DNA from: Alphaproteobacteria bacterium
GTDB lineage: Bacteria > Pseudomonadota > Alphaproteobacteria > UBA8366
Direction of reading: 5' to 3'
Assembly (NCBI GenBank): GCA_028281325.1
Contig: JANQKC010000009.1
Coordinates: 186,001-250,000 of the forward strand
DNA: 64,000 nucleotides
Position numbers and translations under genes: made by a program. The notes below the pieces were generated by a model, which was given only the letters and a program-made list of their open reading frames with translations, did no database searches and had not been told where the DNA came from. Below are positions 1 to 64,000 of the stretch, piece after piece (the first letter of the stretch is position 1; every line of letters starts with the position of its first letter).

Positions 1-1
1 C

Positions 2-1083
<1,082 letters not shown>

Positions 1084-1087
<4 letters not shown>

Positions 1088-1788
1088 ACCGACGCGGTCA
1101 CGCCGCCGTCGACACGGATGTTCTGCCCGGTGATGTAGCTGGCGGCGTCGGATATCAGGAAGGCGACGGTTTCCGAAATCTCCCGGACATTGCCGTAGCG
1201 CCCCATGGGAATCTGCGCCACGCGATGCGCCTTTTCCGGCCGGCTGTCGATGAAACCCGGCAGGACGTTGTTCATGCGGATGCCGTCCGGGGCGAATTTT
1301 GTGCTGAATAGTTTGGTGTAGGCGGCCAGCCCGGCCCGGAAGACGCCCGAGGTCGGGAAGTCCGGATCGGGTTCGAACACCGCATAGGTCGAGATGTTGA
1401 CGATCGAGCCGGATTTCTGCGCCTGCATGGTCGGCAGGACCAGCCGCGCCATGCGGATGACGTTCAGCAGGTAATAGTCCATGCCGAGGTGCCAGTCCTC
1501 GTCGCCGATCTCCATGATGTCGCCCTTCGGGCCATGGCCGGTGCAGTTCACCACGCCGTCGATCCGGCCGAACCGTTCCAGCGCAACGGCGACGAATTGT
1601 TCGAGATCCTCGAGAACCAAGTTCGATCCGGTAAATCCCAGACCGCCGAGTTCCTTGCCCAGCGCCTCCCCCTTGCCCGAGGACGACATGACCGCCACGT
1701 CGTATCCGGTTTCGGCCAGTTTCCTCGCCGCGTCGGCGCCCATGCCGCTGCCGCCCGCGATGATCAGGGCGGCGGGTTTGTCTGCCAT
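1084..1788 (-). CDS. SDR family protein with lost Tyr/Lys catalytic pair
   Basis: A 234-residue Rossmann protein of the classical short-chain dehydrogenase/reductase size. The N-terminal nucleotide motif is AGGSGMG (usual TGxxxGxG), and the C-terminus has the usual [11 protein letters not shown]. The catalytic YxxxK is not present: aligning on the following helix (RAGLAAYTK, then DGIRMNN) puts Ser at the Tyr position and Arg at the Lys position (SGVFR). Known divergent SDR subgroups lack the tetrad in a similar way, so it may be a low-activity, altered or binding-only enzyme. It follows the FAD oxidoreductase by 39 bp on the same strand and is probably cotranscribed with it. Confidence 0.88.
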
Positions 1789-1827
1789 TAAAAGTGCTCC
1801 TTATTGTGGGGTCCGGAAAACCGCATC

Positions 1828-3054
1828 TCAAATGACCGCCTTCTCGACGAAAGACCGGTTCTCCGCGATCCGGGCGTAGTCGAACGGTGTCAGATCCAGC
1901 GTCCGGTATTCGCCATAGGTGATCAATTCCGAAATGCCCCGCCCCATCGCGGGCGACTGCTGGAAGCCATGGCCCGAGAACCCGTTCACGAAGATGAAAT
2001 TCGCCACCGCCGTATGCGGCCCGAGGATGGCGTTGTGATCGAAGGTGTTGAAGGCGTAATGCCCCGCCCAGGAGTTGAGCAGCTTGATCGCCTCGAACTG
2101 CGGGATGCGCGCGGCGATGGCCGGCCAGGCCTTTTCCTCCCAGATGCCGTGATCCTGCACGAAATCGTCGTAATCGACCGCCGGGTCGTCATCGGGCGGG
2201 CAGCCGGCCAGGTAATAGGCCCCGTCGGTCCGCATATGAACGCCCGACGGGTCGATGGTCAGCGGCAGGTCCCGGTCGAGCGGCCGTTCCGCGTCGAAGA
2301 TGAAGGTGTATCGCTTGCGCGGCTCGACCGGTATTTCGATCCCGGCCATGCGCGACGTCAGGACGGCGCGCGGCCCCGACGCATTCACCACCGTGCCGCA
2401 GGACACCGTGTCGCCCGATTTCAAGGTGACGCTCTCGACCCGATCGCCGGCCCCGTTGCGCGTCATCGCGACCACCTCGTTCGTCACGTATTCCGCACCC
2501 CGCTCCCGGGCCGATCGCTTCCACCAATCGAACATCGTGTTGCCGTCGAAATACCCCTCGTCAACCAGGTTGTGGCTGCCGCAAACAATGTCGTCGACGG
2601 TGTAGAACGGATAGTCGCGCTTGATCTCCTCGGCGGACAGGATCCGGGTGCCCGCGCCGCAGGCCGACTGGACCGCCTGGCTTTCGCGCAGCGCCGCGGC
2701 GAACTCCTCGGTGTCGGCGAGATACAGGTAGCCGAAGCTGTGCAGCGCGATATCCGGCACGCGTGGGTCGTCATCCATGAATCGGCGGAAATCCTTGATG
2801 AACTCCGCGCCGAACTGCGAGACGCGGACGTTGATCTCGTTCGAGAATTGCTGCCGGATGCAGCTATTGGTGTGCGAGGTCGAGGCGAATTCGTAGGTGG
2901 GGTCGCGCTCGACGACGAGGATCGACCCATCGAAATCCGGGTTGCTCGCCAGGAACCACGCAACCGACGAGCCGTACATCGCACCACCGACGATCACCAC
3001 GTCGTATGACGCGCGCTCCGGCGTGTTCGTGACGGTGGCTTGCGGCAACGGCAT
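1828..3054 (-). CDS. FAD-dependent oxidoreductase (DAO/sarcosine oxidase-like)
   Basis: About 408 residues. The N-terminal FAD-binding motif is VVIVGGAMYGSSVAW followed by an acidic strand end (LVVERD). The remainder fits the D-amino-acid oxidase/sarcosine-dimethylglycine dehydrogenase fold (DAO family), with a C-terminal G-F-S-G-H-G-F-Q segment that usually covers the flavin. It probably oxidises a secondary or tertiary amine or an N-methyl amino acid; the actual substrate is unknown. An in-frame GTG lies directly before the ATG used here, and the Shine-Dalgarno (CGGGAG) is unusually close to both, so the start is uncertain by a few codons. The SDR gene lies immediately downstream. Confidence 0.88.
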   Translation of the reverse strand: MPLPQATVTNTPERASYDVVIVGGAMYGSSVAWFLASNPDFDGSILVVERDPTYEFASTSHTNSCIRQQFSNEINVRVSQFGAEFIKDFRRFMDDDPRVPDIALHSFGYLYLADTEEFAAALRESQAVQSACGAGTRILSAEEIKRDYPFYTVDDIVCGSHNLVDEGYFDGNTMFDWWKRSARERGAEYVTNEVVAMTRNGAGDRVESVTLKSGDTVSCGTVVNASGPRAVLTSRMAGIEIPVEPRKRYTFIFDAERPLDRDLPLTIDPSGVHMRTDGAYYLAGCPPDDDPAVDYDDFVQDHGIWEEKAWPAIAARIPQFEAIKLLNSWAGHYAFNTFDHNAILGPHTAVANFIFVNGFSGHGFQQSPAMGRGISELITYGEYRTLDLTPFDYARIAENRSFVEKAVI

Positions 3055-3411
3055 CACTCCCGAGGTTGATCCGCCCCAGGATGACAGATGGCGCGCCCCG
3101 CCGTCCAGAACGGCGCGTCCTCGCCCTGCCGCTATGGCTTTCGCATCGGGCTATTCTTGGCCTTTGATGAAGCGGGGTCGCATCGATTTCGGAATGCGAA
3201 GCGCTCGCTTTGCCGCCGCGGCAAGAGAACGCGGCGACACCATGTCCCGCGATCGCGCCGTGATTGCGCGCGCTCGAAACACCCGTCATTCGATAACGAT
3301 CTTGTATCTTGTCCCTGCGGCGGACCGTGCATAGGCTGCGCGCCGGCGATACAGTCGCCCAACGGTCGCTATCGCGACCGGACACGCATTTTGGCCAGGG
3401 CAGTTTCCATC
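3055..3411. other. Intergenic region between divergent oxidoreductase and WD40 gene
   Basis: About 357 bp of GC-rich sequence between two divergent genes. An open frame continuous with the WD40 gene extends back to 3088, but it encodes an Arg/Cys-rich stretch with no recognisable domain, so I treat it as non-coding. I see no convincing hairpin, operator or RNA gene. Promoters for both flanking genes are expected here but cannot be placed with confidence. Confidence 0.5.
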
Positions 3412-5328
3412 GTGACATCGAAGACGGAGAAAACGGGGAACCGAGCCGGTCTGTGGCTATTGCTGCAAGCGCTCGCCGCCATCGTATTTTCCGCCGGCAT
3501 CGTGCTCGTCGCGTGGCTGGATATCGATCTGTTGCCCGGCGATGAGCCCGAGCCCAAGCCGGCCGAGGTCGCGCGATCCGACGCGATCCCCGAGCCCGAA
3601 GCGCCGGTGTCGGAGCCTCGCGCCGCCCCCGTGCCCATGGAATCGCTGCCGCCGATCGGATCCGCCATGACGCCGCGGCGCGCCGAACGGCTGCTCGACG
3701 AGGTCCAAGGCCAACTCGCCGAGACCGATCCCGTCAGCGCCGCCCTCCTCGCCCTCGAAACCCTGCCGTGGGACAGCGGCGTCGAGACCGACCCGGCCAA
3801 CCTCCTGGCGGCGCATCGGCTCATCTACGACGCCCATTTCAACCGCAAGGAACGCTTCGTTATGGCGGGGCATGCCGGCTTCGTCCGCACCGCGGCGTTC
3901 AGTGTCGACGGCAAGCGCATCGCCACCGCGGCAGCGGACAAGACCGTGCGTCTTTGGCGGGCCGAGGACGGCGGCAAGATCGCCGAACTGCGCGGGCATG
4001 ACGACATCGTTCGATCCGCCGTGTTCAGCCCGGACGGCAAACTGCTGGCCTCCGCCTCGTTCGACGGGGACGTGCGGCTCTGGGACGCGGTCGACGGCGG
4101 GCGGGAGGACACGCTGAGCGGGCATGACGACGAGGTCGCGTCGGTCGCGTTCAGCGCCGACGGAAAGCGACTCGTCAGCGCGTCCTACGACACGACCGCC
4201 CGGGTGTGGGATGTGGCGCGCGGATCGACCGTTGCCGTCTTGTCGGGGCATACGCAAAAGGTCGTATCCGCGAGCTTCAGCCCGGACGGACGGCGTGTGC
4301 TGACCGCATCGGGCGACGGCACCGCACGCCTTTGGGACGCGGCGACCGGGGAGATGCTGGCGGAACTGCGCGGCCACGAAGCCGGCCTGATCTCCGCCCG
4401 CTTCAGCCCGGACGGTGCGCAGATCGTCACCGCCTCCATCGACGAAACCGCGCGGCTCTGGGACGGCGACACCGGCGCGGCGGGACCGGTGCTGCGCGGC
4501 CATATCCGGCAGTTGATCTCGGTTCGCTTCAGCCCGGACGGCACGGCGGTCGCGACAACGTCGCGCGACGCCACGGTCCGGCTGTGGCGCACCGACACCG
4601 GCGCGGAGACCGCCGTCCTGCGCGGCCATCGGTCCTGGGTCAACGACGCGATGTTCAGCCCCGACGGCAAGACCGTGGCGAGCGTCTCGGTCGATTGGGA
4701 GTTGCGGACATGGACCTCGGGCGGCGCGTTGCTGGACGTGATGGCCGGCCATCAGAACGACATCATCGGCGTGGCGTTTTCCGCCGACGGTCGGCATATA
4801 CTCACCGCGTCAAAGGACGGCACGGCGCGGCTGTGGGACACGCGGGGCGAGGTCAAGACCACCGCGACACCCAACTGGGCCGGCAAGATCGACGAGGCTA
4901 CCCGAAGCACCGATGGCCGATTCCGCATCCGGCTGGGACCAGGCAACACCGCCGGCATCCTCGACGCAGCGACCGGCGCCGAGCAATTCGTCCTGGCCGG
5001 GCATTCCGGCCCCGTAACGGCGGCGGCCTTCAGCCCCGACGGAAAGCGCATTTTGACCGCATCCGACGACGGCACGGCAAGACTCTGGGACGCCGCGACC
5101 GGCGACGGAATCGGCGTGATCCGCGGATTGCCAGAGCCCATCGCCCTGGTCGGATTTTCAAAGGACGGCACACACGCGCTGATCGTGACGACCGACCGCA
5201 CATTGCGGCGTTACCAAGTCTTCGCGACGCTGCGCGACCTCGCCGACCATGCGGCCGCGACCCTGCCGCGGCGGCTGACCTGGATCCAACGGCGGCAATA
5301 CTGGCTGCCGGTGCTTAGCCCGCATTAG
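3412..5328 (+). CDS. Membrane-anchored WD40 repeat protein
   Basis: From the GTG at 3412 the protein has 638 residues: a short basic N-terminus, one membrane helix (about residues 12-36), a Pro/Glu-rich linker, a helical segment, and then about eleven consecutive 42-residue WD40 repeats. Most repeats keep the GH, FSPDG and RLWD landmarks; the ninth is degenerate (TRSTDGRF, ILDAATG) and the last lacks the Trp. Topology predicts an N-in, periplasmic propeller region. Eleven blades do not divide into one standard seven-blade propeller, so a larger or double propeller is likely. The role is unknown; such proteins usually act as scaffolds. The start was chosen because it is close to the hydrophobic helix; earlier starts are possible. 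Confidence 0.85.
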   Translation: MTSKTEKTGNRAGLWLLLQALAAIVFSAGIVLVAWLDIDLLPGDEPEPKPAEVARSDAIPEPEAPVSEPRAAPVPMESLPPIGSAMTPRRAERLLDEVQGQLAETDPVSAALLALETLPWDSGVETDPANLLAAHRLIYDAHFNRKERFVMAGHAGFVRTAAFSVDGKRIATAAADKTVRLWRAEDGGKIAELRGHDDIVRSAVFSPDGKLLASASFDGDVRLWDAVDGGREDTLSGHDDEVASVAFSADGKRLVSASYDTTARVWDVARGSTVAVLSGHTQKVVSASFSPDGRRVLTASGDGTARLWDAATGEMLAELRGHEAGLISARFSPDGAQIVTASIDETARLWDGDTGAAGPVLRGHIRQLISVRFSPDGTAVATTSRDATVRLWRTDTGAETAVLRGHRSWVNDAMFSPDGKTVASVSVDWELRTWTSGGALLDVMAGHQNDIIGVAFSADGRHILTASKDGTARLWDTRGEVKTTATPNWAGKIDEATRSTDGRFRIRLGPGNTAGILDAATGAEQFVLAGHSGPVTAAAFSPDGKRILTASDDGTARLWDAATGDGIGVIRGLPEPIALVGFSKDGTHALIVTTDRTLRRYQVFATLRDLADHAAATLPRRLTWIQRRQYWLPVLSPH

Positions 5329-5350
5329 CGACGGACTGAAACGCTAGGCA

Positions 5351-5518
5351 TCAAGGCCGTTTGACCGTCCACTCTTCGGTAATTTCCGTGCCGCCGCTCT
5401 CAAGCCGCTCGTCGATGGTGATCGCGTGGCCGCGCACGTCCAGGTCGATCCGCGTGTCCGACGTCCGCGCGCCCTGAACCCGATGCGTCACGACCGTCTT
5501 CGGACGAATGGTGACCAT
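5351..5518 (-). CDS. Small conserved-looking protein, 55 residues
   Basis: A short open frame beginning ATG at 5518 (MVTIRPKTVVTHRVQG...) and ending TGA at 5351. It lies only 4 bp downstream of the DUF1932 dehydrogenase stop on the same strand, so it is probably translated from the same message. The product is charged, with alternating hydrophobic residues (RIDLDVRGHAITIDE) that suggest a small beta-rich protein. There is no signal peptide or membrane segment. I do not recognise the family. Codon usage, with GC-rich third positions, resembles the neighbours and supports real coding. Confidence 0.6.
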   Translation of the reverse strand: MVTIRPKTVVTHRVQGARTSDTRIDLDVRGHAITIDERLESGGTEITEEWTVKRP

Positions 5519-5522
5519 GGCC

Positions 5523-6425
5523 CTACTCCGCCGCTTGTTTCGCCTCGGCCGCCCGAATTTTTTCCAGCACGTCGCCGTAGTCGTTGACCGGGCCGTCCGT
5601 GTAGACGTCTTTCAGGCCCAAGTCGGCGCACCAGCGGTGCCGGCGCTCCGTCGCTTCGGCCATCATTGGGTCGATGCCGATTTCACGCAGCGTTTCCCCC
5701 ACCTGACCCATCTCGTCGGCGCGCCGGGCGGCGTGGATCGCGGTGCGGCCCAGGGTGCGGCCGCAGGTCTCCGTCCAGGTATGCCCCGACAGGCTTTTCT
5801 CGACCGAGTCGAGCACGTCCTGCTCGATCCCGAAGTGATGGGCCGCGCGCATGCATTCCAAGTGCAGCGCCGCCATCCCCTTCATCATGATGCTGCGCAC
5901 CATCTTGGTCGCCGACGCCTGGCCGACCTCCTCCTGCACGAAGGTGAGGTTGAAATCCAACGGCTCGACCAGCGCCATAAAATCGCGCGCGCCGTTCCCG
6001 CCCAACAGCATGGGCACGCGATGGGCGCTTGAAGACACGTCGGCCATCACCGACGCCTCGACGAAGCGCGCGCCGCCGGACGCAATCGCCGCCGCGACCC
6101 GGCGCTTGTTGCCGGGCGAGATCGAGTTGAAGTCGAGATAGATCTGCTCGGGCTTGAGATGCCTGGCCGCCTCTTCCGCCACCGGGATCGAGGATTTGCA
6201 GACTACCGTGGAGAATACGATATCCGCGCCGTCGACCGCATCGGCGATGCTATCCGCCGCGCGCACGCCCATGTCAGCGGCCTTCCGGCGCAACGGCGGT
6301 CCCGCCGCGGGGTCATCGAACAGGATGTCGTAGGTCGCAATCTGTTCGACGCGCTCGGCGCGGAGCGATTCCGCCACATGCGATCCCGCCTCGCCGAAAC
6401 CGATGAATGCAAAACTCGGTGCCAT
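5523..6425 (-). CDS. NAD(P)-binding DUF1932 dehydrogenase (6-phosphogluconate dehydrogenase-like)
   Basis: 300 residues. The N-terminal Rossmann motif FIGFGEAGSHVAE is followed by a beta-hydroxyacid dehydrogenase-like NAD(P) domain to about residue 165. A C-terminal helical DUF1932 domain has the conserved SATKMVRSIMMKGM helix that contains the likely catalytic Lys. The family is related to 3-hydroxyisobutyrate and 6-phosphogluconate dehydrogenases, but the substrate is undefined. A GGGAGGG sits 9 bases before the ATG. It is followed by the 55-residue small gene. Confidence 0.85.
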   Translation of the reverse strand: MAPSFAFIGFGEAGSHVAESLRAERVEQIATYDILFDDPAAGPPLRRKAADMGVRAADSIADAVDGADIVFSTVVCKSSIPVAEEAARHLKPEQIYLDFNSISPGNKRRVAAAIASGGARFVEASVMADVSSSAHRVPMLLGGNGARDFMALVEPLDFNLTFVQEEVGQASATKMVRSIMMKGMAALHLECMRAAHHFGIEQDVLDSVEKSLSGHTWTETCGRTLGRTAIHAARRADEMGQVGETLREIGIDPMMAEATERRHRWCADLGLKDVYTDGPVNDYGDVLEKIRAAEAKQAAE

Positions 6426-6535
6426 CCTGTGGTACCCTCCCGTGTTTAAGGATTGTCGTTTGGCAATACCCTACACGGACACGACGGCCATCGCGAAACG
6501 GCAGGGTCGGACGGACGGGTTACCCGCCGCCATCG

Positions 6536-7159
6536 TCACGGTCTGATTATCGGGACGTGCGGTGCCGCAGTTTCCGGAAGCAAACCGCTTAGGCGTGGGT
6601 CTTCGACAACTTCGATTTGCCGACGAAACGGCACAAACCCGGAACGGATATAGAACAGAAGCGCATCTGGATGATCCATGGTGCAGGTATGCACCCAAAA
6701 GCGCCGAATAGGCCGGGACCAGGCGTGCTCGATGGCCTTGTTCATCAGCAGCCGTCCAACGCCGCGTCCAATCACCTGCGTTGTTACGCCGAAGAAGGCC
6801 AGTTCACATTCGCTTTCCGTGCGAAAATCGAGTTCAAGCAAGCCCTCGTCTCGACCTTCTAACGTCAGAGCGTAAATCTCAACGTCAGGATGCCGAATGA
6901 TAGCGTCGAGTTCCGGTGTCTCGAGCATCAACCGAGAGAACCAAAGCCAGTCTACCGCTCCTATGCGCCAATAAAGGTCGCGATACCAATCCACTTCGGG
7001 CGCGGCGACACGTCGTATTGAAACATCGGAGGAATACGCTGACGCCCGCCGGGCAGCCGGTGCCAGCATCTCCAGATGGGTCACCACGGTCGCAATCTTG
7101 CCAGGCGGTACATCCGTGTAGCCGTCCTTAAGTCGCAACTGACACTTCACCTCTTTCAC
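6536..7159 (-). CDS. GNAT family N-acetyltransferase
   Basis: 207 residues from a GTG; a second GTG three codons later is equally plausible. The opening LKDGYTDVPPGKIATVVTHLEM is typical of a GNAT subfamily in proteobacteria. The acetyl-CoA pyrophosphate loop is visible as VIGRGVGRLLMNKAIEHAW, and the C-terminal strand-helix has HPDALLFYIRSGF. It presumably transfers acetyl from acetyl-CoA to a small amine or protein; the acceptor is unknown. It stands about 110 bp upstream of the DUF1932 gene's start region on the same strand, and 68 bp downstream of the kinase gene. Confidence 0.82.
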   Translation of the reverse strand: MKEVKCQLRLKDGYTDVPPGKIATVVTHLEMLAPAARRASAYSSDVSIRRVAAPEVDWYRDLYWRIGAVDWLWFSRLMLETPELDAIIRHPDVEIYALTLEGRDEGLLELDFRTESECELAFFGVTTQVIGRGVGRLLMNKAIEHAWSRPIRRFWVHTCTMDHPDALLFYIRSGFVPFRRQIEVVEDPRLSGLLPETAAPHVPIIRP

Positions 7160-7227
7160 TAGAAACAGACTAACGGCCGCTGTACCTTGATGCGGACAGC
7201 GCCGAACACCAACGCCCTAACACCGAT

Positions 7228-8301
7228 CTAGGCGCGGCCTTCCTTCTCGACCAATCCCCAGGCGATCTTGGCCAGCCGCTCGCATTTGCCCTTGCGTTGC
7301 AACGCCGCCGGCGTCGCCGCGTTGCCCTGGACGCCGCGATAGTAGACGCCCTGGATGATCGCGGCGAAACGGAACAGCGACAGCACAAGGTAGAAGGTAT
7401 AGTCGTCGATTTCGCGGCCCGTCCGCTTGCAGTACTGCGCCACGTAGTCCTCTTCCGAGGGGATACCCACCGCCTCGTAGTCAAGGTCGATGATGTCGCC
7501 CCAGCGCGGATCCGCATAGTGATAGGTCAGGCAGTTATACGCCAGGTCCGACAGCGGGTTGCCGAGCGTTCCCAACTCCCAATCGACGACCGCCAGGACG
7601 CGCGGCTCGGTCGCGTGATAGATCAGGTTCTCCAGCCGGAAGTCCCCATGCACGATGGTGGTCAGGCTGTCGTCCGGCATGTTGTCGTTGAGCCAAACGG
7701 TCAGCTTGTCCATCTCGGGGATTTCTTCGGTCTTGCTGGCCTCGTATTGCTGCGCCCAGCGCCGCACCTGGCGCGCGATATACCCGCCGACGCGGCCGTA
7801 ATCGGAAAGACCGACGGCCTCGAAATCCACGCCGTGCAGTTTCGCGAGCGCGTCGTTCATCGCCTCGTAGATCGCGCGGCGCTCCTCCGCCGGCAGGTCC
7901 GGTAGCGCCACGTCGCGGAACACCCGGCCTTCCAGGAATTCCATGATGTAGAAGGCCTGCCCGATCACCGCGTCGTCCTCGCACAGCGCATAGGCCTTGG
8001 CGACCGGCACATCCGTCGCGTTGAGCGCGGAGATAACCTTGAACTCGCGGTCCACCGCATGCGCCGACGGCAGCAATTCGCCCGGCGGTTTCTTGCGCAG
8101 AACGTAGCGTTTGCCGTTGCCGTCGGTCAGCAGGAAGGTCGGGTTCGACATGCCGCCCTGGAACTGGCTGACCGTGAGCGGCGGCGCGAAACCGTCGACG
8201 TGATCGGACATGTAACGGTTCAACGCGGCCTCGTCGAAGCGATGCGCGTCGAGAACGGGAACGGACTCGTCCGTTGCGGTGGTGGGAACTGGTGTGGTCA
8301 T
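7228..8301 (-). CDS. APH-type phosphotransferase (ACAD10/11 and LvaA-like kinase)
   Basis: 357 residues from the ATG at 8301. It is an aminoglycoside-phosphotransferase fold kinase: N-lobe GGMSNPTFLL and YVLRKKPPG (ATP-binding Lys), catalytic loop IVHGDFRLENLI, and the Mg-binding VVDWELGTLGNP. The WELGTLGNP variant typifies the kinase domain of ACAD10/11 and bacterial LvaA, which phosphorylate 4-hydroxyacyl-CoA, rather than antibiotic-resistance enzymes. An acyl-CoA dehydrogenase of the matching family begins the window. The gene is divergent from the amidase operon across a 148-bp gap. Confidence 0.88.
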   Translation of the reverse strand: MTTPVPTTATDESVPVLDAHRFDEAALNRYMSDHVDGFAPPLTVSQFQGGMSNPTFLLTDGNGKRYVLRKKPPGELLPSAHAVDREFKVISALNATDVPVAKAYALCEDDAVIGQAFYIMEFLEGRVFRDVALPDLPAEERRAIYEAMNDALAKLHGVDFEAVGLSDYGRVGGYIARQVRRWAQQYEASKTEEIPEMDKLTVWLNDNMPDDSLTTIVHGDFRLENLIYHATEPRVLAVVDWELGTLGNPLSDLAYNCLTYHYADPRWGDIIDLDYEAVGIPSEEDYVAQYCKRTGREIDDYTFYLVLSLFRFAAIIQGVYYRGVQGNAATPAALQRKGKCERLAKIAWGLVEKEGRA

Positions 8302-8449
8302 CAATCCAGAATTATTTTGGTTATCGGTTTTTTCGGCTACCCTGCTCGGGTGTCAGGTTCGCCGAGTATAGCGAAGACGGGCGAGCATGACAGGCCGGGC
8401 GTCGCCTTTAAACGCGGCGCACCGAATGCCCTGCGGCGAGGATGAGGGG

Positions 8450-9892
8450 ATGAGCGACACCGTATTCGCGGATGCCTGCGCGCTGGCGGCGGCGATCCGG
8501 CGCGGCGACGTTTCGGCGCGGGAGGCCGTGGACCGCGTGCTGGACCGGATCGCCCGGCTCGACGGCGACCTTTGCGCCTACGCGCTGGTGGATGCGGACG
8601 GCGCCCGCGCCGCCGCCGACCGCGCGGATGCGAAACGGGCGGCGGGCGCCGATCTCGGTGCGCTGCACGGCGTCCCCTTCTCGGTGAAGGACCTGATCGA
8701 CACCGAAGGATTGGAAACGGCGTTCGGCTCTCACCTCATGGCGGGCAACATTCCGGCGCGGGACGCGGCCACCGTCGCGCGGCTGAAATCCACCGGCGCG
8801 ATCCTGATCGGCAAGACGACGACGCCGGAATTCGCGCATAAGGCCCTAACCACAAGCCCGCGCTATGGCGTCACCCGCAACCCGTGGAATCTCAACCGGT
8901 CGCCGGGTGGCTCCACCGGCGGCGGCGCGGTTGCGGCCGCGGCGGGTCTCGCGCCCTTGGCCCTGGCGACCGATGGCGCGGGGTCGGCGCGCATCCCGGC
9001 CAGTTGTTGCGGCGTTCTGGGCCTCAAGGCGACGCTCGGACGCATTCCCAACGAAGCGGCGGCCGATCTGTTCGGCAATTTCATCTATCACGGCGCGATC
9101 ACCCGCACGACCGCCGACCTTGCGGCGATGGTGAACGCGATCAGCGGCCCCGACGCGGGCGACCCCTGGACCACGGCCTGCGCGCCCGTGCCGCTGACCG
9201 TTCCCGACGATCCGGTGAAGGCCTTGGCCGGCACGCGCCTGACCTACCTGCCCCTGATGGGCAACCGGAAACTCGATCCCCGGGTGGATACCGCCGTTCG
9301 ACAAACACTACACCAGCTCGCCACCGCTGGCGCGGATATCGGTGAATGGCGCGAGAGCGATCCGGATGATTGGGGCAACGAACTGGCCCGGGTAATCATC
9401 CGTGCGCCGTTACACGTCCGCATGGCGCGTTTCGGACCCGAACAACACGCGCGCATGGACCCGAGCCTGCGGCAGGCGATCGAGGAGAGCGCGGCCCTCG
9501 ACCCGCGCGACCTGCAGGCCGCACCGTTGGGGCGCGCCGCCCTGTTCCGGCGGGTCGAGGCAATGTTCGCGGAAACCGACCTGTTGATCACGCCCACCGT
9601 TTCGGCGCCGCCGCTGTCGGCCGAGCATGAAGCCTGGGAACCGCTGCGCATCGGCGGCAAGGTCGTCGGACCGCTTCGCGCCAACTGGTACAACTACCCC
9701 GCCCCGTTCAATCTGACCGGCCATCCGGCGGTCTCCATCCCCTGCGGCTGGGACGACACAGGCCTGCCGATCGGGCTTCAGGCGGTCGCCCGGTGGCATG
9801 ACGACCAACGCCTGATCGATCTCGCCGCCGCGGTCGAAACCCTCCAGCCCTGGACCGACCGCTGGCCCGACCTGGTTCTGCAAGACCTCTGA
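8450..9892 (+). CDS. Amidase (amidase signature family)
   Basis: 480 residues. All three catalytic elements of the Ser-cisSer-Lys amidase fold are visible: Lys in FSVKDLIDTEG, the cis-Ser in SPGGSTGGG, and the nucleophilic Ser in DGAGSARIPAS. The length is typical. The start at 8450 is preceded by GAGGATGAGGGG and gives the usual N-terminus; the frame stays open 63 bases further upstream. It probably hydrolyses a carboxamide. The FAD oxidoreductase follows after 11 bp and a GNAT gene after that, so the three likely form one operon acting on an amine or amide compound. Confidence 0.9.
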   Translation: MSDTVFADACALAAAIRRGDVSAREAVDRVLDRIARLDGDLCAYALVDADGARAAADRADAKRAAGADLGALHGVPFSVKDLIDTEGLETAFGSHLMAGNIPARDAATVARLKSTGAILIGKTTTPEFAHKALTTSPRYGVTRNPWNLNRSPGGSTGGGAVAAAAGLAPLALATDGAGSARIPASCCGVLGLKATLGRIPNEAAADLFGNFIYHGAITRTTADLAAMVNAISGPDAGDPWTTACAPVPLTVPDDPVKALAGTRLTYLPLMGNRKLDPRVDTAVRQTLHQLATAGADIGEWRESDPDDWGNELARVIIRAPLHVRMARFGPEQHARMDPSLRQAIEESAALDPRDLQAAPLGRAALFRRVEAMFAETDLLITPTVSAPPLSAEHEAWEPLRIGGKVVGPLRANWYNYPAPFNLTGHPAVSIPCGWDDTGLPIGLQAVARWHDDQRLIDLAAAVETLQPWTDRWPDLVLQDL

Positions 9893-9903
9893 AAGCCCCC
9901 ACC

Positions 9904-11241
9904 ATGGCACCCGACGCCCTTCTGCATCCGGACTTCAAGGATATGCCTTATTGGTGGGAGGCCGCCGCGCCAACGGCCCTGGATAACGCCGACCCGCCGG
10001 CCCATGCGGATGTGTTGATCGTCGGCGGCGGCTATGCCGGCCTGAGCGCCGCGCTGGAACTGGCCCGCGCGGGCCGCAGCGTCGTCGTCGCGGAGGCCGC
10101 GCTGTTCGGCAACGGGGCCAGCTCGCGGAACGGCGGCGGGGTCAGCGCCGGGGTGAACCTGGGCAAAGGCATTGCAGGCGGGTCGAGCAAGACCGGCGCG
10201 CAATCGGAAATCGCGAAACGTCTCGACGCGCTGATGCGGGAAAGCCGCGCCGCCTTCGATTTGGTCGGCACGTTGGTGGAACGCGAGAAGATCGACTGCC
10301 ATTACGAAAAACGCGGGCGCCTCGTCGGCGCCTATACGCCGAAACACTTTGCCGGCTTCGAGGCGAAGGCCGAAGCGCTCAACCGGCTCTGCGACGCCGG
10401 GGCCAAGCTCCTGCCGCGCGACCGGCTGCGCGAGGAGATGGCGAGCGATTTCTATCACGGCGGCATGACGATCGAGCAAGCGGCGAAGATCCACCCGTCG
10501 CTTTATCACAAAGGCCTGCTGGACGCCTGCGGCCGCACCGGCGTGCATCTATGCGCGCATACCAAAGTTGAGGACGTTAGCGGCGGCCGCGGCGGGTTCA
10601 CCGTCACGACCTCCAAGGGGACGGTGCAATGCGCCGAGACGATGATCGCAACGAACGGATACACGGGACCGCTAACACCCGACCTGCGGAAATCGCTGGT
10701 GCCCGCGACCTCGCATATCATCGTGACCGAGGAACTGCCCGACGACTTGGCGCAAAGCCTGATCCCCAACGGCCGTACGATCTCGGAGACGCCGCGCGTG
10801 CTCTGCTACTACCGCATGACGCCGGACGGCAAACGCATGATGTTCGGCGGCCGCGCCCGTTTCACCGATGTCGACCCGAAACGGCGCGCCAAGCTGATGC
10901 ACGCCATGATGACCGAACGTTTCCCGCAGCTGAAGGACGTTCGGGTAACGCATTCCTGGACCGGCTTCGTCGCCTTCACCTACGACTATCTGCCGCATCT
11001 CGGCCGCTACAAAGACATGCACTACTGCCTCGGCTGCAACGGCAGCGGCGTCGCGATGATGACCTATCTCGGCAACCTGGTGGCGCGGCGCATCCTGCAG
11101 AACGACGAATTGGACAGCGCTTTCGTCGGCCTCGACATGCCGAAGGTGCCGGTCCCCGGCTACACCGGCAATCCCTGGTTCCTGCCGATCATCGGCGGCT
11201 GGTACCGCTTTCTCGACCGGCTGGACCGGATGCGGGCATAG
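9904..11241 (+). CDS. FAD-dependent oxidoreductase, gamma-glutamylputrescine oxidase-like
   Basis: 445 residues of the DAO family. After an N-terminal PYWWEAA segment it has the FAD motif VLIVGGGYAGLSAALELA and the SSRNGGGVSAG loop near the flavin. The C-terminus has GCNGSGVAMMTYLG, matching PuuB/OrdL-type oxidases, which oxidise the amino end of gamma-glutamyl-polyamines or similar compounds. The adjacent amidase could release the product, which fits a polyamine or amide catabolic operon; this is inference. The start lies 11 bp after the amidase stop. Confidence 0.88.
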   Translation: MAPDALLHPDFKDMPYWWEAAAPTALDNADPPAHADVLIVGGGYAGLSAALELARAGRSVVVAEAALFGNGASSRNGGGVSAGVNLGKGIAGGSSKTGAQSEIAKRLDALMRESRAAFDLVGTLVEREKIDCHYEKRGRLVGAYTPKHFAGFEAKAEALNRLCDAGAKLLPRDRLREEMASDFYHGGMTIEQAAKIHPSLYHKGLLDACGRTGVHLCAHTKVEDVSGGRGGFTVTTSKGTVQCAETMIATNGYTGPLTPDLRKSLVPATSHIIVTEELPDDLAQSLIPNGRTISETPRVLCYYRMTPDGKRMMFGGRARFTDVDPKRRAKLMHAMMTERFPQLKDVRVTHSWTGFVAFTYDYLPHLGRYKDMHYCLGCNGSGVAMMTYLGNLVARRILQNDELDSAFVGLDMPKVPVPGYTGNPWFLPIIGGWYRFLDRLDRMRA

Positions 11242-11245
11242 ACTT

Positions 11246-11683
11246 GTGACCGACCCATTGAACATCCGTATTGTCGACAACGACGACGATCTCGCTGCCT
11301 GCTTGGCCCTTCGTCGCGCCGTTTTCATCGACGAACAGGGCGTCTGCGAGGAATTGGAAGTCGATGGGCTCGACGGCGCCTGCAGGCATGTCCTCGCCAC
11401 GCGCGACAACGCCCCCATCGCCACCGCACGGGTTCGAATTCTGGATGAGGTCGCGAAAATCCAGCGGGTGTGCGTCCTTCCGGCCCATCGCGGCACGGGC
11501 ATCGGGGCGGCGGTGATGCGATTCATCCTGGCCGAGATCAAGGCGGACCCATCGGTTCATACCGCACAGCTTGGCGCGCAGATCGATGCGTTGGATTTCT
11601 ACCGTAAACTCGGATTCACGGCGATCGGCGAGGAATACATGGAAGCCGGCATCCGTCACCGGGACATGGAAACGCCGGTATAG
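11246..11683 (+). CDS. GNAT family N-acetyltransferase (ElaA/YjcF-like)
   Basis: 145 residues from a GTG at 11246, 4 bp after the upstream stop, so probably translationally coupled. It resembles the ElaA/YjcF group: RRAVFIDEQGVCEELEVDG near the N-terminus, the acetyl-CoA loop VLPAHRGTGIGAAVMRF, and the end LDFYRKLGFTAIGEEYMEAG ahead of a final H-R-D-M. The acceptor is unknown. It is the last gene of the amidase operon and converges with the nitroreductase-like gene with one base between stops. Confidence 0.85.
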   Translation: MTDPLNIRIVDNDDDLAACLALRRAVFIDEQGVCEELEVDGLDGACRHVLATRDNAPIATARVRILDEVAKIQRVCVLPAHRGTGIGAAVMRFILAEIKADPSVHTAQLGAQIDALDFYRKLGFTAIGEEYMEAGIRHRDMETPV

Positions 11684-11684
11684 C

Positions 11685-12764
11685 TCAAACGATCACGGCG
11701 TCCACGGACCGGCGCAGCGACTTCGGCATGACCGGGCCATAGCCGAACCGGACCACCAGGTTCGGCCGCCGGTCGCCGATGCCCAGCAGCGACTGCAAGG
11801 CGGGCCGAACGGCCGGCACCTCGACGGGCTGGTTGAGAAAGGCGTGCTTGAGTCCGTCGACCGTCGCCTGAAGGGCGAACCGCTGGTAGGCGCGACCGGC
11901 GTTGAACCAGCCTTCCCTGTCGTTCCGGGCGGCGACGAAGACCACGATCCCCGCCGACGACCGAATCTGCGTGGCGTATTTCTCGTTTTCGGCGTCCTTG
12001 TCGAGGAGCCAGTCGAAGAATCGACGGCCGACCCAAGTCGGTATGGTAGGGTTGCCCGACGACGCCGCATACACGCCGTCGCGCGCCGCCGCGGCCTCGT
12101 CGGGGTTGAACCGCACCCAATTCCGCAATTCGGCAACGAAAGCAGGATCGTCGAACTGGCGGCTGTTCCCATCGATGACGAGAGCAAGCATCGCTTCCAT
12201 TTGCTTATCGTCGGTAACGAAGAGGCCTTCCACGCCATAAGACGCGGCGGCCGCCGCCAAACGGCGCATCACGCCGGCCGGGACGGAACGGCCGTCATAG
12301 GCGACGCGGCTGCATTGGCGCGCCGGGATCGCCGCGAAAAGGTCGGTTTCGCCGCGCGCCGACGGTCGCATATCCACCCGGCCGTGGCCCTCCGGCGTAA
12401 ACCGCACCTCGCCGGACAGGCCGCGCGCCCGGGCGGCAAGGGTCAGGTTTTCCGCGGCGCAGCCCAGGCTGGCATAGAGATGATGGTCGTCAGGATCGAC
12501 GATAGGCGTGCGCCGCGCATGGTCCGGCAACACGACGATATCCTCTTGATGCGCGCGAAACCGCCAGGGCTGGCTGTTATGGCCGTTTGCCGCCAACGTG
12601 GCGTATCGGACCAAATCCCGCAGGCCGGGATCCGCCGGTAGCGGCTGCATCATCTCGTCCAGAACGGCCCTGTAGGCAGAGTCGGCATAACCGCATCCGC
12701 CGAGCGAAGCGCCTGCAAGCGCTGCGGCCGATGTTCCCAAGAAGGTTCGCCGACGGAGCGTCAT
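11685..12764 (-). CDS. Tat-exported nitroreductase-like (Acg family) protein
   Basis: 359 residues from the ATG at 12764, preceded by AGGGGA at good spacing. The N-terminus MTLRRRTFLGTSAAALAG is a twin-arginine signal, and the following LGGC resembles a lipobox, so it may be an anchored lipoprotein. The mature part has the nitroreductase/Acg landmark NGHNSQPWRF and a late segment LNQPVEVPAVRPALQSLLGIG. Acg relatives have a flavin-nitroreductase fold with a lidded pocket, and some lack redox activity. The frame is open further upstream, but the Tat motif and ribosome site fix the start. It is 10 bp downstream of the MmgE/PrpD gene. Confidence 0.85.
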   Translation of the reverse strand: MTLRRRTFLGTSAAALAGASLGGCGYADSAYRAVLDEMMQPLPADPGLRDLVRYATLAANGHNSQPWRFRAHQEDIVVLPDHARRTPIVDPDDHHLYASLGCAAENLTLAARARGLSGEVRFTPEGHGRVDMRPSARGETDLFAAIPARQCSRVAYDGRSVPAGVMRRLAAAAASYGVEGLFVTDDKQMEAMLALVIDGNSRQFDDPAFVAELRNWVRFNPDEAAAARDGVYAASSGNPTIPTWVGRRFFDWLLDKDAENEKYATQIRSSAGIVVFVAARNDREGWFNAGRAYQRFALQATVDGLKHAFLNQPVEVPAVRPALQSLLGIGDRRPNLVVRFGYGPVMPKSLRRSVDAVIV

Positions 12765-12774
12765 CCGATTTCCC

Positions 12775-14163
12775 CTATGACGCGCCGAGAAGCGCCGTGA
12801 CGGCGTCGGGCGTTCCGGTGGCGTCGAGCGCCATGACCGCCTCGGCGATGGCGTCAGCCCTGTTCGCGTCATAGACGCCACCGGCATTTTGGCGGAACTT
12901 TCCGAGCACGACATCGGCTGGAAGCGGACGTTTCTCCGATCCCAGGTGATACGGCTCGTACCGGGCGATCTCGCGGCCGTCGCGCAGGCGCACCCTTAAA
13001 CCGCCCGAGAAATACTGCGGGAACAGCGAGTCCGGATCGAGGTCATAGCGAATGCGCTCCCGCAACGCCCGGATTTTCGGATCATCCAAGGCGTCCGCCG
13101 TACATTCCGCCAACGTCATCCGCCCCCGCGCCAGCGCCGTCGCGGTCAGATGATAGATGCTGAAGATGCCCGCATGCTCGTTCGGGGGGTGCCGCCGCTC
13201 TTCATCGGGCTCGCAAAGCAACGGCACCTGGCGATCGTTGACGAGAACGGTGATCTCGTCCACATCCGCCGGCCGCACGCCGTCCTCCGTGTTCAGGCGG
13301 ATGGCGCAGTCGACGATGCTGTGCGCGTGATGCACCAAGGGGAACGGCTTGATCGCGACGACCCCGAATTCCCAGTCGCGGCCCAGTCCCTTCGTCATCG
13401 CGGCCCAATCGACGTCGGCCTCCGACCCGAACAGCATGGCGAACAGGCCGTGGCCGCCCTCGAAAGGCCGCCGGGTCCCCTTCACGCCTTCGGCCGCCAT
13501 CGCGGCCGATGTCAGCCCGGCGGCGGCGCTGAGACCCGCGTTGTACCGTTTCCCCCAAGCGCCTTCCTTAATGCCTTCCAACGATCCCGACATCATGGTC
13601 AGCGCGATCCCCTGCGCGCCGACCATCGCGTCCCGGTTCGCGCCCAACAGCTTGCATGCGGCCAATGCCGCGCCGAATCCGTTCAACAACCCCGACGGCG
13701 CATAACCGCGCTGCATGAACGCCTTACCGCCGACGCCCAGCCCAGTCCGCGCGCCGATCTCCATCGCGATCACATAGGCGGTCAGCAGGTCGCGTCCCGC
13801 CGCTCCCTCGCGCGCGCCCAACGCCAGGAGCATCGGCACCGCCCCGCCGGAGATGTGATTAAGGGTCGGGGTAAAGGTGTCGTCATAATCCAGCGTGTTG
13901 GCGAGACCGGCGTTGAAGACGGCCGCATCCCGCAGCCCGAGCGTTTCCGATTGCCCGAACGCGACCGATCCGTCGCCACCGTCGAGCCGCCGAAACGCCG
14001 CCAGACTCCGGACCGCGAAATCGGTCTGCGACGCGGCCAGCGCCACGCCGATCGTGTCGAGGATATGCAGCTTCGCCTTCTCGACCAGCGACGCCGGAAT
14101 GTCGTCGAAGCGAAGCGCCGCCGCGAAATCCGCGTAGCGTTCGGATATGGTGGGATCCGTCAT
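12775..14163 (-). CDS. MmgE/PrpD family protein
   Basis: 462 residues, the normal length for the family. Landmarks are the N-terminal LHILDTIGVALAAS, the helical TLDYDDTFTPTLNHISG segment, FEGGHGLF in the small domain and FPLVHHAHSIVD with the conserved His pair. Members include 2-methylcitrate dehydratase, cis-epoxysuccinate or iminodisuccinate-processing enzymes and itaconate-related enzymes. There are no other methylcitrate genes nearby, so a propionate role is unproven. It sits between the small alpha-beta barrel gene (32 bp upstream) and the nitroreductase-like gene, all on the minus strand. Confidence 0.9.
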   Translation of the reverse strand: MTDPTISERYADFAAALRFDDIPASLVEKAKLHILDTIGVALAASQTDFAVRSLAAFRRLDGGDGSVAFGQSETLGLRDAAVFNAGLANTLDYDDTFTPTLNHISGGAVPMLLALGAREGAAGRDLLTAYVIAMEIGARTGLGVGGKAFMQRGYAPSGLLNGFGAALAACKLLGANRDAMVGAQGIALTMMSGSLEGIKEGAWGKRYNAGLSAAAGLTSAAMAAEGVKGTRRPFEGGHGLFAMLFGSEADVDWAAMTKGLGRDWEFGVVAIKPFPLVHHAHSIVDCAIRLNTEDGVRPADVDEITVLVNDRQVPLLCEPDEERRHPPNEHAGIFSIYHLTATALARGRMTLAECTADALDDPKIRALRERIRYDLDPDSLFPQYFSGGLRVRLRDGREIARYEPYHLGSEKRPLPADVVLGKFRQNAGGVYDANRADAIAEAVMALDATGTPDAVTALLGAS

Positions 14164-14195
14164 CGGAATGCCGTGGTTTCAGGACCGCGGGGCGG

Positions 14196-14498
14196 CTACA
14201 TCTTGCGGAACACGCCGCGCCGCAGCGTGGAGATGTGTTTGCGCACGCCCATCCAGCCGGGCGTCGTCGCCTTCGCCTGCCACTCGTCGGATTCGGGGAG
14301 TTCCGGCGTCTCAATCTCGTAAATCGCGAGATAACGCAGCATGTCGGTGCCCGCCCGCTCCAATTCGTAGCGTTGCCCGCTGATCACGCCGGGCACGGTG
14401 AGCAGGCTCGGGACATGCTCGGAATCGTACAGCGTGTTGAATTCCGCATCGTGCTCCTCCGGCACGTCGATCTGCACGATCAGAATGTAATTGGACAT
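14196..14498 (-). CDS. Small dimeric alpha/beta-barrel protein (DUF4286/EthD-like)
   Basis: 100 residues starting at the ATG at 14498, 7 bases after AGGAG; the upstream extension of the frame has no ribosome site. MSNYILIVQIDVPEEHDAEFN and YDSEHVPSLLTVPGVISGQRY are typical of the ferredoxin-like dimeric alpha/beta barrels (DUF4286, EthD, ABM group), which bind or process small aromatic or lipophilic compounds. It is first in a minus-strand operon with MmgE/PrpD and the nitroreductase-like gene. The exact role is unknown. Confidence 0.8.
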   Translation of the reverse strand: MSNYILIVQIDVPEEHDAEFNTLYDSEHVPSLLTVPGVISGQRYELERAGTDMLRYLAIYEIETPELPESDEWQAKATTPGWMGVRKHISTLRRGVFRKM

Positions 14499-14765
14499 CG
14501 ATGGACTCCTCCCTCGCGTTGATGGCCGTTGCGGCAGTGTAGACCGTCTTTGCCCGCCGTTCACATGGCGCGCACCGACGATCACGCCTTCAGCGAACGA
14601 ACCCGCGCAAAAACCCGCGTTAAACAATCAGTAACCATAATCCTGTAAAAACAGCGTCAATAAATGTTGATGCAAGTCTTGCTTGTTTTCGGCATCGCTT
14701 GCGCCATATCTGCAGAATAAGGGGCACAGGGGGCCAGACCAACGCGACCGACCGCGGAGGATATG

Positions 14766-15878
14766 ATGGCCACGACGCAGAGACCCGTTACGGTGACGCA
14801 CGACGCCGCCGCGCCCGAAAACTGGACCAATCCCACGGGGACCGACGGCTTCGAATTCGTCGAATACACGGCGGAGGATACCGCCGCGCTGGGCGCGCTG
14901 TTCGAATCCATGGGGTTCGACGCGGTGGCGCGGCATCGGTCCAAGGACGTCACGCTTTACCGCCAGAACGACATCAATTTCATCGTCAACGCCGAACCCG
15001 AAAGCTTCGCGCAATCCTTCGCCCGCGTGCACGGACCGTCGGCCTGCGCCATGGGGTTCCGCGTGCGCAACGCGGCCAACGCCTATGAGCATCTGATCGC
15101 CGCCGGCGCAACGCCCCATCACGGCCGTGTCGGCCCGATGGAATTGAACATCCCGGCGATCAAGGGGATCGGCGACAGCGTGATCTATCTGGTCGACCGC
15201 TACCGCGAACAATCGATCTACGACGTGGACTTCGTGCCGACCGGCGGCGCCGCGCTGCGGACGCCGCACGGCGTCGGGCTGACCTATATCGACCACCTCA
15301 CCCACAACGTCTTTCAGGGCCGCATGGACCGATGGGCGGATTTCTACGAACGCCTCTTCAACTTCCGGCAGATCCGCTACTTCGATATCGAGGGCAAGCT
15401 GACCGGCCTCCACAGCCGCGCGATGACCAGCCCGTGCGGCAAGATCCGCATCCCGATCAACGAATCCGCCGACGATAAGTCGCAGATCGCGGAATACCTC
15501 GAAGCCTATAACGGCGAAGGCATCCAACACATCGCGCTCGGCACCGACGACATCCACGCGACCGTCGAAATGCTGCGCGAGCGCGGCATCGCCTTCATGG
15601 ACCCGCCGCCGGACGACTACTACGCCGCCGTCGACCATCGCCTGCCGGACCACGGCGAGGACCTGGACCGGTTGCAGCGGAACGCGATCCTGATCGATGG
15701 CGCGCCGACGCCGGACGGCGGCCGCCTGCTGCAGATCTTCACCCGCACCGTGATCGGGCCCATCTTCTTCGAGATCATCCAGCGGAAAGGCGACGAAGGC
15801 TTCGGCGAGGGCAATTTCCAGGCCTTGTTCGAGGCAATGGAACAAGACCAGATTCGCCGCGGCGAGTTATCCGCATGA
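14766..15878 (+). CDS. hppD: 4-hydroxyphenylpyruvate dioxygenase
   Basis: About 370 residues. It converts 4-hydroxyphenylpyruvate to homogentisate, the second step of tyrosine degradation. Two vicinal-oxygen-chelate domains are visible. The Fe(II) ligands are in YIDHLTHNV (His near 178), GEGIQHIALGT (His near 256) and FFEIIQRKG (Glu near 337), and the C-terminal helix GFGEGNFQALFEAME is conserved. Two ATGs are adjacent; the second has GGAGG at better spacing. The downstream genes phhA, hmgA and the fumarylacetoacetase complete most of the pathway. Confidence 0.97.
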   Translation: MATTQRPVTVTHDAAAPENWTNPTGTDGFEFVEYTAEDTAALGALFESMGFDAVARHRSKDVTLYRQNDINFIVNAEPESFAQSFARVHGPSACAMGFRVRNAANAYEHLIAAGATPHHGRVGPMELNIPAIKGIGDSVIYLVDRYREQSIYDVDFVPTGGAALRTPHGVGLTYIDHLTHNVFQGRMDRWADFYERLFNFRQIRYFDIEGKLTGLHSRAMTSPCGKIRIPINESADDKSQIAEYLEAYNGEGIQHIALGTDDIHATVEMLRERGIAFMDPPPDDYYAAVDHRLPDHGEDLDRLQRNAILIDGAPTPDGGRLLQIFTRTVIGPIFFEIIQRKGDEGFGEGNFQALFEAMEQDQIRRGELSA

Positions 15879-15926
15879 ACGCGGCCGCCAACAAACGCCG
15901 CGGGCAGGATGATCCTAGAAAATGGT

Positions 15927-15996
15927 GTCATTCCCGCGAAAGCGGGAATCCAGGCCATCGCAACGTCACATGGATTCCCGTGTGCACGGGAATGAC
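15927..15996. repeat. Palindromic interspersed repeat (paired hairpins)
   Basis: Two 26-base arms, 15927-15952 and 15971-15996, are inverted copies of each other except for about six central bases. Each arm is itself a hairpin (ATTCCCG paired with CGGGAAT). The sequence type, GTCATTCCCG...CGGGAATGAC, is a widespread bacterial interspersed palindromic element (REP/BIME-like). It lies in the 243-bp gap between hppD and phhA and may stabilise or attenuate the transcript. Confidence 0.85.
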
Positions 15997-16033
15997 GGCA
16001 GCGATGGAAGACACATGGCGGAATCAAACGAAT

Positions 16034-16112
16034 TCATCCTTCGACAAGCTCAGGATGAGGCCGCATCACAACCTCATGCTGAGCCTGTCGAAGCATGACG
16101 TTGTGATGCGGC
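16034..16112. repeat. Second palindromic repeat with interleaved inverted arms
   Basis: Segment A (16034-16058) contains TTCGACAAGCTCAGGA, and segment A' (16074-16098) is an imperfect inverted copy. Between and after them lie B (16060-16072) and B' (16100-16112), a perfect 13-base inverted pair starting GCCGCATCACAAC. The order is A-B-A'-B', so B/B' can enclose the A' hairpin. The TTCGACAAGCTCAGGA core is a common dispersed repeat in proteobacterial genomes. It ends 10 bases before the phhA start. Confidence 0.82.
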
Positions 16113-16121
16113 ACTAATCCG

Positions 16122-16952
16122 ATGAACGGGTCCGCTCTCACCGCTGCGACGACCCCGGCCGACGATTTCGTCGTCGAGCAGGGGTGGCACGCCTACAGCA
16201 ACCAGGAACACGCGCTGTGGCGGCACCTGTATGAGCGGCAGTCTGCCATCCTGCCGGGCCGGGCCTGCGACGCGTTTCTCGACGGGTTGCACCGGCTGGG
16301 CGTCGCGGCGGACGGTATCCCCGATTTCGAGCGCCTGTCCGACAGCCTCGAGGACGCGACCGGCTGGCGCGTCGTCGCGGTCGCGGGGCTGGTGCCGGAC
16401 GACGTGTTCTTCTGGCACCTCGCCAACCGCCGTTTCCCGGTGACGAACTGGATTCGCACGCCGCAGCAGATGGACTACCTGCAAGAGCCGGATGTCTTCC
16501 ACGACCTGTTCGGCCATGTGCCGATGCTCACCAATCCGGTTTTCGCCGACTACATGCAGGCCTATGGCCGGGGCGGATTGAAGGCGTTGCGGCTCGACGC
16601 GCTGCATTACCTCGCCCGGCTGTACTGGTACACGGTGGAGTTCGGCCTGATCAAAACGGCAGACGGGCTGCGCATTTACGGCTCCGGCATCGTGTCGTCG
16701 CATACGGAATCGGTCTACTGCCTGGAAGACCCGAAACCGAACCGGATCGGCTTCGACCTGCTGCGCATCATGCAGACCGATTACCGGATCGACGACCTGC
16801 AGGAGGTCTATTTCGTGATCGAGTCCTTCGACCAACTATTCGACGCGACCCGCCCGGACTTCACGCCCTACTACAACGACCTCCGGCGTCGGGACGATCT
16901 CACGCCGAAGACCGTTCTGGAAACCGATACGCTGATACCGGCCGGGACCTAG
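16122..16952 (+). CDS. phhA: Phenylalanine 4-monooxygenase
   Basis: 276 residues, the normal size of the single-domain bacterial enzyme that hydroxylates phenylalanine to tyrosine using tetrahydrobiopterin and O2. The iron-binding triad is visible as FHDLFGH (His near 127 and 132) and the Glu of YTVEFGL (near 173); the pterin region FPVTNWIRTPQQMDYLQEPD is also clear. No ribosome-binding site is obvious, and the palindromic repeat ends just upstream. No pterin carbinolamine dehydratase gene lies nearby. hmgA follows after 16 bp. Confidence 0.96.
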   Translation: MNGSALTAATTPADDFVVEQGWHAYSNQEHALWRHLYERQSAILPGRACDAFLDGLHRLGVAADGIPDFERLSDSLEDATGWRVVAVAGLVPDDVFFWHLANRRFPVTNWIRTPQQMDYLQEPDVFHDLFGHVPMLTNPVFADYMQAYGRGGLKALRLDALHYLARLYWYTVEFGLIKTADGLRIYGSGIVSSHTESVYCLEDPKPNRIGFDLLRIMQTDYRIDDLQEVYFVIESFDQLFDATRPDFTPYYNDLRRRDDLTPKTVLETDTLIPAGT

Positions 16953-16968
16953 GAGACAGGAGATTCCC

Positions 16969-18129
16969 ATGCGCAATTGGATCAACCTGCCGCGAAGCGA
17001 AGGCGTCACCTCGCGCCAGGCCCATGTGGACCTGCCCGAGGGAACCTACGAACGGGAGATGGGACGCGAGGGGTTCTTCGGCCCCGCGAGCCATATGTAT
17101 CACCGCCGGCCGCCGACCGGATGGACCGAGTGGGAAGGACCGCTGCGTCCCCGCGCGTTCGACCTAACCCGGCTCGATACGATGGCCAACAGCCCGTGGA
17201 ATGCCGCGACGGTGCTCCATAACCCGCATATGCGTTATCGCTATTGGCGCACCAGCGGCGCGATGAACGCCCTGGCGCGCAACGCGGACGGCGACGACCT
17301 GTTGTTCATCCACCATGGGTCCGGCGCATTGTTCTGCGACTACGGGCATCTGAGGATCGAAGCCGGCGACTACATCGTTCTGCCGCGCGGTACGCTGTGG
17401 CGTACCGAGTTCGAGGACGACGCCGCCGTCCTGCTGATCGAGGCCACCAACGGCGCGTACGGCCTGCCGGACAAGGGACTGGTCGGGCCGCATGCGATAT
17501 TCGACCCAGCGATGCTCGACACCCCGGTCCTCGACGAGACCTTCCGTGCCCAGCAAACGCCCGACGGGCAGGAAGAGGTCTGGCGGATCGAGATCAAGCG
17601 CGCAGACGCGATTTCGACCGTGACATATCCCTACAACCCGTTGGACGCGGTCGGCTGGCACGGCAACCTGGCGCCGGTCCGCATCAACGTGCGGGACATC
17701 CGCGCGCTGGTCAGCCCGCGCTACCACCTGCCGCCCTCCGCGCACACCACCTTCGTCGCCGACCGGTTCGTGGTCTGCACCTTCGTGCCGCGGCCGATCG
17801 AGTCCGACCCGGACGCGCTGAAGATTCCCTTCTTCCACAACAACGACGACTATGACGAAGTGATCTTCTATCACCGCGGCGACTTCTTCAGCCGCGACGA
17901 TATCGACCCCGGCATGGTGACCTTCCATCCGGCCGGCTTCACCCACGGCCCGCATCCCGGCGCGTTGCAAGGCATGCTGACGGCCCGCAAGGCCGAGACC
18001 GACGAGTATGCGGTGATGGTGGATACGCGCGACGCGTTGACGGTCGGCGACCTGCCGGCAGGAGTGGAGAATTCGGACTACGTCATGTCGTGGCGGCCGC
18101 GCTCCGAGAAAGCGGCGGCGGCGGACTAG
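16969..18129 (+). CDS. hmgA: Homogentisate 1,2-dioxygenase
   Basis: 386 residues. It opens the homogentisate ring to maleylacetoacetate. The protein is shorter than the roughly 430-residue classic enzyme but keeps the cupin core. The iron site is suggested by FFHNNDDYDEV (His plus acidic residue) and by FTHGPHPGA near the C-terminus; the N-terminus has SHMYHRRPPTGW. An AGGAG ribosome site precedes the ATG. The gene sits directly between phhA and the fumarylacetoacetase, which supports the assignment although the subfamily is the short type. Confidence 0.9.
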   Translation: MRNWINLPRSEGVTSRQAHVDLPEGTYEREMGREGFFGPASHMYHRRPPTGWTEWEGPLRPRAFDLTRLDTMANSPWNAATVLHNPHMRYRYWRTSGAMNALARNADGDDLLFIHHGSGALFCDYGHLRIEAGDYIVLPRGTLWRTEFEDDAAVLLIEATNGAYGLPDKGLVGPHAIFDPAMLDTPVLDETFRAQQTPDGQEEVWRIEIKRADAISTVTYPYNPLDAVGWHGNLAPVRINVRDIRALVSPRYHLPPSAHTTFVADRFVVCTFVPRPIESDPDALKIPFFHNNDDYDEVIFYHRGDFFSRDDIDPGMVTFHPAGFTHGPHPGALQGMLTARKAETDEYAVMVDTRDALTVGDLPAGVENSDYVMSWRPRSEKAAAAD

Positions 18130-18132
18130 GCG

Positions 18133-19113
18133 ATGAAGCTCGCCACCCTGAAGGACGGGACACGCGACGGCCGCTTGGTCGTGGTCGATGACGCGCTCGA
18201 ACGCTGCACCCCGGCGACCGGCATCGCCGCGACCTTGCAGGCGGCGCTCGATGACTGGGCAACGGCCGAACCCGCCTTGCAAACCCTCGCGGAACGGCTG
18301 AACGGCGGCGGGATCGGCAACGCGGACCCGTTCAGCGGCGCGATCTGCGACTCCCCCCTGCCCCGCGCCTATCAATTCGCCGACGGCTCCGCCTTCCTCA
18401 ACCACATGGAACTGGTGCGGAAAGCGCGCGGCGCGGACATGCCGGAGAGCCTGTATACCGACCCGCTGATGTATCAGGGCCTGTCCGACGGATTCCTCGG
18501 CCCTTGCGACGACATCGCCTTGGCGGACGAGGCCTGGGGGATCGACTTCGAGGCGGAGATCGCCGTCATCGTGGACGACGTGCCGATGGGCGTGTCGCCG
18601 GACCGGGCAAGCGTCCATATCAAGCTGATCATGCTGTGCAACGACGTGAGCCTGCGCGCCCTCGTGCCGGGCGAAATCGGCAAGGGCTTCGGATTCTTTC
18701 AGAGCAAACCGGCCAGCGCGTTCTCGCCCGTGGCCGTCACCCCCGCCGCGCTCGGCGACGCCTGGGACAACGCCCGGCTGCACCTGCCGCTGCGGAGTTT
18801 CGTGAACGACGCCGAAGTCGGGCATCCCGATGGCGGCACCGACATGACCTTCGGCTTCGACGCGTTGATCGCCCACGCCGCCCGCACCCGGCGGCTGGGG
18901 GCGGGGACGATCATCGGGTCCGGCACGGTGTCGAACAAGGACCGCGCCGCCGGCTCCTCCTGCCTCGCGGAACTCCGCATGATCGAAACGCTGGAACATG
19001 GCGAGCCGCGCACGCCCTTCCTCAAACACGACGACCGTGTTCGTATCGAGATGCGGGATGCGGGCGGCGCATCGGTCTTCGGCGCGATCGATCAACGCAT
19101 CGTGACGGCCTAG
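18133..19113 (+). CDS. Fumarylacetoacetase (FAH family hydrolase)
   Basis: 326 residues. It cleaves fumarylacetoacetate to fumarate and acetoacetate, the last step of tyrosine degradation. The FAH metal-binding acidic residues lie in the segment ending DFEAEIAVIVDDVPMG, followed by IMLCNDVSLR and the late SGTVSNKD-AAGSSCLAE region. It starts 3 bp after hmgA and so is in the same operon. Maleylacetoacetate isomerase, which would supply its substrate, is not in the window; the isomerase may be elsewhere or the step may be done another way. Confidence 0.92.
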   Translation: MKLATLKDGTRDGRLVVVDDALERCTPATGIAATLQAALDDWATAEPALQTLAERLNGGGIGNADPFSGAICDSPLPRAYQFADGSAFLNHMELVRKARGADMPESLYTDPLMYQGLSDGFLGPCDDIALADEAWGIDFEAEIAVIVDDVPMGVSPDRASVHIKLIMLCNDVSLRALVPGEIGKGFGFFQSKPASAFSPVAVTPAALGDAWDNARLHLPLRSFVNDAEVGHPDGGTDMTFGFDALIAHAARTRRLGAGTIIGSGTVSNKDRAAGSSCLAELRMIETLEHGEPRTPFLKHDDRVRIEMRDAGGASVFGAIDQRIVTA

Positions 19114-19251
19114 CCAAAACAATCGCGGCGGAGATAGCGTCGCTCCCACCGCAACACTATGCCCGCCGCGTCCCCTTCAGGCCGATATTCGGCGTCCTGG
19201 CGTAGGAGCCGGTAGCCGCTGCGCGATGGCGCGACAGCGGCGGAATCCGTA

Positions 19252-19590
19252 CTAGGTCGCGTCCGCCGGAAGTTTCGGTTGTACCGAACTCTGCTGGCCT
19301 TTCGGTTGACCGTCGGCCTTCCAGCCTTCCCACTCCTCGCCGGAACCGAGGAGACAGGTCGGGCCGCCAGGCACCGTCAACAACAAGGTCCAACTTCCCG
19401 TCATCGCGGTGAACAATTCGACGAGGCCGCCGTTCCCCGACAGACCGGCCGCCGTCTTCTGTTCCTGATGGCCTTTTTCCAGCGCTTTCACGATTTCCAC
19501 CCGCTCGCCGCAAACCATTTGAGCCTGCGCCGGCGTCGTGCTCATCGCCGCGAATACGGCCGCTGCCGCCAAAGTCATCGAGCGCATCAT
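19252..19590 (-). CDS. Small secreted protein of unknown function
   Basis: 112 residues from the first of two ATGs at 19590, with AAGGAGG five bases upstream. The N-terminus MMRSMTLAAAAVFAAMST ending AQA is a Sec signal peptide. The mature part is about 90 residues with two Cys (MVCGERVEI and GPTCLLGSG), which could form a disulfide; GSWTLLLTVPGGPTCLL is its most distinctive stretch. It resembles small periplasmic proteins common in marine alphaproteobacteria, but I do not recognise a named family. The gene stands alone. Confidence 0.78.
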   Translation of the reverse strand: MMRSMTLAAAAVFAAMSTTPAQAQMVCGERVEIVKALEKGHQEQKTAAGLSGNGGLVELFTAMTGSWTLLLTVPGGPTCLLGSGEEWEGWKADGQPKGQQSSVQPKLPADAT

Positions 19591-20045
19591 CACGCCCTCC
19601 TTTCCGCGAGGTCGCACAGACCCCACCGCTAAATTGCCGTCTCTCCCCGTTTGTTTGCGTCTTACAATGACTAGACTTCGAAAATAATTATCTCAAATTT
19701 TATTAAGATCGAAGACTTCAATAAAGATCGAAAGACTAGGATAAAAACTATCTAATATATTATCTTATCGATACCTAATCTAAATTTGTCAACATTATGC
19801 CGATATCGCCATATTGAGCGCATAGTGTTAAATCATGTTTAATTAAAACTTAGCATTTACTTAAACTTGCCGATGCCGACCCATCTCAAATTCCGTCGAT
19901 GCAAATTCCCTTCACATTGCAACTAATTAGAGAATTATTCCCCACAATTACACGCCGAAAATTTTCCGACTTTTTTTCCAACTTGATCCTATGCGCGAAT
20001 GCTGCGGCTTTGACCCATGCCGATGGCGAAGCTAGACTCGCGCTT
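19591..20045. other. AT-rich intergenic island
   Basis: About 455 bp between the secreted-protein gene and the divergent TauD-like gene. Bases 19665-19870 are strongly AT-rich with many TTA, TAA and ATT runs, in sharp contrast to the flanks. The dioxygenase frame is open back to 19899, but that extension is AT-rich and does not match the family, so I leave it non-coding. No clear operator or RNA gene was seen. Confidence 0.6.
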
Positions 20046-21077
20046 ATGCAACAGTTCCTCGGATCTCCCGTTACCGGCGTCACGGCGTGGCGTCGCGCGG
20101 ATATCGGCGACGAATGGCTCTATACGTTTACCGACGCCGACATCGCTGAACTTGAGCAGGCCGCGCGGCACGCGCAGCGGAGCGGCAACGGACATCTCGG
20201 GTTCACCCGCGGCGATTTTCCGCTGGACGCCCTGGGCGACCGGATTGCCGGACTGTTGGCCGACGTGGAATCCGGCCGCGGGTTCTTCGTCCTACGCGGC
20301 CTCCCCCTCCATCGTTACGACCGCGAAACGGCGGAGACCGTCTATTGGGGCCTCGGGCGGCATTTCGGGACGGCGATTTCCCAGAACGCCAAAGGCCAGC
20401 GGCTCGTGGAGGTCTGCGATCGGGGCCACGATTACACCGAGATCAATTCCCGTGGCTACACGACCCGCGCCCGGCTGTTGCCGCATGTCGACACGTCCGA
20501 TATGACCGCCCTCTTGTGCCTGCACCCCGCGAAGGAAGGCGGTCTGAGCACGCTCGCCAGTTCGATGACGATCTATAATGAAGTTCTGGCCCGCCATCCC
20601 GAACATCTGGAGCTGTTGTTCCGCGGCTTCCATCACGATCTGCGCGGCGAAGGCGTCACGGGCCGGCTGGACGAGGTGACGAACAACCGTATTCCGGTGT
20701 TCAGCTTCTGCGAGGGACAGCTCAGTTGCTGCTTCAACTACAAAGCGATGGAGACCGCGGCGGACAAGATCGGTCAGCCGTTGACCGCGTTGGAACGCGA
20801 AGCCCTCGACTTCATCGTCGAAACCGCGGACCGTTCGGACATCCGCTTCGATATGGCCCTCGAGCGGGGCGACATACAGTTGATCAACAACTACGCCGTG
20901 CTGCACTCGCGCAGTGACTTTGTCGACTATCCGGAGCCGGAGCGGAAGCGGAACATGCTGCGGCTTTGGGTCAACTTCCACAACGGCCGCCCGCTGGCAC
21001 CCGCTTTCGCCGACCGCTTCAATACCGGGGCGCGGGGCGGCGTCGCCGTGGGCCCAGGCGGCGGGTACGCCATATAG
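20046..21077 (+). CDS. TauD/TfdA family 2-oxoglutarate-dependent dioxygenase
   Basis: 343 residues from the ATG at 20046. The family region begins directly after it (SPVTGVTAWRRADIGDEW). The Fe(II) facial triad is visible as HVDTSD (His near 147, Asp near 149) and the distal His of NNYAVLHSR; the late Arg of the oxoglutarate site is in RKRNMLRLW. It hydroxylates an unknown small substrate with 2-oxoglutarate. A longer start at 19899 is possible but unlikely. The molybdenum hydroxylase gene follows after 49 bp. Confidence 0.88.
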   Translation: MQQFLGSPVTGVTAWRRADIGDEWLYTFTDADIAELEQAARHAQRSGNGHLGFTRGDFPLDALGDRIAGLLADVESGRGFFVLRGLPLHRYDRETAETVYWGLGRHFGTAISQNAKGQRLVEVCDRGHDYTEINSRGYTTRARLLPHVDTSDMTALLCLHPAKEGGLSTLASSMTIYNEVLARHPEHLELLFRGFHHDLRGEGVTGRLDEVTNNRIPVFSFCEGQLSCCFNYKAMETAADKIGQPLTALEREALDFIVETADRSDIRFDMALERGDIQLINNYAVLHSRSDFVDYPEPERKRNMLRLWVNFHNGRPLAPAFADRFNTGARGGVAVGPGGGYAI

Positions 21078-21126
21078 GGCATGGACCGCCGCCGCGCCGT
21101 GCCGGAGAGGCTCAAGGATTGCCGTC

Positions 21127-23451
21127 ATGAAGGATAGGTCGGACCGCTTCGGCGAAGCGCAATCGCCCGGGCGCACCGAAGACCGGCGGCTGATCACCGG
21201 CGGCGGCCGCTTCACCGACGATTTCCAGCTTCCAGGCCAAGCTTATGCCGCCTTCCTGCGCGCGCCGGTGGCCCATGCCGACATCCGAGCCATCGATACG
21301 GCGGAGGCCGAAACGGCCGATGGCGTTCTGGGCGTCTACACCAGCGCGGATTTGAGGAATCTCGGAACGTTCCCCTGCAGCAAACCGCCGATAGACCGGC
21401 CGGGTAACGCCCTGATCGTGCCGCCGCGCCATGTGCTCGCGGTCGACCGAGTGCGTCATGTCGGCGAGCCGATCGCCTGCGTCGTCGCGGAAACATACGC
21501 GCAAGCGCTCGACGCCGCGGAAAAGATCGACGTCACGCTGGACACACTCCCGGCGGTCCAACATGTCGAGGCGGCGGTCGCGCCGGGTGCCGTCCAACTC
21601 TACCCCGACGCCGACCGCAATATCGCCATCGATTGGAGCTTCGGCGATGCGGATAAAACGGCCGCGGCATTCGACCGCGCCGACCATGTCGCCCGCGTGA
21701 CCATCGACAACAATCGCCTGGCGGTCTGCGCGATGGAGCCGCGCGCCGCGATCGCGAGCTACGACCGCGCGACAGACAAGTACACGCTTCGCTCCGGATC
21801 GCAGGGCGTGATGGGCATGCGCGACACATTGGCCAACGCCATCCTTCGCATCGACTCGGAACATTTGCGCGTGCTGTCCGGCGACGTCGGCGGCGGTTTC
21901 GGCATGAAGACCCCGCCCTATCCAGAGTATGCCGCAATCCTGGTCGCGGCCAAGGCGTTGGGCCGGCCCGTGCGCTGGACCGCGACGCGCGGCGAGAGCT
22001 TTCTCAGCGACACCCAGGGCCGCGACGGCATCATCCACGGCGAACTGGCGTTGGATCCCGAAGGCCGATTCCTGGGTCTTCGCGCGTCGGTGCTGGCCAA
22101 CATGGGCGCCTATCTCGCCAACGGCCCGGGGATCGCGACCCGCAACATGGCATGGTGTCTGTCGGGCATGTACGCCCTGCCGGTGGTTCACTTGAATGTC
22201 CAATGCATCTTCACGAACACCGCGCCGATCGGCCCGTATCGCGGCGCCGGACGGCCCGAGGCCAGCTACGTGCTGGAACGGCTGGTCGATCGGGCCGCCG
22301 CCGACCTCGACTGCGACCCGGTCGAGTTGCGGCGCAAGAACATGATCCCGCCGGACGCGATGCCCTATCAAACGGCCGTCGATCAGGTCTACGACAGCGG
22401 CGAGTTCGCCGCCGTGCTGGACGCGGCGCTTCCCATCGCCGACTGGACCGGCTTCGAGAACCGGCAACGACAATCACAGGCCGAAGGTCGCCTTCGCGGG
22501 ATCGGGATCGCCTGCGTCCTGGAACACGCGGGCGCGAACCGGGCCGAGTCGGCCCGTGTCGACGTCGACGCCGAAGGCCGGGTTACCGTGTACACGGCGG
22601 CGCAGAGCCAGGGACAAGGGCATTTCACGAGCTTCGCGCAAGTGGTCGCGGAACAACTCGGCATCCCACCGGGACAGGTCCTGATCCATGAGGGCGACAG
22701 CGACATCACGCCGCCTGGGGGCGCGACGACCGGATCACGGGCCCTGACGGTGTGCGGCGGCGCTTTCGTCACGGCCTGCGACGTGCTGGTCGAAACCGGC
22801 AAGGCCATGGCCGCGCATATTCTCGAAGCCTCCAAGGCGGATATCGAGTTCGAGGACGGCCAATTCCGCATCGCCGGCACCGACCGCGCGGTCGCCCTGG
22901 GCCAAGTCGCGGCCATGGCCGCAGCGCCCGGATGGCCGAGCACCCTGCCCACGGCGTTGACGGCGGCGGTCGATTACGAAGCCGCCGCGCCGACCTATCC
23001 CAACGGCTGCCATATCTGCGAAGTGGAGATCGACCCCGAAACCGGGCAGGCCACCCTATGCCGCTACGCCGCGGTCGACGATGTCGGCAGGGTCATCAAC
23101 CCGACCATCGTCGACGGGCAAGTTCATGGCGCCATCGCGCAGGGCGCGGGCCAGGTCTTGTCAGAGTTGTGCGTCTACGACGACGACGGACAATTGCTGA
23201 CCGGCAGTTTCATGGATTACGCCCTGCCGCGCGCCGATGACATGCCGTCTTTCGACCTGGCATATCATCCGGTGCCGTGCCGGACGAACGCGCTCGGCGT
23301 GAAAGGAGCCGGTGAGTCCGGCACGATCGGCGCCCTGCCCGCGGTCTCGAATGCGGTCATGAACGCGCTTCGGCAGGTCGGCGTGGACTCCTTCGAGATG
23401 CCGGCGTCGCCGGAGCGAATCTGGCGCGCTTTGCAAAACGCCACCCGTTAG
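21127..23451 (+). CDS. Molybdenum hydroxylase large subunit (xanthine dehydrogenase/CoxL form II family)
   Basis: 774 residues from the ATG at 21127. It is the molybdopterin-binding subunit of the xanthine dehydrogenase/CO dehydrogenase family: GGGFGMKT, then GPYRGAGRPEA, the form II version of the CoxL active-site loop, and VKGAGESGTIG carrying the catalytic Glu. The usual partners, a 2Fe-2S subunit and an FAD subunit, are absent on both sides, so electron acceptance must come from proteins encoded elsewhere. It probably oxidises an aldehyde or N-heterocycle rather than CO. The AT-rich region begins soon after its stop. Confidence 0.92.
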   Translation: MKDRSDRFGEAQSPGRTEDRRLITGGGRFTDDFQLPGQAYAAFLRAPVAHADIRAIDTAEAETADGVLGVYTSADLRNLGTFPCSKPPIDRPGNALIVPPRHVLAVDRVRHVGEPIACVVAETYAQALDAAEKIDVTLDTLPAVQHVEAAVAPGAVQLYPDADRNIAIDWSFGDADKTAAAFDRADHVARVTIDNNRLAVCAMEPRAAIASYDRATDKYTLRSGSQGVMGMRDTLANAILRIDSEHLRVLSGDVGGGFGMKTPPYPEYAAILVAAKALGRPVRWTATRGESFLSDTQGRDGIIHGELALDPEGRFLGLRASVLANMGAYLANGPGIATRNMAWCLSGMYALPVVHLNVQCIFTNTAPIGPYRGAGRPEASYVLERLVDRAAADLDCDPVELRRKNMIPPDAMPYQTAVDQVYDSGEFAAVLDAALPIADWTGFENRQRQSQAEGRLRGIGIACVLEHAGANRAESARVDVDAEGRVTVYTAAQSQGQGHFTSFAQVVAEQLGIPPGQVLIHEGDSDITPPGGATTGSRALTVCGGAFVTACDVLVETGKAMAAHILEASKADIEFEDGQFRIAGTDRAVALGQVAAMAAAPGWPSTLPTALTAAVDYEAAAPTYPNGCHICEVEIDPETGQATLCRYAAVDDVGRVINPTIVDGQVHGAIAQGAGQVLSELCVYDDDGQLLTGSFMDYALPRADDMPSFDLAYHPVPCRTNALGVKGAGESGTIGALPAVSNAVMNALRQVGVDSFEMPASPERIWRALQNATR

Positions 23452-23633
23452 CAACGCCGTACCCCGCAAATCAACGGTTCGCGCGCCTATCGGCGCGGCG
23501 GCCGGCATTCGCCGCCCATCGACGATCAGGCATTCAATTCAAAGAAAATAGGTATATATTCATTTTTCTAGGAAAAAATAAATAAACGTCAATTGAAATT
23601 AAGACATTATTTAGGCAAATGCATTATTCCGTA

Positions 23634-23657
23634 ATATCAGACAGGTGTTTCTGATAT
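23634..23657. promoter_or_regulatory. Inverted repeat upstream of Sel1-SPOR gene
   Basis: Seven-base arms ATATCAG and CTGATAT are separated by ten bases, within AT-rich sequence about 40-60 bp before the downstream ATG. The position fits an operator or a small hairpin in the 5' leader. No regulator can be named. Confidence 0.4.
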
Positions 23658-23695
23658 CAAAGTCTGTGGGAATATTTGGGAAATAGGGTGGGGTC

Positions 23696-24442
23696 ATGAA
23701 ACGTATCCTCCTCGCAACGGCGCTGGTGCCCTTCATCGGCGGACCCGGCTTCGCGGAATTCGACGCCGGACGCGACGCTTTCATTCGCGGTGACTTCGCT
23801 GCGGCGTATCGGGAATTTCTCCCGCCAGCCACCGGCGGTGACGCCAAATCGAGCATCGGGCTCGGCTTGCTGCATGCCCGCGGGCTGGGCGTGCCGAAGG
23901 ATATGGTGCAAGCCCATTCCTGGTTCGACCGGGCGGCCCGGCACTCGGCGAACGAGCATTTGGTCGTTCGCGTCCTGGCGGAAACCAACCGCGATTTTCT
24001 AGCCAAACAGATGTCGACCGAACAACTGGCCGAAGCGAAGTTCAGCGACGCCGAAATCGCTTCCTCCAAAGACGCAGCGATTTCGCTGGTCGGGGGTTTC
24101 GCCCCGATCTACCGCAGCAAGACAGTCAAACATCCCAACGCGGTTCGGTCAGCCACCCACCGTCAAGCGCAACGGCCGTTGGCGACCAGCGGCGGTGTTC
24201 GTATTCAGCTTGCCGCGCTGCGCGAGGCGAATGACAAGGCGATCATGAGCACCTGGTCCCGGCTGACACGCCGACATGTGCAACTGAGCGGCCTGAAGCC
24301 GACCGTCAGCGCCGTCGACCTTGGCTCAAAAGGCGTCTTTAGACGTCTCCGCGCGGGCCCGTTCGAAAGCCGCGCCGACGCGCATAACACCTGTTTGGCG
24401 CTGAAGGCGGCAAATCAGACGTGTTTCGTGGTGAAGAACTGA
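23696..24442 (+). CDS. Periplasmic Sel1-repeat and SPOR-like protein
   Basis: 248 residues. A Sec signal peptide (MKRILLATALVPFIGG to GFA) is followed by one or two Sel1-type helical repeats (KSSIGLGLLHARGLGVPKDMVQAHSWFDRAA). The C-terminal 75 residues look like a SPOR domain (RIQLAALREANDKAIMSTW, then FRRLRAGPFESRADAHNTC). SPOR domains bind denuded peptidoglycan at division sites. It converges with the larger SPOR protein, stops 18 bp apart, and the two C-terminal domains are similar, so the two may share a septal or pole-related job. AT-rich DNA precedes it. Confidence 0.8.
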   Translation: MKRILLATALVPFIGGPGFAEFDAGRDAFIRGDFAAAYREFLPPATGGDAKSSIGLGLLHARGLGVPKDMVQAHSWFDRAARHSANEHLVVRVLAETNRDFLAKQMSTEQLAEAKFSDAEIASSKDAAISLVGGFAPIYRSKTVKHPNAVRSATHRQAQRPLATSGGVRIQLAALREANDKAIMSTWSRLTRRHVQLSGLKPTVSAVDLGSKGVFRRLRAGPFESRADAHNTCLALKAANQTCFVVKN

Positions 24443-24460
24443 GCCGACGCCCCGACTCAC

Positions 24461-26371
24461 TTACCGCCGGGTAACCGGAAGGCACGCCTGCTTCTTGCTT
24501 TTCAGGCCGGCGCACATCGCCCGCGCGTCCTTCAACGTCTCGAACCGACCGGTCTGGACGCGATAGAACGTGCCGCGCCCGGCGATCGCGCGCTCCTCGA
24601 CGATCAAGGCGCGTCCGGCAAATTCCTGCGGAAAAGCCTTCTGTAGACGGGCCCATTCGGCTTTTGCCCGCGCCTCAGACCGCACCGAGGCCAACTGAAC
24701 CAGGAAATTCCCCCCGCTCTTGCTCGGCGCGACCGCCGGCTTCTTCGGCGGCGTCAGCGCCGCGGTTTGCGATTCCTTCGGAATCTGAGCCGTCGCCGAC
24801 GGTTTCGCGGCGGCGGCCGGAGGCGTCACGGTCGGGCCGGTCTGCGGCGGCTCGGGCCGCACCAGCGCCGGCGCCAAGACCCGCAGGTTGGGTACTTTTT
24901 TGACCGGTTTGTCGGCGGCGGCTGGCTTCTCGGCCGACGGCATTTTCGGCGCGGTCAAGATCGGCGGCGGCTGAACGTCCGGGACCTTGGGTGATTCCGG
25001 AGGCGTTGTGGCCACTACGGATGTCGCCGCGGACTCCGGTGCTTTCTCCGGCGACGCCGCGGCAACCTTGGCGTCCGCCGCGGCTTGCGCCTTGTCAGGC
25101 GACGCCGCCGCACTGTCCGTACCGCCGGCCTTCGCGGCATCGCCGCCCGATGGCGGCGCGGCGGATTTGGGCGCTTCCGCCCCCGAAGACGGAGTCGGCG
25201 CGGGATCAGGCGCCGTTGCCGCCACCGTCGGCGAATCGACCGCCGTGACGGTCGGCGCCACCGGCGGTTTCGGGGTCTCGACGGCAATGCCCGACACCGC
25301 CTTTTCGTCGGCAGCGGCGGGCGCGGGCTCCGGCTCGCTTGTCGCCGCGGCGGTCCCCTTGCCGCCCGTGGTAATCCCCGTATCGCCCGGCTTGCTGCCG
25401 GCGTCGCCGAAACCTGGCGCGGCGATCGGCGGCGCCGCAGGGATCGCGGCCGAGCCCGACGGCTCCGCCGGCGGCTGAGAGGGAGTCGCGGGCGTTTCGC
25501 CCGATGCGGCATCGCTAGGCGCCCCCGGTTGGGCGCGTTCCTCGGCCGCACCGCTCGGCGGCGCCTGATCCGGGCTTCCAGCGCTCGCGACCGTTTCCGT
25601 CGCCGGCGCCTGTTCCGCAACCTGTGGGGTGTCCTTATCGACGAACCAGCCGCCCGCATACAACACGATGGCGACAATGCCGGTCAGCGCCGCCATGATG
25701 TAAACGAACCGAAGCAGCCGGGCGTCGCGCGCAGCCTCCCGTTCGGCATTGACGGCGGCGTCGGCGGTCGCGCCGGCGGGTGCATCCGGCGACGGCCCGC
25801 TCGATAACGCGCTCGGCATAGCCGCCGGCAAGACCGGGTCAGGCGTATCCGACGCGGCGCTATCGGACCCTCTGTCGTCTTCGGCCTCCTCCACGCGCGG
25901 GGTCGCGGCGACGGGCGAATCGATTCCGGAATCGAACGGTTCGGAACGCGAGGTACTCGTTTCCGCGACAACCGCCGATAAATCCAAAGTGGCGTCCGGC
26001 GTCGGATCTATCTTCGGCTCGGTGATCGGCGGGTCGCCGGCCTGCATGCCGTCCGGTAACGAGAAGCCGCCCGAAACCGACTCTGTGCCGGCGGCACGCG
26101 GGTCGGCGTCATCATCCCGATCCCGGTCGCCCAGCGGCAACCGGCCGAAACCTTCCATCGAATGGCCATTGCCATTGCCGCTACCCGACGCCTCCGCGAC
26201 ATCGGTCGTTTCATCCGGTATCGTCGAACCGACGTCGCCGGTGTCCCGAGACTCAGCGCTTGTCCCGCTAGCTTCGGCGATCGAGTACGGCGTTTCCGCT
26301 GGTTCCGCCTCGCCTTTACGGGCAAGCAGCGAACTCGTTAACGACGCCGGTTTACTCTTCTTCGTAGTCAA
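24461..26371 (-). CDS. Large single-pass SPOR domain protein
   Basis: 636 residues. A TTG at 26371 overlaps the parA stop and has AGGA six bases upstream. The order is: a basic N-terminal motif ASLTSSLLARKGEAE, about 190 residues of acidic low-complexity sequence, a membrane helix (FVYIMAALTGIVAIVLYAG, near residues 225-245), an Ala/Pro/Ser-rich periplasmic linker of about 300 residues, and a C-terminal SPOR domain from about 555 (NFLVQLASVRSEARAKAEW, later TFYRVQTGRFETLKDA). It therefore links the cytoplasm to septal peptidoglycan. The conserved N-terminal tip may be a contact for the ParA partner; this is inferred. Confidence 0.88.
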   Translation of the reverse strand: MTTKKSKPASLTSSLLARKGEAEPAETPYSIAEASGTSAESRDTGDVGSTIPDETTDVAEASGSGNGNGHSMEGFGRLPLGDRDRDDDADPRAAGTESVSGGFSLPDGMQAGDPPITEPKIDPTPDATLDLSAVVAETSTSRSEPFDSGIDSPVAATPRVEEAEDDRGSDSAASDTPDPVLPAAMPSALSSGPSPDAPAGATADAAVNAEREAARDARLLRFVYIMAALTGIVAIVLYAGGWFVDKDTPQVAEQAPATETVASAGSPDQAPPSGAAEERAQPGAPSDAASGETPATPSQPPAEPSGSAAIPAAPPIAAPGFGDAGSKPGDTGITTGGKGTAAATSEPEPAPAAADEKAVSGIAVETPKPPVAPTVTAVDSPTVAATAPDPAPTPSSGAEAPKSAAPPSGGDAAKAGGTDSAAASPDKAQAAADAKVAAASPEKAPESAATSVVATTPPESPKVPDVQPPPILTAPKMPSAEKPAAADKPVKKVPNLRVLAPALVRPEPPQTGPTVTPPAAAAKPSATAQIPKESQTAALTPPKKPAVAPSKSGGNFLVQLASVRSEARAKAEWARLQKAFPQEFAGRALIVEERAIAGRGTFYRVQTGRFETLKDARAMCAGLKSKKQACLPVTRR

Positions 26372-27081
26372 TTGGAATCCTGCCTTTGAACGTGACCGAT
26401 TTCGGTCGAGTCATTGGCGGCCGTAATGGTGCCGTCGGCACCAACGGGCGTTGCTCGCATATTACGCTCCAACCGGCCTTTAATATACTCCCAAAGCTTC
26501 GCGATTTCTTCGGTCGAGCGCGAGGTCTCGGACAACTCCATCACCGTCCGCCCGTCGATCATGCTGGCGGCGAAGTCGACCCGTTGGTGGATGATCGACG
26601 GCGCCAGGGTACCGTGCTGCGACAGCGCAATCGCCGCCTCGGACGTGATCCGCGCCCGCGGCGTCGCGCCGTTAACCACGAAGACCAACGGTTTGTTCAA
26701 GGCCTCGACGAGTTCGACCGTGCGGCCGACGGACCGCAGATCATGCGGACTGGGCCGCGTCGGGATCAAGACCATGTCCGCCACGCGTATGACGTCGGAA
26801 ATCGTCGAGGTGATCGCCGGAGGCGTATCCACGATCAGCAGGTCGATCCCCAGATCGCGAAGCTGTTCTATATCCTGCTCAAGGCGTTGCGTGGACGTGT
26901 GGACGAACACGGGCGTCGGCTGCTCCCGCTCGTTCCACCAATCAGCCAAGCTTCCTTGAGGATCGGTATCAATCAACGCGACAGACCCGGCCCCCGCCCG
27001 TTCTGCTTGTACTGCGATATGCCCCGCCAGAGTGGTCTTGCCAGAACCACCCTTCTGCGAGGCAACTGCCACCACGCGCAT
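26368..27081 (-). CDS. ParA/MinD-type ATPase, orphan
   Basis: 237 residues from ATG 27081, preceded by GGGAG. It has the deviant Walker A box KGGSGKTT at residues 10-17, the switch DTDPQGSLADWW, and Walker B LLIVDTPPA. No ParB gene or parS-like cluster is nearby, so it is unlikely to be a chromosome partition protein. The stop overlaps the start of the SPOR gene, which implies translational coupling. The likely role is positioning the SPOR membrane protein or a surface structure, as orphan ParA proteins do elsewhere. The frame runs further upstream but the extension has no family similarity. Confidence 0.88.
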   Translation of the reverse strand: MRVVAVASQKGGSGKTTLAGHIAVQAERAGAGSVALIDTDPQGSLADWWNEREQPTPVFVHTSTQRLEQDIEQLRDLGIDLLIVDTPPAITSTISDVIRVADMVLIPTRPSPHDLRSVGRTVELVEALNKPLVFVVNGATPRARITSEAAIALSQHGTLAPSIIHQRVDFAASMIDGRTVMELSETSRSTEEIAKLWEYIKGRLERNMRATPVGADGTITAANDSTEIGHVQRQDSN

Positions 27082-27976
27082 TCCCGTCTCCCTGTTTGCC
27101 GGATACGCCCCTGTGTGAGGGGCTTCGAATCTCGATTTATTGGATGACCAGAGCATCACACGACTTGATTACAATTCTTAGAGCGACGGAATCACTTTGG
27201 GCGCGGGTCCCTGCAACGTAAACCGTTGACCACACCCGAATAACGTATCGCAAGGACGACATGAGAGCAGCGTCAACATGATTGGTCAACACTTAGTGTG
27301 CCTTGGTGCTCCTACCCACTCCATTTTGATTTATTAACCCTTACCATACGTTAGCATTTGTGGCGAAAGTATGGTCCTTGTTCGCTCTATCGCAAATCTC
27401 TCGGCCAAGCGCCTTAAAGTGCCTCGACCGGACGCCAAATCGCGCGAATTGCACGACTCGCCTTCGAGAGCCCGCCGCGGTTTCGAGACGCGCTTCAGCG
27501 CCACCGCCGTAAGAACGGTTGTATACGGATAAAAATTCAACCAAACAAGACGCGGAGCCCTGCAAAACCGGGAAAACCGCCGCCGGACGCCCGCCCCCTC
27601 GACGCGCGGCTCACCAACCACATACGAAGTCGCCTCGCTACGAACGAAGCGAGACGCCGAGCCGGACTGCACATGCAGATGTCCCGGCAAAATCACCCCG
27701 GATAGGACTGGTTTCCCGAAAAATCCGTATGACGAAATCGGCCGAGACCGATCCCTCGCCCGCAAGGAGTATGGCGTCGGGTCAGAAGTACGGGGCGATC
27801 TACGCCTTTTTTACTAAATACTTATCGCATTTTACGGGTTTCCCGACCGCACCCATAATCCCCTGAAAGACAACGGCAAAGCGCCTCTCATCACGTGAGC
27901 GGGCGTTGAACATCGCCCGGCAAACCGGGTTTTCCGCCGCCAAGACGACTGAACGGGTGCATCTCGGAGACCGACG
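27082..27976. other. Long non-coding gap (about 895 bp)
   Basis: No gene is supported here. An antisense frame of 143 codons (27334-27765) and a plus-strand frame of 115 codons (27519-27866) overlap each other, are rich in Arg and Ser, and lack ribosome sites or recognisable domains. Composition is mixed, with moderately AT-rich patches near 27160-27360 and 27790-27870. It holds the parA promoter and the promoter of the small membrane gene at 27977. An unannotated RNA is possible but nothing specific is visible. Confidence 0.5.
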
Positions 27977-28297
27977 ATGGAACAGGCATCGGCCAGATCA
28001 ACTTCGTTTCGATTACTCGGCGCCGTCTTCGGTGTGCTGATCGTCGTTCTCGGCATTTTGGACGTGGTGTCGACCAACCTCGTGCTGGCGGCCGGCGGCA
28101 GGGAGCTGAACCCTATCGTCGCCTGGACGATGAAACACCTCGATACGTGGTGGCATATGCCGAAGATTCTGATCCACGTCGTGGCCGGCATGCTCATCTA
28201 TCACATGCTCTACACGCGGTTCACCGCGGCCTTGGCGCTGATGTTGGTGTTTCTGTACGCCGTCGTCGTCCATCACAATTTTTCGTTGATTCTCTAA
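27977..28297 (+). CDS. Small membrane protein, DUF5658-like
   Basis: 106 residues with three predicted membrane helices (near residues 11-35, 58-78 and 82-102). The first helix carries ILDVVSTNLVLAAGGRELNP, the Asp-x4-Asn and E-x-N-P pattern typical of DUF5658 proteins, whose function is unknown. The ATG follows CGGAG. The next gene begins 25 bp downstream on the same strand and is also a membrane protein, so they probably form a pair. Confidence 0.75.
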   Translation: MEQASARSTSFRLLGAVFGVLIVVLGILDVVSTNLVLAAGGRELNPIVAWTMKHLDTWWHMPKILIHVVAGMLIYHMLYTRFTAALALMLVFLYAVVVHHNFSLIL

Positions 28298-28322
28298 TTT
28301 TTTTCTTCTGAGGGATATTCCC

Positions 28323-29060
28323 ATGCTTCCGCATTTCGCGTTCGGACTGTTAGCGGCCATCGTTGCCGCGGTTATGGCCGCCGGCGTCGCGCGACGTCGA
28401 TATCGCCATCCGGCTGCCGCCTATGCGATGGCGGCGCTTTTCCTGAACGGACTTCTTTATGTCGCCCTCTTACAGATGGCGTTACTGCATCTGCGGCCGG
28501 AGGCCATCGGAGTCGGGAGCCTCAGCCCCGCCCTGCTGTATACCGCCTATTCCGGAGTGGCCGCCGCCATTTCGGTCCTGATTACCGTCCTGCTCGTCAT
28601 CGGCTTTACCGCCATCGGACGGCCCGCGTCAGGCCAAACGAGCGTGGCCGCCCCCTACGCCCGCGCGGCGATATTCGTGGCGGTCCTCGCGATTATCGCA
28701 ACGCCGTTCCTGGTCCAGAACCAGCTCGCCATCGGCCGCGCCGCGGCCGCCAACGCGGCGGAGATCGCCGCCTTGCGGACAAGCTACAAGGCCGGTCTCG
28801 ACCGGCTGGTGAAGCTCGGCGTGGTACACCGGATCGAGGTGGACGATCGGATCGTCACGCATTACGTGTCCGATCCCTTGCTCGAACTGGGCCCGCAGCG
28901 TCTCGCCGAATACGCACGCGCCTCGATGATCTACCAAAGCTATGTCTCAGGACAATCGCCGAAACCCGTGGTCCTGCGGGACGCAAAGACCGCCGGTAAG
29001 ATCGGAACCTACCGCCCCGATGGGGTCTTCGTAATCGAAGCGGATTTCGCAACGCCCTGA
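28323..29060 (+). CDS. Membrane protein of unknown function
   Basis: 245 residues, ATG preceded by GAGGG. Four hydrophobic segments occupy the N-terminal half (near 3-22, 33-53, 68-98 and 113-133). They are followed by a soluble C-terminal region with a helix (AAANAAEIAALRTSYKAGLD) and a compact alternating region (VVHRIEVDDRIVTHYVSDPL). I do not recognise the family. It lies 25 bp behind the DUF5658-like gene, and a weak inverted repeat at 29170-29198 lies beyond its stop. Confidence 0.7.
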   Translation: MLPHFAFGLLAAIVAAVMAAGVARRRYRHPAAAYAMAALFLNGLLYVALLQMALLHLRPEAIGVGSLSPALLYTAYSGVAAAISVLITVLLVIGFTAIGRPASGQTSVAAPYARAAIFVAVLAIIATPFLVQNQLAIGRAAAANAAEIAALRTSYKAGLDRLVKLGVVHRIEVDDRIVTHYVSDPLLELGPQRLAEYARASMIYQSYVSGQSPKPVVLRDAKTAGKIGTYRPDGVFVIEADFATP

Positions 29061-29374
29061 AACGGGAAATAATATATTACTTAAAATCAATATATTATAC
29101 TGTTTTTCTAATTTAATTTATTGATCTATCACACAAAACTTTGAAATACATCATTTATAAAAATATTGACGTCGGGCTATAAGGCATTTCGCCCGACGCT
29201 GCTTTACGAAACAAGGCGCTCATTTTCCCTGATTTTCCCACACCGCACGGCCCGCCATTTACCATAAATCACAAGCATTTAAATCAAAACCTTTACCGTT
29301 CCTTAAGATTTTCCCGGCACAGTTAATCAACGGTGCATCTGCGCCGGGGAATGCGGATTTCTTTGAGGGGCGTC
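29061..29374. other. AT-rich intergenic island with a hairpin
   Basis: About 314 bp. Bases 29065-29165 are very AT-rich. At 29170-29198 an eight-base inverted repeat (CGTCGGGC and GCCCGACG) encloses a 13-base loop; no T-run follows, so it is a weak terminator candidate. The rest is the promoter region of the MlaC-like gene. Confidence 0.5.
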
Positions 29375-30010
29375 ATGGCATCAATACACTCGGTTGGAGG
29401 CACCGCGAAGAGTGCCGGCATGGCAGCGATCGTTGTTCTGGTTGCGAGTTTGTTCTTCAACGCGCCTGCCCGGGCCGCGGACCCGGAAGCCTATGTCCGA
29501 TCGATTGCCGATAAACTCGAACCGTTGCTCAACAACGGGCATCTGACCGCCGACCATGTCGATGCGTTCCTGAAGGACAATATCCGGAACCAGCTCGATA
29601 TGCAGCGCATCGGACGCTATGTCTTGCGCAAGCACTGGAAAGAGATCGATCAAGCCGGACAACAGAAATTCATGGACATCTTCCGGTATTTCATCCTGGA
29701 AAGCTTCAAGAAGCAGTTGGTCAAGTATTCCAAGGCGGAGATCAAGATCATCCGCTCGGTGGAGCATGAGCCGGCCGGCGTCTCGGTGATCACCCGGGTT
29801 CGGGTGCCGTCGAAGTCGCCGGTGAACATGAACTGGCGACTGTTTCGCGACGACGATCAAATCCGCATCTTCGACGTGTCCGTCCAAGGCATCTCGAAAC
29901 TCGCGGCGACCCGCGCCGAGTACAAGACCGTGCTCGAGACGCATGGTTTCAGCCACTTGATCACCGAAATCTGCAATCGTTTAGAGGGACCAAAGCCGTC
30001 GTCGTGCTGA
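29375..30010 (+). CDS. MlaC/Ttg2D family phospholipid-binding protein
   Basis: 211 residues from the ATG at 29375, preceded by GAGGGG; an upstream in-frame start is less likely. A signal peptide ends at ARA, followed by a MlaC-type domain: HWKEIDQAGQQKFMDIFRYF, then SFKKQL, and late FDVSVQGISKLAATRAEY. MlaC carries phospholipids through the periplasm between the outer-membrane MlaA and the inner-membrane MlaFEDB transporter. No other mla genes are in the window, so it may serve a dispersed system or a hopanoid/lipid role. Confidence 0.88.
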   Translation: MASIHSVGGTAKSAGMAAIVVLVASLFFNAPARAADPEAYVRSIADKLEPLLNNGHLTADHVDAFLKDNIRNQLDMQRIGRYVLRKHWKEIDQAGQQKFMDIFRYFILESFKKQLVKYSKAEIKIIRSVEHEPAGVSVITRVRVPSKSPVNMNWRLFRDDDQIRIFDVSVQGISKLAATRAEYKTVLETHGFSHLITEICNRLEGPKPSSC

Positions 30011-30180
30011 CGTCCGGCACAGGCCGGGACTACCGTTACGGCGGGAGTGCGAGGCACCCCCTCCCGGGGCTTTGCGCCCGGCCCTGACAGCCGGGCGATC
30101 CGATTGGGTGGAGCGGAACAAATGTCGAACACAATGCGGCGTGGCCACAGTCTGGCCTTCGCCACCATGCCCCGGAAGCG

Positions 30181-30414
30181 GTGAGCATCGTGGATAGACG
30201 GACATATGCCCAATGGATGGAGGTATGGCTCTATCCGGATCGGGCCGGCGGTCATCTGCTGGTGCTTCGATCGCAACCGAATGGCGGGTGCGAGGTCCTT
30301 GACCCGCAAAAGGGCTGGAACCAGGTTCATCCCTTCGAGTCCTATGAAGCCGCCTACTACTGGCTACGGCAGGAAACCTACGAACTGGTCGACGGACGCA
30401 TGACCGTTGGCTAA
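30181..30414 (+). CDS. Small hypothetical protein, 77 residues
   Basis: A soluble, Trp/Tyr-rich protein: YAQWMEVWLYPDRAGGHLLVLR followed by WNQVHPFESYEAAYYWLRQETYEL. The start is a GTG at 30181 or at 30190. The codon pattern matches neighbouring genes and the end is compact, so it is probably real. No family is recognised. It lies 82 bp upstream of lemA, with AT-rich DNA between. Confidence 0.62.
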   Translation: MSIVDRRTYAQWMEVWLYPDRAGGHLLVLRSQPNGGCEVLDPQKGWNQVHPFESYEAAYYWLRQETYELVDGRMTVG

Positions 30415-30495
30415 GGTTGAGAGCCACAAGCATTAAAGGATGCTAAGGAATATAAATAATAAATCTGCAATTATATAATATCGGAGACATTTATA

Positions 30496-31050
30496 ATGCT
30501 TGAAATTCTAATATTTATCGGGGCTATTGGGGTTTTAATTTGGTTTCTTTATGCAGGTATTATCAAGAAACGCAATAAAGCCAATGAAGCCTTTGCCGGT
30601 ATTGACGTCCAACTCAAGAAGCGCCACGACCTCATTCCCAATATCCTGCAGATCGCCAAGCGGTTCATGGCGCATGAGACGGAGCTGCTCAGCGAGATCA
30701 CCCGCCTGAGGACGGCGGCGCAAGCCGCCGGCGCCGACAAGGCCGGGGAGCGATTCGGGCTGGAATCCGCCCTGCAGGATCAGCTCGGCAAACTGATGAT
30801 CGCCGTCGAGGCCTATCCCGACCTCAAGTCGGACGAGGCCATGGTCAACGCCCAACGCACCTATGCCGAGGTGGAAGCGCATATCGCGGCGGCCCGCCGA
30901 TTCTACAATTCCGCCGTCAACGCGTTGAACAACGCGGTTCATATATGGCCGACGAGCATGATCGCCCGGATGATCGGGATCGGCGAAATGCCGCTGTTCG
31001 AAGCAACGGCGCAGGAACGATCCGCGGTCGACGCCCGTGACCATCTCTGA
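30496..31050 (+). CDS. lemA: LemA family protein
   Basis: 184 residues: an N-terminal membrane helix (residues 2-22) and a LemA helical domain with FAGIDVQLKKRHDLIPNI and YPDLKSDEAMVNAQ, ending in RFYNSAVNALNNAV. The topology puts the domain on the outside of the inner membrane. The first 30 codons are strikingly AT-rich compared with the rest, continuing the AT-rich island upstream; the ATG is preceded by GGAG at 9 bases. The next gene overlaps its 3' end by 14 bases. LemA proteins often accompany envelope proteases or DUF3137 partners, as here. Confidence 0.92.
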   Translation: MLEILIFIGAIGVLIWFLYAGIIKKRNKANEAFAGIDVQLKKRHDLIPNILQIAKRFMAHETELLSEITRLRTAAQAAGADKAGERFGLESALQDQLGKLMIAVEAYPDLKSDEAMVNAQRTYAEVEAHIAAARRFYNSAVNALNNAVHIWPTSMIARMIGIGEMPLFEATAQERSAVDARDHL

Positions 31051-32062
31051 CGCGGATCGTGCCCGGCGCGCGCCCGCCGGCGACGCCGACGCCGCCATCG
31101 CCTTCGAAGAGCGCGAAGCACATGAGGCGGGTTTTGCGGCCTTTTTCGAGGCCCATATCGCGCCGATCCTGGGCAACGTCGAAGACGCGCGCCTGGAAGC
31201 GCGCAAGACCTTCAATTTCCGCCTGTTCCTGGCCGTCCTGGCCGCGATCCCCGTGGCGACGGCCGGTATCCTGTTCGGTCCCCGCCTGATTTCGCCGGAT
31301 TATTTCGATGTGTCCCTTGGCGCGGCGCTCTTCGCCGCCGTCGGGGCCGGAATATGGGTCAACCGCCCCCGAACGACTTTCCTGATCGGCTTCAAACAAG
31401 ATGTCCTGCGGCCCATCGCGGCGTTCTTCGAGCTGAGCTTCGACGCGAAGGGCCGCAATCTCTGTTCCTCCTTCGGCGATACCGGGATTCTGCACGATCA
31501 CAACGAGCGAAAGTTCGAGGATGGGTTCTGGGGCGAATATCGGGGGGTCGAACTGGCGTTCGAGGAAGTGAAGCTGGTGAAGGTGACCCGAACGAACAAA
31601 GGCACCCGGCGCAAGACGGTCTTCGACGGCGTCGCCGTGATGCTGCGCATGAACAAACGGTTCAAGGGGCACACGATCGTCAAGGAAGACCTGGGCACCG
31701 CCTTCAACTGGATCCGCGACAAGACGAACGCGCTGGAAACCGTGAAACTGGAAGACCCGCGCTTCGAAGACCGGTTCGAGGTTTACGCGTCGGATCAAAT
31801 CGAGGCCCGGTATCTGCTCACCCCGGCCTTTATGGAACGCATGCTGGCCGTCGCCGACGCCTTCGACAAGGCGCGCCTGCGCGCCTGTTTCCGGGACGAC
31901 CGGCTTTACCTGCTCATCCCCTACGGCAAAAACCTCTTCGAGGCCGCGTCGTTGCACAAGACCGTGCTGGAGACCGACTCGCTCCGCAAGGTTCTGCGGC
32001 AAATCCAGGAATTGCGCGGGATTGTGGACGCCCTCAAACTGAACGAACGCCTTGGCCTGTAG
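31037..32062 (+). CDS. DUF3137 domain membrane protein
   Basis: 341 residues from a GTG inside the lemA end (14-base overlap). Two membrane helices (near 61-81 and 95-112) are followed by the DUF3137 domain: FSFDAKGRNLCSSF-like sequence, HNERKFEDGFWGEYRGVELAFEE, FKGHTIVKEDLG and the late YLLIPYGKNLFEA. LemA-DUF3137 pairs are common in bacteria; the function is unclear and may relate to envelope stress or a surface assembly. The overlap implies coupled translation and a joint complex. Confidence 0.87.
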   Translation: MTISDADRARRAPAGDADAAIAFEEREAHEAGFAAFFEAHIAPILGNVEDARLEARKTFNFRLFLAVLAAIPVATAGILFGPRLISPDYFDVSLGAALFAAVGAGIWVNRPRTTFLIGFKQDVLRPIAAFFELSFDAKGRNLCSSFGDTGILHDHNERKFEDGFWGEYRGVELAFEEVKLVKVTRTNKGTRRKTVFDGVAVMLRMNKRFKGHTIVKEDLGTAFNWIRDKTNALETVKLEDPRFEDRFEVYASDQIEARYLLTPAFMERMLAVADAFDKARLRACFRDDRLYLLIPYGKNLFEAASLHKTVLETDSLRKVLRQIQELRGIVDALKLNERLGL

Positions 32063-32071
32063 GTGTTTCGC

Positions 32072-32635
32072 TCAACGGGTGCCGGTCGACCGGTGTTCCG
32101 TGAGGATTTCCCGTCGAAGCCGGCGATAGTGTTCTTGCTCGCGGTCCCCGAAGACCGGATCCGCCGGGCCGTCCCAGGCATTCTGCAGGTTCTCCCAATC
32201 CTCCTCCCGCAACGCCTTCTTCGCGGCGGGAAAAAAGAAGGCGTCCTCGGCCTCGATATGCTGCCGGTAATGCGCCACGAAGTCCCGCGCGGCGCGGCGC
32301 AGATCGTCGCGCGGAATCGCCGCGCCTTTCCTCGCATCGAGGAACAGTCTCAAGACCCTCTCCGTTTCCGCCGCCAGCGCGTCATGCTGTCCCGCAAGAT
32401 CGCCTACCCGTTCGGCGGCGTCGCGGTCCCGCACCTGCAGCACCTTCAGAACGCGGTCCTCAAGCGGATGGTGATACCGGTCTGGAAAGGAGCGGCAATA
32501 GTCGAGAATGTCGATCACCGTGTCGTAATCGACCGGGTCGGAGGTCTCGAAATCGGCAAGTTGCCCCTCAAGCACCCGCAAGAGACGGCTGATATTCGAA
32601 TGGTCCCGTTGCAGGAGCCCCAAGATCGCGGACAT
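32072..32635 (-). CDS. Hemerythrin domain-containing protein
   Basis: 187 residues from the ATG at 32635, with AGGAGG five bases before it. It has the di-iron hemerythrin pattern: LLQRDHSNISRLLRVLE, YHHPLEDRVLKVL, GQHDALAAE and HYRQHIEAEDAFFFP. Such proteins bind O2 or NO, or repair iron-sulfur clusters. This fits the low-oxygen regulatory boxes elsewhere in the window. The gene faces the DUF3137 gene. Confidence 0.9.
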   Translation of the reverse strand: MSAILGLLQRDHSNISRLLRVLEGQLADFETSDPVDYDTVIDILDYCRSFPDRYHHPLEDRVLKVLQVRDRDAAERVGDLAGQHDALAAETERVLRLFLDARKGAAIPRDDLRRAARDFVAHYRQHIEAEDAFFFPAAKKALREEDWENLQNAWDGPADPVFGDREQEHYRRLRREILTEHRSTGTR

Positions 32636-32751
32636 GCCCTCCTCCTCTGCACTTGGTGACTGCGGAGCCAGTATCATTGAAATGGCCCGGCAACGCTAAC
32701 CGTTCAAGATCGAGGCAGCCGCCTTAGAATCACGAACGGCGGCCGCACGGC

Positions 32752-33378
32752 TCAGCTTTCCGGATCGGGCCGCTTCAATTTCGGACGACTCCACGACGGC
32801 TCCCAGGTTGCGAGGTCGTGATCTTGCGGTTCGCGGATCTCGATCCCCTGCTCCAGATCCGACAGCACCTTTTCGTAAAGTTTGAGACCCAGCGGATGGA
32901 GCGTCTCCCGCCACAATTCGGCTGCGGTAATGCCGGGCCGCACGAAGCAGTGCTCCTGCGCGGCGATGTCGCCGCCATCCATGACGTCGTTCATCCAATA
33001 GACGGTGCCGCCGGCAACCTTCTCGCCCATGTGGATCGTCCAGATGATCGCGTCGCGCCCGCGATGCAGCGGCAGCAGGCTGGGATGATACCCGATTGCC
33101 CCCAAGCGCGCTTTTTCCCGCGTCTTCTTGCCGATGAAATCATGACTATGCGCCGCAACGATCAAGTCGACGCCGTCGGGCAGCGTGTCCGCGTTCAACT
33201 TGCCGGATTCCAGCCACGGCACGCCGTCCGCCTCGGCCGCCGCCCGCAGCCGGTCGGGCTTCTCGCCATCACCGGCATGCGCCGGCGCGCTGACGCCCGC
33301 CATTTCGTGACCGCGTTTAACGCAAAGATCGTAGACCTGCTGCCCAAGTACTTTTTGCCCGGCAATGTAAATACGCAT
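32752..33378 (-). CDS. Formyltransferase, minimal single-domain
   Basis: 208 residues from ATG 33378, preceded by GGAG. It shows the formyl-transferase N-terminal fold: MRIYIAGQKVLGQQVYDL, GYHPSLLPLHRGRDAIIWTI, and GGTVYWMNDVMDGGDIAAQE. In methionyl-tRNA formyltransferase and sugar N-formyltransferases a C-terminal domain follows; here it ends after the catalytic domain. The acceptor is unknown. The usual Asn before His-x-S is replaced by Tyr (GYHPS); the His and Asp of the catalytic set appear present. Confidence 0.82.
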   Translation of the reverse strand: MRIYIAGQKVLGQQVYDLCVKRGHEMAGVSAPAHAGDGEKPDRLRAAAEADGVPWLESGKLNADTLPDGVDLIVAAHSHDFIGKKTREKARLGAIGYHPSLLPLHRGRDAIIWTIHMGEKVAGGTVYWMNDVMDGGDIAAQEHCFVRPGITAAELWRETLHPLGLKLYEKVLSDLEQGIEIREPQDHDLATWEPSWSRPKLKRPDPES

Positions 33379-33616
33379 GATGCTCCGCCATCGTTTTCGG
33401 TGTCGACAAACTTCCCGGACGAACCCCGCGCATCCGCAACACGGCGGTACGGCAACGCCCACCGCAATTATTAGCGCAGCTTCGCCGAAATGCCGACTCT
33501 CTTGCGCGCGGCACGATCGGTTCCGGGTCGCCACACCGTAACAATGCGCCGCTTGTCGACGCCCGCGCGTTCCCGCAAGATAGCCGCGGTATTGAAAATT
33601 TCGAGAGATTACACTT

Positions 33617-34369
33617 ATGCGGCGACTCATCTTGATCGGTCTTACGGCCGGCGCGCTGGCGTTCACGGCGGCGCCCGGCAACGCGCAGTTCGGCGACCTG
33701 CTCAAGAAAGGGCAGGACGTGTTGGGCGGCTCGAAAACCGGCGACGCCAGCGGCGTCAGCGGACTGACCACCGACGAAATCACCCAAGGCCTGAAGGAAG
33801 CCCTGCGCGTCGGATCCGACCGGGTGGTCACGCAAGTCGGCAAGAACGACGGCTATAACGGCGATCCGGCCATCCGCCTGCCGCTCCCCGGCTCGCTCAA
33901 ATCGGTTCAAAGCGCCCTGAGCGCAGCCGGCATGTCGGGCATGCTCGACGACCTGGAACTGAAGCTGAACCGCGCCGCGGAAGCCGCCGCGCCCAAGGCC
34001 AAATCGATTTTCGTCGATGCGATCGCCGCCATGACCGTCGAGGACGCCAAGAAGATCTATAACGGCCCGGACGACGCGGCGACCCGGTATTTCCAAAGCA
34101 AGATGACCAAGCCGCTTGCCGCCGAAATGGCGCCGGTGGTCAGCGACAGCCTTTCCGACGTCGGCGCCATCAAGTCCTATGACAGTGTCATGGGCCAATA
34201 CAAACAAATTCCGTTCGTCCCGGACGCCAAGGCCGATCTCACCGAGTATGTGGTCGAGAAAGGCATGGACGGCATCTTTCACTATCTCGCCAAGGAGGAA
34301 GCCGCCATCCGGCAGAACCCCCTCAAGCGCTCGACGGCAGTGTTGAAGAAGGTGTTCGGCGGGACCTAA
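33617..34369 (+). CDS. DUF4197 domain periplasmic protein
   Basis: 250 residues with an N-terminal signal peptide (MRRLILIGLTAGALAFTAA to GNA) and a DUF4197 domain filling the rest. Typical landmarks are LKEALRVGSDRVVTQVGKNDGY, IRLPLPGSLKSVQSAL and SIFVDAIAAMTVEDAKKIYNG. These proteins are exported and helical; the function is unknown. It converges with the enoyl-CoA hydratase gene, with only 7 bases between stops. Confidence 0.88.
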   Translation: MRRLILIGLTAGALAFTAAPGNAQFGDLLKKGQDVLGGSKTGDASGVSGLTTDEITQGLKEALRVGSDRVVTQVGKNDGYNGDPAIRLPLPGSLKSVQSALSAAGMSGMLDDLELKLNRAAEAAAPKAKSIFVDAIAAMTVEDAKKIYNGPDDAATRYFQSKMTKPLAAEMAPVVSDSLSDVGAIKSYDSVMGQYKQIPFVPDAKADLTEYVVEKGMDGIFHYLAKEEAAIRQNPLKRSTAVLKKVFGGT

Positions 34370-34376
34370 GGCATCG

Positions 34377-35183
34377 TCAGCGGCCCGTGAACCGTGGCGG
34401 ACGCCGGTCGAGCCACGCCGCGATTCCTTCCCTGATATCCTCGGTCGGGACCATTTGCGCGAAGTAACTCGCTTCGACCGCGAGGCCCTCGTCGATGGAC
34501 AGGTTGATCCCGCGCGTGACACTAACGAGGCAGGCCGCAACCGCCAAGGGGGACTTGGCGGTTATCTTCGCCGCCAGCGCAAACGCCGCGCCGAGCAGGT
34601 CGTCGTGCGGCACGACGTCGTTGACCAGTCCGCCGTCGCACGCCGCCGCCGCCGAAATCGGCTCGCCCGTCAGGATCATCCGCAGCGCCCGCTTCCGGCC
34701 GATCAGACGCGGCAATCGCTGCGACCCGCCAAACGGCGGCGCGAAACCCAAGGATATCTCCGCCTTGCAGAACTCGGCGCGGTCGCTGGCGATGGCCAGG
34801 GGCGCCGCTTCGGTGATCTCCGACCCGCCGCCATGCGCCAGCCCGTTCACCGCGACGATGATCGGCTTCGGGAAGGTTTCGATCCGCGCGGTCATCCGTT
34901 GACCACGCCGCACGAAGTCGCGGAGCGCCGCCGCCGGACCGGATCGAACGCTATCGGCAAAGCCGGCGATGTCAGCCCCCGCGCTGAAGGCGCGGTCGCC
35001 CGCCCCGGTCAGGATTACGGCGCGAAGGTCGCCGTCGGCTTCGATTTCGTCCAACAACCCCATAAGCCGGTCGATCAGTTCGTAGTTCAAAGCATTGAGT
35101 TTTTCGGGCCGGTTCAAGGTCAACAACGCGACCGCGTCGTGTTTCTCGAAAAGCACGGTATCTCGCATGGTGGCACCATCCAT
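34377..35183 (-). CDS. Enoyl-CoA hydratase/isomerase family protein
   Basis: 268 residues. Crotonase landmarks are LLTLNRPEKLNALN, the oxyanion-hole GDRAFSAGADIAGF, AVNGLAHGGGSE with the first catalytic Glu, and CKAEISLGFAPPFGGSQRL with the second. Both Glu residues of a true hydratase are therefore retained. A second in-frame ATG lies five codons in. The gene is divergent from a TetR regulator with a shared operator; the regulator probably controls it in response to an acyl-CoA or fatty acid. Confidence 0.9.
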   Translation of the reverse strand: MDGATMRDTVLFEKHDAVALLTLNRPEKLNALNYELIDRLMGLLDEIEADGDLRAVILTGAGDRAFSAGADIAGFADSVRSGPAAALRDFVRRGQRMTARIETFPKPIIVAVNGLAHGGGSEITEAAPLAIASDRAEFCKAEISLGFAPPFGGSQRLPRLIGRKRALRMILTGEPISAAAACDGGLVNDVVPHDDLLGAAFALAAKITAKSPLAVAACLVSVTRGINLSIDEGLAVEASYFAQMVPTEDIREGIAAWLDRRPPRFTGR

Positions 35184-35228
35184 CGGATTGTTCAGGCTGG
35201 CTGCACGGTCGACGATCGGCTAAGGTTT

Positions 35229-35250
35229 GTACACTCACTAGTCGGTATAC
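35229..35250. promoter_or_regulatory. Probable TetR operator between hydratase and tetR genes
   Basis: A 22-base near-perfect palindrome: outer GTAnAC and GTnTAC half-sites, two unmatched bases on each side, and a central ACTAGT. It ends 8 bases before the TetR start and lies 46 bases upstream of the hydratase start, the classic place for autoregulated control of a divergent pair. Confidence 0.75.
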
Positions 35251-35258
35251 CTTGAGGC

Positions 35259-35840
35259 ATGCCCAATAACGCAACCGCGACGCGCAACCGCCTTATCACG
35301 GCGGCCAACGCGCTGTTCTACGGAGACGGTATCCGCAGCGTCAGCATGGACGCGGTCGCGGCAAAGGCGGGCGTCACGAAGCGAACGCTGTACTATCACT
35401 TCAAGAGCAAAGACGACCTCGTCGCAGCTTGCCTTACGGCGCAGGATCAACCGACGCTCGCGCGCTTCGTCCGGTGGTTCGACGAGGTCGATGCCCCGTT
35501 GCCGGGAAAGATCGCGGGCCTGTTCGATCGCGTGGCGACCGCCACCCAGCACCCGAACTGGAAGGGCTGCGGATTTCTCCGAACGGCCGCCGAACTGGCA
35601 AGCACCCCGGGGCATCCCGCGTTGAAAGCCGGCGCGGCCCACAAGAAGCGATTCGAAGCATGGCTCGCCACCGAAATCGCGGCCGAGGGACATCCCGATG
35701 CCGACCGGCTGGCGCGGCAGATCGTCATCCTACTTGACGGCGCCGTAACCGTCATGCTGGTGCATCGGGATCCGTCCTACATCGAAGCGGCGGGCGCCGT
35801 CGCCGCGGCCCTGGCCGCCAAAGGCACCGGCCAGGATTGA
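35259..35840 (+). CDS. TetR family transcriptional regulator
   Basis: 193 residues. The N-terminal TetR helix-turn-helix is clear (RNRLITAANALFYGDGIRSVSMDAVAAKAGVTKRTL, with YYHFKSKDDLV), and the C-terminal ligand domain is helical. The start sits directly after the palindromic operator, so it probably represses itself and the divergent enoyl-CoA hydratase. The ligand is unknown. It converges with the Gly/His-rich protein gene. Confidence 0.92.
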   Translation: MPNNATATRNRLITAANALFYGDGIRSVSMDAVAAKAGVTKRTLYYHFKSKDDLVAACLTAQDQPTLARFVRWFDEVDAPLPGKIAGLFDRVATATQHPNWKGCGFLRTAAELASTPGHPALKAGAAHKKRFEAWLATEIAAEGHPDADRLARQIVILLDGAVTVMLVHRDPSYIEAAGAVAAALAAKGTGQD

Positions 35841-35849
35841 AACGCCCCC

Positions 35850-36257
35850 CTACCTCGCGTGATGCCGGATGCCCCGGCCAACGCCGTGATGGCCGCGTTT
35901 GCCCGCACCGTGCCGAAATCCATCGACCCTGAAGCCTTTTGGAAGCCCGCGATGGCGGAATTTGCCATGCCCCACGCCATGACCGAAACCGCGGTGCAGG
36001 CTTCGCTTGTGAAAACTTCGTTGGCCGAATCCACCGCGGAAGCCGCGCTTGTGAAAGCCCCGCTTGTAGAAGCCTCTATGGCCGAACCGGCCATGATGCC
36101 GGCCGCGGAACTTGAACCCGCCGCCGACCTCGACGACGCCGTGCCGCACGCCATTGTCGGAAATCGCGTCAGACACGCGGGGGGACGCGGCAGCTGGGGC
36201 TACCGCCGCGATGGTCCCCGCCAACAGCACGATCGCAACTGTGGTCGCAACTCTCAT
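35850..36257 (-). CDS. Secreted Gly/His/Arg-rich low-complexity protein
   Basis: 135 residues with a signal peptide (MRVATTVAIVLLAGT to AAA). The mature part is dominated by Gly, His, Arg, Phe and Lys in loosely repeated units such as HKRGF, HRGF and HRSL; His is especially frequent. This suggests metal binding or a charged envelope matrix. AGGAG lies nine bases before the ATG. The opposite strand is also open across it, but the signal peptide and ribosome site favour this strand. Confidence 0.68.
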   Translation of the reverse strand: MRVATTVAIVLLAGTIAAVAPAAASPRVSDAISDNGVRHGVVEVGGGFKFRGRHHGRFGHRGFYKRGFHKRGFRGGFGQRSFHKRSLHRGFGHGVGHGKFRHRGLPKGFRVDGFRHGAGKRGHHGVGRGIRHHAR

Positions 36258-36405
36258 ATCCGAACACTCCTGATCCGGTGAATGCCGGGATACACTCGGC
36301 GCCTTTCTGAGAAGGCCTTGTCTCAGGAGTAATGTAGGGCGACCGCGGCAAAGACTTGATCAAATCACTCTCACGGCTGCTCGACCGGCCCGGCAGGCGA
36401 CGGCG

Positions 36406-36846
36406 CTAATCGGCGAACACCGTGAAGATCAGAAGCAAGTCAACCTTTTGCCCGTCCTTCGCGAAGGGCAGGATCAGACGCTCGAAGCTCTGAAACTCCC
36501 GATCCTCCACGAACCGCGATACGCCCCGACGCCAGCCCGGCTTGCGGGTCTCGACAACCTCGACGAGGTCGCGATAGGTGTCGGAGTCCTCGAAGCGCTC
36601 GACAAACTCGTCGAACCAAAGCCCGGTATGGTCGGCCCGGTAAAACTCAGCAATTTCGGTTCCGGCCAGTCGCACCCGAAAGCGGTACGGCGGGCCTTCG
36701 ACGTCAACGAGCCGGATCGTCGGCAGATACTTCTTAACGCTGCTGGGTTCGAAATGCTGTCGGCCCGGTAGCCCGCGTTCAGGATGGATCGATTGCCAAT
36801 AGTCGATCATCGCCCGAACATCGGGGTGATAGGATAGTCCACACAT
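36406..36846 (-). CDS. PAS_5 domain protein
   Basis: 146 residues from ATG 36846; a TTG ten codons earlier is also possible. It is a single-domain PAS_5 protein of the alphaproteobacterial type: WQSIHPERGLPGRQHFEP, YLPTIRLVDVEGPPYRFRVRLAGTEI and SFERLILPFAKDGQKVDLLL. Such proteins probably sense small molecules or act in signalling without an output domain. A second PAS_5 gene follows upstream on the same strand. Confidence 0.85.
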   Translation of the reverse strand: MCGLSYHPDVRAMIDYWQSIHPERGLPGRQHFEPSSVKKYLPTIRLVDVEGPPYRFRVRLAGTEIAEFYRADHTGLWFDEFVERFEDSDTYRDLVEVVETRKPGWRRGVSRFVEDREFQSFERLILPFAKDGQKVDLLLIFTVFAD

Positions 36847-37062
36847 AGCAGAATTCGCTTTTTCGATTTTTGACAAATATCGAGAGCGTTTCCAACCGGC
36901 GGTCGATTTTATTACTTGGACTAATCGTCAAGTTTCGCGCTGGCCCTTTATCAGTCGACTCAGCGACCGCGGAAATGGGCATTAAGGCGGGGCGACTCAA
37001 GCACCCGCGTCATTCCGACGCAGGGGCGTGTCGCGATGACGGAGACTCGACGTTCAGACCGC

Positions 37063-37554
37063 CTAAACTGTATAGACTGCGCGCTCCATCCGCTTTTCGA
37101 CCGACCCGAAGACTCCCCCCAGCAGCATGTCCACCTCCGTCCCGTTGTCGGACAACGGCAGCAGCAACCGTTGATACGCAAGCCACCCTCCGCCCCCAAT
37201 GGGAACGGTGCGTTGTATGACGTGGGGCCGGTGCGTCGTCACGACATCGGCGTAATCGGTCAGCACATCGCGCTCGAAATACGCGATGCCGGGATCGTCC
37301 AAGTAACAACCGGTATAGGCCCGCCGGCACAACCGGTCGACGGTTGTGCCGCATAAGCGCATGCGAAAGCGAAGAGGCGCCCGTTCGACATCGACAAGCA
37401 TGACGTTGCCGAGAATGCGGGTAATGTCCGCGGGGTCGAGGTCGGCCCGTCCCGGCAGCGCGCCATCCCCGATGCCCCGCCAATACGATCGCAGCGCGGC
37501 GATGCCGGGATGCTCGGTGACGCTATGGTCGTCAGGGGTGACTATGCCCCCCAT
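37063..37554 (-). CDS. PAS_5 domain protein, second copy
   Basis: 163 residues; AGGAG is seven bases before the ATG. It has the same architecture as the neighbour: LRSYWRGIGDGALPGRADLDP, VMLVDVERAPLRFRMRLCGT and LAYQRLLLPLSDNGTEVDMLLGGVFG. Identity to the neighbour is modest by eye, so this is an old duplication or two separate acquisitions. No output domain is visible. The pair lies next to the degenerate-receiver PilZ gene. Confidence 0.86.
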   Translation of the reverse strand: MGGIVTPDDHSVTEHPGIAALRSYWRGIGDGALPGRADLDPADITRILGNVMLVDVERAPLRFRMRLCGTTVDRLCRRAYTGCYLDDPGIAYFERDVLTDYADVVTTHRPHVIQRTVPIGGGGWLAYQRLLLPLSDNGTEVDMLLGGVFGSVEKRMERAVYTV

Positions 37555-37747
37555 CTCGCTACTCCTTGCCGGTCCATATCCTTACTCTAGGATTAACTAA
37601 TAAGGGGGTCTATAACCCTTAATAGATAGACCAAAGGTGCGAGACAATCGGTATCGGCGACGGCTTCGAAAAGCATCGCCGAATACCTATCACCCCATTG
37701 ATTTGCCTTTATTTCTACCCAATCGGTACAGCAACCGCCGTACCCGC

Positions 37748-38476
37748 CTACGCAACGGAATTCAACTCCGCCAGGAAGCGCACACCGATGTAGAAGCCGG
37801 ACTTGCGCACGACTTCACATTGGTAGCGAGGACCGTATTTTATCCGTAATTCGAACCGGCTGGGTGCGTTGACGATATCCGCCGGTCGGATCTTCGCCCC
37901 TTGGTCGGAGATATCGAAGATCGCGCCATGCATGACGCACTGGCTGTTATTGTAGACGATCTCGGCCTGTTGCAGCGTCCGCCGGCGCGGCGCCCCCCGC
38001 CGGTCGGACGATGCCGACGGCGCCTCCGTCGACGCCGCTTCAGCGGTCGGCGCCGGCTTAACGACGAATTTGACGGCCCGCTTCTTACCGGCAATGTATA
38101 GTTTTTCGCCCAGCAGGATGACTTGCAACGATTGCAGCATCGCCCGCGGGTCGATCGAACGGGGCAAGAATCCATTCGCGTCCAATTCGACGCAGGCACG
38201 CAGTTGATCCTGGGTAGGATTGTCGCCGACGATAACGAGGTTCGCCTCCGGAAATACCCGGCGAAGCAGGCTCAGCCGGCCGTCCCGGAAATCCTCGGTC
38301 GCTTGAACCATCGAGATTACCAGTTCGGGTTCCGTCATTTCATCGACCGCCGCCACGCAGGCGTGGACGTCGTGGTGTTCACTCACGATTTCGAAAGACC
38401 CCGTTTCCAAGGTCTCCCGAAGCTTCCCGCGGGCGATCTCATCGCCGCCAATCAAACAAACCGGTGCCACCGACAT
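37748..38476 (-). CDS. Degenerate receiver domain fused to PilZ
   Basis: 242 residues. Residues 1-130 resemble a NarL-type receiver domain (APVCLIGGDEIARGKLRETL), but the acidic pocket is replaced by Gly-Gly and the expected phosphoacceptor after PELVIS is Met. The N-terminus matches the two LuxR-like proteins in this window. Residues 160-238 are a PilZ domain: an Arg-rich RRGAPRRR motif and the DISDQGAKIRP motif, ending in IGVRFL, so the protein likely binds cyclic di-GMP. The ATG is used; no strong ribosome site is visible. Confidence 0.82.
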   Translation of the reverse strand: MSVAPVCLIGGDEIARGKLRETLETGSFEIVSEHHDVHACVAAVDEMTEPELVISMVQATEDFRDGRLSLLRRVFPEANLVIVGDNPTQDQLRACVELDANGFLPRSIDPRAMLQSLQVILLGEKLYIAGKKRAVKFVVKPAPTAEAASTEAPSASSDRRGAPRRRTLQQAEIVYNNSQCVMHGAIFDISDQGAKIRPADIVNAPSRFELRIKYGPRYQCEVVRKSGFYIGVRFLAELNSVA

Positions 38477-38650
38477 TACTGCAATCCACTCTTTACAATT
38501 ATTTGATTTCTCGAATTTTTGTCTGGATAACGATACCTAATTACCCTGTAGGACTTTATTATCTAAGTAAACCTTTCGGAAGTCCCTAATAACATTGGCC
38601 TAGACCATAAGTAATAAGCTAATTTAGACTTTTGGCCCATCTGCGCGCCC

Positions 38651-39022
38651 TCACCCGTCCAAACACAGCTCGATCCAGGTCGACGCGTAGTCGGCCGCCT
38701 TGTCCGTCATTTGCAGGCTGGCCTGCCCGCCCGTATTGCGTGCGGCGATCCAGCCGTCCTTGATCAGTTCGACCACCTGAAGCCGCGTCGCCGAAGGCGG
38801 CAGATTCAGGAGATCACTCAACTTGGCGATATCCATGCAGCAACCCTCGATCTGGCCGAGCACGACCAAATCCAGAATGCCGGCCCCTTGCGCCGATATC
38901 CCGGCCTCGCGCTGCGCCAGAAAGTACCGCGTCCGCCGCTTCAAAACGCTGCGGCAGAGCGCAACGTCGGACGCATAAGGCCCTTGCCCGCTCCCCGATT
39001 CTTGATGTGCTTGCGCCTGCAT
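38651..39022 (-). CDS. Winged-helix (MarR-like) DNA-binding protein
   Basis: 123 residues from ATG 39022, preceded by GAGG at good spacing; the frame is open about 26 codons further. LCRSVLKRRTRYFLAQREAG is followed by a winged-helix core (MDIAKLSDLLNLPPSATRLQVVELIKDGWI, then LQMTDKAADYASTWI). It is related to small transcriptional regulators seen in sphingomonads and Rhodospirillales. It lies between the Flp pilin and the PilZ gene and may regulate them. Confidence 0.7.
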   Translation of the reverse strand: MQAQAHQESGSGQGPYASDVALCRSVLKRRTRYFLAQREAGISAQGAGILDLVVLGQIEGCCMDIAKLSDLLNLPPSATRLQVVELIKDGWIAARNTGGQASLQMTDKAADYASTWIELCLDG

Positions 39023-39096
39023 CGTCAGCCTCGAACTTTCCCCGGTGTCATGCGCTTTCATTGCGCACTTTATTGATTGCCGAACGGCCCCCTCGT

Positions 39097-39264
39097 TCAA
39101 TTCATTGAATTCGTTGCGGCGCCAATCGTGCCGCTGAACGAACCACCCATACTATCGAGGGCGGCGACCAGAACGACCGCCACAAGCGCTATGAGTAAGC
39201 CATACTCGATGGCCGATGCGCCATTTTCGTCCCGCATCAGTCGCATCAGAATTGCGTTGACCAT
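39097..39264 (-). CDS. Flp/Fap pilin, short
   Basis: 55 residues from ATG 39264, preceded by GGGAGAGG. The product has the Flp pilin pattern: a short basic leader, MRDENGASAIEYGLLIALVAV with the Gly/Ala-Ser-Ala-Ile-Glu-Tyr processing and assembly motif, and a hydrophobic helix. It is a class IVb prepilin for tight adherence. It lies downstream of a LuxR-type regulator gene on the same strand and upstream of the winged-helix gene. The usual tad machinery genes are not in the window. Confidence 0.88.
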   Translation of the reverse strand: MVNAILMRLMRDENGASAIEYGLLIALVAVVLVAALDSMGGSFSGTIGAATNSMN

Positions 39265-39478
39265 GATACCTCTCCCGACGCCACATATGTTGACGGCGCT
39301 TGAATTGCCGTCTTGTTGTTGTCTTTCGGGCCTCTTTCCGTCCGGTGTTGGGACCCGGATCTTTCGAGGGAGCCGATTGACGTCTTGGAGGTAGAGTATC
39401 AGGACGATGGGCTTGTTCTACGGCGATTTGAACCGATTAAGAATTATCCCTTTCGTGATCTGCTTGCATTACAAAGGG

Positions 39479-39504
39479 TTAGGGACCCTGCCTCGGGTCC
39501 CTAA
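39479..39504. terminator. Strong hairpin between regulator and flp
   Basis: A perfect ten-base stem, TTAGGGACCC paired with GGGTCCCTAA, around a six-base loop. It lies after the stop of the LuxR-like gene and 215 bases before the flp start. No clear T-run follows on the minus strand; on the plus strand the sequence ATTTTAG follows. It may be a terminator, an attenuator or an mRNA-stabilising hairpin for the flp transcript. Confidence 0.5.
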
Positions 39505-39560
39505 ATTTTAGTTCAATTTCAGATGATTAGCGGAAAATCGCCACCGCCGGAGCAACGCGC

Positions 39561-40235
39561 TCACGCGGCGTCGCCGGCCTTGCGGTCGTGCACCCCGGCC
39601 CGAAGGGCCCAAAGCGCCGCTTGAGTCCGGTTCGATACACCAAGCTTTCGGATCAGCGATTTCATATGGATTTTCACCGTCGCGGCGGTGATGCCGAGCC
39701 GGCGCGCCATCTGCTTGTTGGACAGACCGAGCGTCAGGCACTCAAGGATATCCTGCTCCCGCGGCGTCAGATCGCGCAGCCGGCCGGCCTCTTCGAGGCC
39801 GGCTCCGGTCCCGTCCATATCGCCACGCAACCAAGCCGTGGCGAGACTGGACGGAAACACCGTCTCGCCCAGCGAAATCAGGTTTAACGAATGAATGAAG
39901 GCATCCTTGGAAATCGAACTCAGCAGGTAGCCGTTGGCGCCGACGCGCAAAGAAGCGCCGAGTTCCTCGACCGACAACGCAAAGGACACGAGGACGATCC
40001 GCGCTTGGGCGTACTCGGCACGCAATCGATCGACCGCGGCTTCGGATTCCTCGGTCACGCCGGTCGTGACATAAATGATGATTTCCGGCTCGGGATTTCC
40101 ATCAGGCGGCTCAAGGCACTCCTCGACGCGGTCAAATTCGGCCACCGTTCGAAACGCGGATTCCTTCAGAAATCCGTCCAAACCGCGTCGGAATAAATCA
40201 CTGCCGCCGACCAAGAATACAGGTGCTTGAGACAC
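39561..40235 (-). CDS. LuxR-type regulator with degenerate receiver, flp-associated
   Basis: 224 residues from the GTG at 40235 (after GGGGGAG), which gives VSQAPVFLVGG, matching the paralogue at 45856. The receiver (residues 1-125) lacks the acidic pocket (GGS) and has Val where the phosphoacceptor Asp should be (EIIIYVTTG). The C-terminal LuxR/NarL helix-turn-helix is intact: LTPREQDILECLTLG, then ITAATVKIHMKSLIRKLG. It probably responds to something other than phosphorylation. The flp pilin gene lies downstream. Confidence 0.88.
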   Translation of the reverse strand: MSQAPVFLVGGSDLFRRGLDGFLKESAFRTVAEFDRVEECLEPPDGNPEPEIIIYVTTGVTEESEAAVDRLRAEYAQARIVLVSFALSVEELGASLRVGANGYLLSSISKDAFIHSLNLISLGETVFPSSLATAWLRGDMDGTGAGLEEAGRLRDLTPREQDILECLTLGLSNKQMARRLGITAATVKIHMKSLIRKLGVSNRTQAALWALRAGVHDRKAGDAA

Positions 40236-40595
40236 GCTCTCCCCCAAGAGGCAAGCACCCCTCCCAACACTATAATTATACCAAATTTCATAGGAATTTG
40301 CATCTGTATTTTAATATACATATGTTTTCATTTAACTGTATTTGTATTTTGATAATAAAATAACCATTTGATCTATATATATTTATAAATACCCAAATAT
40401 ATATGCATGGCTGCTTTTCAACCAGAGCATGACCCAAAATGGCCGAAGCGGTCCGCCCTCTCGCCCTGCGATACATCCGCGGGTTGAGCGGCGATCCGTG
40501 ATCGGACGCCGCCCCTAGCGGCATGTCAGACGAACATCATGAACCACTGGCAGCGACCGTCGCGCGTGCTAAGTTTTACCGAGAGGGTATCGAGC
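40236..40595. other. AT-rich promoter region
   Basis: About 360 bp between the divergent LuxR-like and DUF1194 genes. Bases 40265-40415 are strongly AT-rich with runs of TATAT and AAT. The sequence from 40430 to 40595 is GC-rich. No RNA gene or clear operator was seen; the region likely carries the promoters of both neighbours. Confidence 0.55.
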
Positions 40596-41492
40596 ATGCA
40601 GCACGCAATGACGGCAAAGCGCTTTCGCGGACCGACCGGGCCGTTCCGCCGGTTTCTATCGGTCGGGTTGGCCCTATTCCTGACGGTATCGATCGGCGCG
40701 GGCCTTGCGGCGAAAGAGAAGCCGGTCGACCTGGAACTCCTGCTTGCCGTGGACGTATCCGGCAGCGTCGATGCGGAAGAAGCGCTGCTGCAACGCAACG
40801 GCTATCTCGGCGCGCTGCGCAATCCCGAGGTCATCGCCGCCATCAAGTCCGGCATGCTCGGCCGGATCGCCCTCAGCTACGTGGAATGGGCCGGCCTCGG
40901 CTACTACAAGGTCATCGTCGATTGGACGGAAATCCACGACGAGGCGAGCGCGGTCGCCTTTGCCGACAAACTGGCCGCCGCCCCCATCGTCACCGCGCAT
41001 CGCACGTCGGTCAGCGACGCCATCGATCTGTCCGTGCCACGCTTCACTGGAAACGGCTTTGAAGGCACGCGGCGTATTCTGGATGTCTCCGGCGACGGCT
41101 CCAACAACTATGGCCGGCTGGTGACCGACGCCCGCGACGATGCCGTGGCCGCCGGCATCACCGTAAACGGCCTGCCGATCGTCACCGACCAGACCAATGC
41201 GGTCTACCCGACGATTCCCGATATCGACCTTTTCTATCGGGACTGCGTCATCGGCGGACCCGGCGCCTTCTATGTGGTTGCGAACGGCTTCGAGGATTTC
41301 GACCGCGCGGTCCGCAAGAAGCTGATTCTCGAAATCGCCGGCCGGACCCCACCGACGGAATCGCAACGCGCCGCCGCTTCGCCTGATTTTGGCCCTTCGC
41401 GGCTTTGGCGTGTCGCCGAACGCGAGTCGCCGCCCTGCAATATCGGCGAGTGGCGCTGGCTCGGCATCATCACCGGCGGTACGGGCGAGTAA
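40596..41492 (+). CDS. DUF1194 (von Willebrand factor A-like) protein
   Basis: 298 residues from ATG 40596, with GAGAGGG eight bases upstream; earlier ATGs lack a ribosome site. A membrane or signal segment near residues 17-36 is followed by a VWA-type domain with the DVSGSVD metal site (MIDAS), then HRTSVSDAID and ILDVSGDGSNNYG. The C-terminal DUF1194 region ends in PPCNIGEWRW. It is probably exported and binds another protein or a surface ligand; the function is unknown. Confidence 0.87.
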   Translation: MQHAMTAKRFRGPTGPFRRFLSVGLALFLTVSIGAGLAAKEKPVDLELLLAVDVSGSVDAEEALLQRNGYLGALRNPEVIAAIKSGMLGRIALSYVEWAGLGYYKVIVDWTEIHDEASAVAFADKLAAAPIVTAHRTSVSDAIDLSVPRFTGNGFEGTRRILDVSGDGSNNYGRLVTDARDDAVAAGITVNGLPIVTDQTNAVYPTIPDIDLFYRDCVIGGPGAFYVVANGFEDFDRAVRKKLILEIAGRTPPTESQRAAASPDFGPSRLWRVAERESPPCNIGEWRWLGIITGGTGE

Positions 41493-41539
41493 CCCAACGG
41501 CCCGACGCCGGCCGAGCCGACCCGGGAAATGCCTAATTT

Positions 41540-41553
41540 TTGATCTGCATCAA
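41540..41553. promoter_or_regulatory. FNR/FixK-type box
   Basis: TTGATCTGCATCAA is a perfect TTGAT-N4-ATCAA palindrome. It lies 47 bases after the DUF1194 stop and about 180 bases before the small membrane protein gene. The regulated gene is most likely that small protein or the shorter upstream frame starting at 41598, about 50 bases from the box centre. Confidence 0.7.
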
Positions 41554-41729
41554 TTCTCGAGTGCGCCACGCTCGATAGGCTCTTCAATGGGACTGTAATG
41601 CCTCACAGCTCCCAAATTGCGCCAGCGCCCCGGCATCGGATCGAACAGGCGGCAACCCTGCCGACACTTTGTCGGGGCGCACCGGGCGAGGGTGGAAACG
41701 CATACGAACAACCAGACACGAGCGACGAC

Positions 41730-41837
41730 ATGACCGACGGCGAAATCGCATATCTTTCGATGGTAATGATCCTATGGTTCTCCTTCATCATCGTGATGGG
41801 GTGCCTTTCGATGAGTGAAGAGAAACGCAGAGACTAG
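41730..41837 (+). CDS. Tiny membrane protein (35 residues)
   Basis: MTDGEIAYLSMVMILWFSF begins a single predicted membrane helix with a short acidic N-terminus and a basic EEKRRD tail. The frame is open upstream to 41598, so the true start could be there. No strong ribosome site is visible. It may be a small oxygen-regulated membrane protein because a perfect FNR-type box lies upstream. Confidence 0.42.
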   Translation: MTDGEIAYLSMVMILWFSFIIVMGCLSMSEEKRRD

Positions 41838-41946
41838 GGTTTCGCCGACCCGGTGGCATAGTGTCGTTAAGGGTTGTTGCCTGTCGCCGTTCACGGTCGG
41901 CGCACAACCGCGGTTGGCGTGGCCAGGCGGGCCGGCAAAGCGACCC

Positions 41947-42186
41947 TTAGTTCAGATAGTCCGTTTCCTTGGCGCGCAGTGCCGTCCGGGCATCCTCGAT
42001 CAGCGCCTCATACCGCCCCTGGCACGCCAGGTCATTGTTCGCGACCAAGCATTGCAGCACGTTCTGCAGCGTGTACTTGAGGTCCTCGACCTGCGCCCGA
42101 AGGCCGACGATCTGGCATGTATGCTCGAACCGGCCCGCGCCGTCCTCGTCGGAAACCAAACCACCCCGTTGCGTATGATGGGTCAT
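41947..42186 (-). CDS. Small helical protein, hypothetical
   Basis: 79 residues. The central part (CQIVGLRAQVEDLKYTLQNVLQCLV) looks like an amphipathic helix or coiled coil, followed by NNDLACQGRYEALIEDARTALRAKETDYLN. The ATG has no strong ribosome site. It could be a regulator or adaptor, or a spurious frame; no family is recognised. Confidence 0.45.
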   Translation of the reverse strand: MTHHTQRGGLVSDEDGAGRFEHTCQIVGLRAQVEDLKYTLQNVLQCLVANNDLACQGRYEALIEDARTALRAKETDYLN

Positions 42187-42650
42187 TTTTATAACACCAA
42201 TATCAGGTTGTGATCCGATCCTATGTCGACACGGGTCTTGGGGATATGACCGCGGTCACAGAGACGCTGGTTACGCGGCGATTCCCGACACTTACACGGT
42301 GGCACCCGGACCCTGCGACAAAACCCTAGATTGTTTATCGCTGCGTGCGCCAATCCAAAGATGTGGATTCCTGTGCCAATCGCGCCGGATCGGCGCAGGC
42401 GAGCCGGCCGAAGCGCAATCGCCGCACCGGAGAATCACCGCAGGTGAAGTGTTGGTTTGCTGTAGATTCAATACTTTATCAAAACCCGCCCTTGGAGAAG
42501 TTAGCTTTCCAGTAAGCCTTACCCGCTATCATCAAGCCGTTCTGGATGGGACGACTCTTCGTCCAGCGGCGAATGGCCACTGTTGATCCAAGACCCCGCG
42601 AAACGACTCACGAACGTGACGCAAACCGACAGGCAGGCTGACTCAGCAGA
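42187..42650. other. Intergenic region (about 464 bp)
   Basis: Mixed composition. One frame of 95 codons (42299-42586) lacks a ribosome site and domain similarity and is ignored. No hairpin with a T-run, repeat or operator stands out. The 3' part is the promoter region of the receiver gene. Confidence 0.45.
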
Positions 42651-43178
42651 ATGGCTTTCTCATTTGACCAGTTAAAGATCCTGATCGTCGACGACGACGA
42701 ATTCACGCGCGTGCTGATAAAGGAGGTGTTGCAGATCATCGGCTTCACCGCGCCGAACATCCGCTTGGCCGGCGACGGTCTGGCGGCGTTCAAACATCTC
42801 GAAGAAGAGAAAATCCATATCGTCATGTCCGATCTGCGCATGAAACCGATGGATGGCCTGACCTTCGTCCGAAAGCTACGGGATCCCGACAACAGTCCCG
42901 ATCCCTTCGTTCCGGTCATATTCTGCACCGCCTATACCGACCAGGCCAAGGTCGAACGCGCGCGCGACATGGGCGTCAACGAAGTCATCGCCAAGCCGAT
43001 CAGTATCGGGAATGTCGAAAGCCGGATCCGCGCCGTCCTCGAACAACCGCGTCCGTTCGTCAACGAAAGCTATTACTTCGGCCCGGACCGCCGCCGCCGT
43101 CACGAAGAGCCAATAGATGGCAAGGACCGTCGCCAGCAAAAGAGGGTCCATATCAAAACCGTGCGGGACGATACCTGA
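42651..43178 (+). CDS. Single-domain response regulator (CheY-like)
   Basis: 175 residues. A complete receiver domain: acidic pocket DDDE, phosphoacceptor Asp61 in VMSDLRMKPMDG, Thr/Tyr in FCTAYTD and the invariant Lys115 in IAKPIS. After residue 130 the tail contains YYFGPDRRRRHEEPIDGKDRRQ, a basic extension common in alphaproteobacterial receivers of this type. It has no output domain, so it probably acts by protein contact or phosphorelay. Its cognate kinase is not adjacent. Confidence 0.9.
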   Translation: MAFSFDQLKILIVDDDEFTRVLIKEVLQIIGFTAPNIRLAGDGLAAFKHLEEEKIHIVMSDLRMKPMDGLTFVRKLRDPDNSPDPFVPVIFCTAYTDQAKVERARDMGVNEVIAKPISIGNVESRIRAVLEQPRPFVNESYYFGPDRRRRHEEPIDGKDRRQQKRVHIKTVRDDT

Positions 43179-43292
43179 CGCCGTGCCCGGCCCGGCACCT
43201 CGACTTGATGCGAATGCCGCTACGCGGCATCATTACGGTTCCGGTTCTGACCCGCCAAGGGTCCCTCTCCATTCCCACCGATAGGTCGACCG

Positions 43293-44216
43293 ATGCCGCA
43301 ATCCGCCGTCAATTCAATGAATACGTTCGAAATCGCGCCATCCGGCAAAGCGGTCGGCGCGGAGATTCGGGGAATCGATCTCTCCCAACCGGTTCCGGAA
43401 GACGTGCGCAAGGCAATCCATCAAGCCTGGCTCAATCATCTGGTGCTGCTGTTTCGCGGACAGTCGCTGACGCCCCGGCAATATCTGGACGGCGCCCGCA
43501 TCTTCGGCGAGCCGCAAGTCGGCGCCGCGCGTAAGTATTATGAGAAGGCCGGCGTCACGTCGATTGCCAACTCGCTCGATACGCCGGAAGTCACGATCCT
43601 GTCGAACCTCGACGAGGACGGCAATCCGACCGAACGCAACAGCGGCCTCGGCAGTCTCGAGGTGGTCTGGCATTCGGACAATTCCTATATCGACCAGCCG
43701 CCGGCCGGCAGTTGTCTCTATTCGATCGAAGTGCCCGCCGAGAGCGGCAACACGTCCTTCAATAACCAATACATGGCCTACGACACCTTGCCCGACGACT
43801 TGCGTACGGCGATCCAAGGCAAGAAATCGATCCAGGATTCGACCCGCAACAGCGCCGGCGTGCTGCGCCCCGGCGTTTCCCTGCCGAGGCGCCCGTCGGA
43901 AGTACCCGGCCCGCACCATCCGCTGGTCCGCGTCCATCCGGAGACCGGCCGCAAGGCGCTGTATCTCGGTCGTCGGCGGGACTATCCGTCGCAATACATC
44001 GTCGGGATGGACGAAGACGAGAGCGAAGCCCTGCTCGACCGGCTCTGGGAACACGCGACACAGGACAAGTTCAAATGGACGCATAAATGGAAGGCGGGCG
44101 ACTTGCTGGTCTGGGACAACCGCTGCGCGATGCATTACCGCGACCCGGTCGATCCGACCCAGCGCCGGGTCATGTACCGCACCCAGTTTCAGGGCGAGAC
44201 GCCGATCCCCGGATAA
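43293..44216 (+). CDS. TauD/TfdA family dioxygenase
   Basis: 307 residues from ATG 43293; a second ATG eight codons in is also possible. Fe(II) ligands are visible as VVWHSDNSY (His127, Asp129) and the late His in NRCAMHYRD, with the oxoglutarate-binding Arg nearby (RRVMYRTQ). The N-terminus GAEIRGIDLSQPV is typical. It hydroxylates an unknown substrate. Its neighbour on the opposite strand is an M24 peptidase. Confidence 0.92.
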   Translation: MPQSAVNSMNTFEIAPSGKAVGAEIRGIDLSQPVPEDVRKAIHQAWLNHLVLLFRGQSLTPRQYLDGARIFGEPQVGAARKYYEKAGVTSIANSLDTPEVTILSNLDEDGNPTERNSGLGSLEVVWHSDNSYIDQPPAGSCLYSIEVPAESGNTSFNNQYMAYDTLPDDLRTAIQGKKSIQDSTRNSAGVLRPGVSLPRRPSEVPGPHHPLVRVHPETGRKALYLGRRRDYPSQYIVGMDEDESEALLDRLWEHATQDKFKWTHKWKAGDLLVWDNRCAMHYRDPVDPTQRRVMYRTQFQGETPIPG

Positions 44217-44228
44217 TTGCCCGCGCGG

Positions 44229-45362
44229 CTAACCGTCGACGACCAGGATTTCTTCGTTGTCGAAGTAGTCCGACCGGATCACCGGCGCGCCGTCGGTAAT
44301 CTCGACTAGGTCTTCCATGTGATAGCCGACCTCGCCGGGCCACCGAACCCGGGTTTCCACCGTCGACATCATGCCCGGCACATACACCGTGTCGTCATGC
44401 GGGCTGATCAGCGGATATTCATGCAGTTGCAGGCCGATCCCGTGCCCGTTATGGGCATAGGGGAACGGAACATCGTGCTTCTCGTGCAGCCGCGTCGCGG
44501 CTTCGAAAAGCTCTCGACCTGCGTTTCCCGGCCGCAGCATGTCGATGATCGTGTGGTGTATTTCGCGCAGCCGCCCCCACCAGGACCGGTCCACATCGGT
44601 CGGTTTGCCGAGCTTCGCGGTCCGACCGACATTGGAATAGTAGCGGCGGTAGTACCCGCCGGTATCCGCTTTGAGAATATCGCCGTCGCGCAATGCGTAA
44701 TCCGATGGGTCCATATGCGGGAAGCCGGTGTTGGGACCCGCGTTGATATGCGTGAACGCCACCGATTCCGCGCCGGACCGCAGGATCCGGTCGCTTAGGC
44801 CGTAGCACATGTCGCGTTCCGTCATGCCGGGCCGCGCGGCTTGGAAGGTTTCCATCAAGGCCTGTTCGGTCCCGCGAAACGCCCGGGTCAGGATGTCGCG
44901 TTCCCGCGGCGATTTGATCATCCGCACGCCGGCGAACAGATCCTCGCACGGCGTCACGTCAAGCGCGGGCAGCAGACGCGTCAAGGCGCCGTGATACCGC
45001 GCGCCCAGATAGTCCAGCTCGATGCCGACCCGTCCCTGTTCCAGGCCGAGGTCGCACAGAACATCCGCCAGCACCGTGATCGGCGAAGTCACGAACTCCT
45101 TATAGGTACGGATATCGGTGATCCAGGATTCCTGCCGGACATATCCTTCTTCCACCGCGCACAGAACGAAGACCGGCGCGCGTTCGCCGTCCCAGACGAT
45201 CAAAGCGAGGCGATCCCGGATATCGACCTGGGTCGATACGAAGACGTCACTGATGTAATTCACGTTCTCCGGCGACACCGCGACCACCGCGTCGCAATCG
45301 CTCTCCACAATCGCGCGGCCCATGCGGCCGAGATCGCCGACCGCGTCCTGCATTCTCTTCAT
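44229..45362 (-). CDS. M24 family (Xaa-Pro type) peptidase with an altered metal ligand
   Basis: 377 residues with a creatinase-like N-terminal domain and a pita-bread M24 domain. Metal ligands expected: Asp233 in LKADTGG is present, but the second Asp is Asn244 (YYSNVGRT). His307 in NGHGIGLQLHE, Glu336 in STVETRV and the final Glu in HMEDLVEIT are present. The change may weaken one of the two metal sites or signal an altered activity. GGAGGAG precedes the ATG. A 14-base palindrome lies about 70-85 bases upstream. Confidence 0.88.
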   Translation of the reverse strand: MKRMQDAVGDLGRMGRAIVESDCDAVVAVSPENVNYISDVFVSTQVDIRDRLALIVWDGERAPVFVLCAVEEGYVRQESWITDIRTYKEFVTSPITVLADVLCDLGLEQGRVGIELDYLGARYHGALTRLLPALDVTPCEDLFAGVRMIKSPRERDILTRAFRGTEQALMETFQAARPGMTERDMCYGLSDRILRSGAESVAFTHINAGPNTGFPHMDPSDYALRDGDILKADTGGYYRRYYSNVGRTAKLGKPTDVDRSWWGRLREIHHTIIDMLRPGNAGRELFEAATRLHEKHDVPFPYAHNGHGIGLQLHEYPLISPHDDTVYVPGMMSTVETRVRWPGEVGYHMEDLVEITDGAPVIRSDYFDNEEILVVDG

Positions 45363-45855
45363 GGCGCTGCTCTCCTCCCGTCCATCGAAGCGATGCCCTT
45401 GCCCATCATCGGTTCAACACGGCGACAAGGCAAATCTACTAGTAGATATTCCTTTGGGATGCCGGTCCACGGATGACGCCGCTCAAATTACGTTTTCACG
45501 GGCGAGGCGGTCTTCGAACACGGCCTGGAAAGGCTCATTCATGTTAAAACAGGTACGCTTTCCCAATCCGAAACGGTGCGCGGCGCCCCCTCGTGCACTC
45601 AGAACGCTCAAGCACCCGCGCCATTGAACATGGTTAACTTGAAAGCCATTCGAATCAAACTTCATTGATTTTCTTATTTAAATCAAAATTACTTGGTTAA
45701 TTTCATCTAAAAAACTTAACTATATTTTTATCCATAAAGTAATAATCCGTATTATCGAGAAATTATTTAAAATTTTACTCGATTTTTCCAGGTAATGATC
45801 ATATTTAGGTAATGCTCTTGGGAGGGAGCGCACAAAAGAGTTTTGAGGGGACGGT
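45363..45855. other. AT-rich intergenic island (about 493 bp)
   Basis: It lies between the divergent M24 peptidase and LuxR-like genes. Bases 45650-45790 are strongly AT-rich. Besides the 14-base palindrome near the M24 end I see no RNA gene. GAGGGGACGGT directly precedes the LuxR-like ATG. Confidence 0.55.
45434..45447. promoter_or_regulatory. Perfect palindrome upstream of M24 gene
   Basis: ATCTACTAGTAGAT is a perfect 14-base palindrome, 72-85 bases upstream of the M24 peptidase start. It shares the ACTAGT core with the TetR operator at 35229. It is probably an operator for an unidentified repressor. Confidence 0.5.
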
Positions 45856-46524
45856 ATGTCAAACGCACCTGTATTTCTGATTGGCGGCACGAACTTGTTT
45901 CGCCGCGGATTGATGAGCTTCCTCGGCGACACCGATTTCGCGGTGACCGAGGAATTCGACGCCGTCAATGACTGCATCTCGGCGGCGCAAGACGGCGAGA
46001 CTCCCGAAGTGGTCATTTTTGCCGCCGCCGGGAACATCGAAGCGTCCGAAACCGCGATCGAAACGCTGACCCGCACCTTCCCGGACGTCCGAATTATGGT
46101 CCTGTCGACCGAATTGTCGGTCGACGAACTCGGCGCATGCCTCAAGGCCGGTGCGCGCGGATATCTGCTCAGCAGCATCTCCAAGGAAGCGCTGGTCCAT
46201 TCGCTCACCTTGGTGGTTCTCGGCGAGACCGTATTCCCGTCGGGTCTTGCAAACGCCTGGGTCAACGGCGGCCTCTCGCAACGCCGGCAAACGGGTCAGG
46301 CGCCGGTCCGCGATCTCACCCGCCGGGAGAGCGATATTCTGGAATGCCTGACGACGGGTGCGGCGAACAAGCAGATCGCGCGCGACCTCGGCATCACGGA
46401 AGCCACGGTCAAAATCCACATGAAATCGCTGATCCGGAAGATCGGGGTCAGCAATCGAACCCAAGCCGCCTTGTGGGCCATCAATTCCGGCTTCGGACAA
46501 TCCATGATGGGTGCGGCCGCGTAA
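45856..46524 (+). CDS. LuxR-type regulator with degenerate receiver, flp-linked
   Basis: 222 residues. The N-terminal receiver fold (APVFLIGGTNLFRRGLMSFL) lacks the acidic pocket (Gly-Gly-Thr at 10-12), and the phosphoacceptor position is Ala56 (VVIFAAAGN); the usual Lys in YLLSS is also missing. The C-terminal NarL/LuxR helix-turn-helix is intact (LTRRESDILECLTTG, then ITEATVKIHMKSLIRKIG). It is paralogous to 39561-40235. The flp pilin gene is 42 bp downstream on the same strand, so it probably controls pilin expression. Confidence 0.9.
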   Translation: MSNAPVFLIGGTNLFRRGLMSFLGDTDFAVTEEFDAVNDCISAAQDGETPEVVIFAAAGNIEASETAIETLTRTFPDVRIMVLSTELSVDELGACLKAGARGYLLSSISKEALVHSLTLVVLGETVFPSGLANAWVNGGLSQRRQTGQAPVRDLTRRESDILECLTTGAANKQIARDLGITEATVKIHMKSLIRKIGVSNRTQAALWAINSGFGQSMMGAAA

Positions 46525-46566
46525 GCCGCATTGCCAAACGCACGCAATAGATAGGGAGACGCAAAA

Positions 46567-46758
46567 ATGTCGAAAAGCATCCTTAAGTCACTACTGTTGG
46601 ACGAAAGCGGCGCAACCGCGATCGAATACGGATTGATCGCGTCGCTTGTATCGGTCGCCGCGATCGGCGCGATGTCGGCGATGGGCACCTCGCTCGAGGA
46701 AATGTTCAATCACGTGTCGAACGAACTGAAAGGCGCGGCGGACACAACAACGGGATAA
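46567..46758 (+). CDS. Flp/Fap pilin
   Basis: 63 residues. A basic leader (MSKSILKSLLLDESG) is followed by ATAIEYGLIASLVSVAAIG, the Flp prepilin processing and helix motif with Glu-Tyr at the expected position. The C-terminus is short and polar. It is probably assembled by the tad system. It follows the LuxR-like gene after 42 bp, with GGGAG upstream of the ATG, and is followed by a strong terminator. Confidence 0.92.
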   Translation: MSKSILKSLLLDESGATAIEYGLIASLVSVAAIGAMSAMGTSLEEMFNHVSNELKGAADTTTG

Positions 46759-46787
46759 ACCCGAGATCGACACCGTGAGGCACGAAG

Positions 46788-46818
46788 CGGCCCCGTTCAT
46801 TTCAACGGGGCCGTTTTA
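46788..46818 (+). terminator. Rho-independent terminator after flp
   Basis: A ten-base perfect stem, CGGCCCCGTT and AACGGGGCCG, with a six-base loop is followed by TTTTA. It lies 30 bases after the flp stop and ends the regulator-flp unit. On the other strand it lies 20 bases after the stop of the TauD-like gene and may act there too. Confidence 0.88.
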
Positions 46819-46838
46819 CGTTGCCGCGACGCCTCGGC

Positions 46839-47738
46839 TTATCCGTCGAAAAACGGCCGGTCGCCGGTGATCGTGGTTCGATGCATGCGTCGGCGGGTAT
46901 TCTCTTCGTCGAACGGCATCGCCTTATGCACGGCGCTGCGGTTATCCCAGATGATAAGGTCGCGCGGCCGCCATTCATGCTCGTAAACGAAGGCCGGTTG
47001 CGTCGCGAACTCCATGATCTCACGAACAAGCGCCTGGCTTTCCGCTTCATTCTCGCCGTCAAAGGTCCGCGTGAAGATTTCCGAGATGAAAAGCGCCGGA
47101 CGGCCGTTTTCCGGATGGGTCCGAACCGCCGGATGCAGGACGGGCGGCGTCTTGGCCTTTTGCTCTTCGGTCAGCGGCGCCCGGTTCTTCGAATGCGCGC
47201 GTTCGTAGTTCCAAACGTAGTCATGCACGCCATTGCGGGCGGCAAGCCACGTCTTACGAGCCTCGGGTAAGGCGTCGAACGCGGCGAACATGCTGGCAAA
47301 CGCGGTTTCTCCGCCCTCCTCCGGACATTCCAGACAATAGAACAAGGAGCCCAGACTCGGCTCCGGCAGGTAGGAGAGATCCGAGTGATACCGCTTCGAC
47401 CCGCCATGCGCGCCGATATGCCGTCCATCCTCGATGATGTTCGAGACGACGAAAATCTCGGGATGGCCCGGCAGACAGAAGTCCGACAGGACGTGTTTTT
47501 CAAGCGGGCCGAACTCTCGGCTGAGTGCGATATGCTGCGCTGGCGTCAACGCTTGGTCGCGCAGCACAAGCACCGATCGGTCGGCCAATTCCCGCCGGAG
47601 CCGCGCCATCACGGCCGGCGGAACCGGCTTGCTCGCGTCGATGCCCTTCACGAGCGATCCGATATGCGGCGTCAACGCCGTGAAGGTGATCTCTGATTCA
47701 TCTTTGGACAACGCTTCCGGCATGACGATAGACCCCAT
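46839..47738 (-). CDS. TauD/TfdA family dioxygenase
   Basis: 299 residues. Fe(II) ligands: YHSDLSY (His118, Asp120) and the His in WDNRSAVHKAMPF; the oxoglutarate Arg is in RRRMHRTTI. A classic TauD-type protein with an N-terminal PHIGSLVKGIDASKPV. The substrate is unknown. A second ATG lies five codons in. It converges with the flp unit. Confidence 0.92.
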   Translation of the reverse strand: MGSIVMPEALSKDESEITFTALTPHIGSLVKGIDASKPVPPAVMARLRRELADRSVLVLRDQALTPAQHIALSREFGPLEKHVLSDFCLPGHPEIFVVSNIIEDGRHIGAHGGSKRYHSDLSYLPEPSLGSLFYCLECPEEGGETAFASMFAAFDALPEARKTWLAARNGVHDYVWNYERAHSKNRAPLTEEQKAKTPPVLHPAVRTHPENGRPALFISEIFTRTFDGENEAESQALVREIMEFATQPAFVYEHEWRPRDLIIWDNRSAVHKAMPFDEENTRRRMHRTTITGDRPFFDG

Positions 47739-47818
47739 GGACTCTTCGCTGGACGACGAACGGTAGGAGCGACGAGTCTAGACCGCCAATCCGGCACGAT
47801 GCAAACCACCCTCGGCGG

Positions 47819-48481
47819 TCAACCTCGACGCCATCGATACACAGCGATGCCGCCAAGGACCGACAATCCCGACAACAGCAGGAACACGGCCGCCGGCAAC
47901 GGCACCGGCGACACGGCGCTCACCACCTCGGCCGCTTGGACGCGCGCGAACGGCGCGGCGAAGACCTGACTGCCGTCGCTGGTCCCGCGCCCCGCCCGGA
48001 CGTTGAAATTGGCGAAGGTGAATTCGATGAACCCGTCCGCGCTCGTGAAGTTCGGCGTGATCCGAATCCGGCCATCGATCGTCCCATCGATCACCGTCGC
48101 CAGGTTCGACGTTATTCCGTCGAACAGGCTGCCGGCCGAGATGAACGGCACGATCGCCGCCGAGGCGACAACCCCGCTGCCCAGCAAGGTTGACCCGTCG
48201 AACAGCTCGGCATTCACCGAGATATTCGACTCCGATGCGCTAAACGGCGTCGTCGTCAACGCAAGCACGTCGACACCGCCCGGCACGACCGGCGGCGTGT
48301 TGAAAAAGGAGAACTCGACCTCAAGCGCCTGCCCCGGCGTCACCAACAACGCCGCGGCATCGTTGCGCCAGCCCGAAAAGGACAACAGGGTCAAAAGAAG
48401 GAGAAAGACCGAAATACACCGCGAAACGGCGCGCGGGCGTGCGAAACCCAAGCAAACGCCGTTCGTCACAGACCGTCGCAT
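47819..48481 (-). CDS. VPLPA-CTERM exported protein
   Basis: 220 residues from ATG 48481, preceded by GGTGG. A long N-terminal hydrophobic segment (CISVFLLLLTLLSFSG) acts as the export signal. The body is beta-rich. The last 29 residues are VPLPAAVFLLLSGLSVL followed by a basic YRWRRG tail, a VPLPA-CTERM sorting signal recognised by an exosortase. It is therefore probably a surface or exopolysaccharide-associated protein. No exosortase gene is in the window. Confidence 0.85.
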   Translation of the reverse strand: MRRSVTNGVCLGFARPRAVSRCISVFLLLLTLLSFSGWRNDAAALLVTPGQALEVEFSFFNTPPVVPGGVDVLALTTTPFSASESNISVNAELFDGSTLLGSGVVASAAIVPFISAGSLFDGITSNLATVIDGTIDGRIRITPNFTSADGFIEFTFANFNVRAGRGTSDGSQVFAAPFARVQAAEVVSAVSPVPLPAAVFLLLSGLSVLGGIAVYRWRRG

Positions 48482-48605
48482 GATATCCACCAATGCTTCC
48501 CACACCAAAAGCGGTAACACTTTAGGTATAGGTCATTGGTCTAATCAAGAAGAATATGGTTAAGAGCGATGATTCTAAATGGAAATCCACCGCGTGGCGA
48601 CGATG

Positions 48606-50321
48606 CTACGCCCCGACCACCGGCAGCAAGACATGCGACGGCCGAACCGCATCATGGAAAACCGTTTGATGCGCCGTGGCCAAAGTCGCCTCGAAATAGT
48701 CGTCGCCGCCGGTGTTGTGGTTGCGGTCGAAGTTCGGGAAATCGCTGCTTTGGATGTCGACGCGGATACGATGCCCCGGCAGGAAACAGTTCCCCGTCGG
48801 GTTCAGCGTGATGGTGTATTCATAGACCTCGCCCGGCGTAATTAAATCCGTGCGGTCGGCGCCGTTGCGATGCCGTGCGCGGATCAGCCCGTAACACAGT
48901 TCCTGGACGAAACCATCGGGATGGACGTCGATCAGCTTGGCGACGAAATCCGTATCCGGCGCCGACGAAGCCGCGTGCAAGACGACCGATACCGGCCCCA
49001 CCACCTCCAGCGGTTCCGACAACGGCGGCGAGGTGTAGCGTAGAATATCGCGCCGCCCGTCGAGCGGCCGTTGGTCCTTCGGCAACTGCTGGCCGCTCTT
49101 GGTATAGATGGTCATGACCGGATCACGGGGATCGTAGTCGTATTGGTCGGCGGGCTCGTCGGACGGCAGCTCCGGCGATAGCGTCCCGTCCCCAGCGACG
49201 CTGTCGGCATGTCCGCCGCTGTGGAAGTACCAAGGCGTCGGCCGCATATCCTTGGGCGGCCATTGATCGTCATGCCGCCATTGGTTGCGGCCCATGACGA
49301 AAATCTGCGCGGGCGCCCAGTCGTCCGCGGCGGTGCGCTCTCCCTTCAGCCACTTCGCGAACCAGGCGTCGGCCATCTCGTAATAGTCCCACGCGGCCGA
49401 CGGTCCGAAATCCAACTCGCCGACCTGGCGGCCCAACGCCAAGGTGGTATGGCCCCACGGCCCGACGATCAGCCGCTGGTTCTCGCGCGCGAATTCGGTC
49501 TTGCCGTTGGCGCGCATGCCGGTGAACTGTTTGATCGTGCCGACCTGCTGGTCGTACCAGCCGGTGCCGCTCAGGGCCGGAACGTCGACCTCCTTGTGAT
49601 GCGATTCATGGGCGAAATGGTCAATCACCGTTTCGCGCAACAGGCGGTGCCAGTATTCGTGCATCCCGGGCATCGCGCTCTCGGGAATCTCGGACAAGGG
49701 CAAGTACCAGAGCCATTTGCTGCGGTCCCGCTCCTCCCACAGCGCGTCGGCCTCGTCGGGCGTCTTCGGCGCGCCGGGGACCTGCAGACGCCGCGCCATG
49801 TCCGGGCTGATCGTGTTGATCGTCCACGTCATCCGGCGACCCAGGCGCACCACGCCGCTCATGTGCCGGTCGAGATGGTTCGCGACCACGCCTTGCGCGA
49901 ACATGCAGGTCAGGTGCGGCGGCCGCGTCGGCGCCATTTCCCACTGCGTCATGCCGCAGTAGGAGTTGCCGAACGTCCCGACCTTGCCCGTCGCCCCCGG
50001 CAGCGTGGCGCACCACTCAACCGTATCGTGCCCGTCGTTGATGCAGGGGTTGAGCGGGTTGCTGCCCATATGCAGCAATGGCTCGCCATCGGAATCGTAG
50101 CGCCCCCGCAGGTCCTGAAACACCACGATATAGCCGCGCGCCGCCATCTCGGCAGCGATCTCGTCGTGCATCTTACGCTCGGTCTTGCCGTAGGGCGTGC
50201 GGCACAACAGGACCGGAAAGCGGCCGTCATCCCGCGGCCGATGCACATCCGCCCGCAGCGTCACGCCGTCGCGCATCCGCGCCGGCACATTCCGTTCCGT
50301 CTCGACAGCGAATGTCGTCAA
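48606..50321 (-). CDS. CocE/NonD-type alpha/beta hydrolase (S15 peptidase-like)
   Basis: 571 residues from a TTG at 50321, directly after GGAGGAGGGCGGC, a strong ribosome site. Upstream in-frame ATGs lack one and give an unconvincing N-terminus. The fold is the Xaa-Pro dipeptidyl-peptidase/CocE type: VPARMRDGVTLRADVHRP, FQDLRGRYDSDGEP, the nucleophile elbow GTFGNSYCGM (Ser near 120), and the C-terminal jelly roll ending HNTGGDDYFEATLATAHQTV. It hydrolyses an ester or amide; the substrate is unknown. Confidence 0.9.
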   Translation of the reverse strand: MTTFAVETERNVPARMRDGVTLRADVHRPRDDGRFPVLLCRTPYGKTERKMHDEIAAEMAARGYIVVFQDLRGRYDSDGEPLLHMGSNPLNPCINDGHDTVEWCATLPGATGKVGTFGNSYCGMTQWEMAPTRPPHLTCMFAQGVVANHLDRHMSGVVRLGRRMTWTINTISPDMARRLQVPGAPKTPDEADALWEERDRSKWLWYLPLSEIPESAMPGMHEYWHRLLRETVIDHFAHESHHKEVDVPALSGTGWYDQQVGTIKQFTGMRANGKTEFARENQRLIVGPWGHTTLALGRQVGELDFGPSAAWDYYEMADAWFAKWLKGERTAADDWAPAQIFVMGRNQWRHDDQWPPKDMRPTPWYFHSGGHADSVAGDGTLSPELPSDEPADQYDYDPRDPVMTIYTKSGQQLPKDQRPLDGRRDILRYTSPPLSEPLEVVGPVSVVLHAASSAPDTDFVAKLIDVHPDGFVQELCYGLIRARHRNGADRTDLITPGEVYEYTITLNPTGNCFLPGHRIRVDIQSSDFPNFDRNHNTGGDDYFEATLATAHQTVFHDAVRPSHVLLPVVGA

Positions 50322-50735
50322 GCCGCCCTCCTCCGATGTCCGAATTGCAACAAAGAAGGGATGAGTATGCGACGAATCGCCGATCCGGGGAAATCGGCGA
50401 CTGGCCCCCGTCATGTCTGGTCCGGACGCCATGCCGCGCCAGAACGAGGACGCCCCCATTGCGAACACACGGGAGTGAGAACAATGGGGGCGCCGGGGTG
50501 CATGTTTACGATGTCAGGGCGGATGAAAACCGAGGGAGCAGCTTGGAACCACCCAACCCTGTTGAGTTGCCTCATATTGCGATGTGATGTGTCGTTACGC
50601 CTCCGTCATGGGCAGCCTTCCTTTCCAGTCGACGATGTCATGCACCGACAATCGTCGATTCCGGCGCGCGCAGATATCCCCGTTTGAGGGGGAAAACCCG
50701 GCGGTGCAAAAAAAATCCCAGCCACGCCGCCAATG
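50322..50735. other. Intergenic region with a poly-A tract
   Basis: About 414 bp between two minus-strand genes. A run of eight A (50708-50715) reads as T8 on the minus strand just after the REC-PAS-HTH gene, but no good stem precedes it, so it is only a weak terminator candidate. The rest is promoter region of the hydrolase gene. Longer in-frame starts for the hydrolase fall here but are not supported. Confidence 0.45.
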
Positions 50736-51755
50736 TCAGGAATCGTCTCGGAAATCGGCCGCGGCGGACTCGGTAAACGGCAACCCGGACGACAAAACCA
50801 GCCGCACCAGATCGGCCTGACGGTTCACATCGGTCTTGCCGAATACCTGCTTCAGATATGTCCGCGCGGAACTCAGCGTAACCCCCATATCGTCCGCGGC
50901 CTCTTCGAGACGCAACCCGGCAACCAACCCCTGCACCAGTTTCGCCTCCGATCGGGTGAGACCGAACAGGCTGCGCAACGCGGGCAGCGACGGCCGGCCC
51001 TGGCTTTCGGGATCCGTCAGGAACAGAAGCACCGATGGCTGTTCGGCGTTGTCCAGCGCCGTCACAATCGCGGACAACGGCCGCAGCAACGATTTGCGCG
51101 TGAGCGCAAGCATCGCTTCGGGAACCGACGCGTCGGTCAGGACGGTGTCGATATGTCGCCGCAGCGCTTTCGAATCTGTCTTCGTCGCCGCCCGGCATGT
51201 CCCGTCCGGAGACACGGTTATACCGTCCCCCGCGGAGAGCATTTCGCCGGCCCGCGCATTCGCGAATACGAGCTTTCCGGCAGCATCGAGGACCATAACG
51301 CCGATCGGCAACTTCTCCAGCGCCGCGAGCCCGACATCCGCGCCGCCCGATGCGGTTGAACCGGACCGCCGGTCACGCCGGCACGCCAAACCGTCGGTGA
51401 TGCCCTGCACCAAATCGGCGGTCGAGCAGGGTTTCGTGTAGAAGCGGAAAATGCCCGCCTCGTTGACCGCCTGGACCGCGACCTGCAGATCCTCCGCGCC
51501 CGTAAGCATCAAGCAAACGATATCCGAATCGGCCGCTGCGAGTGCTTTCGCGAGTTGAACGCCGGACATACCCGGCATCTGCATATCCAACACCGCCAGA
51601 TCAATCCTCGTGTCGTCGAGCCGTCTCAACGCGTCTTCCGGACTATCCACGAAATCCATATCCCAATCCCTCGCGCCCTCTCGCAAGTCGCGACGCAGCG
51701 CGTTGAGGACCCGGACTTCGTCGTCCACGAAAAGAATTCTCGGTCTAGCGCTCAT
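50736..51755 (-). CDS. Response regulator: receiver, PAS, LuxR helix-turn-helix
   Basis: 339 residues. The receiver domain is intact (FVDDEVRVL, phosphoacceptor Asp57 in LAVLDMQMPGMSG, Lys in FYTKPC). A PAS domain (about 145-250; IGVMVLDAAGKLVFANARAGE) follows, and a LuxR-type helix-turn-helix ends the protein (LTRSEAKLVQGLVAGLRLEEAADDMGV, SSARTYLKQVF). It is a DNA-binding transcription factor and the only DNA-binding output in this cassette. It is divergent from the REC-HDOD gene across an AT-rich gap. Confidence 0.92.
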   Translation of the reverse strand: MSARPRILFVDDEVRVLNALRRDLREGARDWDMDFVDSPEDALRRLDDTRIDLAVLDMQMPGMSGVQLAKALAAADSDIVCLMLTGAEDLQVAVQAVNEAGIFRFYTKPCSTADLVQGITDGLACRRDRRSGSTASGGADVGLAALEKLPIGVMVLDAAGKLVFANARAGEMLSAGDGITVSPDGTCRAATKTDSKALRRHIDTVLTDASVPEAMLALTRKSLLRPLSAIVTALDNAEQPSVLLFLTDPESQGRPSLPALRSLFGLTRSEAKLVQGLVAGLRLEEAADDMGVTLSSARTYLKQVFGKTDVNRQADLVRLVLSSGLPFTESAAADFRDDS

Positions 51756-52034
51756 GGGCGGGCTCGGCAGCCAATGAAAGGAATAAATTCATTGTCCGGA
51801 AGATCGGCCAATATCCGTGCCTCCCCATTCGAGGATATCGGCATGTCGGCCGAAGCATAGAATGAGGCGGTCATCCCCACGAATTTATAGGTAGTGCCTT
51901 TAATAATTTTTAAAACTAAAGGTTTTATTTTTCTTTAATGGGATAATATCAAAATTAAAATATACCATTAAAACTCAATACCTGCAAAACGATCCATGTA
52001 TATAGGAAAACATACTAAATATTTTTAATTAAAA
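51756..52034. other. AT-rich divergent promoter region
   Basis: About 279 bp between the REC-PAS-HTH gene and the REC-HDOD gene. Bases 51890-52035 are strongly AT-rich, and this composition continues into the first codons of the REC-HDOD gene. Probable promoters for both; no clear operator was seen. Confidence 0.6.
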
Positions 52035-53246
52035 ATGGAAACAAACAAAATATTATTTGTCGACGACGAACCAAATGTACTTCAGGGTATTCGAAGAATG
52101 CTGCGCAATCGCCGCAATGACTGGGACATGTCTTTCGCCACCAGCGGCGCGAAAGCTCTGCAGACGCTGGCATCGACACCGATCGACATCGTGGTCTCCG
52201 ACATGAAAATGCCGGAAATGGACGGCGCGACCTTCTTGTCGGAAGTACAGAAGCGTCACCCCGAGACGATTCGCATCATACTGTCGGGCTTCGCGGAGTC
52301 CGAGGCCGTAATCCGGACAATCGGTCCTTCCCACCAGTATCTGGCGAAGCCATGCGACCCGGACACCCTTTGCGGCGCCATCGAACGGGCGATCGACCAC
52401 TGCGCCTTCATCAGATGCGACGCCGTACGTAAACTCGTGACCGGGTTACGCGAAGTGCCGGTCCTCCCGGCCACGCTTTCCACGCTGGTCAATGAAATCG
52501 AGGCGCCGGACTCTTCGGTCTCCGCCGTCGCAAAGACGATCGCCAACGACGCCGCGATGACGGCGCAAATCCTGAAACTCGTCAATTCCGCCTATTTCGG
52601 GCTGCCGCGGCAGGTCGCGACGCCGCTGCAGGCCGTACAGTTGCTCGGCCTCGAAACGATCAAGGCGCTAGCGCTTGTCGCAAACATCTTCAACAAGTTT
52701 GAAGGCGACGAAGCGGCGCTCGAGAAAATCGACCAGACGAACCGCCGCTCGCTCAAGATCGGCGCCTTGGCAAAATCCATCGCCGAAGCCGAAGGGTTCG
52801 AAAAACCGATTGTTCAACAGGCTTGCTGCGCCGGCGTGCTGTCGCATATCGGCGTGCTGCCGCTGGTGACGGCCTGGTCCGACCGATGGTCGAATGTGGT
52901 GTCCGCCGTCGACAACGACGGTTTGTGCATCACGGACGCAGAAGAATCGGAACTGAATACCAACCACGCCGAAATCGGCGGGTACCTCCTCGCCATTTGG
53001 GGATTCAATGCCGAGATTTTCGATGCCGTCCGGTATCACCACACGCCGGCCGACGCCCTGCCGCATGCCCCTAATGCGATCACCGCCGTACACATCGCCC
53101 AATACTTGGTGCGTAAAGACCGCGACTCCTACTGCAACGGATGCGGCCTGGACCAGGATTACATCGCCGGGTTGGGTTTGTCGGACCGGCTGCCCGAGTG
53201 GCAGACGGCCTATGAGAAACTCGAACATCGGGATCTCGGACGATGA
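52035..53246 (+). CDS. Receiver-HDOD protein
   Basis: 403 residues. Receiver domain with an intact acidic pocket, Asp56 in VVSDMKMPEMDG and Lys in LAKPCD. The HDOD domain is visible from about residue 135 (VPVLPATLSTLVNEIE, KTIANDAAMTAQILKLVNSAYFG, then TPLQAVQLLGLETIKALAL). HDOD proteins are non-catalytic signalling partners in cyclic-di-GMP circuits. It is the first gene of the cassette; its stop overlaps the next start (ATGA). Confidence 0.93.
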   Translation: METNKILFVDDEPNVLQGIRRMLRNRRNDWDMSFATSGAKALQTLASTPIDIVVSDMKMPEMDGATFLSEVQKRHPETIRIILSGFAESEAVIRTIGPSHQYLAKPCDPDTLCGAIERAIDHCAFIRCDAVRKLVTGLREVPVLPATLSTLVNEIEAPDSSVSAVAKTIANDAAMTAQILKLVNSAYFGLPRQVATPLQAVQLLGLETIKALALVANIFNKFEGDEAALEKIDQTNRRSLKIGALAKSIAEAEGFEKPIVQQACCAGVLSHIGVLPLVTAWSDRWSNVVSAVDNDGLCITDAEESELNTNHAEIGGYLLAIWGFNAEIFDAVRYHHTPADALPHAPNAITAVHIAQYLVRKDRDSYCNGCGLDQDYIAGLGLSDRLPEWQTAYEKLEHRDLGR

Positions 53247-54433
53247 AAGACCGCGTCCTCCTCGTCGATGATGAAAAGAACGTCCTGTCGAGTCTGCGAC
53301 GGCAGCTCCGTGGCAAGTTCGATATTGCAACCGCTGTGGGCGGGGGTGAGGCTATCTCGTTGATCGAGGCCGAGGAACCGTTCGCCGTCGTAGTGACCGA
53401 CATGCGGATGCCGGAGATGGACGGCGTGACCTTTTTGAAAAAGGCCAAGGAGCTGTCGCCGGAAACCGTTCGCATGATGTTGACCGGAAACGCCGATCAG
53501 GAAACGGCGATACAGGCGGTCAACGAAGGAGACGTGTTCCGGTTCTTCAACAAGCCCTGCGCGCCGGAGGTGTTGGAAGCGGGCATCAACGCGGCGCTGG
53601 AGCAACACCGCCTGATCACCGCCGAGCGCGACCTGCTGCAAAAAACCCTATCGGGCAGCATCAAGGTCCTCGTCGACGTGGTTCGCCTGGTCGACCAGGA
53701 CATCTTCACCAACCCCGATCTGTTGCGCAGCTTGGCCCGGGATGTGGCGACCGAGCTCAACGTGCCAAACGCCTGGCGCATCGAAATGGCCGCTACGGTG
53801 GCGCAGATCGGCAGGCTGACGGCCCCGCCCGATCTCATGGTGAAACTGCGGCGGACGGAGACGTTAACGGAAACCGAGCAGGAAATCGTCGACCGCTGCC
53901 CGGAAACCAGCCGCGATCTTATCGGACACATCCCACGGCTCGAGGCGATCGGCGAGATCGCCTATTACCAGAACAAGAATTTCGACGGCAGCGGATTTCC
54001 CGACGACGACGTTCGCGGCGAGGACATTCCGGCAGGCGCCCGTATTCTGCACGTGCTCATCGACCTGCTGGAGTCGAGTGGCGGACGCGCACCGGGTGCC
54101 GAGGCCATGGCGGCGCTGATGAAAAGACCGGGCCGGTACGACCCAAAAGTACTGGAAGCGGTTGCCAAACTCATCGCCGCGGACCTGACATCGATACAGA
54201 CGCCGGTCGATTGGGTGCGCACCTCGGTGAAGGTGCAGATGCTCGCGGACGGCGACCAACTCGCCGAAGACATCGAAGCCGACGACGGCACGGTCCTGCT
54301 GGCGGCGGGCCAAACGGTAAACCGACCTCAGATCAAGAAGCTCGCCAACCTGGCGAAAATGAAACGAGTCTGCGAACCGGTCCATGTCTTCCGGCCGGTG
54401 CCGGATGCCGAACAAATCCAAGCAACAGGATAG
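53243..54433 (+). CDS. Receiver with catalytically dead HD-GYP domain
   Basis: 396 residues. Receiver domain: Asp53 in VVTDMRMPEMDG and Lys in FNKPCA. The second domain aligns to HD-GYP phosphodiesterases (LTETEQEIVDRCPETSRDLI, then DGSGFPDDDVRGEDIPAGARIL), but the metal-binding residues are lost: the HD position reads TVAQIGR, and the HHE-type motif reads AYYQNKNFDGSGF. It probably cannot hydrolyse cyclic di-GMP and may instead act as a regulator. Its start overlaps the REC-HDOD stop by four bases. Confidence 0.9.
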   Translation: MKDRVLLVDDEKNVLSSLRRQLRGKFDIATAVGGGEAISLIEAEEPFAVVVTDMRMPEMDGVTFLKKAKELSPETVRMMLTGNADQETAIQAVNEGDVFRFFNKPCAPEVLEAGINAALEQHRLITAERDLLQKTLSGSIKVLVDVVRLVDQDIFTNPDLLRSLARDVATELNVPNAWRIEMAATVAQIGRLTAPPDLMVKLRRTETLTETEQEIVDRCPETSRDLIGHIPRLEAIGEIAYYQNKNFDGSGFPDDDVRGEDIPAGARILHVLIDLLESSGGRAPGAEAMAALMKRPGRYDPKVLEAVAKLIAADLTSIQTPVDWVRTSVKVQMLADGDQLAEDIEADDGTVLLAAGQTVNRPQIKKLANLAKMKRVCEPVHVFRPVPDAEQIQATG

Positions 54434-55619
54434 GTCCGAATTGAATAAACCCAGGGTACTGTTGGTGGATGACGACGCAAGCCATCTGACCGCCTGCAAA
54501 CGGCAGTTCCGCGACAGATTCGATGTGGAACTCGCACGAAACGCGACAGAGGCGTTGTCGAAGCTGGACACGCTCGGCCCTTTCGAGGTCATCGTCAGCG
54601 ATCAGCGGATGCCCGGCATGTCCGGCCTCCGTCTCCTTCAGGAAGTCACCCGACGCGGGCTCCCGGTCGTCCGGATCATGCTGACCGGTCACGCCAACCA
54701 GGAAACCGCGATCGCCGCGGTGAATGACGGTCAGATCTTCCGGTTCCATACAAAGCCGTGCCGACTGGATACGTTGTCGCAATCGATCACGGCGGCCGCC
54801 GAGAAGTACCAAAGCATCGCGGCACAAACGCCGCCGCATGCCCATCTCCAGAAGGACTTGCGGCACGCGCTGGATCGCGGCGAGTTCCACTTGGTGTATC
54901 AGCCGCAAGTCCTGGCCGCGACGACGGAAATGACCGGTGTCGAGGCCTTGATTCGCTGGATACACCCGGAACACGGAACGGTCTCTCCCGAGGTTTTCGT
55001 CCCCCTGCTGGAGCGTTCCGGCATGATCGACAGGGTCGGCGAGTGGGTGCTGCGAAAAGCGTGCGAAGACGCCGTTACCCTGGATGCGAGCGGCGTATCC
55101 GGCCTTCATATGGCCGTGAACGTGTCGCCGGTCCAACTCCGTGAAGATCATTTCACCGATACCGTCGAACGCGTTCTAGCCGAAACGGGATTGCCCGCCG
55201 AACGCCTCGAAATCGAACTGACGGAGAGCATTCCCGTCGACGCATCGGACGCAATACTGGACCACATGAACGATCTGCGGTCGATCGGCGTTCGATTGGC
55301 GATCGATGACTTCGGAGCCGGCTATTCCGCCTTGTCGTATTTGAATAAGTTTCCCGTGCAGAAACTCAAACTGGACAAGTCATTCGTCCAAAACATCGAT
55401 GGAACCGCGGACGAAACCGTGGTGACCCAAACCGTCGTGAACCTCGCGCACCGGCTGGATATGACGGTCATCGCGGAAGGCGTCGAGACCGCCGATCAGT
55501 TCGACATCGTCTCTGCCCTTGGCTGCGACATCTGCCAGGGATACCTGTTCAGCGCCCCCATGGCGGCGCCCGCATTGCCGGACTGGAACAGCAATAAACG
55601 CCTTAAAATTGCAGTATAG
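54405..55619 (+). CDS. Receiver-EAL cyclic-di-GMP phosphodiesterase
   Basis: 404 residues from ATG 54405 (overlapping the previous gene), or from a TTG at 54441 after ATAGG. Receiver: Asp66 in VIVSDQRMPGMSG and Lys in FHTKPC. EAL domain with the catalytic residues retained: GVEALIRWIHPEHG, AVNVSPVQL, IELTESIP, IDDFGAGYSALSY, KLKLDKSFV and VIAEGVET. It is expected to be an active phosphodiesterase that lowers cyclic di-GMP when the receiver is switched. Confidence 0.94.
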   Translation: MPNKSKQQDRSELNKPRVLLVDDDASHLTACKRQFRDRFDVELARNATEALSKLDTLGPFEVIVSDQRMPGMSGLRLLQEVTRRGLPVVRIMLTGHANQETAIAAVNDGQIFRFHTKPCRLDTLSQSITAAAEKYQSIAAQTPPHAHLQKDLRHALDRGEFHLVYQPQVLAATTEMTGVEALIRWIHPEHGTVSPEVFVPLLERSGMIDRVGEWVLRKACEDAVTLDASGVSGLHMAVNVSPVQLREDHFTDTVERVLAETGLPAERLEIELTESIPVDASDAILDHMNDLRSIGVRLAIDDFGAGYSALSYLNKFPVQKLKLDKSFVQNIDGTADETVVTQTVVNLAHRLDMTVIAEGVETADQFDIVSALGCDICQGYLFSAPMAAPALPDWNSNKRLKIAV

Positions 55620-55778
55620 ACAAGAAATTAAATCTATTTTCAACATAATCCTGATAAGGAATTGGGCATAATTATCTGACTCTATTCATTTTTATGACCA
55701 CGTCCTCAAACGGGGATACTCGCGACGATCGTATGGGCGCATTGTGCGCTCCAAACTGAATTGATTAGGGAATTTCGC

Positions 55779-56675
55779 ATGATGACTTCAAATCGATTGC
55801 ATCGGCGTATACGCCGAACGTTGGCCGGCACGGTCTGCGCCGTCGGTCTCATCGCGGCGAACGGCCTGTCGGCGCAAACCGCGAGCGCGAAGACGGACAC
55901 ATTGGTTTTCGGCGTCGTCCCGCAACAATCCGCAAGCCGGCTCGCCCAGGTCTGGGTGCCGTTCCTGAGACATGTGAGCAAGAAGGCCGGTGTGGCAATC
56001 GCCTTCGCCACGGCAAAGGACATCCCGACATTCGAAGCCTGTCTGGAGCGGTCGACCTATGACTTGGCGTATATGAACCCGTATCACTATACGGAGTTCC
56101 ATGATGCGCCGGGATATGTCGCCTTTGCGCGCCAGTCGGGAAAACAGCTAAAAGGGCTGGTCGTCGCGCGCAAGGACAGTGACGTGACGACCCTGCATGA
56201 CCTGGCGGGCCAGACGGTTGCGTTCCCTTCCCCGGCCGCGTTCGGCGCCAGCGTCATTCCGCGGGCGGAAATGCGATCCGCCGGCATCGCCATTCAGCCG
56301 CGCTACGTGAAGTCGCATGATTCCGTGTACAGGGCGGTTGCCGCCGGCCTGATGCCTGCCGGTGGCGGCGTCGGCCGCACCTTCAGCAATATCGGCAAGG
56401 CGATCCGTGACCAGCTCAAGGTCATCTACGAGACCAAGGAATACACGCCGCACGCCTTCGCCGCACACCCGCGGGTGCCGCGCCAAATCGTCGAAGCGGT
56501 CAGGACGGCGATGACCGGAATCAAGCAAAGCAACCCCGCGCTCCTCAAACCGCTCGGCATGAAAGGGTTCGAACCCGCCGAGGATAAGGACTGGAACGAC
56601 GTGCGGTCGTTGAACCTCACCAAAAAGCAAACGGAAATCTCGTCGAAGGCGGCGGTTCGGTGTCGTTCCGACTAA
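55779..56675 (+). CDS. PhnD-type periplasmic binding protein
   Basis: 298 residues from ATG 55779 (AGGG upstream). The N-terminus has a signal peptide ending near AQTASA. The body is a phosphate/phosphonate-type binding fold: TLVFGVVPQQSASRLAQVW, YDLAYMNPYHYTEF, LAGQTVAFPSPAAFGAS and YRAVAAGLMPAGGGVG. PhnD-like proteins often bind phosphonate or other small anions and can serve as sensor inputs. The histidine kinase gene begins inside its 3' end (16-base overlap), so it probably delivers its ligand to that kinase. Confidence 0.87.
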   Translation: MMTSNRLHRRIRRTLAGTVCAVGLIAANGLSAQTASAKTDTLVFGVVPQQSASRLAQVWVPFLRHVSKKAGVAIAFATAKDIPTFEACLERSTYDLAYMNPYHYTEFHDAPGYVAFARQSGKQLKGLVVARKDSDVTTLHDLAGQTVAFPSPAAFGASVIPRAEMRSAGIAIQPRYVKSHDSVYRAVAAGLMPAGGGVGRTFSNIGKAIRDQLKVIYETKEYTPHAFAAHPRVPRQIVEAVRTAMTGIKQSNPALLKPLGMKGFEPAEDKDWNDVRSLNLTKKQTEISSKAAVRCRSD

Positions 56676-58609
56676 AGACGATCCTTGGCATTGCTGCGAT
56701 CGAGGTCGCCTTGCTCGCGATCTTGATCGTCAGCGGCCTATACTACCTGAAGTCCTCCAACGAACAGCAATTGTTGGAGCGCGGTCGCACGACCGCGCAG
56801 CTTCTTGCCACCATGACGAGCGACGCCGTTCTCGCGACTGATCTGGCCACGCTCGACGCCTTGGTGGCGCAAAGCCTGCGAAACAAAGGGATCGTGTATG
56901 TCCGCGTCCGGCACAAGTCGGGGGTGGTCATGTCGGAGGGCGGCGATCTGGATGCCCTTGAGGCTGAGTTCTCCGAAGACGAAAGTGTCGAAAAAGCGCA
57001 GAGTGACGGCCGTCTCGACGTATCCTTCCCGATTTTCGTCGCCAACGACACATACGGCCGCATCGAAATCGGCCTATCGACGTCGATCATCGATGCGGTG
57101 GTCGGAAAGGCATCGAGCTGGATGCTGACGATCGCGGCCGTGGAAATCGCCTTGGTCGGCGTATTCGGCTTGATACTGGGCACCGTTCTAACCGGCCAAT
57201 TGGCCCGCCTTCGCAAAGCCGCCGGCAAGGTGGCCAGCGGCGAGTTCGGCTACCAGTTGAAGGTTCGCGGCAAGGACGAATTGGCGGACACCACCAAGAG
57301 CTTCAACCGGATGTCGCTCGCGCTCGCGGACTTCGCGCAACAGGCGCGCGAAGCGCAGCGGCTGGCCGAAGAAGGCCGGGACTACGCTCAGACGGTCCTG
57401 CACGACGCAATGAACAGCATGCCGCAGGGGGTGCTGATCGTCGACCCGGACGAAACCGTGTCGTTTGCGAACAACGCGTTCAAACGGACATATCCCGCAA
57501 CGGTCGGCGCCCTCGCCGACCGCCCAGCCTTCCAGGCAGTCGCCCCCATCGTGGCGGCGGCGGTGCAACCGGCAGACGACACGAATGCCGACGCCATCGC
57601 GGATGACCGTATCGCATTGATCCGCGACGCCGCGGACAAGCGGTCTTGGGAAAGCACGCTGGCGGACGGTACGCGCTTGATGACCTCACAGCGGCGCATG
57701 TCGGGCGGCGGCACCGTCATCGTGGAAACCGACGTCACCGAACTGTATGACGTGGTCGCCCGCAACCAGCAACTCGAGATCGAATTGGTGGAGAGCCAGA
57801 AGCGGGAGGCGATGGGCACGCTCGCCGGCGGCGTCGCCCACGAAATCAATACGCCGATCCAATACGTCAGCAACAATCTACGGTTCCTCAGCGATTCCTT
57901 TGGCGACATCGTCAGCGGGTTCACGGATTACGTCGGCGCTATCGGCACGGACGACGACGCGCTGAAAAAGTCACTCAAGGAAATGGATTGGGAATTCCTC
58001 GTCGAGGAAATCCCGTCCGCGCTCGCCGAAGCGACCGAGGGCGTGGACAGCGTCAGCAAGATCGTCCTGTCGATGAAGGAAGTGTCCTATCCCGAAACCG
58101 ATGACAAGGTCGTTTCGGATATCGCGAAAATCCTCGATTCGACGCTGACGGTTTCCCGGAACCAGTGGAAATATTGCGCGACGGTTGAACTGGATATCGA
58201 TGAGAACCTGCCCGAGATTCCATGTTTCCCCGGCGAATTGAGTCAGGTGTTCATCAATCTCATCGTGAACGCCGCACATGCCATCGAAGAGAGGCACGGC
58301 GACGCGCAAGGCACGATTCGCATCTCCATTCATCCGGTCGACGATTCTTTGGAAATCCGAATCTCGGACGACGGCGCGGGAATCGCGCCCGAGAACCTGA
58401 AGCGTATCTTCGACATGTTCTTCACAACCAAGGCCCCGGGAAAGGGAACCGGCCAGGGCCTATCGATCTGCAATTCGATCGTAACGAAACGCCATGGCGG
58501 CACGCTGACCGTCGCGTCCGAACCCGGCGAAGGCACCACGTTCACAATCACCCTCCCCCGGACCAATCCCGCCGAGACGCCCACGGCCGAAGACGCCACC
58601 GCCCAATAG
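56660..58609 (+). CDS. Membrane sensor histidine kinase
   Basis: 649 residues from a GTG overlapping the binding-protein end. Two membrane helices (about 9-30 and 156-178) flank a periplasmic sensor region; a HAMP-like segment, a PAS-like domain (about 250-360; MNSMPQGVLIVDPDETVSFAN) and the kinase core follow. The phosphorylated His is His394 in GGVAHEINTPIQYV, and the HATPase has the NLIVNAAHA, ISDDGAGI and GTGQGLSIC boxes. It probably senses the PhnD-like protein and phosphorylates the neighbouring receivers. It ends the cassette. Confidence 0.92.
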   Translation: MSFRLKTILGIAAIEVALLAILIVSGLYYLKSSNEQQLLERGRTTAQLLATMTSDAVLATDLATLDALVAQSLRNKGIVYVRVRHKSGVVMSEGGDLDALEAEFSEDESVEKAQSDGRLDVSFPIFVANDTYGRIEIGLSTSIIDAVVGKASSWMLTIAAVEIALVGVFGLILGTVLTGQLARLRKAAGKVASGEFGYQLKVRGKDELADTTKSFNRMSLALADFAQQAREAQRLAEEGRDYAQTVLHDAMNSMPQGVLIVDPDETVSFANNAFKRTYPATVGALADRPAFQAVAPIVAAAVQPADDTNADAIADDRIALIRDAADKRSWESTLADGTRLMTSQRRMSGGGTVIVETDVTELYDVVARNQQLEIELVESQKREAMGTLAGGVAHEINTPIQYVSNNLRFLSDSFGDIVSGFTDYVGAIGTDDDALKKSLKEMDWEFLVEEIPSALAEATEGVDSVSKIVLSMKEVSYPETDDKVVSDIAKILDSTLTVSRNQWKYCATVELDIDENLPEIPCFPGELSQVFINLIVNAAHAIEERHGDAQGTIRISIHPVDDSLEIRISDDGAGIAPENLKRIFDMFFTTKAPGKGTGQGLSICNSIVTKRHGGTLTVASEPGEGTTFTITLPRTNPAETPTAEDATAQ

Positions 58610-58717
58610 GCCTATGCCGCATCGGCGCATCACGAACCGGCGCATGACGGACCGGCGCAAAAACGAAGGCATGTATTTGGTGTATCCTGCAAAGCGGCAG
58701 CAGCAGGAAACGAACGC

Positions 58718-60262
58718 ATGACCGATCGGCCTAACATTCTCCTCATCACCTCCGACCAGCAACGCGGCGACTGTTTCGGGTTCGAAGGGCGCGCGGTCAA
58801 GACGCCGCATCTGGACCGCATGGCGAGAAACGGGACCCGGTTCGGCGCCTGCATCACGCCGTCCGCCTTTTGCCAGCCCGCACGCGCCTCCATACTGACC
58901 GGATTGCTGCCCTATACTCACGGCGTCGCCGACAACGGCATCAACCTGGACCCGGCCACCGGCGAGGCGGGGTTCGGCGGCACGCTCGGCAAGGCCGGCT
59001 ACGCCACCGCCTTTTTCGGCAAGGCGCATTTTTCGACCAAGACGACCTACAGCCCGACCGACACGCCGGAATGCAACACCGGCTCCCGGCGCTACGCCGA
59101 TGATTGGTGCGGGCCGTATATGGGCTTCGATCATGTCGAGTTGGTCGTGCACGGGCATCTCAACAAGGCGCGCGAGAACAAACGCCCGCCGACCGGCCAG
59201 CATTACGAACGCTTCTTCTTCAGCCGCGGCCAGGACGGCGAAGCGCTGGACCGTTGGGCGACCGAATTGCCGCCGGTCACCGGCGCCGCACAGACATGGC
59301 ATTCCGCCCTGCCCGCCGCCTGGCACAGCAGCAGTTGGATCGGCGACCGCAGCATCGAGTGGCTGCGCGGCCGCGACCAAACCGACCCCTTCTGCATGTG
59401 GGTGTCGTTTCCCGACCCGCACCACGCCTTCGACTGCCCGGAACCGTGGAGCCGCCTGCACCACCCGGACGAGGTGGAGATTCCCGAGCATCGCACGCTC
59501 GACCTGGAGCGGCGTCCCTGGTGGCACAAGGCCTCGCTCGACGGCAAGCCGATCGTCGACGATCCGGAAATCCAGCGCTATCGCATGAAGGGCCAGAAAG
59601 TCCCGCCGCAGACCGACGTGCAACTCCGCGACATGACGGCCAACTACTACGGCATGATCTCGATGATCGATCATCAGGTCGGGCGCATTCTCGACGCCTT
59701 GGACGCCTGCGGCGACCGCGACAACACCATCGTCATCTTCACCACCGACCATGGCGACCTGTTGGGCGACCATGGCCTCTATCTGAAAGGACCGACGCTG
59801 TATGAAGGCGTGTTGCGCGTCGGCATGATCGTCGACGGCCCCGGCATACCGGCAGGCAAGGTCGTGACCGATCCGGTCTCTACCTTGGATCTGGCGCCGA
59901 CCTTCTACGATTTCGCCGACGTCCGGCGTCCCGGTTCGTTGCAGGGCCAAAGCCTTCGCCCGCTGATCGACGGCAACGGGTCGGCGAGCCGGGAGGCCGC
60001 GCTGAGTGAGTGGTATGTCCACAAGTCACGCTACGGATTCGACCTGGACCTGCGCACGGTGCGGACCGCCGCCCACAAATGCACCTTCGAAATGCTGACG
60101 GGCGCCGGCGAACTGTACAATCTGGTCAACGACCCGAGCGAGATGGAGAACCGGTTCGACGATCCGGCCTATGCGGCCGTCAGGCGCCGGCTTGAGGAGA
60201 TCATGCATGCCCGGCCGGGCGCGCGGATGGAGACATTCCCGCCTCAGATCGGCATGGCGTAA
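58718..60262 (+). CDS. Sulfatase (arylsulfatase family)
   Basis: 514 residues. It has the sulfatase modification motif C-Q-P-A-R-A (FCQPARASILTG, Cys52), which is converted to formylglycine; the N-terminal metal motif is SDQQRGDCFG. TTDHGDLLGDHGLYLKGP carries the second metal site. No signal peptide is visible, so it may be cytoplasmic. It probably cleaves a sulfate or phosphonate ester. The formylglycine-generating enzyme is not in the window. Confidence 0.93.
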   Translation: MTDRPNILLITSDQQRGDCFGFEGRAVKTPHLDRMARNGTRFGACITPSAFCQPARASILTGLLPYTHGVADNGINLDPATGEAGFGGTLGKAGYATAFFGKAHFSTKTTYSPTDTPECNTGSRRYADDWCGPYMGFDHVELVVHGHLNKARENKRPPTGQHYERFFFSRGQDGEALDRWATELPPVTGAAQTWHSALPAAWHSSSWIGDRSIEWLRGRDQTDPFCMWVSFPDPHHAFDCPEPWSRLHHPDEVEIPEHRTLDLERRPWWHKASLDGKPIVDDPEIQRYRMKGQKVPPQTDVQLRDMTANYYGMISMIDHQVGRILDALDACGDRDNTIVIFTTDHGDLLGDHGLYLKGPTLYEGVLRVGMIVDGPGIPAGKVVTDPVSTLDLAPTFYDFADVRRPGSLQGQSLRPLIDGNGSASREAALSEWYVHKSRYGFDLDLRTVRTAAHKCTFEMLTGAGELYNLVNDPSEMENRFDDPAYAAVRRRLEEIMHARPGARMETFPPQIGMA

Positions 60263-60275
60263 CGGCCGCGGCGCA

Positions 60276-61253
60276 TCATCCTTTCGCCGGCAGGTCCGAG
60301 ACAGGCAACACCTGAAAGCCGGACTTTCCGACCTCCAACCGATGCGTCTCGACGATGTCCAAAACCGCCACGGGCTTGCTGTAGATATCGACCAAGCTGC
60401 GAAAGACGACCGCGCCGGATTTGCAGCCCACGGTCAGGGCGCTTTCCGAGATGTCGAGGATCAATCCTGCCTCGGTTGATGGCCGCTTGTCGCGATCCAA
60501 CGCCACGCGCCCCACCCAGTAGGACTGATCTCCCAGGCGGACCTCGGGCAAGAAGAAGCTATTTTCCATCGGATAATAGGATACCGCCCGGACATAACGG
60601 TCCAGGGCGTCCGCCGGCAGCTCAAAGGGAAACAGCCCGCCGTAGGGTATGTCCTTCTTCGAGAAATAGGTCGCCTTCGCGGACTCTTGCGGTATCCGCT
60701 GGATCTTGCCGGTCTTGATTTGCTCCAGAAGCTGGGGAAAGACGCGTATCCCTTCCTTGATACACCGGCCCACCAAGGAAACGGCGGCTTCCCGACCGGT
60801 CAGGTCGAACAGGGACTGCACGACGATGTCACCCGTATCGACGCCCCGACTGACGAACATCCAGGTAACGCCATAGGATTGCGCGCCTTCGAGAATGGCC
60901 CAGGAACACACGTTCACGCCGCCGTAACGCGGCAAGGGGCCATTGTGGAAGTTGACGATGCCGGTCGTCGGCGTGGCCAGCAGGCCTTCCCGAATGATCT
61001 TGAAACTATTGATGTTGAAAATCACGTCCGGTTCGATGGCGCGAATTTCCGCCACCAACGCCGGATCGTTGATATCGCCGGTGTCCCGGCATGGAATGCC
61101 GAGTTCGTCGCAAACCACGGAGATTCGGGATACGGGGGTTTCCTCAAGGGAATCGCAAACGACCAACGCGATGGTTCCGATATCGGCCTCGATCGCCATC
61201 TTCAGGCAATCGATGGCCATTTTCCCGTTGCCGATGATGACGTAACGCTTCAT
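60276..61253 (-). CDS. Formyltransferase family protein (surface-sugar type)
   Basis: 325 residues. It has a formyltransferase N-terminal domain: MKRYVIIGNGKMAIDCL, VNFHNGPLPRYGGVNVCSWAI and VSRGVDTGDIVVQ. The remaining 120 residues form a C-terminal domain resembling those of methionyl-tRNA or sugar formyltransferases. The order and neighbour (an exostosin-type glycosyltransferase) suggest a role in cell-surface sugar modification. It converges with the sulfatase gene. Confidence 0.82.
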   Translation of the reverse strand: MKRYVIIGNGKMAIDCLKMAIEADIGTIALVVCDSLEETPVSRISVVCDELGIPCRDTGDINDPALVAEIRAIEPDVIFNINSFKIIREGLLATPTTGIVNFHNGPLPRYGGVNVCSWAILEGAQSYGVTWMFVSRGVDTGDIVVQSLFDLTGREAAVSLVGRCIKEGIRVFPQLLEQIKTGKIQRIPQESAKATYFSKKDIPYGGLFPFELPADALDRYVRAVSYYPMENSFFLPEVRLGDQSYWVGRVALDRDKRPSTEAGLILDISESALTVGCKSGAVVFRSLVDIYSKPVAVLDIVETHRLEVGKSGFQVLPVSDLPAKG

Positions 61254-61413
61254 GGAACAATTCTTCGGGTTTTAAAGCGCGGGGACTGTACCATGCGATT
61301 CCCTCGATTCCACACTCTCGTTAGGCGGTATACCAAAGAGCAAATAACACCATAAGACGTGGAATGGGACTACGCGGCGATCGGCGCCTCGCCCTTGGTC
61401 TGGGCCCGGTGCA

Positions 61414-62412
61414 TCATGCGCCGCCATAAATCGCGTGGGTGAAACGCCGCGCCGTACATCCCTGCCGCGCCAATCGGTCGAGATGCCCGGCAACGACCGC
61501 GGGCCATTGCGCCCACCAATCCAGAAGCCGCTCTTGCATCGCGAACAGCGCTGCCGTGTCCTGCCGCAACGCCTCGACCTTCCGTCGGGCTTCATCCCAC
61601 GACCCGGCATACAGGAACGGCGCATCGAAAGGGTCGACAAAGGTCCGGCGAAGCTCTTCCGTCTTCCCGACAACGACCGGAATTGCGCCATACATCGCCG
61701 CCTCGGTGTTGCGGAAGCAATCCAGGCTCTTGTTGCCGCGCGGGCAGAGCACGAAGACCGACTCGTTCAGGACGGCGCAATAGTCGCGCGGTCCCAGCGC
61801 GCTGCGGATGCTCTCGTTGAAGCTATCGGTAACACGCCGGAAATGCGGCTCCATCGACGCGAACGCATCGAGGGGCGCCGCCCGGTGCGGCTTGCTCGGC
61901 CCGGCATGGCCGACAAAGCTCCAGAGGTATCGCCGCCGATCCGGTGGCGCAATCCAGAACCCGGGTGGAACGACCTTGCCCCGCGTGCACCCCAGCGGAA
62001 TTGGATAAACATGCGCCGGCATCCCCCCCTTGTTGTAATTCCGCAATACAAGAGAAGCGTATTTATAGGATTTAATAGGGTTTGTACAAAATTCATCTGA
62101 AAGATGAATAATGACGCAGAGCTTATCCTTGAATTTCTTTAAATATTCGTAGAGTTGTTTTTCGTTTTTATTATAGCGACTGTAAACGATAATCGCCTTG
62201 TCGCAGACATGCGAGAAAAGCGCCTGCCCCTCGGCGTCGGTGTCCACGACATCGCGGGTATCGACCGAGGCCAACAGCCATCGAAGATAGTCTTCCTCGG
62301 AGATGCCATGATCGCCCATGACCGCGCGCGTGCGGCATTGCCAGACGATCGTCCAGGGGGCGGCCGACGCGGCGCTGTTATTCCGGGACCGATAGAGCAA
62401 CGCGTCGAGCAT
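61414..62412 (-). CDS. Exostosin-type (GT47-like) glycosyltransferase
   Basis: 332 residues from ATG 62412. Only the later part is clearly recognisable: FVLCPRGNKSLDCFRNTEAAMYGAIPVVVGK is the conserved exostosin/GT47-like sugar-nucleotide region. The preceding SFVGHAGPSK segment also fits this family. The middle of the gene (about 62040-62180) is AT-rich relative to its surroundings, possibly of foreign origin. It probably builds a surface polysaccharide together with the formyltransferase. Confidence 0.78.
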   Translation of the reverse strand: MLDALLYRSRNNSAASAAPWTIVWQCRTRAVMGDHGISEEDYLRWLLASVDTRDVVDTDAEGQALFSHVCDKAIIVYSRYNKNEKQLYEYLKKFKDKLCVIIHLSDEFCTNPIKSYKYASLVLRNYNKGGMPAHVYPIPLGCTRGKVVPPGFWIAPPDRRRYLWSFVGHAGPSKPHRAAPLDAFASMEPHFRRVTDSFNESIRSALGPRDYCAVLNESVFVLCPRGNKSLDCFRNTEAAMYGAIPVVVGKTEELRRTFVDPFDAPFLYAGSWDEARRKVEALRQDTAALFAMQERLLDWWAQWPAVVAGHLDRLARQGCTARRFTHAIYGGA

Positions 62413-62520
62413 CGTTTGGCATACACACTGGGACAACCTACGCCGACCGGGACCGCGCCCTGACCGGAATCACGCAATGTTACCCTTTCGCGGCACCGCC
62501 GCAAGCCGCGGGAGGACCCG

Positions 62521-62976
62521 TTACCGCACGACGAGGCACGGGCAATGCGCGACCTGCATCACCTTGTGCGACACGCTGCCCAGCAGCAGACCGCCGAGAT
62601 TGCCAAGTCCGCGGCTTCCCATGACGATAAGATCCACGCCGTGATCCTTCGCGCAGTCGACGACGTTTTCGGTGGCGTCCCCGATCCGGATGATGCGTTC
62701 CACTCGGGATTGCGGCAGACAGCTGACCTTGGCCGCGGCCTGCGCCAACACCTGTTCCGCTTCGGCCTGAAGCAAATCCTCCGACGTGATCTCTATATGC
62801 TCGATGCGTTCGAGATCCTTGAGCGATTCGCGGGACCCCAACACGCTGTGCGGCCGTGTCACATGCAAAAGCGTTAGACTGGCCCCGCACTTATCCGCGA
62901 GGTCATCCGCATAGGCGACGGCGTCCAGCGCCGACTCCGACCCGTCGACCGCAACCAGAATGTTCCGTGGCGGCAT
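62521..62976 (-). CDS. Universal stress protein
   Basis: 151 residues from ATG 62976, directly after AAGGAGGGGAGG. The Usp fold is clear: RNILVAVDGSESALDAVAYA and the nucleotide loop VMGSRGLGNLGGLLLGSVSHKV. A FixK/FNR-type box is centred about 66 bases upstream, so expression is probably oxygen-controlled. It is divergent from the Na/Pi cotransporter. Confidence 0.93.
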   Translation of the reverse strand: MPPRNILVAVDGSESALDAVAYADDLADKCGASLTLLHVTRPHSVLGSRESLKDLERIEHIEITSEDLLQAEAEQVLAQAAAKVSCLPQSRVERIIRIGDATENVVDCAKDHGVDLIVMGSRGLGNLGGLLLGSVSHKVMQVAHCPCLVVR

Positions 62977-63035
62977 CCTCCCCTCCTTTTTCATTGATCC
63001 TCCGTTTTGGGTAGCGGCGGCCGGCGGTTACCGCA

Positions 63036-63049
63036 TTGATCCACGTCAC
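63036..63049. promoter_or_regulatory. FNR/FixK-type box (one mismatch)
   Basis: TTGATCCACGTCAC matches TTGA-N6-TCAA except for the last base. Its centre is 66 bases from the stress-protein start, which would place the promoter start about 25 bases before the ATG if it acts at the class II position. Confidence 0.62.
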
Positions 63050-63070
63050 ACTCCATCCGGCTTGCGTCGA

Positions 63071-63084
63071 TTGACACACGTCAA
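63071..63084. promoter_or_regulatory. FNR/FixK-type box (perfect palindrome)
   Basis: TTGACACACGTCAA has perfect TTGAC and GTCAA half-sites. It lies 35 bases from the first box, in the gap between divergent usp and the cotransporter, and could serve the cotransporter or both. Confidence 0.68.
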
Positions 63085-63134
63085 GGCCAGGCCGAACGTA
63101 GCGGCCGAAGGTGGCCGGCGAGACCACCCAGCGC

Positions 63135-64000
63135 ATGAGCGTCCCGACACGTGGGGTGGACGTGGCCAGTATGCGGGAGATCGACACGGTGGAAATTCTG
63201 CTGAGCGTCGGCGGGGTCGGCCTATTCCTCCTCGGCATGATCATCCTGACCGAGGGATTGCGGAACCTCGTCGGAAGTTCGCTGCGCCGGCTGGTCTCGC
63301 GCTACACACGGACGCCAGCGCGCGGGGCGGCGGTCGGCGCGCTCACGACCGCAACGATCCAGTCGTCCAGCGCGACGACGGTCACGGCCGTCGGCTTCGT
63401 CGGCGCGGGCATCCTGACCTTCCCCCAGGGCCTCGGCATCATCTTCGGCGCGAATATCGGGACAACGGCGACCGGCTGGATGGTCGCCATCCTCGGGTTC
63501 AAGCTTCAGCTCGGCCAGATCGCCATGGTCTTCGTGTTCGCCGGCGTCCTGCTACGGCTGTTCGGCCGCAAGAAACTCCGCGACATCGGCTGGGCCCTCG
63601 CCGGATTCGGCGTGCTGTTCGTGGGGATCGGCGCGATGCAACAAGGCATGGCCCAGTTCGAAGGGGTCGTCACGCCACAGCATTTCCCGGACGACACGCT
63701 GATCGGCCGCTTGCAATTGGTCGGCATCGGCGCGCTGATAACGCTGGTGACGCAATCGTCGAGCGTCGGCGTCGCCGCGGCGCTGGTGGCGTTGAATGCC
63801 GGCACAATCTCTTTTCCGCAGGCGGCAGCGCTGGTCATCGGCATGGATATCGGCACGACCTTTACCGCCGCGCTGGCCACGGTCGGCGGATCGGTCGCCA
63901 TGCGCCGAACAGGATTTGCCCATGTGATCTTCAACGTCATGATCGGCACGATGGCGTTCTTCCTGCTCGACCCCTTCAGCGCAATCGTCGTACCGTTGAT
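63135..64000 (+). CDS. Na/Pi cotransporter family protein (3' end outside window)
   Basis: About 288 residues are visible and the frame is open to the end. It has the two characteristic Gln-Ser-Ser repeats (TATIQSSSATTVTAVGF and TLVTQSSSVGVAAAL) in an inverted-repeat membrane transporter of the NptA/PF02690 type, with many hydrophobic helices. It imports phosphate with sodium or serves a related role. The start is uncertain between ATG 63135 and ATG 63171. The likely regulatory box pair lies just upstream. Confidence 0.88.
   Translation, partial: MSVPTRGVDVASMREIDTVEILLSVGGVGLFLLGMIILTEGLRNLVGSSLRRLVSRYTRTPARGAAVGALTTATIQSSSATTVTAVGFVGAGILTFPQGLGIIFGANIGTTATGWMVAILGFKLQLGQIAMVFVFAGVLLRLFGRKKLRDIGWALAGFGVLFVGIGAMQQGMAQFEGVVTPQHFPDDTLIGRLQLVGIGALITLVTQSSSVGVAAALVALNAGTISFPQAAALVIGMDIGTTFTAALATVGGSVAMRRTGFAHVIFNVMIGTMAFFLLDPFSAIVVPL

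Follow-up and report, generated by a model that had tools for sequence, protein, structure and literature searches.

The window analysed here is a stretch of 64,000 nucleotides (positions 186,001 to 250,000 of contig JANQKC010000009.1, assembly GCA_028281325.1) from an alphaproteobacterium whose genome comprises 5.1 Mb in 41 contigs. It contains two gene pairs, on opposite strands, in which a LuxR-type regulator (P0002, P0003) is followed on the same strand by a small gene for an Flp pilin, and a third gene (P0001) whose product shares the receiver-fold domain of the two regulators (Table 1). A preliminary description of this DNA had placed these three open reading frames correctly, including the GTG start of P0002 at 40235, which is likelier than the TTG at 40247 where the mechanically called frame begins. 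The interval it assigned to the finding, 39097-46758, needs a small correction, as P0001 is part of the finding and lies outside it.

Table 1. Features of the luxR-flp block, in window coordinates.
Feature	Coordinates	Strand	Description
P0001	37748..38476	-	Pseudo-receiver (GG / Met / Arg) and PilZ domain with RxxxR and DxSxxG; no HTH
ORF between flp1 and P0001	38651..39100	-	Conserved; start uncertain, ATG 39061 likely
flp1	39097..39264	-	Flp pilin, 296 bp downstream of P0002
Inverted repeat	39479..39504	-	10-base arms, TTAGGGACCC-6-GGGTCCCTAA, between P0002 and flp1; alignment read by eye
P0002	39561..40235	-	Pseudo-receiver (GG / Val / Ser) and LuxR HTH; GTG start at 40235 probable
AT-rich region upstream of P0002	40236..40535	-	69% AT in last 200 bp
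AT-rich region upstream of P0003	45556..45855	+	71% AT in last 200 bp
P0003	45856..46524	+	Pseudo-receiver (GG / Ala / Ser) and LuxR (GerE) HTH; NarL-type orphan regulator
flp2	46567..46758	+	Flp pilin, 42 bp downstream of P0003

The domain assignments are borne out by Pfam. The GerE helix-turn-helix scores 68.5 bits in P0002 and 72.3 bits in P0003 (cut-off 23.5) and is absent from P0001, which instead ends in the PilZ domain that had been claimed for it (27.1 bits against a cut-off of 22.5), with both c-di-GMP motifs present in P0001 and in its orthologue. The CsgD equivalog model NF007505 (NCBIfam, threshold 250 bits) is not reached, with scores of 65.3 and 84.9 bits. The two small open reading frames match Flp_Fap above its cut-off (47.1 and 61.2 bits) and both carry the G-x4-E-Y processing motif; they are genuine, intact pilin genes. 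Each regulator is preceded by AT-rich DNA (the mean AT background is 49%), and the proximal part of the region upstream of P0003 is strongly conserved in a sister genome of the same genus (MAG OFTM110, JAJFJD records). The inverted repeat that separates P0002 from flp1 may be a terminator or attenuator; the sister genome has one with altered arms at the same site. The frame between flp1 and P0001 shows only weak winged-helix similarity and is 74% identical in the sister genome. An antisense open reading frame lies between P0002 and flp1 (39313-39504, +); conservation of its DNA in the sister genome is good, and the product is 73% identical over 41 aa, though with small indels. Between the two modules (42651-43178, +) is a gene for a CheY-like protein in which the canonical Asp and Lys are present; it too is conserved in the sister genome. 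Two paralogous PAS_5 genes lie downstream of P0001 (36406-36876 and 37063-37554, -). A stand-alone PilZ gene likewise sits beside a PAS_5-like gene in another genome (G045, L186).

The three receiver domains are homologous but have lost the residues of phosphotransfer. P0002 and P0003 are 55% identical over 226 aa, and the receiver of P0001 is 31% identical to that of P0003 over 134 aa (E 2e-21) and to that of P0002 over 127 aa. Residue register was taken from a profile alignment with NarL (1a04) and from an alignment of 200 family rows. In both, the acidic Asp-Asp pair is replaced by Gly-Gly in all three proteins, and the phospho-Asp position holds Met in P0001, Val in P0002 and Ala in P0003. 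The catalytic Lys is Arg in P0001 and Ser in the other two, while the Ser/Thr position is Gly in P0001 and Ser in the others. Thus, the Gly-Gly and Met/Val/Ala substitutions read earlier from the sequence hold up under profile alignment, which gave no canonical Asp, Asp-Asp or Lys. All three proteins score below the Response_reg gathering cut-off in Pfam (18.6-23.4 bits against 30.2). The predicted fold is nevertheless intact, and AlphaFold models it confidently: the model of P0003 has a mean pLDDT of 86 and its receiver superimposes on 2qsj at 1.3 A across 120 residues with Z 19.5, and the predicted receiver of P0001 matches solved receivers with Z 18.5 and 1.5 A. The orthologues in the sister genome have lost the catalytic positions likewise, and with dN/dS values of 0.07-0.14 the earlier claim that this family is unable to use Asp phosphorylation is upheld. 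Loss of the Asp chemistry is well supported by the alignments, and because these residues are gone we infer that the proteins are not phosphorylated in vivo. Additionally, Cys40 in helix 2 is conserved in 8 of 8 proteins of the set formed by P0001, P0002, P0003 and C16; helix 2 is among the least conserved elements (15% identity), yet this residue is retained. Some other pseudo-receivers use Cys (PMC12632262), and Cys40 is possibly a sensing residue, pointing towards a redox signal or a ligand.

The sister genome retains both luxR-flp pairs, the intervening open reading frame and the pseudoreceiver-PilZ gene in unchanged order. Genes of the block show dN/dS of 0.07-0.19 at dS of 0.4-0.9, so the degenerate receivers are being maintained rather than decaying, and the block is under purifying selection in two genomes of one genus. 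Since the two genomes are related, the conserved order may reflect inheritance and not selection for co-regulation. Outside the genus, luxR-flp adjacency was absent among the matches listed when 289 genomes of the class were searched for both families, and no flp gene lay beside a regulator at 80 named loci (flanks of up to 8 kb) or at further loci examined with 1.5 kb flanks. A general luxR-flp rule was therefore rejected, only congeners having the pair. The adjacency being confined to the genus, there is no independent recurrence to show that the regulators control flp. Thus, of the expectation that the module and its pilin neighbour recur in other genomes, the part concerning the sister genome stands and the part concerning wider distribution does not. 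The proposal that the family controls Flp pili is partly borne out: two separate pairs favour it and the restriction to one genus weakens it.

In the genome as a whole we recognised five LuxR members of the clade, counting P0002 and P0003, together with P0001 and several looser relatives. The five LuxR paralogues sharing Gly-Gly are monophyletic (support 100/99) and the receiver of P0001 groups with them (SH-aLRT 96). The clade consists of five LuxR paralogues and one PilZ form, known from two genomes of one genus. A full-length pseudoreceiver-PilZ protein was found outside the two congeners neither in 43 genomes of the order nor in 289 sampled from the class. In a GTDB genome search, the best relatives outside the genus (38-46% identity) came from Azospirillum and other Rhodospirillales. 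In most Azospirillum relatives LID(A/S)NK replaces the acidic pair, and the phospho-Asp and Lys are retained. Some genes of the nearest outside family lie at a distance of 2-3 kb from flcA, which encodes a flocculation/EPS regulator; we located flcA in Azospirillum (L071) through its published probe primers, which match exactly. FlcA itself has a canonical receiver and falls in the outgroup, behind a branch supported at 95/96; orthology with FlcA was rejected on this tree and because the canonical DD/D/K residues are absent from P0001, P0002 and P0003.

The genome has three flp genes, two of which lie directly downstream of members of the five-gene luxR clade, and the other three paralogues have no flp neighbour. 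With five available slots among some 5000 genes and two of the three flp genes falling in them, a rough calculation puts the probability of this arising by chance at ~3e-6, and chance adjacency was rejected from the number of flp genes together with retention in the sister genome. The third flp lies on another contig (C39) within a tad locus that, by gene order and sequence reading, appears complete, with a prepilin peptidase, CpaB, CpaC, CpaD, TadZ, CpaF, TadB, TadC, TadD and a TadE-like protein; flp2 is 74% identical to this main tad flp. As the main tad locus has its own flp, flp1 and flp2 are best described as satellite pilins. The gene calls around the luxR-flp modules include none recognisable as a histidine kinase. 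The 9-mer TTAACTATA occurs nine times in the genome; five occurrences fall in promoters, one each for P0003 and two paralogues and two for the main tad flp. It was rejected as a shared operator and is not counted here, having been chosen post hoc and lacking strict conservation in the sister genome. Two CtrA-type boxes (TTAAN7TTAAC) lie upstream of the main tad flp (L043, 14853-15153). This pattern occurs 36 times genome-wide against 17 for the reversed pattern, and none was found upstream of flp1, P0002, P0003 or P0001.

We give about even odds to a scheme in which satellite pilin genes are regulated by P0002 and P0003, two NarL-type orphans that work independently of phosphorylation, and P0001 tunes the LuxR paralogues via c-di-GMP. 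The receivers of P0002 and P0003 would serve as a fixed dimerisation or ligand module. As they are not switchable by Asp phosphorylation, their activity would depend on the amount present, on binding of a protein or small molecule, or on both. Each would most likely regulate the flp downstream, presumably by binding DNA there, and probably itself as well, which would alter the supply or type of major pilin for the one Tad machine, whose genes lie elsewhere in the genome. Control of flp is plausible, being what the luxR-then-flp order most naturally suggests; the gap is 42 bp in one pair and 296 bp, with the inverted repeat, in the other. This repeat may separate transcription of P0002 and flp1, which counts against joint control. 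In favour of the scheme, paralogues or kin are found near other surface genes: a CsgG gene lies about 5 kb from one paralogue (C3a), and polysaccharide export genes lie near a weak relative on contig C31. In P0001 the HTH is replaced by PilZ, and the protein would most likely bind c-di-GMP, as its motifs imply, and tune the LuxR paralogues, for example by pairing with their pseudo-receivers. Both the c-di-GMP input and heterodimers of P0001 with P0002 or P0003 are conjectural. BldM-WhiI heterodimers are a precedent for such control (PMC12632262), and pairing of P0001 with the other members is not specifically supported because its receiver has only 31% identity to them in its C-terminal half. 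The most far-reaching form, in which P0001 is a c-di-GMP-operated partner that pairs through its pseudo-receiver with P0002, P0003 and other paralogues and thus makes phosphorylation-independent NarL-type regulators c-di-GMP-responsive, we consider distinctly unlikely; if true, one PilZ adaptor would set several surface-fibre promoters together. Farther right, 5-9 kb from flp2, REC-HDOD, REC-HD_5 and REC-EAL genes stand in a row (52035-55619), so that a likely c-di-GMP turnover gene lies near, which proves no link. In another alphaproteobacterium (G052, L185 7499-8152) a short PilZ match immediately precedes the flp gene of a tad locus.

The evidence can be read in other ways. P0002 and P0003 could be constitutive regulators controlled by amount, with no ligand or partner, their pseudo-receivers acting only as dimer scaffolds and P0001 being a separate c-di-GMP effector that shares their ancestry. 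We regard this as quite possible, if short of probable, given that constitutively active pseudo-receivers controlled by expression are a known mode (PMC12632262) and that the regions upstream of both regulators are AT-rich and partly conserved. However, the P0001 receiver groups with the LuxR set and sits in the same block, and retention of Cys40 hints at a domain function beyond scaffolding. It is rather unlikely, in our judgement, that the LuxR pseudo-receivers regulate something else, such as surface polysaccharide, curli-like fibres or cell state (compare flcA), with flp genes brought beside them by segment duplication rather than as targets. The nearest outside relatives lie near flcA and not flp, and most paralogues have no pilin neighbour, the adjacency being genus-limited. 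Against this, two of three flp genes adjoin two different paralogues in the same order both times, and both pairs are retained under selection in the sister genome. On contig C3 (L047 14978 to L048 5676), a CsgG-like gene is found near LuxR-type regulators, one canonical and others degenerate, in an arrangement that resembles the Azospirillum flcA region.

Direct sensing of c-di-GMP by the LuxR members themselves, as in VpsT, is highly improbable. VpsT, a LuxR protein with an atypical receiver, ranks 15th in the structure comparison (3klo), and in P0003 the receiver is followed by an additional helix (129-136). The c-di-GMP motif of VpsT is W[FLM][TS]R. This motif is present in 0 of 50 aligned family members, and the Gly-Gly clade has GExVF(P/A) at approximately that register (for VpsT R134, see PMC3359988). 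As the LuxR members lack a VpsT-type motif, any c-di-GMP effect on them would need to come through P0001 or indirectly.

A 2025 review (PMC12632262) called the switching of pseudo-receivers a mystery. In the present small clade the same dead receiver is joined either to an HTH or to PilZ, within one gene block beside an evident output gene, and both partner pairing and c-di-GMP input thereby become directly testable. Our scheme would mean that a Tad bacterium has added satellite pilins, each controlled by its own regulator, and suggests an unusual, so far genus-limited, way of controlling attachment.

Several known systems share parts of this arrangement. The Azospirillum FlcA locus, concerned with flocculation, EPS and cyst-like cells (PMC4264754), has close outside relatives of P0003 (39% identical) 2-3 kb from flcA, but FlcA is canonical and its Azospirillum neighbours retain phospho-Asp and Lys. 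PprB of Pseudomonas aeruginosa is likewise a NarL/LuxR-type regulator with flp and tad targets (PMC3510237); PprA-PprB is, however, a classical kinase-regulator pair inside the tad locus, whereas here no neighbouring kinase was recognised and tad lies elsewhere. VisN/VisR of Liberibacter are LuxR-type regulators of one among several flp genes, flp3 (cited in PMC8454146), and that paper does not present them as pseudo-receiver paralogues preceding the flp gene. Within Flp pilus biology, TadZ/CpaE of Tad pili (4dn6, 4dad) has an atypical receiver-like domain, and P0002 gives a weak TadZ_N match (E 0.09). In TadZ/CpaE this domain is fused to an ATPase-like domain and forms part of the pilus machine, whereas P0002 and P0003 are transcription regulators. 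In the open-access papers searched, we found no set of pseudo-receiver paralogues whose outputs divide into HTH and PilZ within one flp block. A further likeness is to the described class of aspartate-less or pseudo-receiver response regulators, for example BldM/WhiI and VpsT (PMC4395418, PMC12632262), which also have a receiver fold without phosphorylation residues fused to a DNA-binding domain and are encoded by orphan genes. The present clade differs from that class in that DD, D and K are all lost together in a genus-specific expansion, two members of which precede flp genes and one of which carries PilZ instead of an HTH.

Follow-up and report, generated by a model that had tools for sequence, protein, structure and literature searches.

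In Shewanella oneidensis, the nitric-oxide network Hno, which also includes HnoX, links two histidine kinases, HnoK and HnoS, to three response regulators: HnoB, a receiver (REC)-EAL protein, HnoC, with a helix-turn-helix (HTH) output, and HnoD, a degenerate HD-GYP protein that holds back HnoB until phosphorylated (PMC6335343, PMC8738867). The signal of HnoS was described as unknown in that work (PMC6335343, PMC8738867), and in Vibrio cholerae the kinase vc1088, which adjoins the NO/biofilm operon vc1080-1087, has been called an "orphan" (PMC12393568). In the NosP-NosK-NosR system of Burkholderia, a dead REC-HD-GYP protein likewise adjoins its kinase, and the sensor is an auxiliary protein (PMC12570481). 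Periplasmic binding proteins (SBPs) of the PhnD fold form a further group of partners. XAC2383 is paired with the membrane signaling protein XAC2382, whose output is reported to be a diguanylate cyclase (PMC10380989), and in AioX-AioS-AioR and ArrX-ArrS-ArrR a PhnD-like SBP encoded next to a histidine kinase serves as its receptor, the output being a regulator of the sigma-54 or CitB type that activates arsenic enzymes.

The window, the whole 64,000-nucleotide alphaproteobacterial stretch that we analyzed, holds a six-gene cluster encoding REC-PAS-HTH, REC-HDOD, REC-pseudo-HD-GYP and REC-EAL proteins, a PhnD-fold SBP and a membrane histidine kinase. Its closest counterpart is Hno, as known from S. 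oneidensis and V. cholerae. Both have an EAL phosphodiesterase and a dead HD-GYP protein, with an HTH regulator as in Shewanella and the expectation of a shared kinase, and an SBP-kinase pair of the window type lies in an Hno-like locus of Vibrio coralliilyticus. The two differ in that the window genome has no H-NOX, the input being an SBP and a membrane kinase, and in that a REC-HDOD protein belongs integrally to the cluster. The resemblance to HnoB, HnoC and HnoD is one of regulator kind, with sequences that are remote: the cassette HD-GYP protein scores 253 bits against the curated NosR model NF053512, below its cut-off of 400. Unlike the Nos system, with its heme-binding FIST sensor and a kinase devoid of a transmembrane region, the window cluster couples a periplasmic SBP to a membrane kinase. 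That kinase is a histidine kinase, in contrast to the diguanylate cyclase of XAC2382, and the outputs are regulators of the cyclic-di-GMP (c-di-GMP) type rather than arsenic activators; the oxyanion pocket of AioX and ArrX is not conserved. We favor, at a probability of roughly 0.6, a c-di-GMP control network of the Hno kind whose input has been exchanged, in which the SBP-kinase pair replaces H-NOX and one kinase acts on four receivers.

The two halves of this arrangement are already known separately, as the PhnD-fold receptor pairs (XAC2383-XAC2382, AioXS and ArrXS) and as the Hno/Nos outputs. In the accessible literature, we found no description of their combination, of the HDOD member or of the broad triad described below.

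Gene content and organization

Open reading frame and domain searches confirmed the six genes and the domains assigned to them in a preliminary description of this DNA. The REC-PAS-HTH gene (50736-51755, minus strand; Response_reg [Pfam], 74 bits) occupies an HnoC-like position and is divergent from the other five, across an AT-rich intergenic region (51756-52034; 63% AT overall and 75% over 51866-52034) that is probably the control region. On the plus strand follow the genes for REC-HDOD (52035-53246; HDOD, 170 bits), the HnoD/NosR-like REC-pseudo-HD-GYP protein (53243-54433; HD_5, 125 bits), the predicted HnoB-like REC-EAL phosphodiesterase (54384-55619; EAL, 241.5 bits), the SBP with its signal peptide, the putative receptor subunit (55779-56675, with an alternative TTG start at 55761; Phosphonate-bd, 204 bits), and the kinase, which has a GTG start (56660-58609).

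Two of the gene overlaps described earlier are real, namely, the 4-base ATGA shared by the REC-HDOD and REC-HD-GYP genes (53243-53246) and the 16 bases shared by the SBP and kinase genes (56660-56675). The third, of 29 bases, holds if the REC-EAL gene begins at ATG 54405 and is lost under the other starts, the first ATG of the frame at 54384, which gives a 50-base overlap, or the possible TTG at 54441. A 159-base gap separates the REC-EAL gene from the SBP gene, and the SBP-kinase pair may therefore form a separate transcription unit. Scanning for promoters and terminators gave results near chance level. An inverted repeat in the divergent promoter region, TTTAATGG...CCATTAAA (51934-51972), was considered as an operator and rejected, as 156 of 1,000 composition-keeping shuffles yield one.

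Output regulators

The catalytic motifs of the EAL domain are intact (EALIRW, NVSP, ELTES, DDFGAGYSAL, KLDKSF, AEGVE and QGY), and the protein is a predicted c-di-GMP phosphodiesterase. The HD-GYP domain presents the opposite picture. Compared to the active relatives that we fetched, HD is replaced by AQ, the next H by C, HH by QN and the last D by I, so that none of the six metal ligands is kept. Nor is this a peculiarity of one protein: among 91 family members, drawn from many phyla, the number of the six ligands retained is zero in 56, one in 34 and two in 1, with Q-x-K and D-G-x-G-F-P mostly retained in the same stretch, which indicates that the family is conserved as a nonenzyme. Its persistence in this state across phyla, together with an HDOD partner, argues for a regulatory role and against decay. 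Relatives of the cassette HD-GYP protein were absent from the viral contigs searched.

REC-HDOD is the sole HDOD protein of the genome and a probable nonenzymatic partner of the pseudo-HD-GYP protein. In REC-PAS-HTH, the PAS domain is weak and below cut-off, and the LuxR/GerE HTH of the window copy scores 15.3 bits against a cut-off of 23.5; orthologues are found in four other cassettes (L109, L132, L149 and L057), and in L109 and L132 the HTH passes (26.7 and 23.9 bits), marking the output as LuxR type.

All four receiver domains are intact by sequence. In a tree of the 49 receiver domains of the genome, they form one clade (support, 0.991) and are one another's best matches, and their alpha-1 helix, which contacts the kinase, is 40% identical compared to 17% for other pairs, only 2.7% of which reach 40%. 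This pattern supports, short of proof, a kinase common to the four. The likeness could also stem from duplication without a single shared kinase.

The binding protein and kinase as a probable sensor pair

The AlphaFold2 (AF2) model of the SBP (pLDDT, 89.4) has as its best solved structural relatives XAC2383 (Z, 25.0; root mean square deviation [rmsd], 2.2 over 247 residues; 16% identity), PtxB (Z, 24.6) and ArrX (Z, 24.2). The kinase consists of a periplasmic domain (residues about 33-150) between two transmembrane helices, HAMP, PAS, a DHp box with HEINTP, and HATPase. Its sensor region (MSFRLKT...) is modeled with a pLDDT of 87.5 and resembles the periplasmic domains of LapD-type proteins and of CitA/WalK, that is, a PAS/Cache-like fold.

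We searched 398 genomes of the phylum with this sensor region, taking at least 195 bits as a strong match. An SBP of the same type is encoded directly upstream in all eight strong nonself matches and in 11 of the 15 matches fetched. When the SBP was used as the query instead, a match to the sensor region adjoined 11 of the 12 top-scoring hits, a figure that is partly circular, as the profile was built from SBPs beside this sensor region; weaker SBP matches adjoin other kinases or GGDEF/EAL proteins. The pairing is thus conserved in both search directions, and the 16-base overlap of the two genes is identical in four alphaproteobacteria (the window and loci L067, L132 and L149).

Conservation of the cassette

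Through the HD-GYP protein, we collected 78 named loci, which show that the kinase, REC-HDOD and REC-pseudo-HD-GYP form a widely recurring triad. In 55 of the 78, the gene immediately upstream of that for the pseudo-HD-GYP protein encodes REC-HDOD, and 54 have an HDOD protein as well as such a kinase nearby. The SBP pair accompanies a complete or nearly complete cassette in Hwanghaeella (L132), Roseibium (L149), a Chromatiales metagenome-assembled genome (MAG) (L077) and a further genome (G023; L067), and Pacificispira (L109) carries an SBP together with a kinase that is separate from it. The co-occurrence of the pieces in relatives and the identical 16-base overlap argue that the cluster reflects more than chance. 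The distribution is patchy nonetheless: in the sole genome of the same genus (G001), the HD-GYP protein finds no more than weak matches (best, 3e-9), and this lack of a pseudo-HD-GYP orthologue indicates that the cassette is dispensable.

Comparison of kinases indicates that inputs have been exchanged. We built a tree of 110 kinase cores and ranked the other 109 by distance from the window kinase; the first 82 all come from HDOD/HD-GYP cassettes, and SBP-linked kinases from elsewhere are farther; this grouping is based on distance ranks, the deep support for the clade being weak (0.31). Since the core tracks the outputs and the N terminus tracks the SBP, sensors have been swapped on one c-di-GMP output set. 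Other loci carry differing proteins in the sensor position, an SBP_bac_3 protein with the kinase in L059 and an Oxidored_molyb protein adjoining the kinase in L056 to L058 (domain search on L057). The latter, a 174-amino-acid gene product beside the cassette in three relatives, had been considered as an H-NOX candidate and was rejected on this domain assignment.

Possible ligand and wiring of the sensor pair

The preliminary description held that the SBP presents a small anion to the kinase. If so, it would be a sensor of the AioX/ArrX kind, for arsenite, arsenate, phosphite or phosphonate, and would couple anion sensing to c-di-GMP. The PhnD fold, the close structural similarity to ArrX and PtxB and the role of AioX and ArrX as kinase partners (PMC5908839) are all in keeping with such a sensor, but the pocket is not. 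AioX contacts its oxyanion through Y88, C106, Y131, S161, S163, H192 and D210 (PMC5908839), to which the window SBP, as mapped by alignment and not by docking, opposes I82, N100, a Leu near 124, A154, G156, H180 and V198, in that order. Only the His is kept, one contact of seven, and the serine pair gives way to A-F-G/A within a PAAF(G/A)AS motif conserved in 15 of 17 homologues. These residues suggest that the ligand is probably not phosphate-like, and the claim of a small anion loses its footing. Because, in addition, no arsenic, phosphite or phosphonate genes were recognized in the surrounding 46.8 to 62.4 kb, we consider an oxyanion sensor improbable. Less probable still is that the SBP belongs to an ABC uptake system for phosphonate or a related compound and sits beside the kinase incidentally. 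Its Pfam Phosphonate-bd match and the annotation of homologues as "ABC transporter substrate-binding protein" invite that reading, yet no ABC transporter genes were recognized near it in the same 46.8 to 62.4 kb, it scores 82.9 bits against the PhnD transporter model TIGR03431 (cut-off, 261.1) and misses the cut-off of TIGR01098 as well, and its homologues adjoin kinases or c-di-GMP enzymes.

A somewhat stronger contender, though still unlikely, accepts the sensor pair and separates it from its neighbors, with the receivers driven by another kinase and the target of this kinase elsewhere. The gap of 159 bp upstream of the SBP gene would suit two adjoining circuits, as would the association of SBP-kinase pairs elsewhere with sigma-54 regulators and an active HD-GYP protein, and the occurrence of the receivers with other kinases in other genomes. 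Against this, the kinase core groups with the cassette kinases and not with other SBP-linked kinases, and in L132, L149, L077 and L067 the SBP-kinase pair again adjoins receivers of these kinds. We therefore prefer a single network in which the SBP-kinase pair is the input to the four receivers. Of the preliminary description, then, the SBP-kinase pairing, a shared kinase, the intact EAL enzyme, the dead HD-GYP protein and the synteny of the genes in Hwanghaeella, Roseibium, the Chromatiales MAG and others are supported, the last with the patchiness noted above, and the small anion is not; the likeness to Hno and Nos had been missed.

Proposed mechanism and implications

In the preferred network, a periplasmic protein probably acts through a sensor kinase on the enzyme for breakdown of c-di-GMP, the signal to settle. 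Sequence analysis establishes the gene content, the state of the key residues, the co-occurrence of the genes and the relatedness of the receivers. The steps that we infer, from docking through phosphotransfer and its polarity to the role of the HDOD protein, would run as follows. The SBP, in a ligand-dependent manner, would dock on the small periplasmic PAS/Cache-like domain of the kinase and shift it between kinase and phosphatase states, both of which would fit the H-E-x-x-T motif, and the kinase would then phosphorylate, or dephosphorylate, all four receivers. By analogy with Shewanella, phosphorylated REC-EAL would degrade c-di-GMP, phosphorylation would free this enzyme from the pseudo-HD-GYP brake, and phosphorylated REC-PAS-HTH would alter transcription of the cluster as feedback. 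REC-HDOD may act as the nonenzymatic partner of the pseudo-HD-GYP protein. The net outcome would be a ligand-controlled switch between the free-living and attached states.

A wider reading, which we hold tentatively and at a little less than even odds, is that one kinase subfamily, REC-HDOD and REC-pseudo-HD-GYP make up a widespread signaling unit (in Pseudomonadota, Planctomycetota, Nitrospirota and Acidobacteriota) into which sensors are plugged, with the PhnD-fold SBP pair of one branch as the missing sensor of the "orphan" HnoS/vc1088-type kinase. The cassette suggests a trigger protein for an Hno kinase that lacks an identified stimulus, and a conserved SBP partner is a concrete, purifiable receptor for ligand screening, which bears on the stimulus of HnoS (PMC6335343) and on orphan vc1088 (PMC12393568).

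Other inputs were considered for this genome. H-NOX was rejected, as the genome (98.9% complete) has no PF07700 match, and so was FIST, represented by one protein elsewhere in the genome with no cassette-type kinase adjoining. With no H-NOX and a lone FIST protein away from any such kinase, the window would represent a version of Hno with the SBP-kinase input alone. In Vibrio-type Hno loci, the pair is a candidate for a second, NO-independent input. On plasmid p319 of V. coralliilyticus, a stretch of ~13 kb encodes an H-NOX protein (HNOB, 131 bits), a kinase, an SBP with 50% identity to that of the window, its MSLRLKT kinase, an Hpt protein, a NosR/HnoD-family protein that scores above the NF053512 cut-off (466 bits against 400), a REC-GGDEF-EAL protein, another kinase, CheC, a receiver and an HDOD protein.

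The triad of a kinase, a REC-HDOD protein and a REC protein with a pseudo-HD-GYP domain recurs in many bacterial phyla (80 named loci, L071-L150), among them Planctomycetota, Verrucomicrobiota, Nitrospirota, Acidobacteriota, Desulfobacterota and Firmicutes, and its HD-GYP domain is dead throughout. In three relatives, the SBP pair, that is, the PhnD-fold periplasmic binding protein (SBP) and its adjoining kinase, is replaced by an Oxidored_molyb protein and a kinase next to the REC-HDOD/HTH/EAL set (L057:9774-11771, L056:5856-7853 and L058:1-1861). The Oxidored_molyb protein of these loci is small, at 174 aa, and with its kinase may form a different sensor from the SBP pair.

SBPs of the window type are also found with c-di-GMP enzymes, the partner being a GGDEF protein at L279:4833-6938 and a GGDEF-EAL protein at L234:6372-9227, pairings that are like XAC2383-XAC2382. 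At two further loci, for exopolysaccharide and similar to syp (L222:4070-12304 and L225:4588-13083), such an SBP is flanked by an SLBB polysaccharide-export gene on one side and a sensor kinase on the other; the L222 kinase is of the hybrid type, carries an Hpt domain and has a sigma-54 regulator after it.

In the alignment of the SBP (window 55779-56675) with its homologues (A4), two cysteines, one after F85-E-A and the other among the last residues, are both present in 5 of 17 SBPs and both absent in the other 12, and a lineage-specific disulfide is likely.

The genome has one FIST-domain protein, of the NosP domain family (G000:C20:249200-249751; L288:5730-6860), and no cassette-type kinase was found beside it in L288. 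Within the window, 47819-48520 (-) encodes a short secreted protein whose sorting tail resembles VPLPA-CTERM, the match scoring 19.2 bits, below the cut-off.
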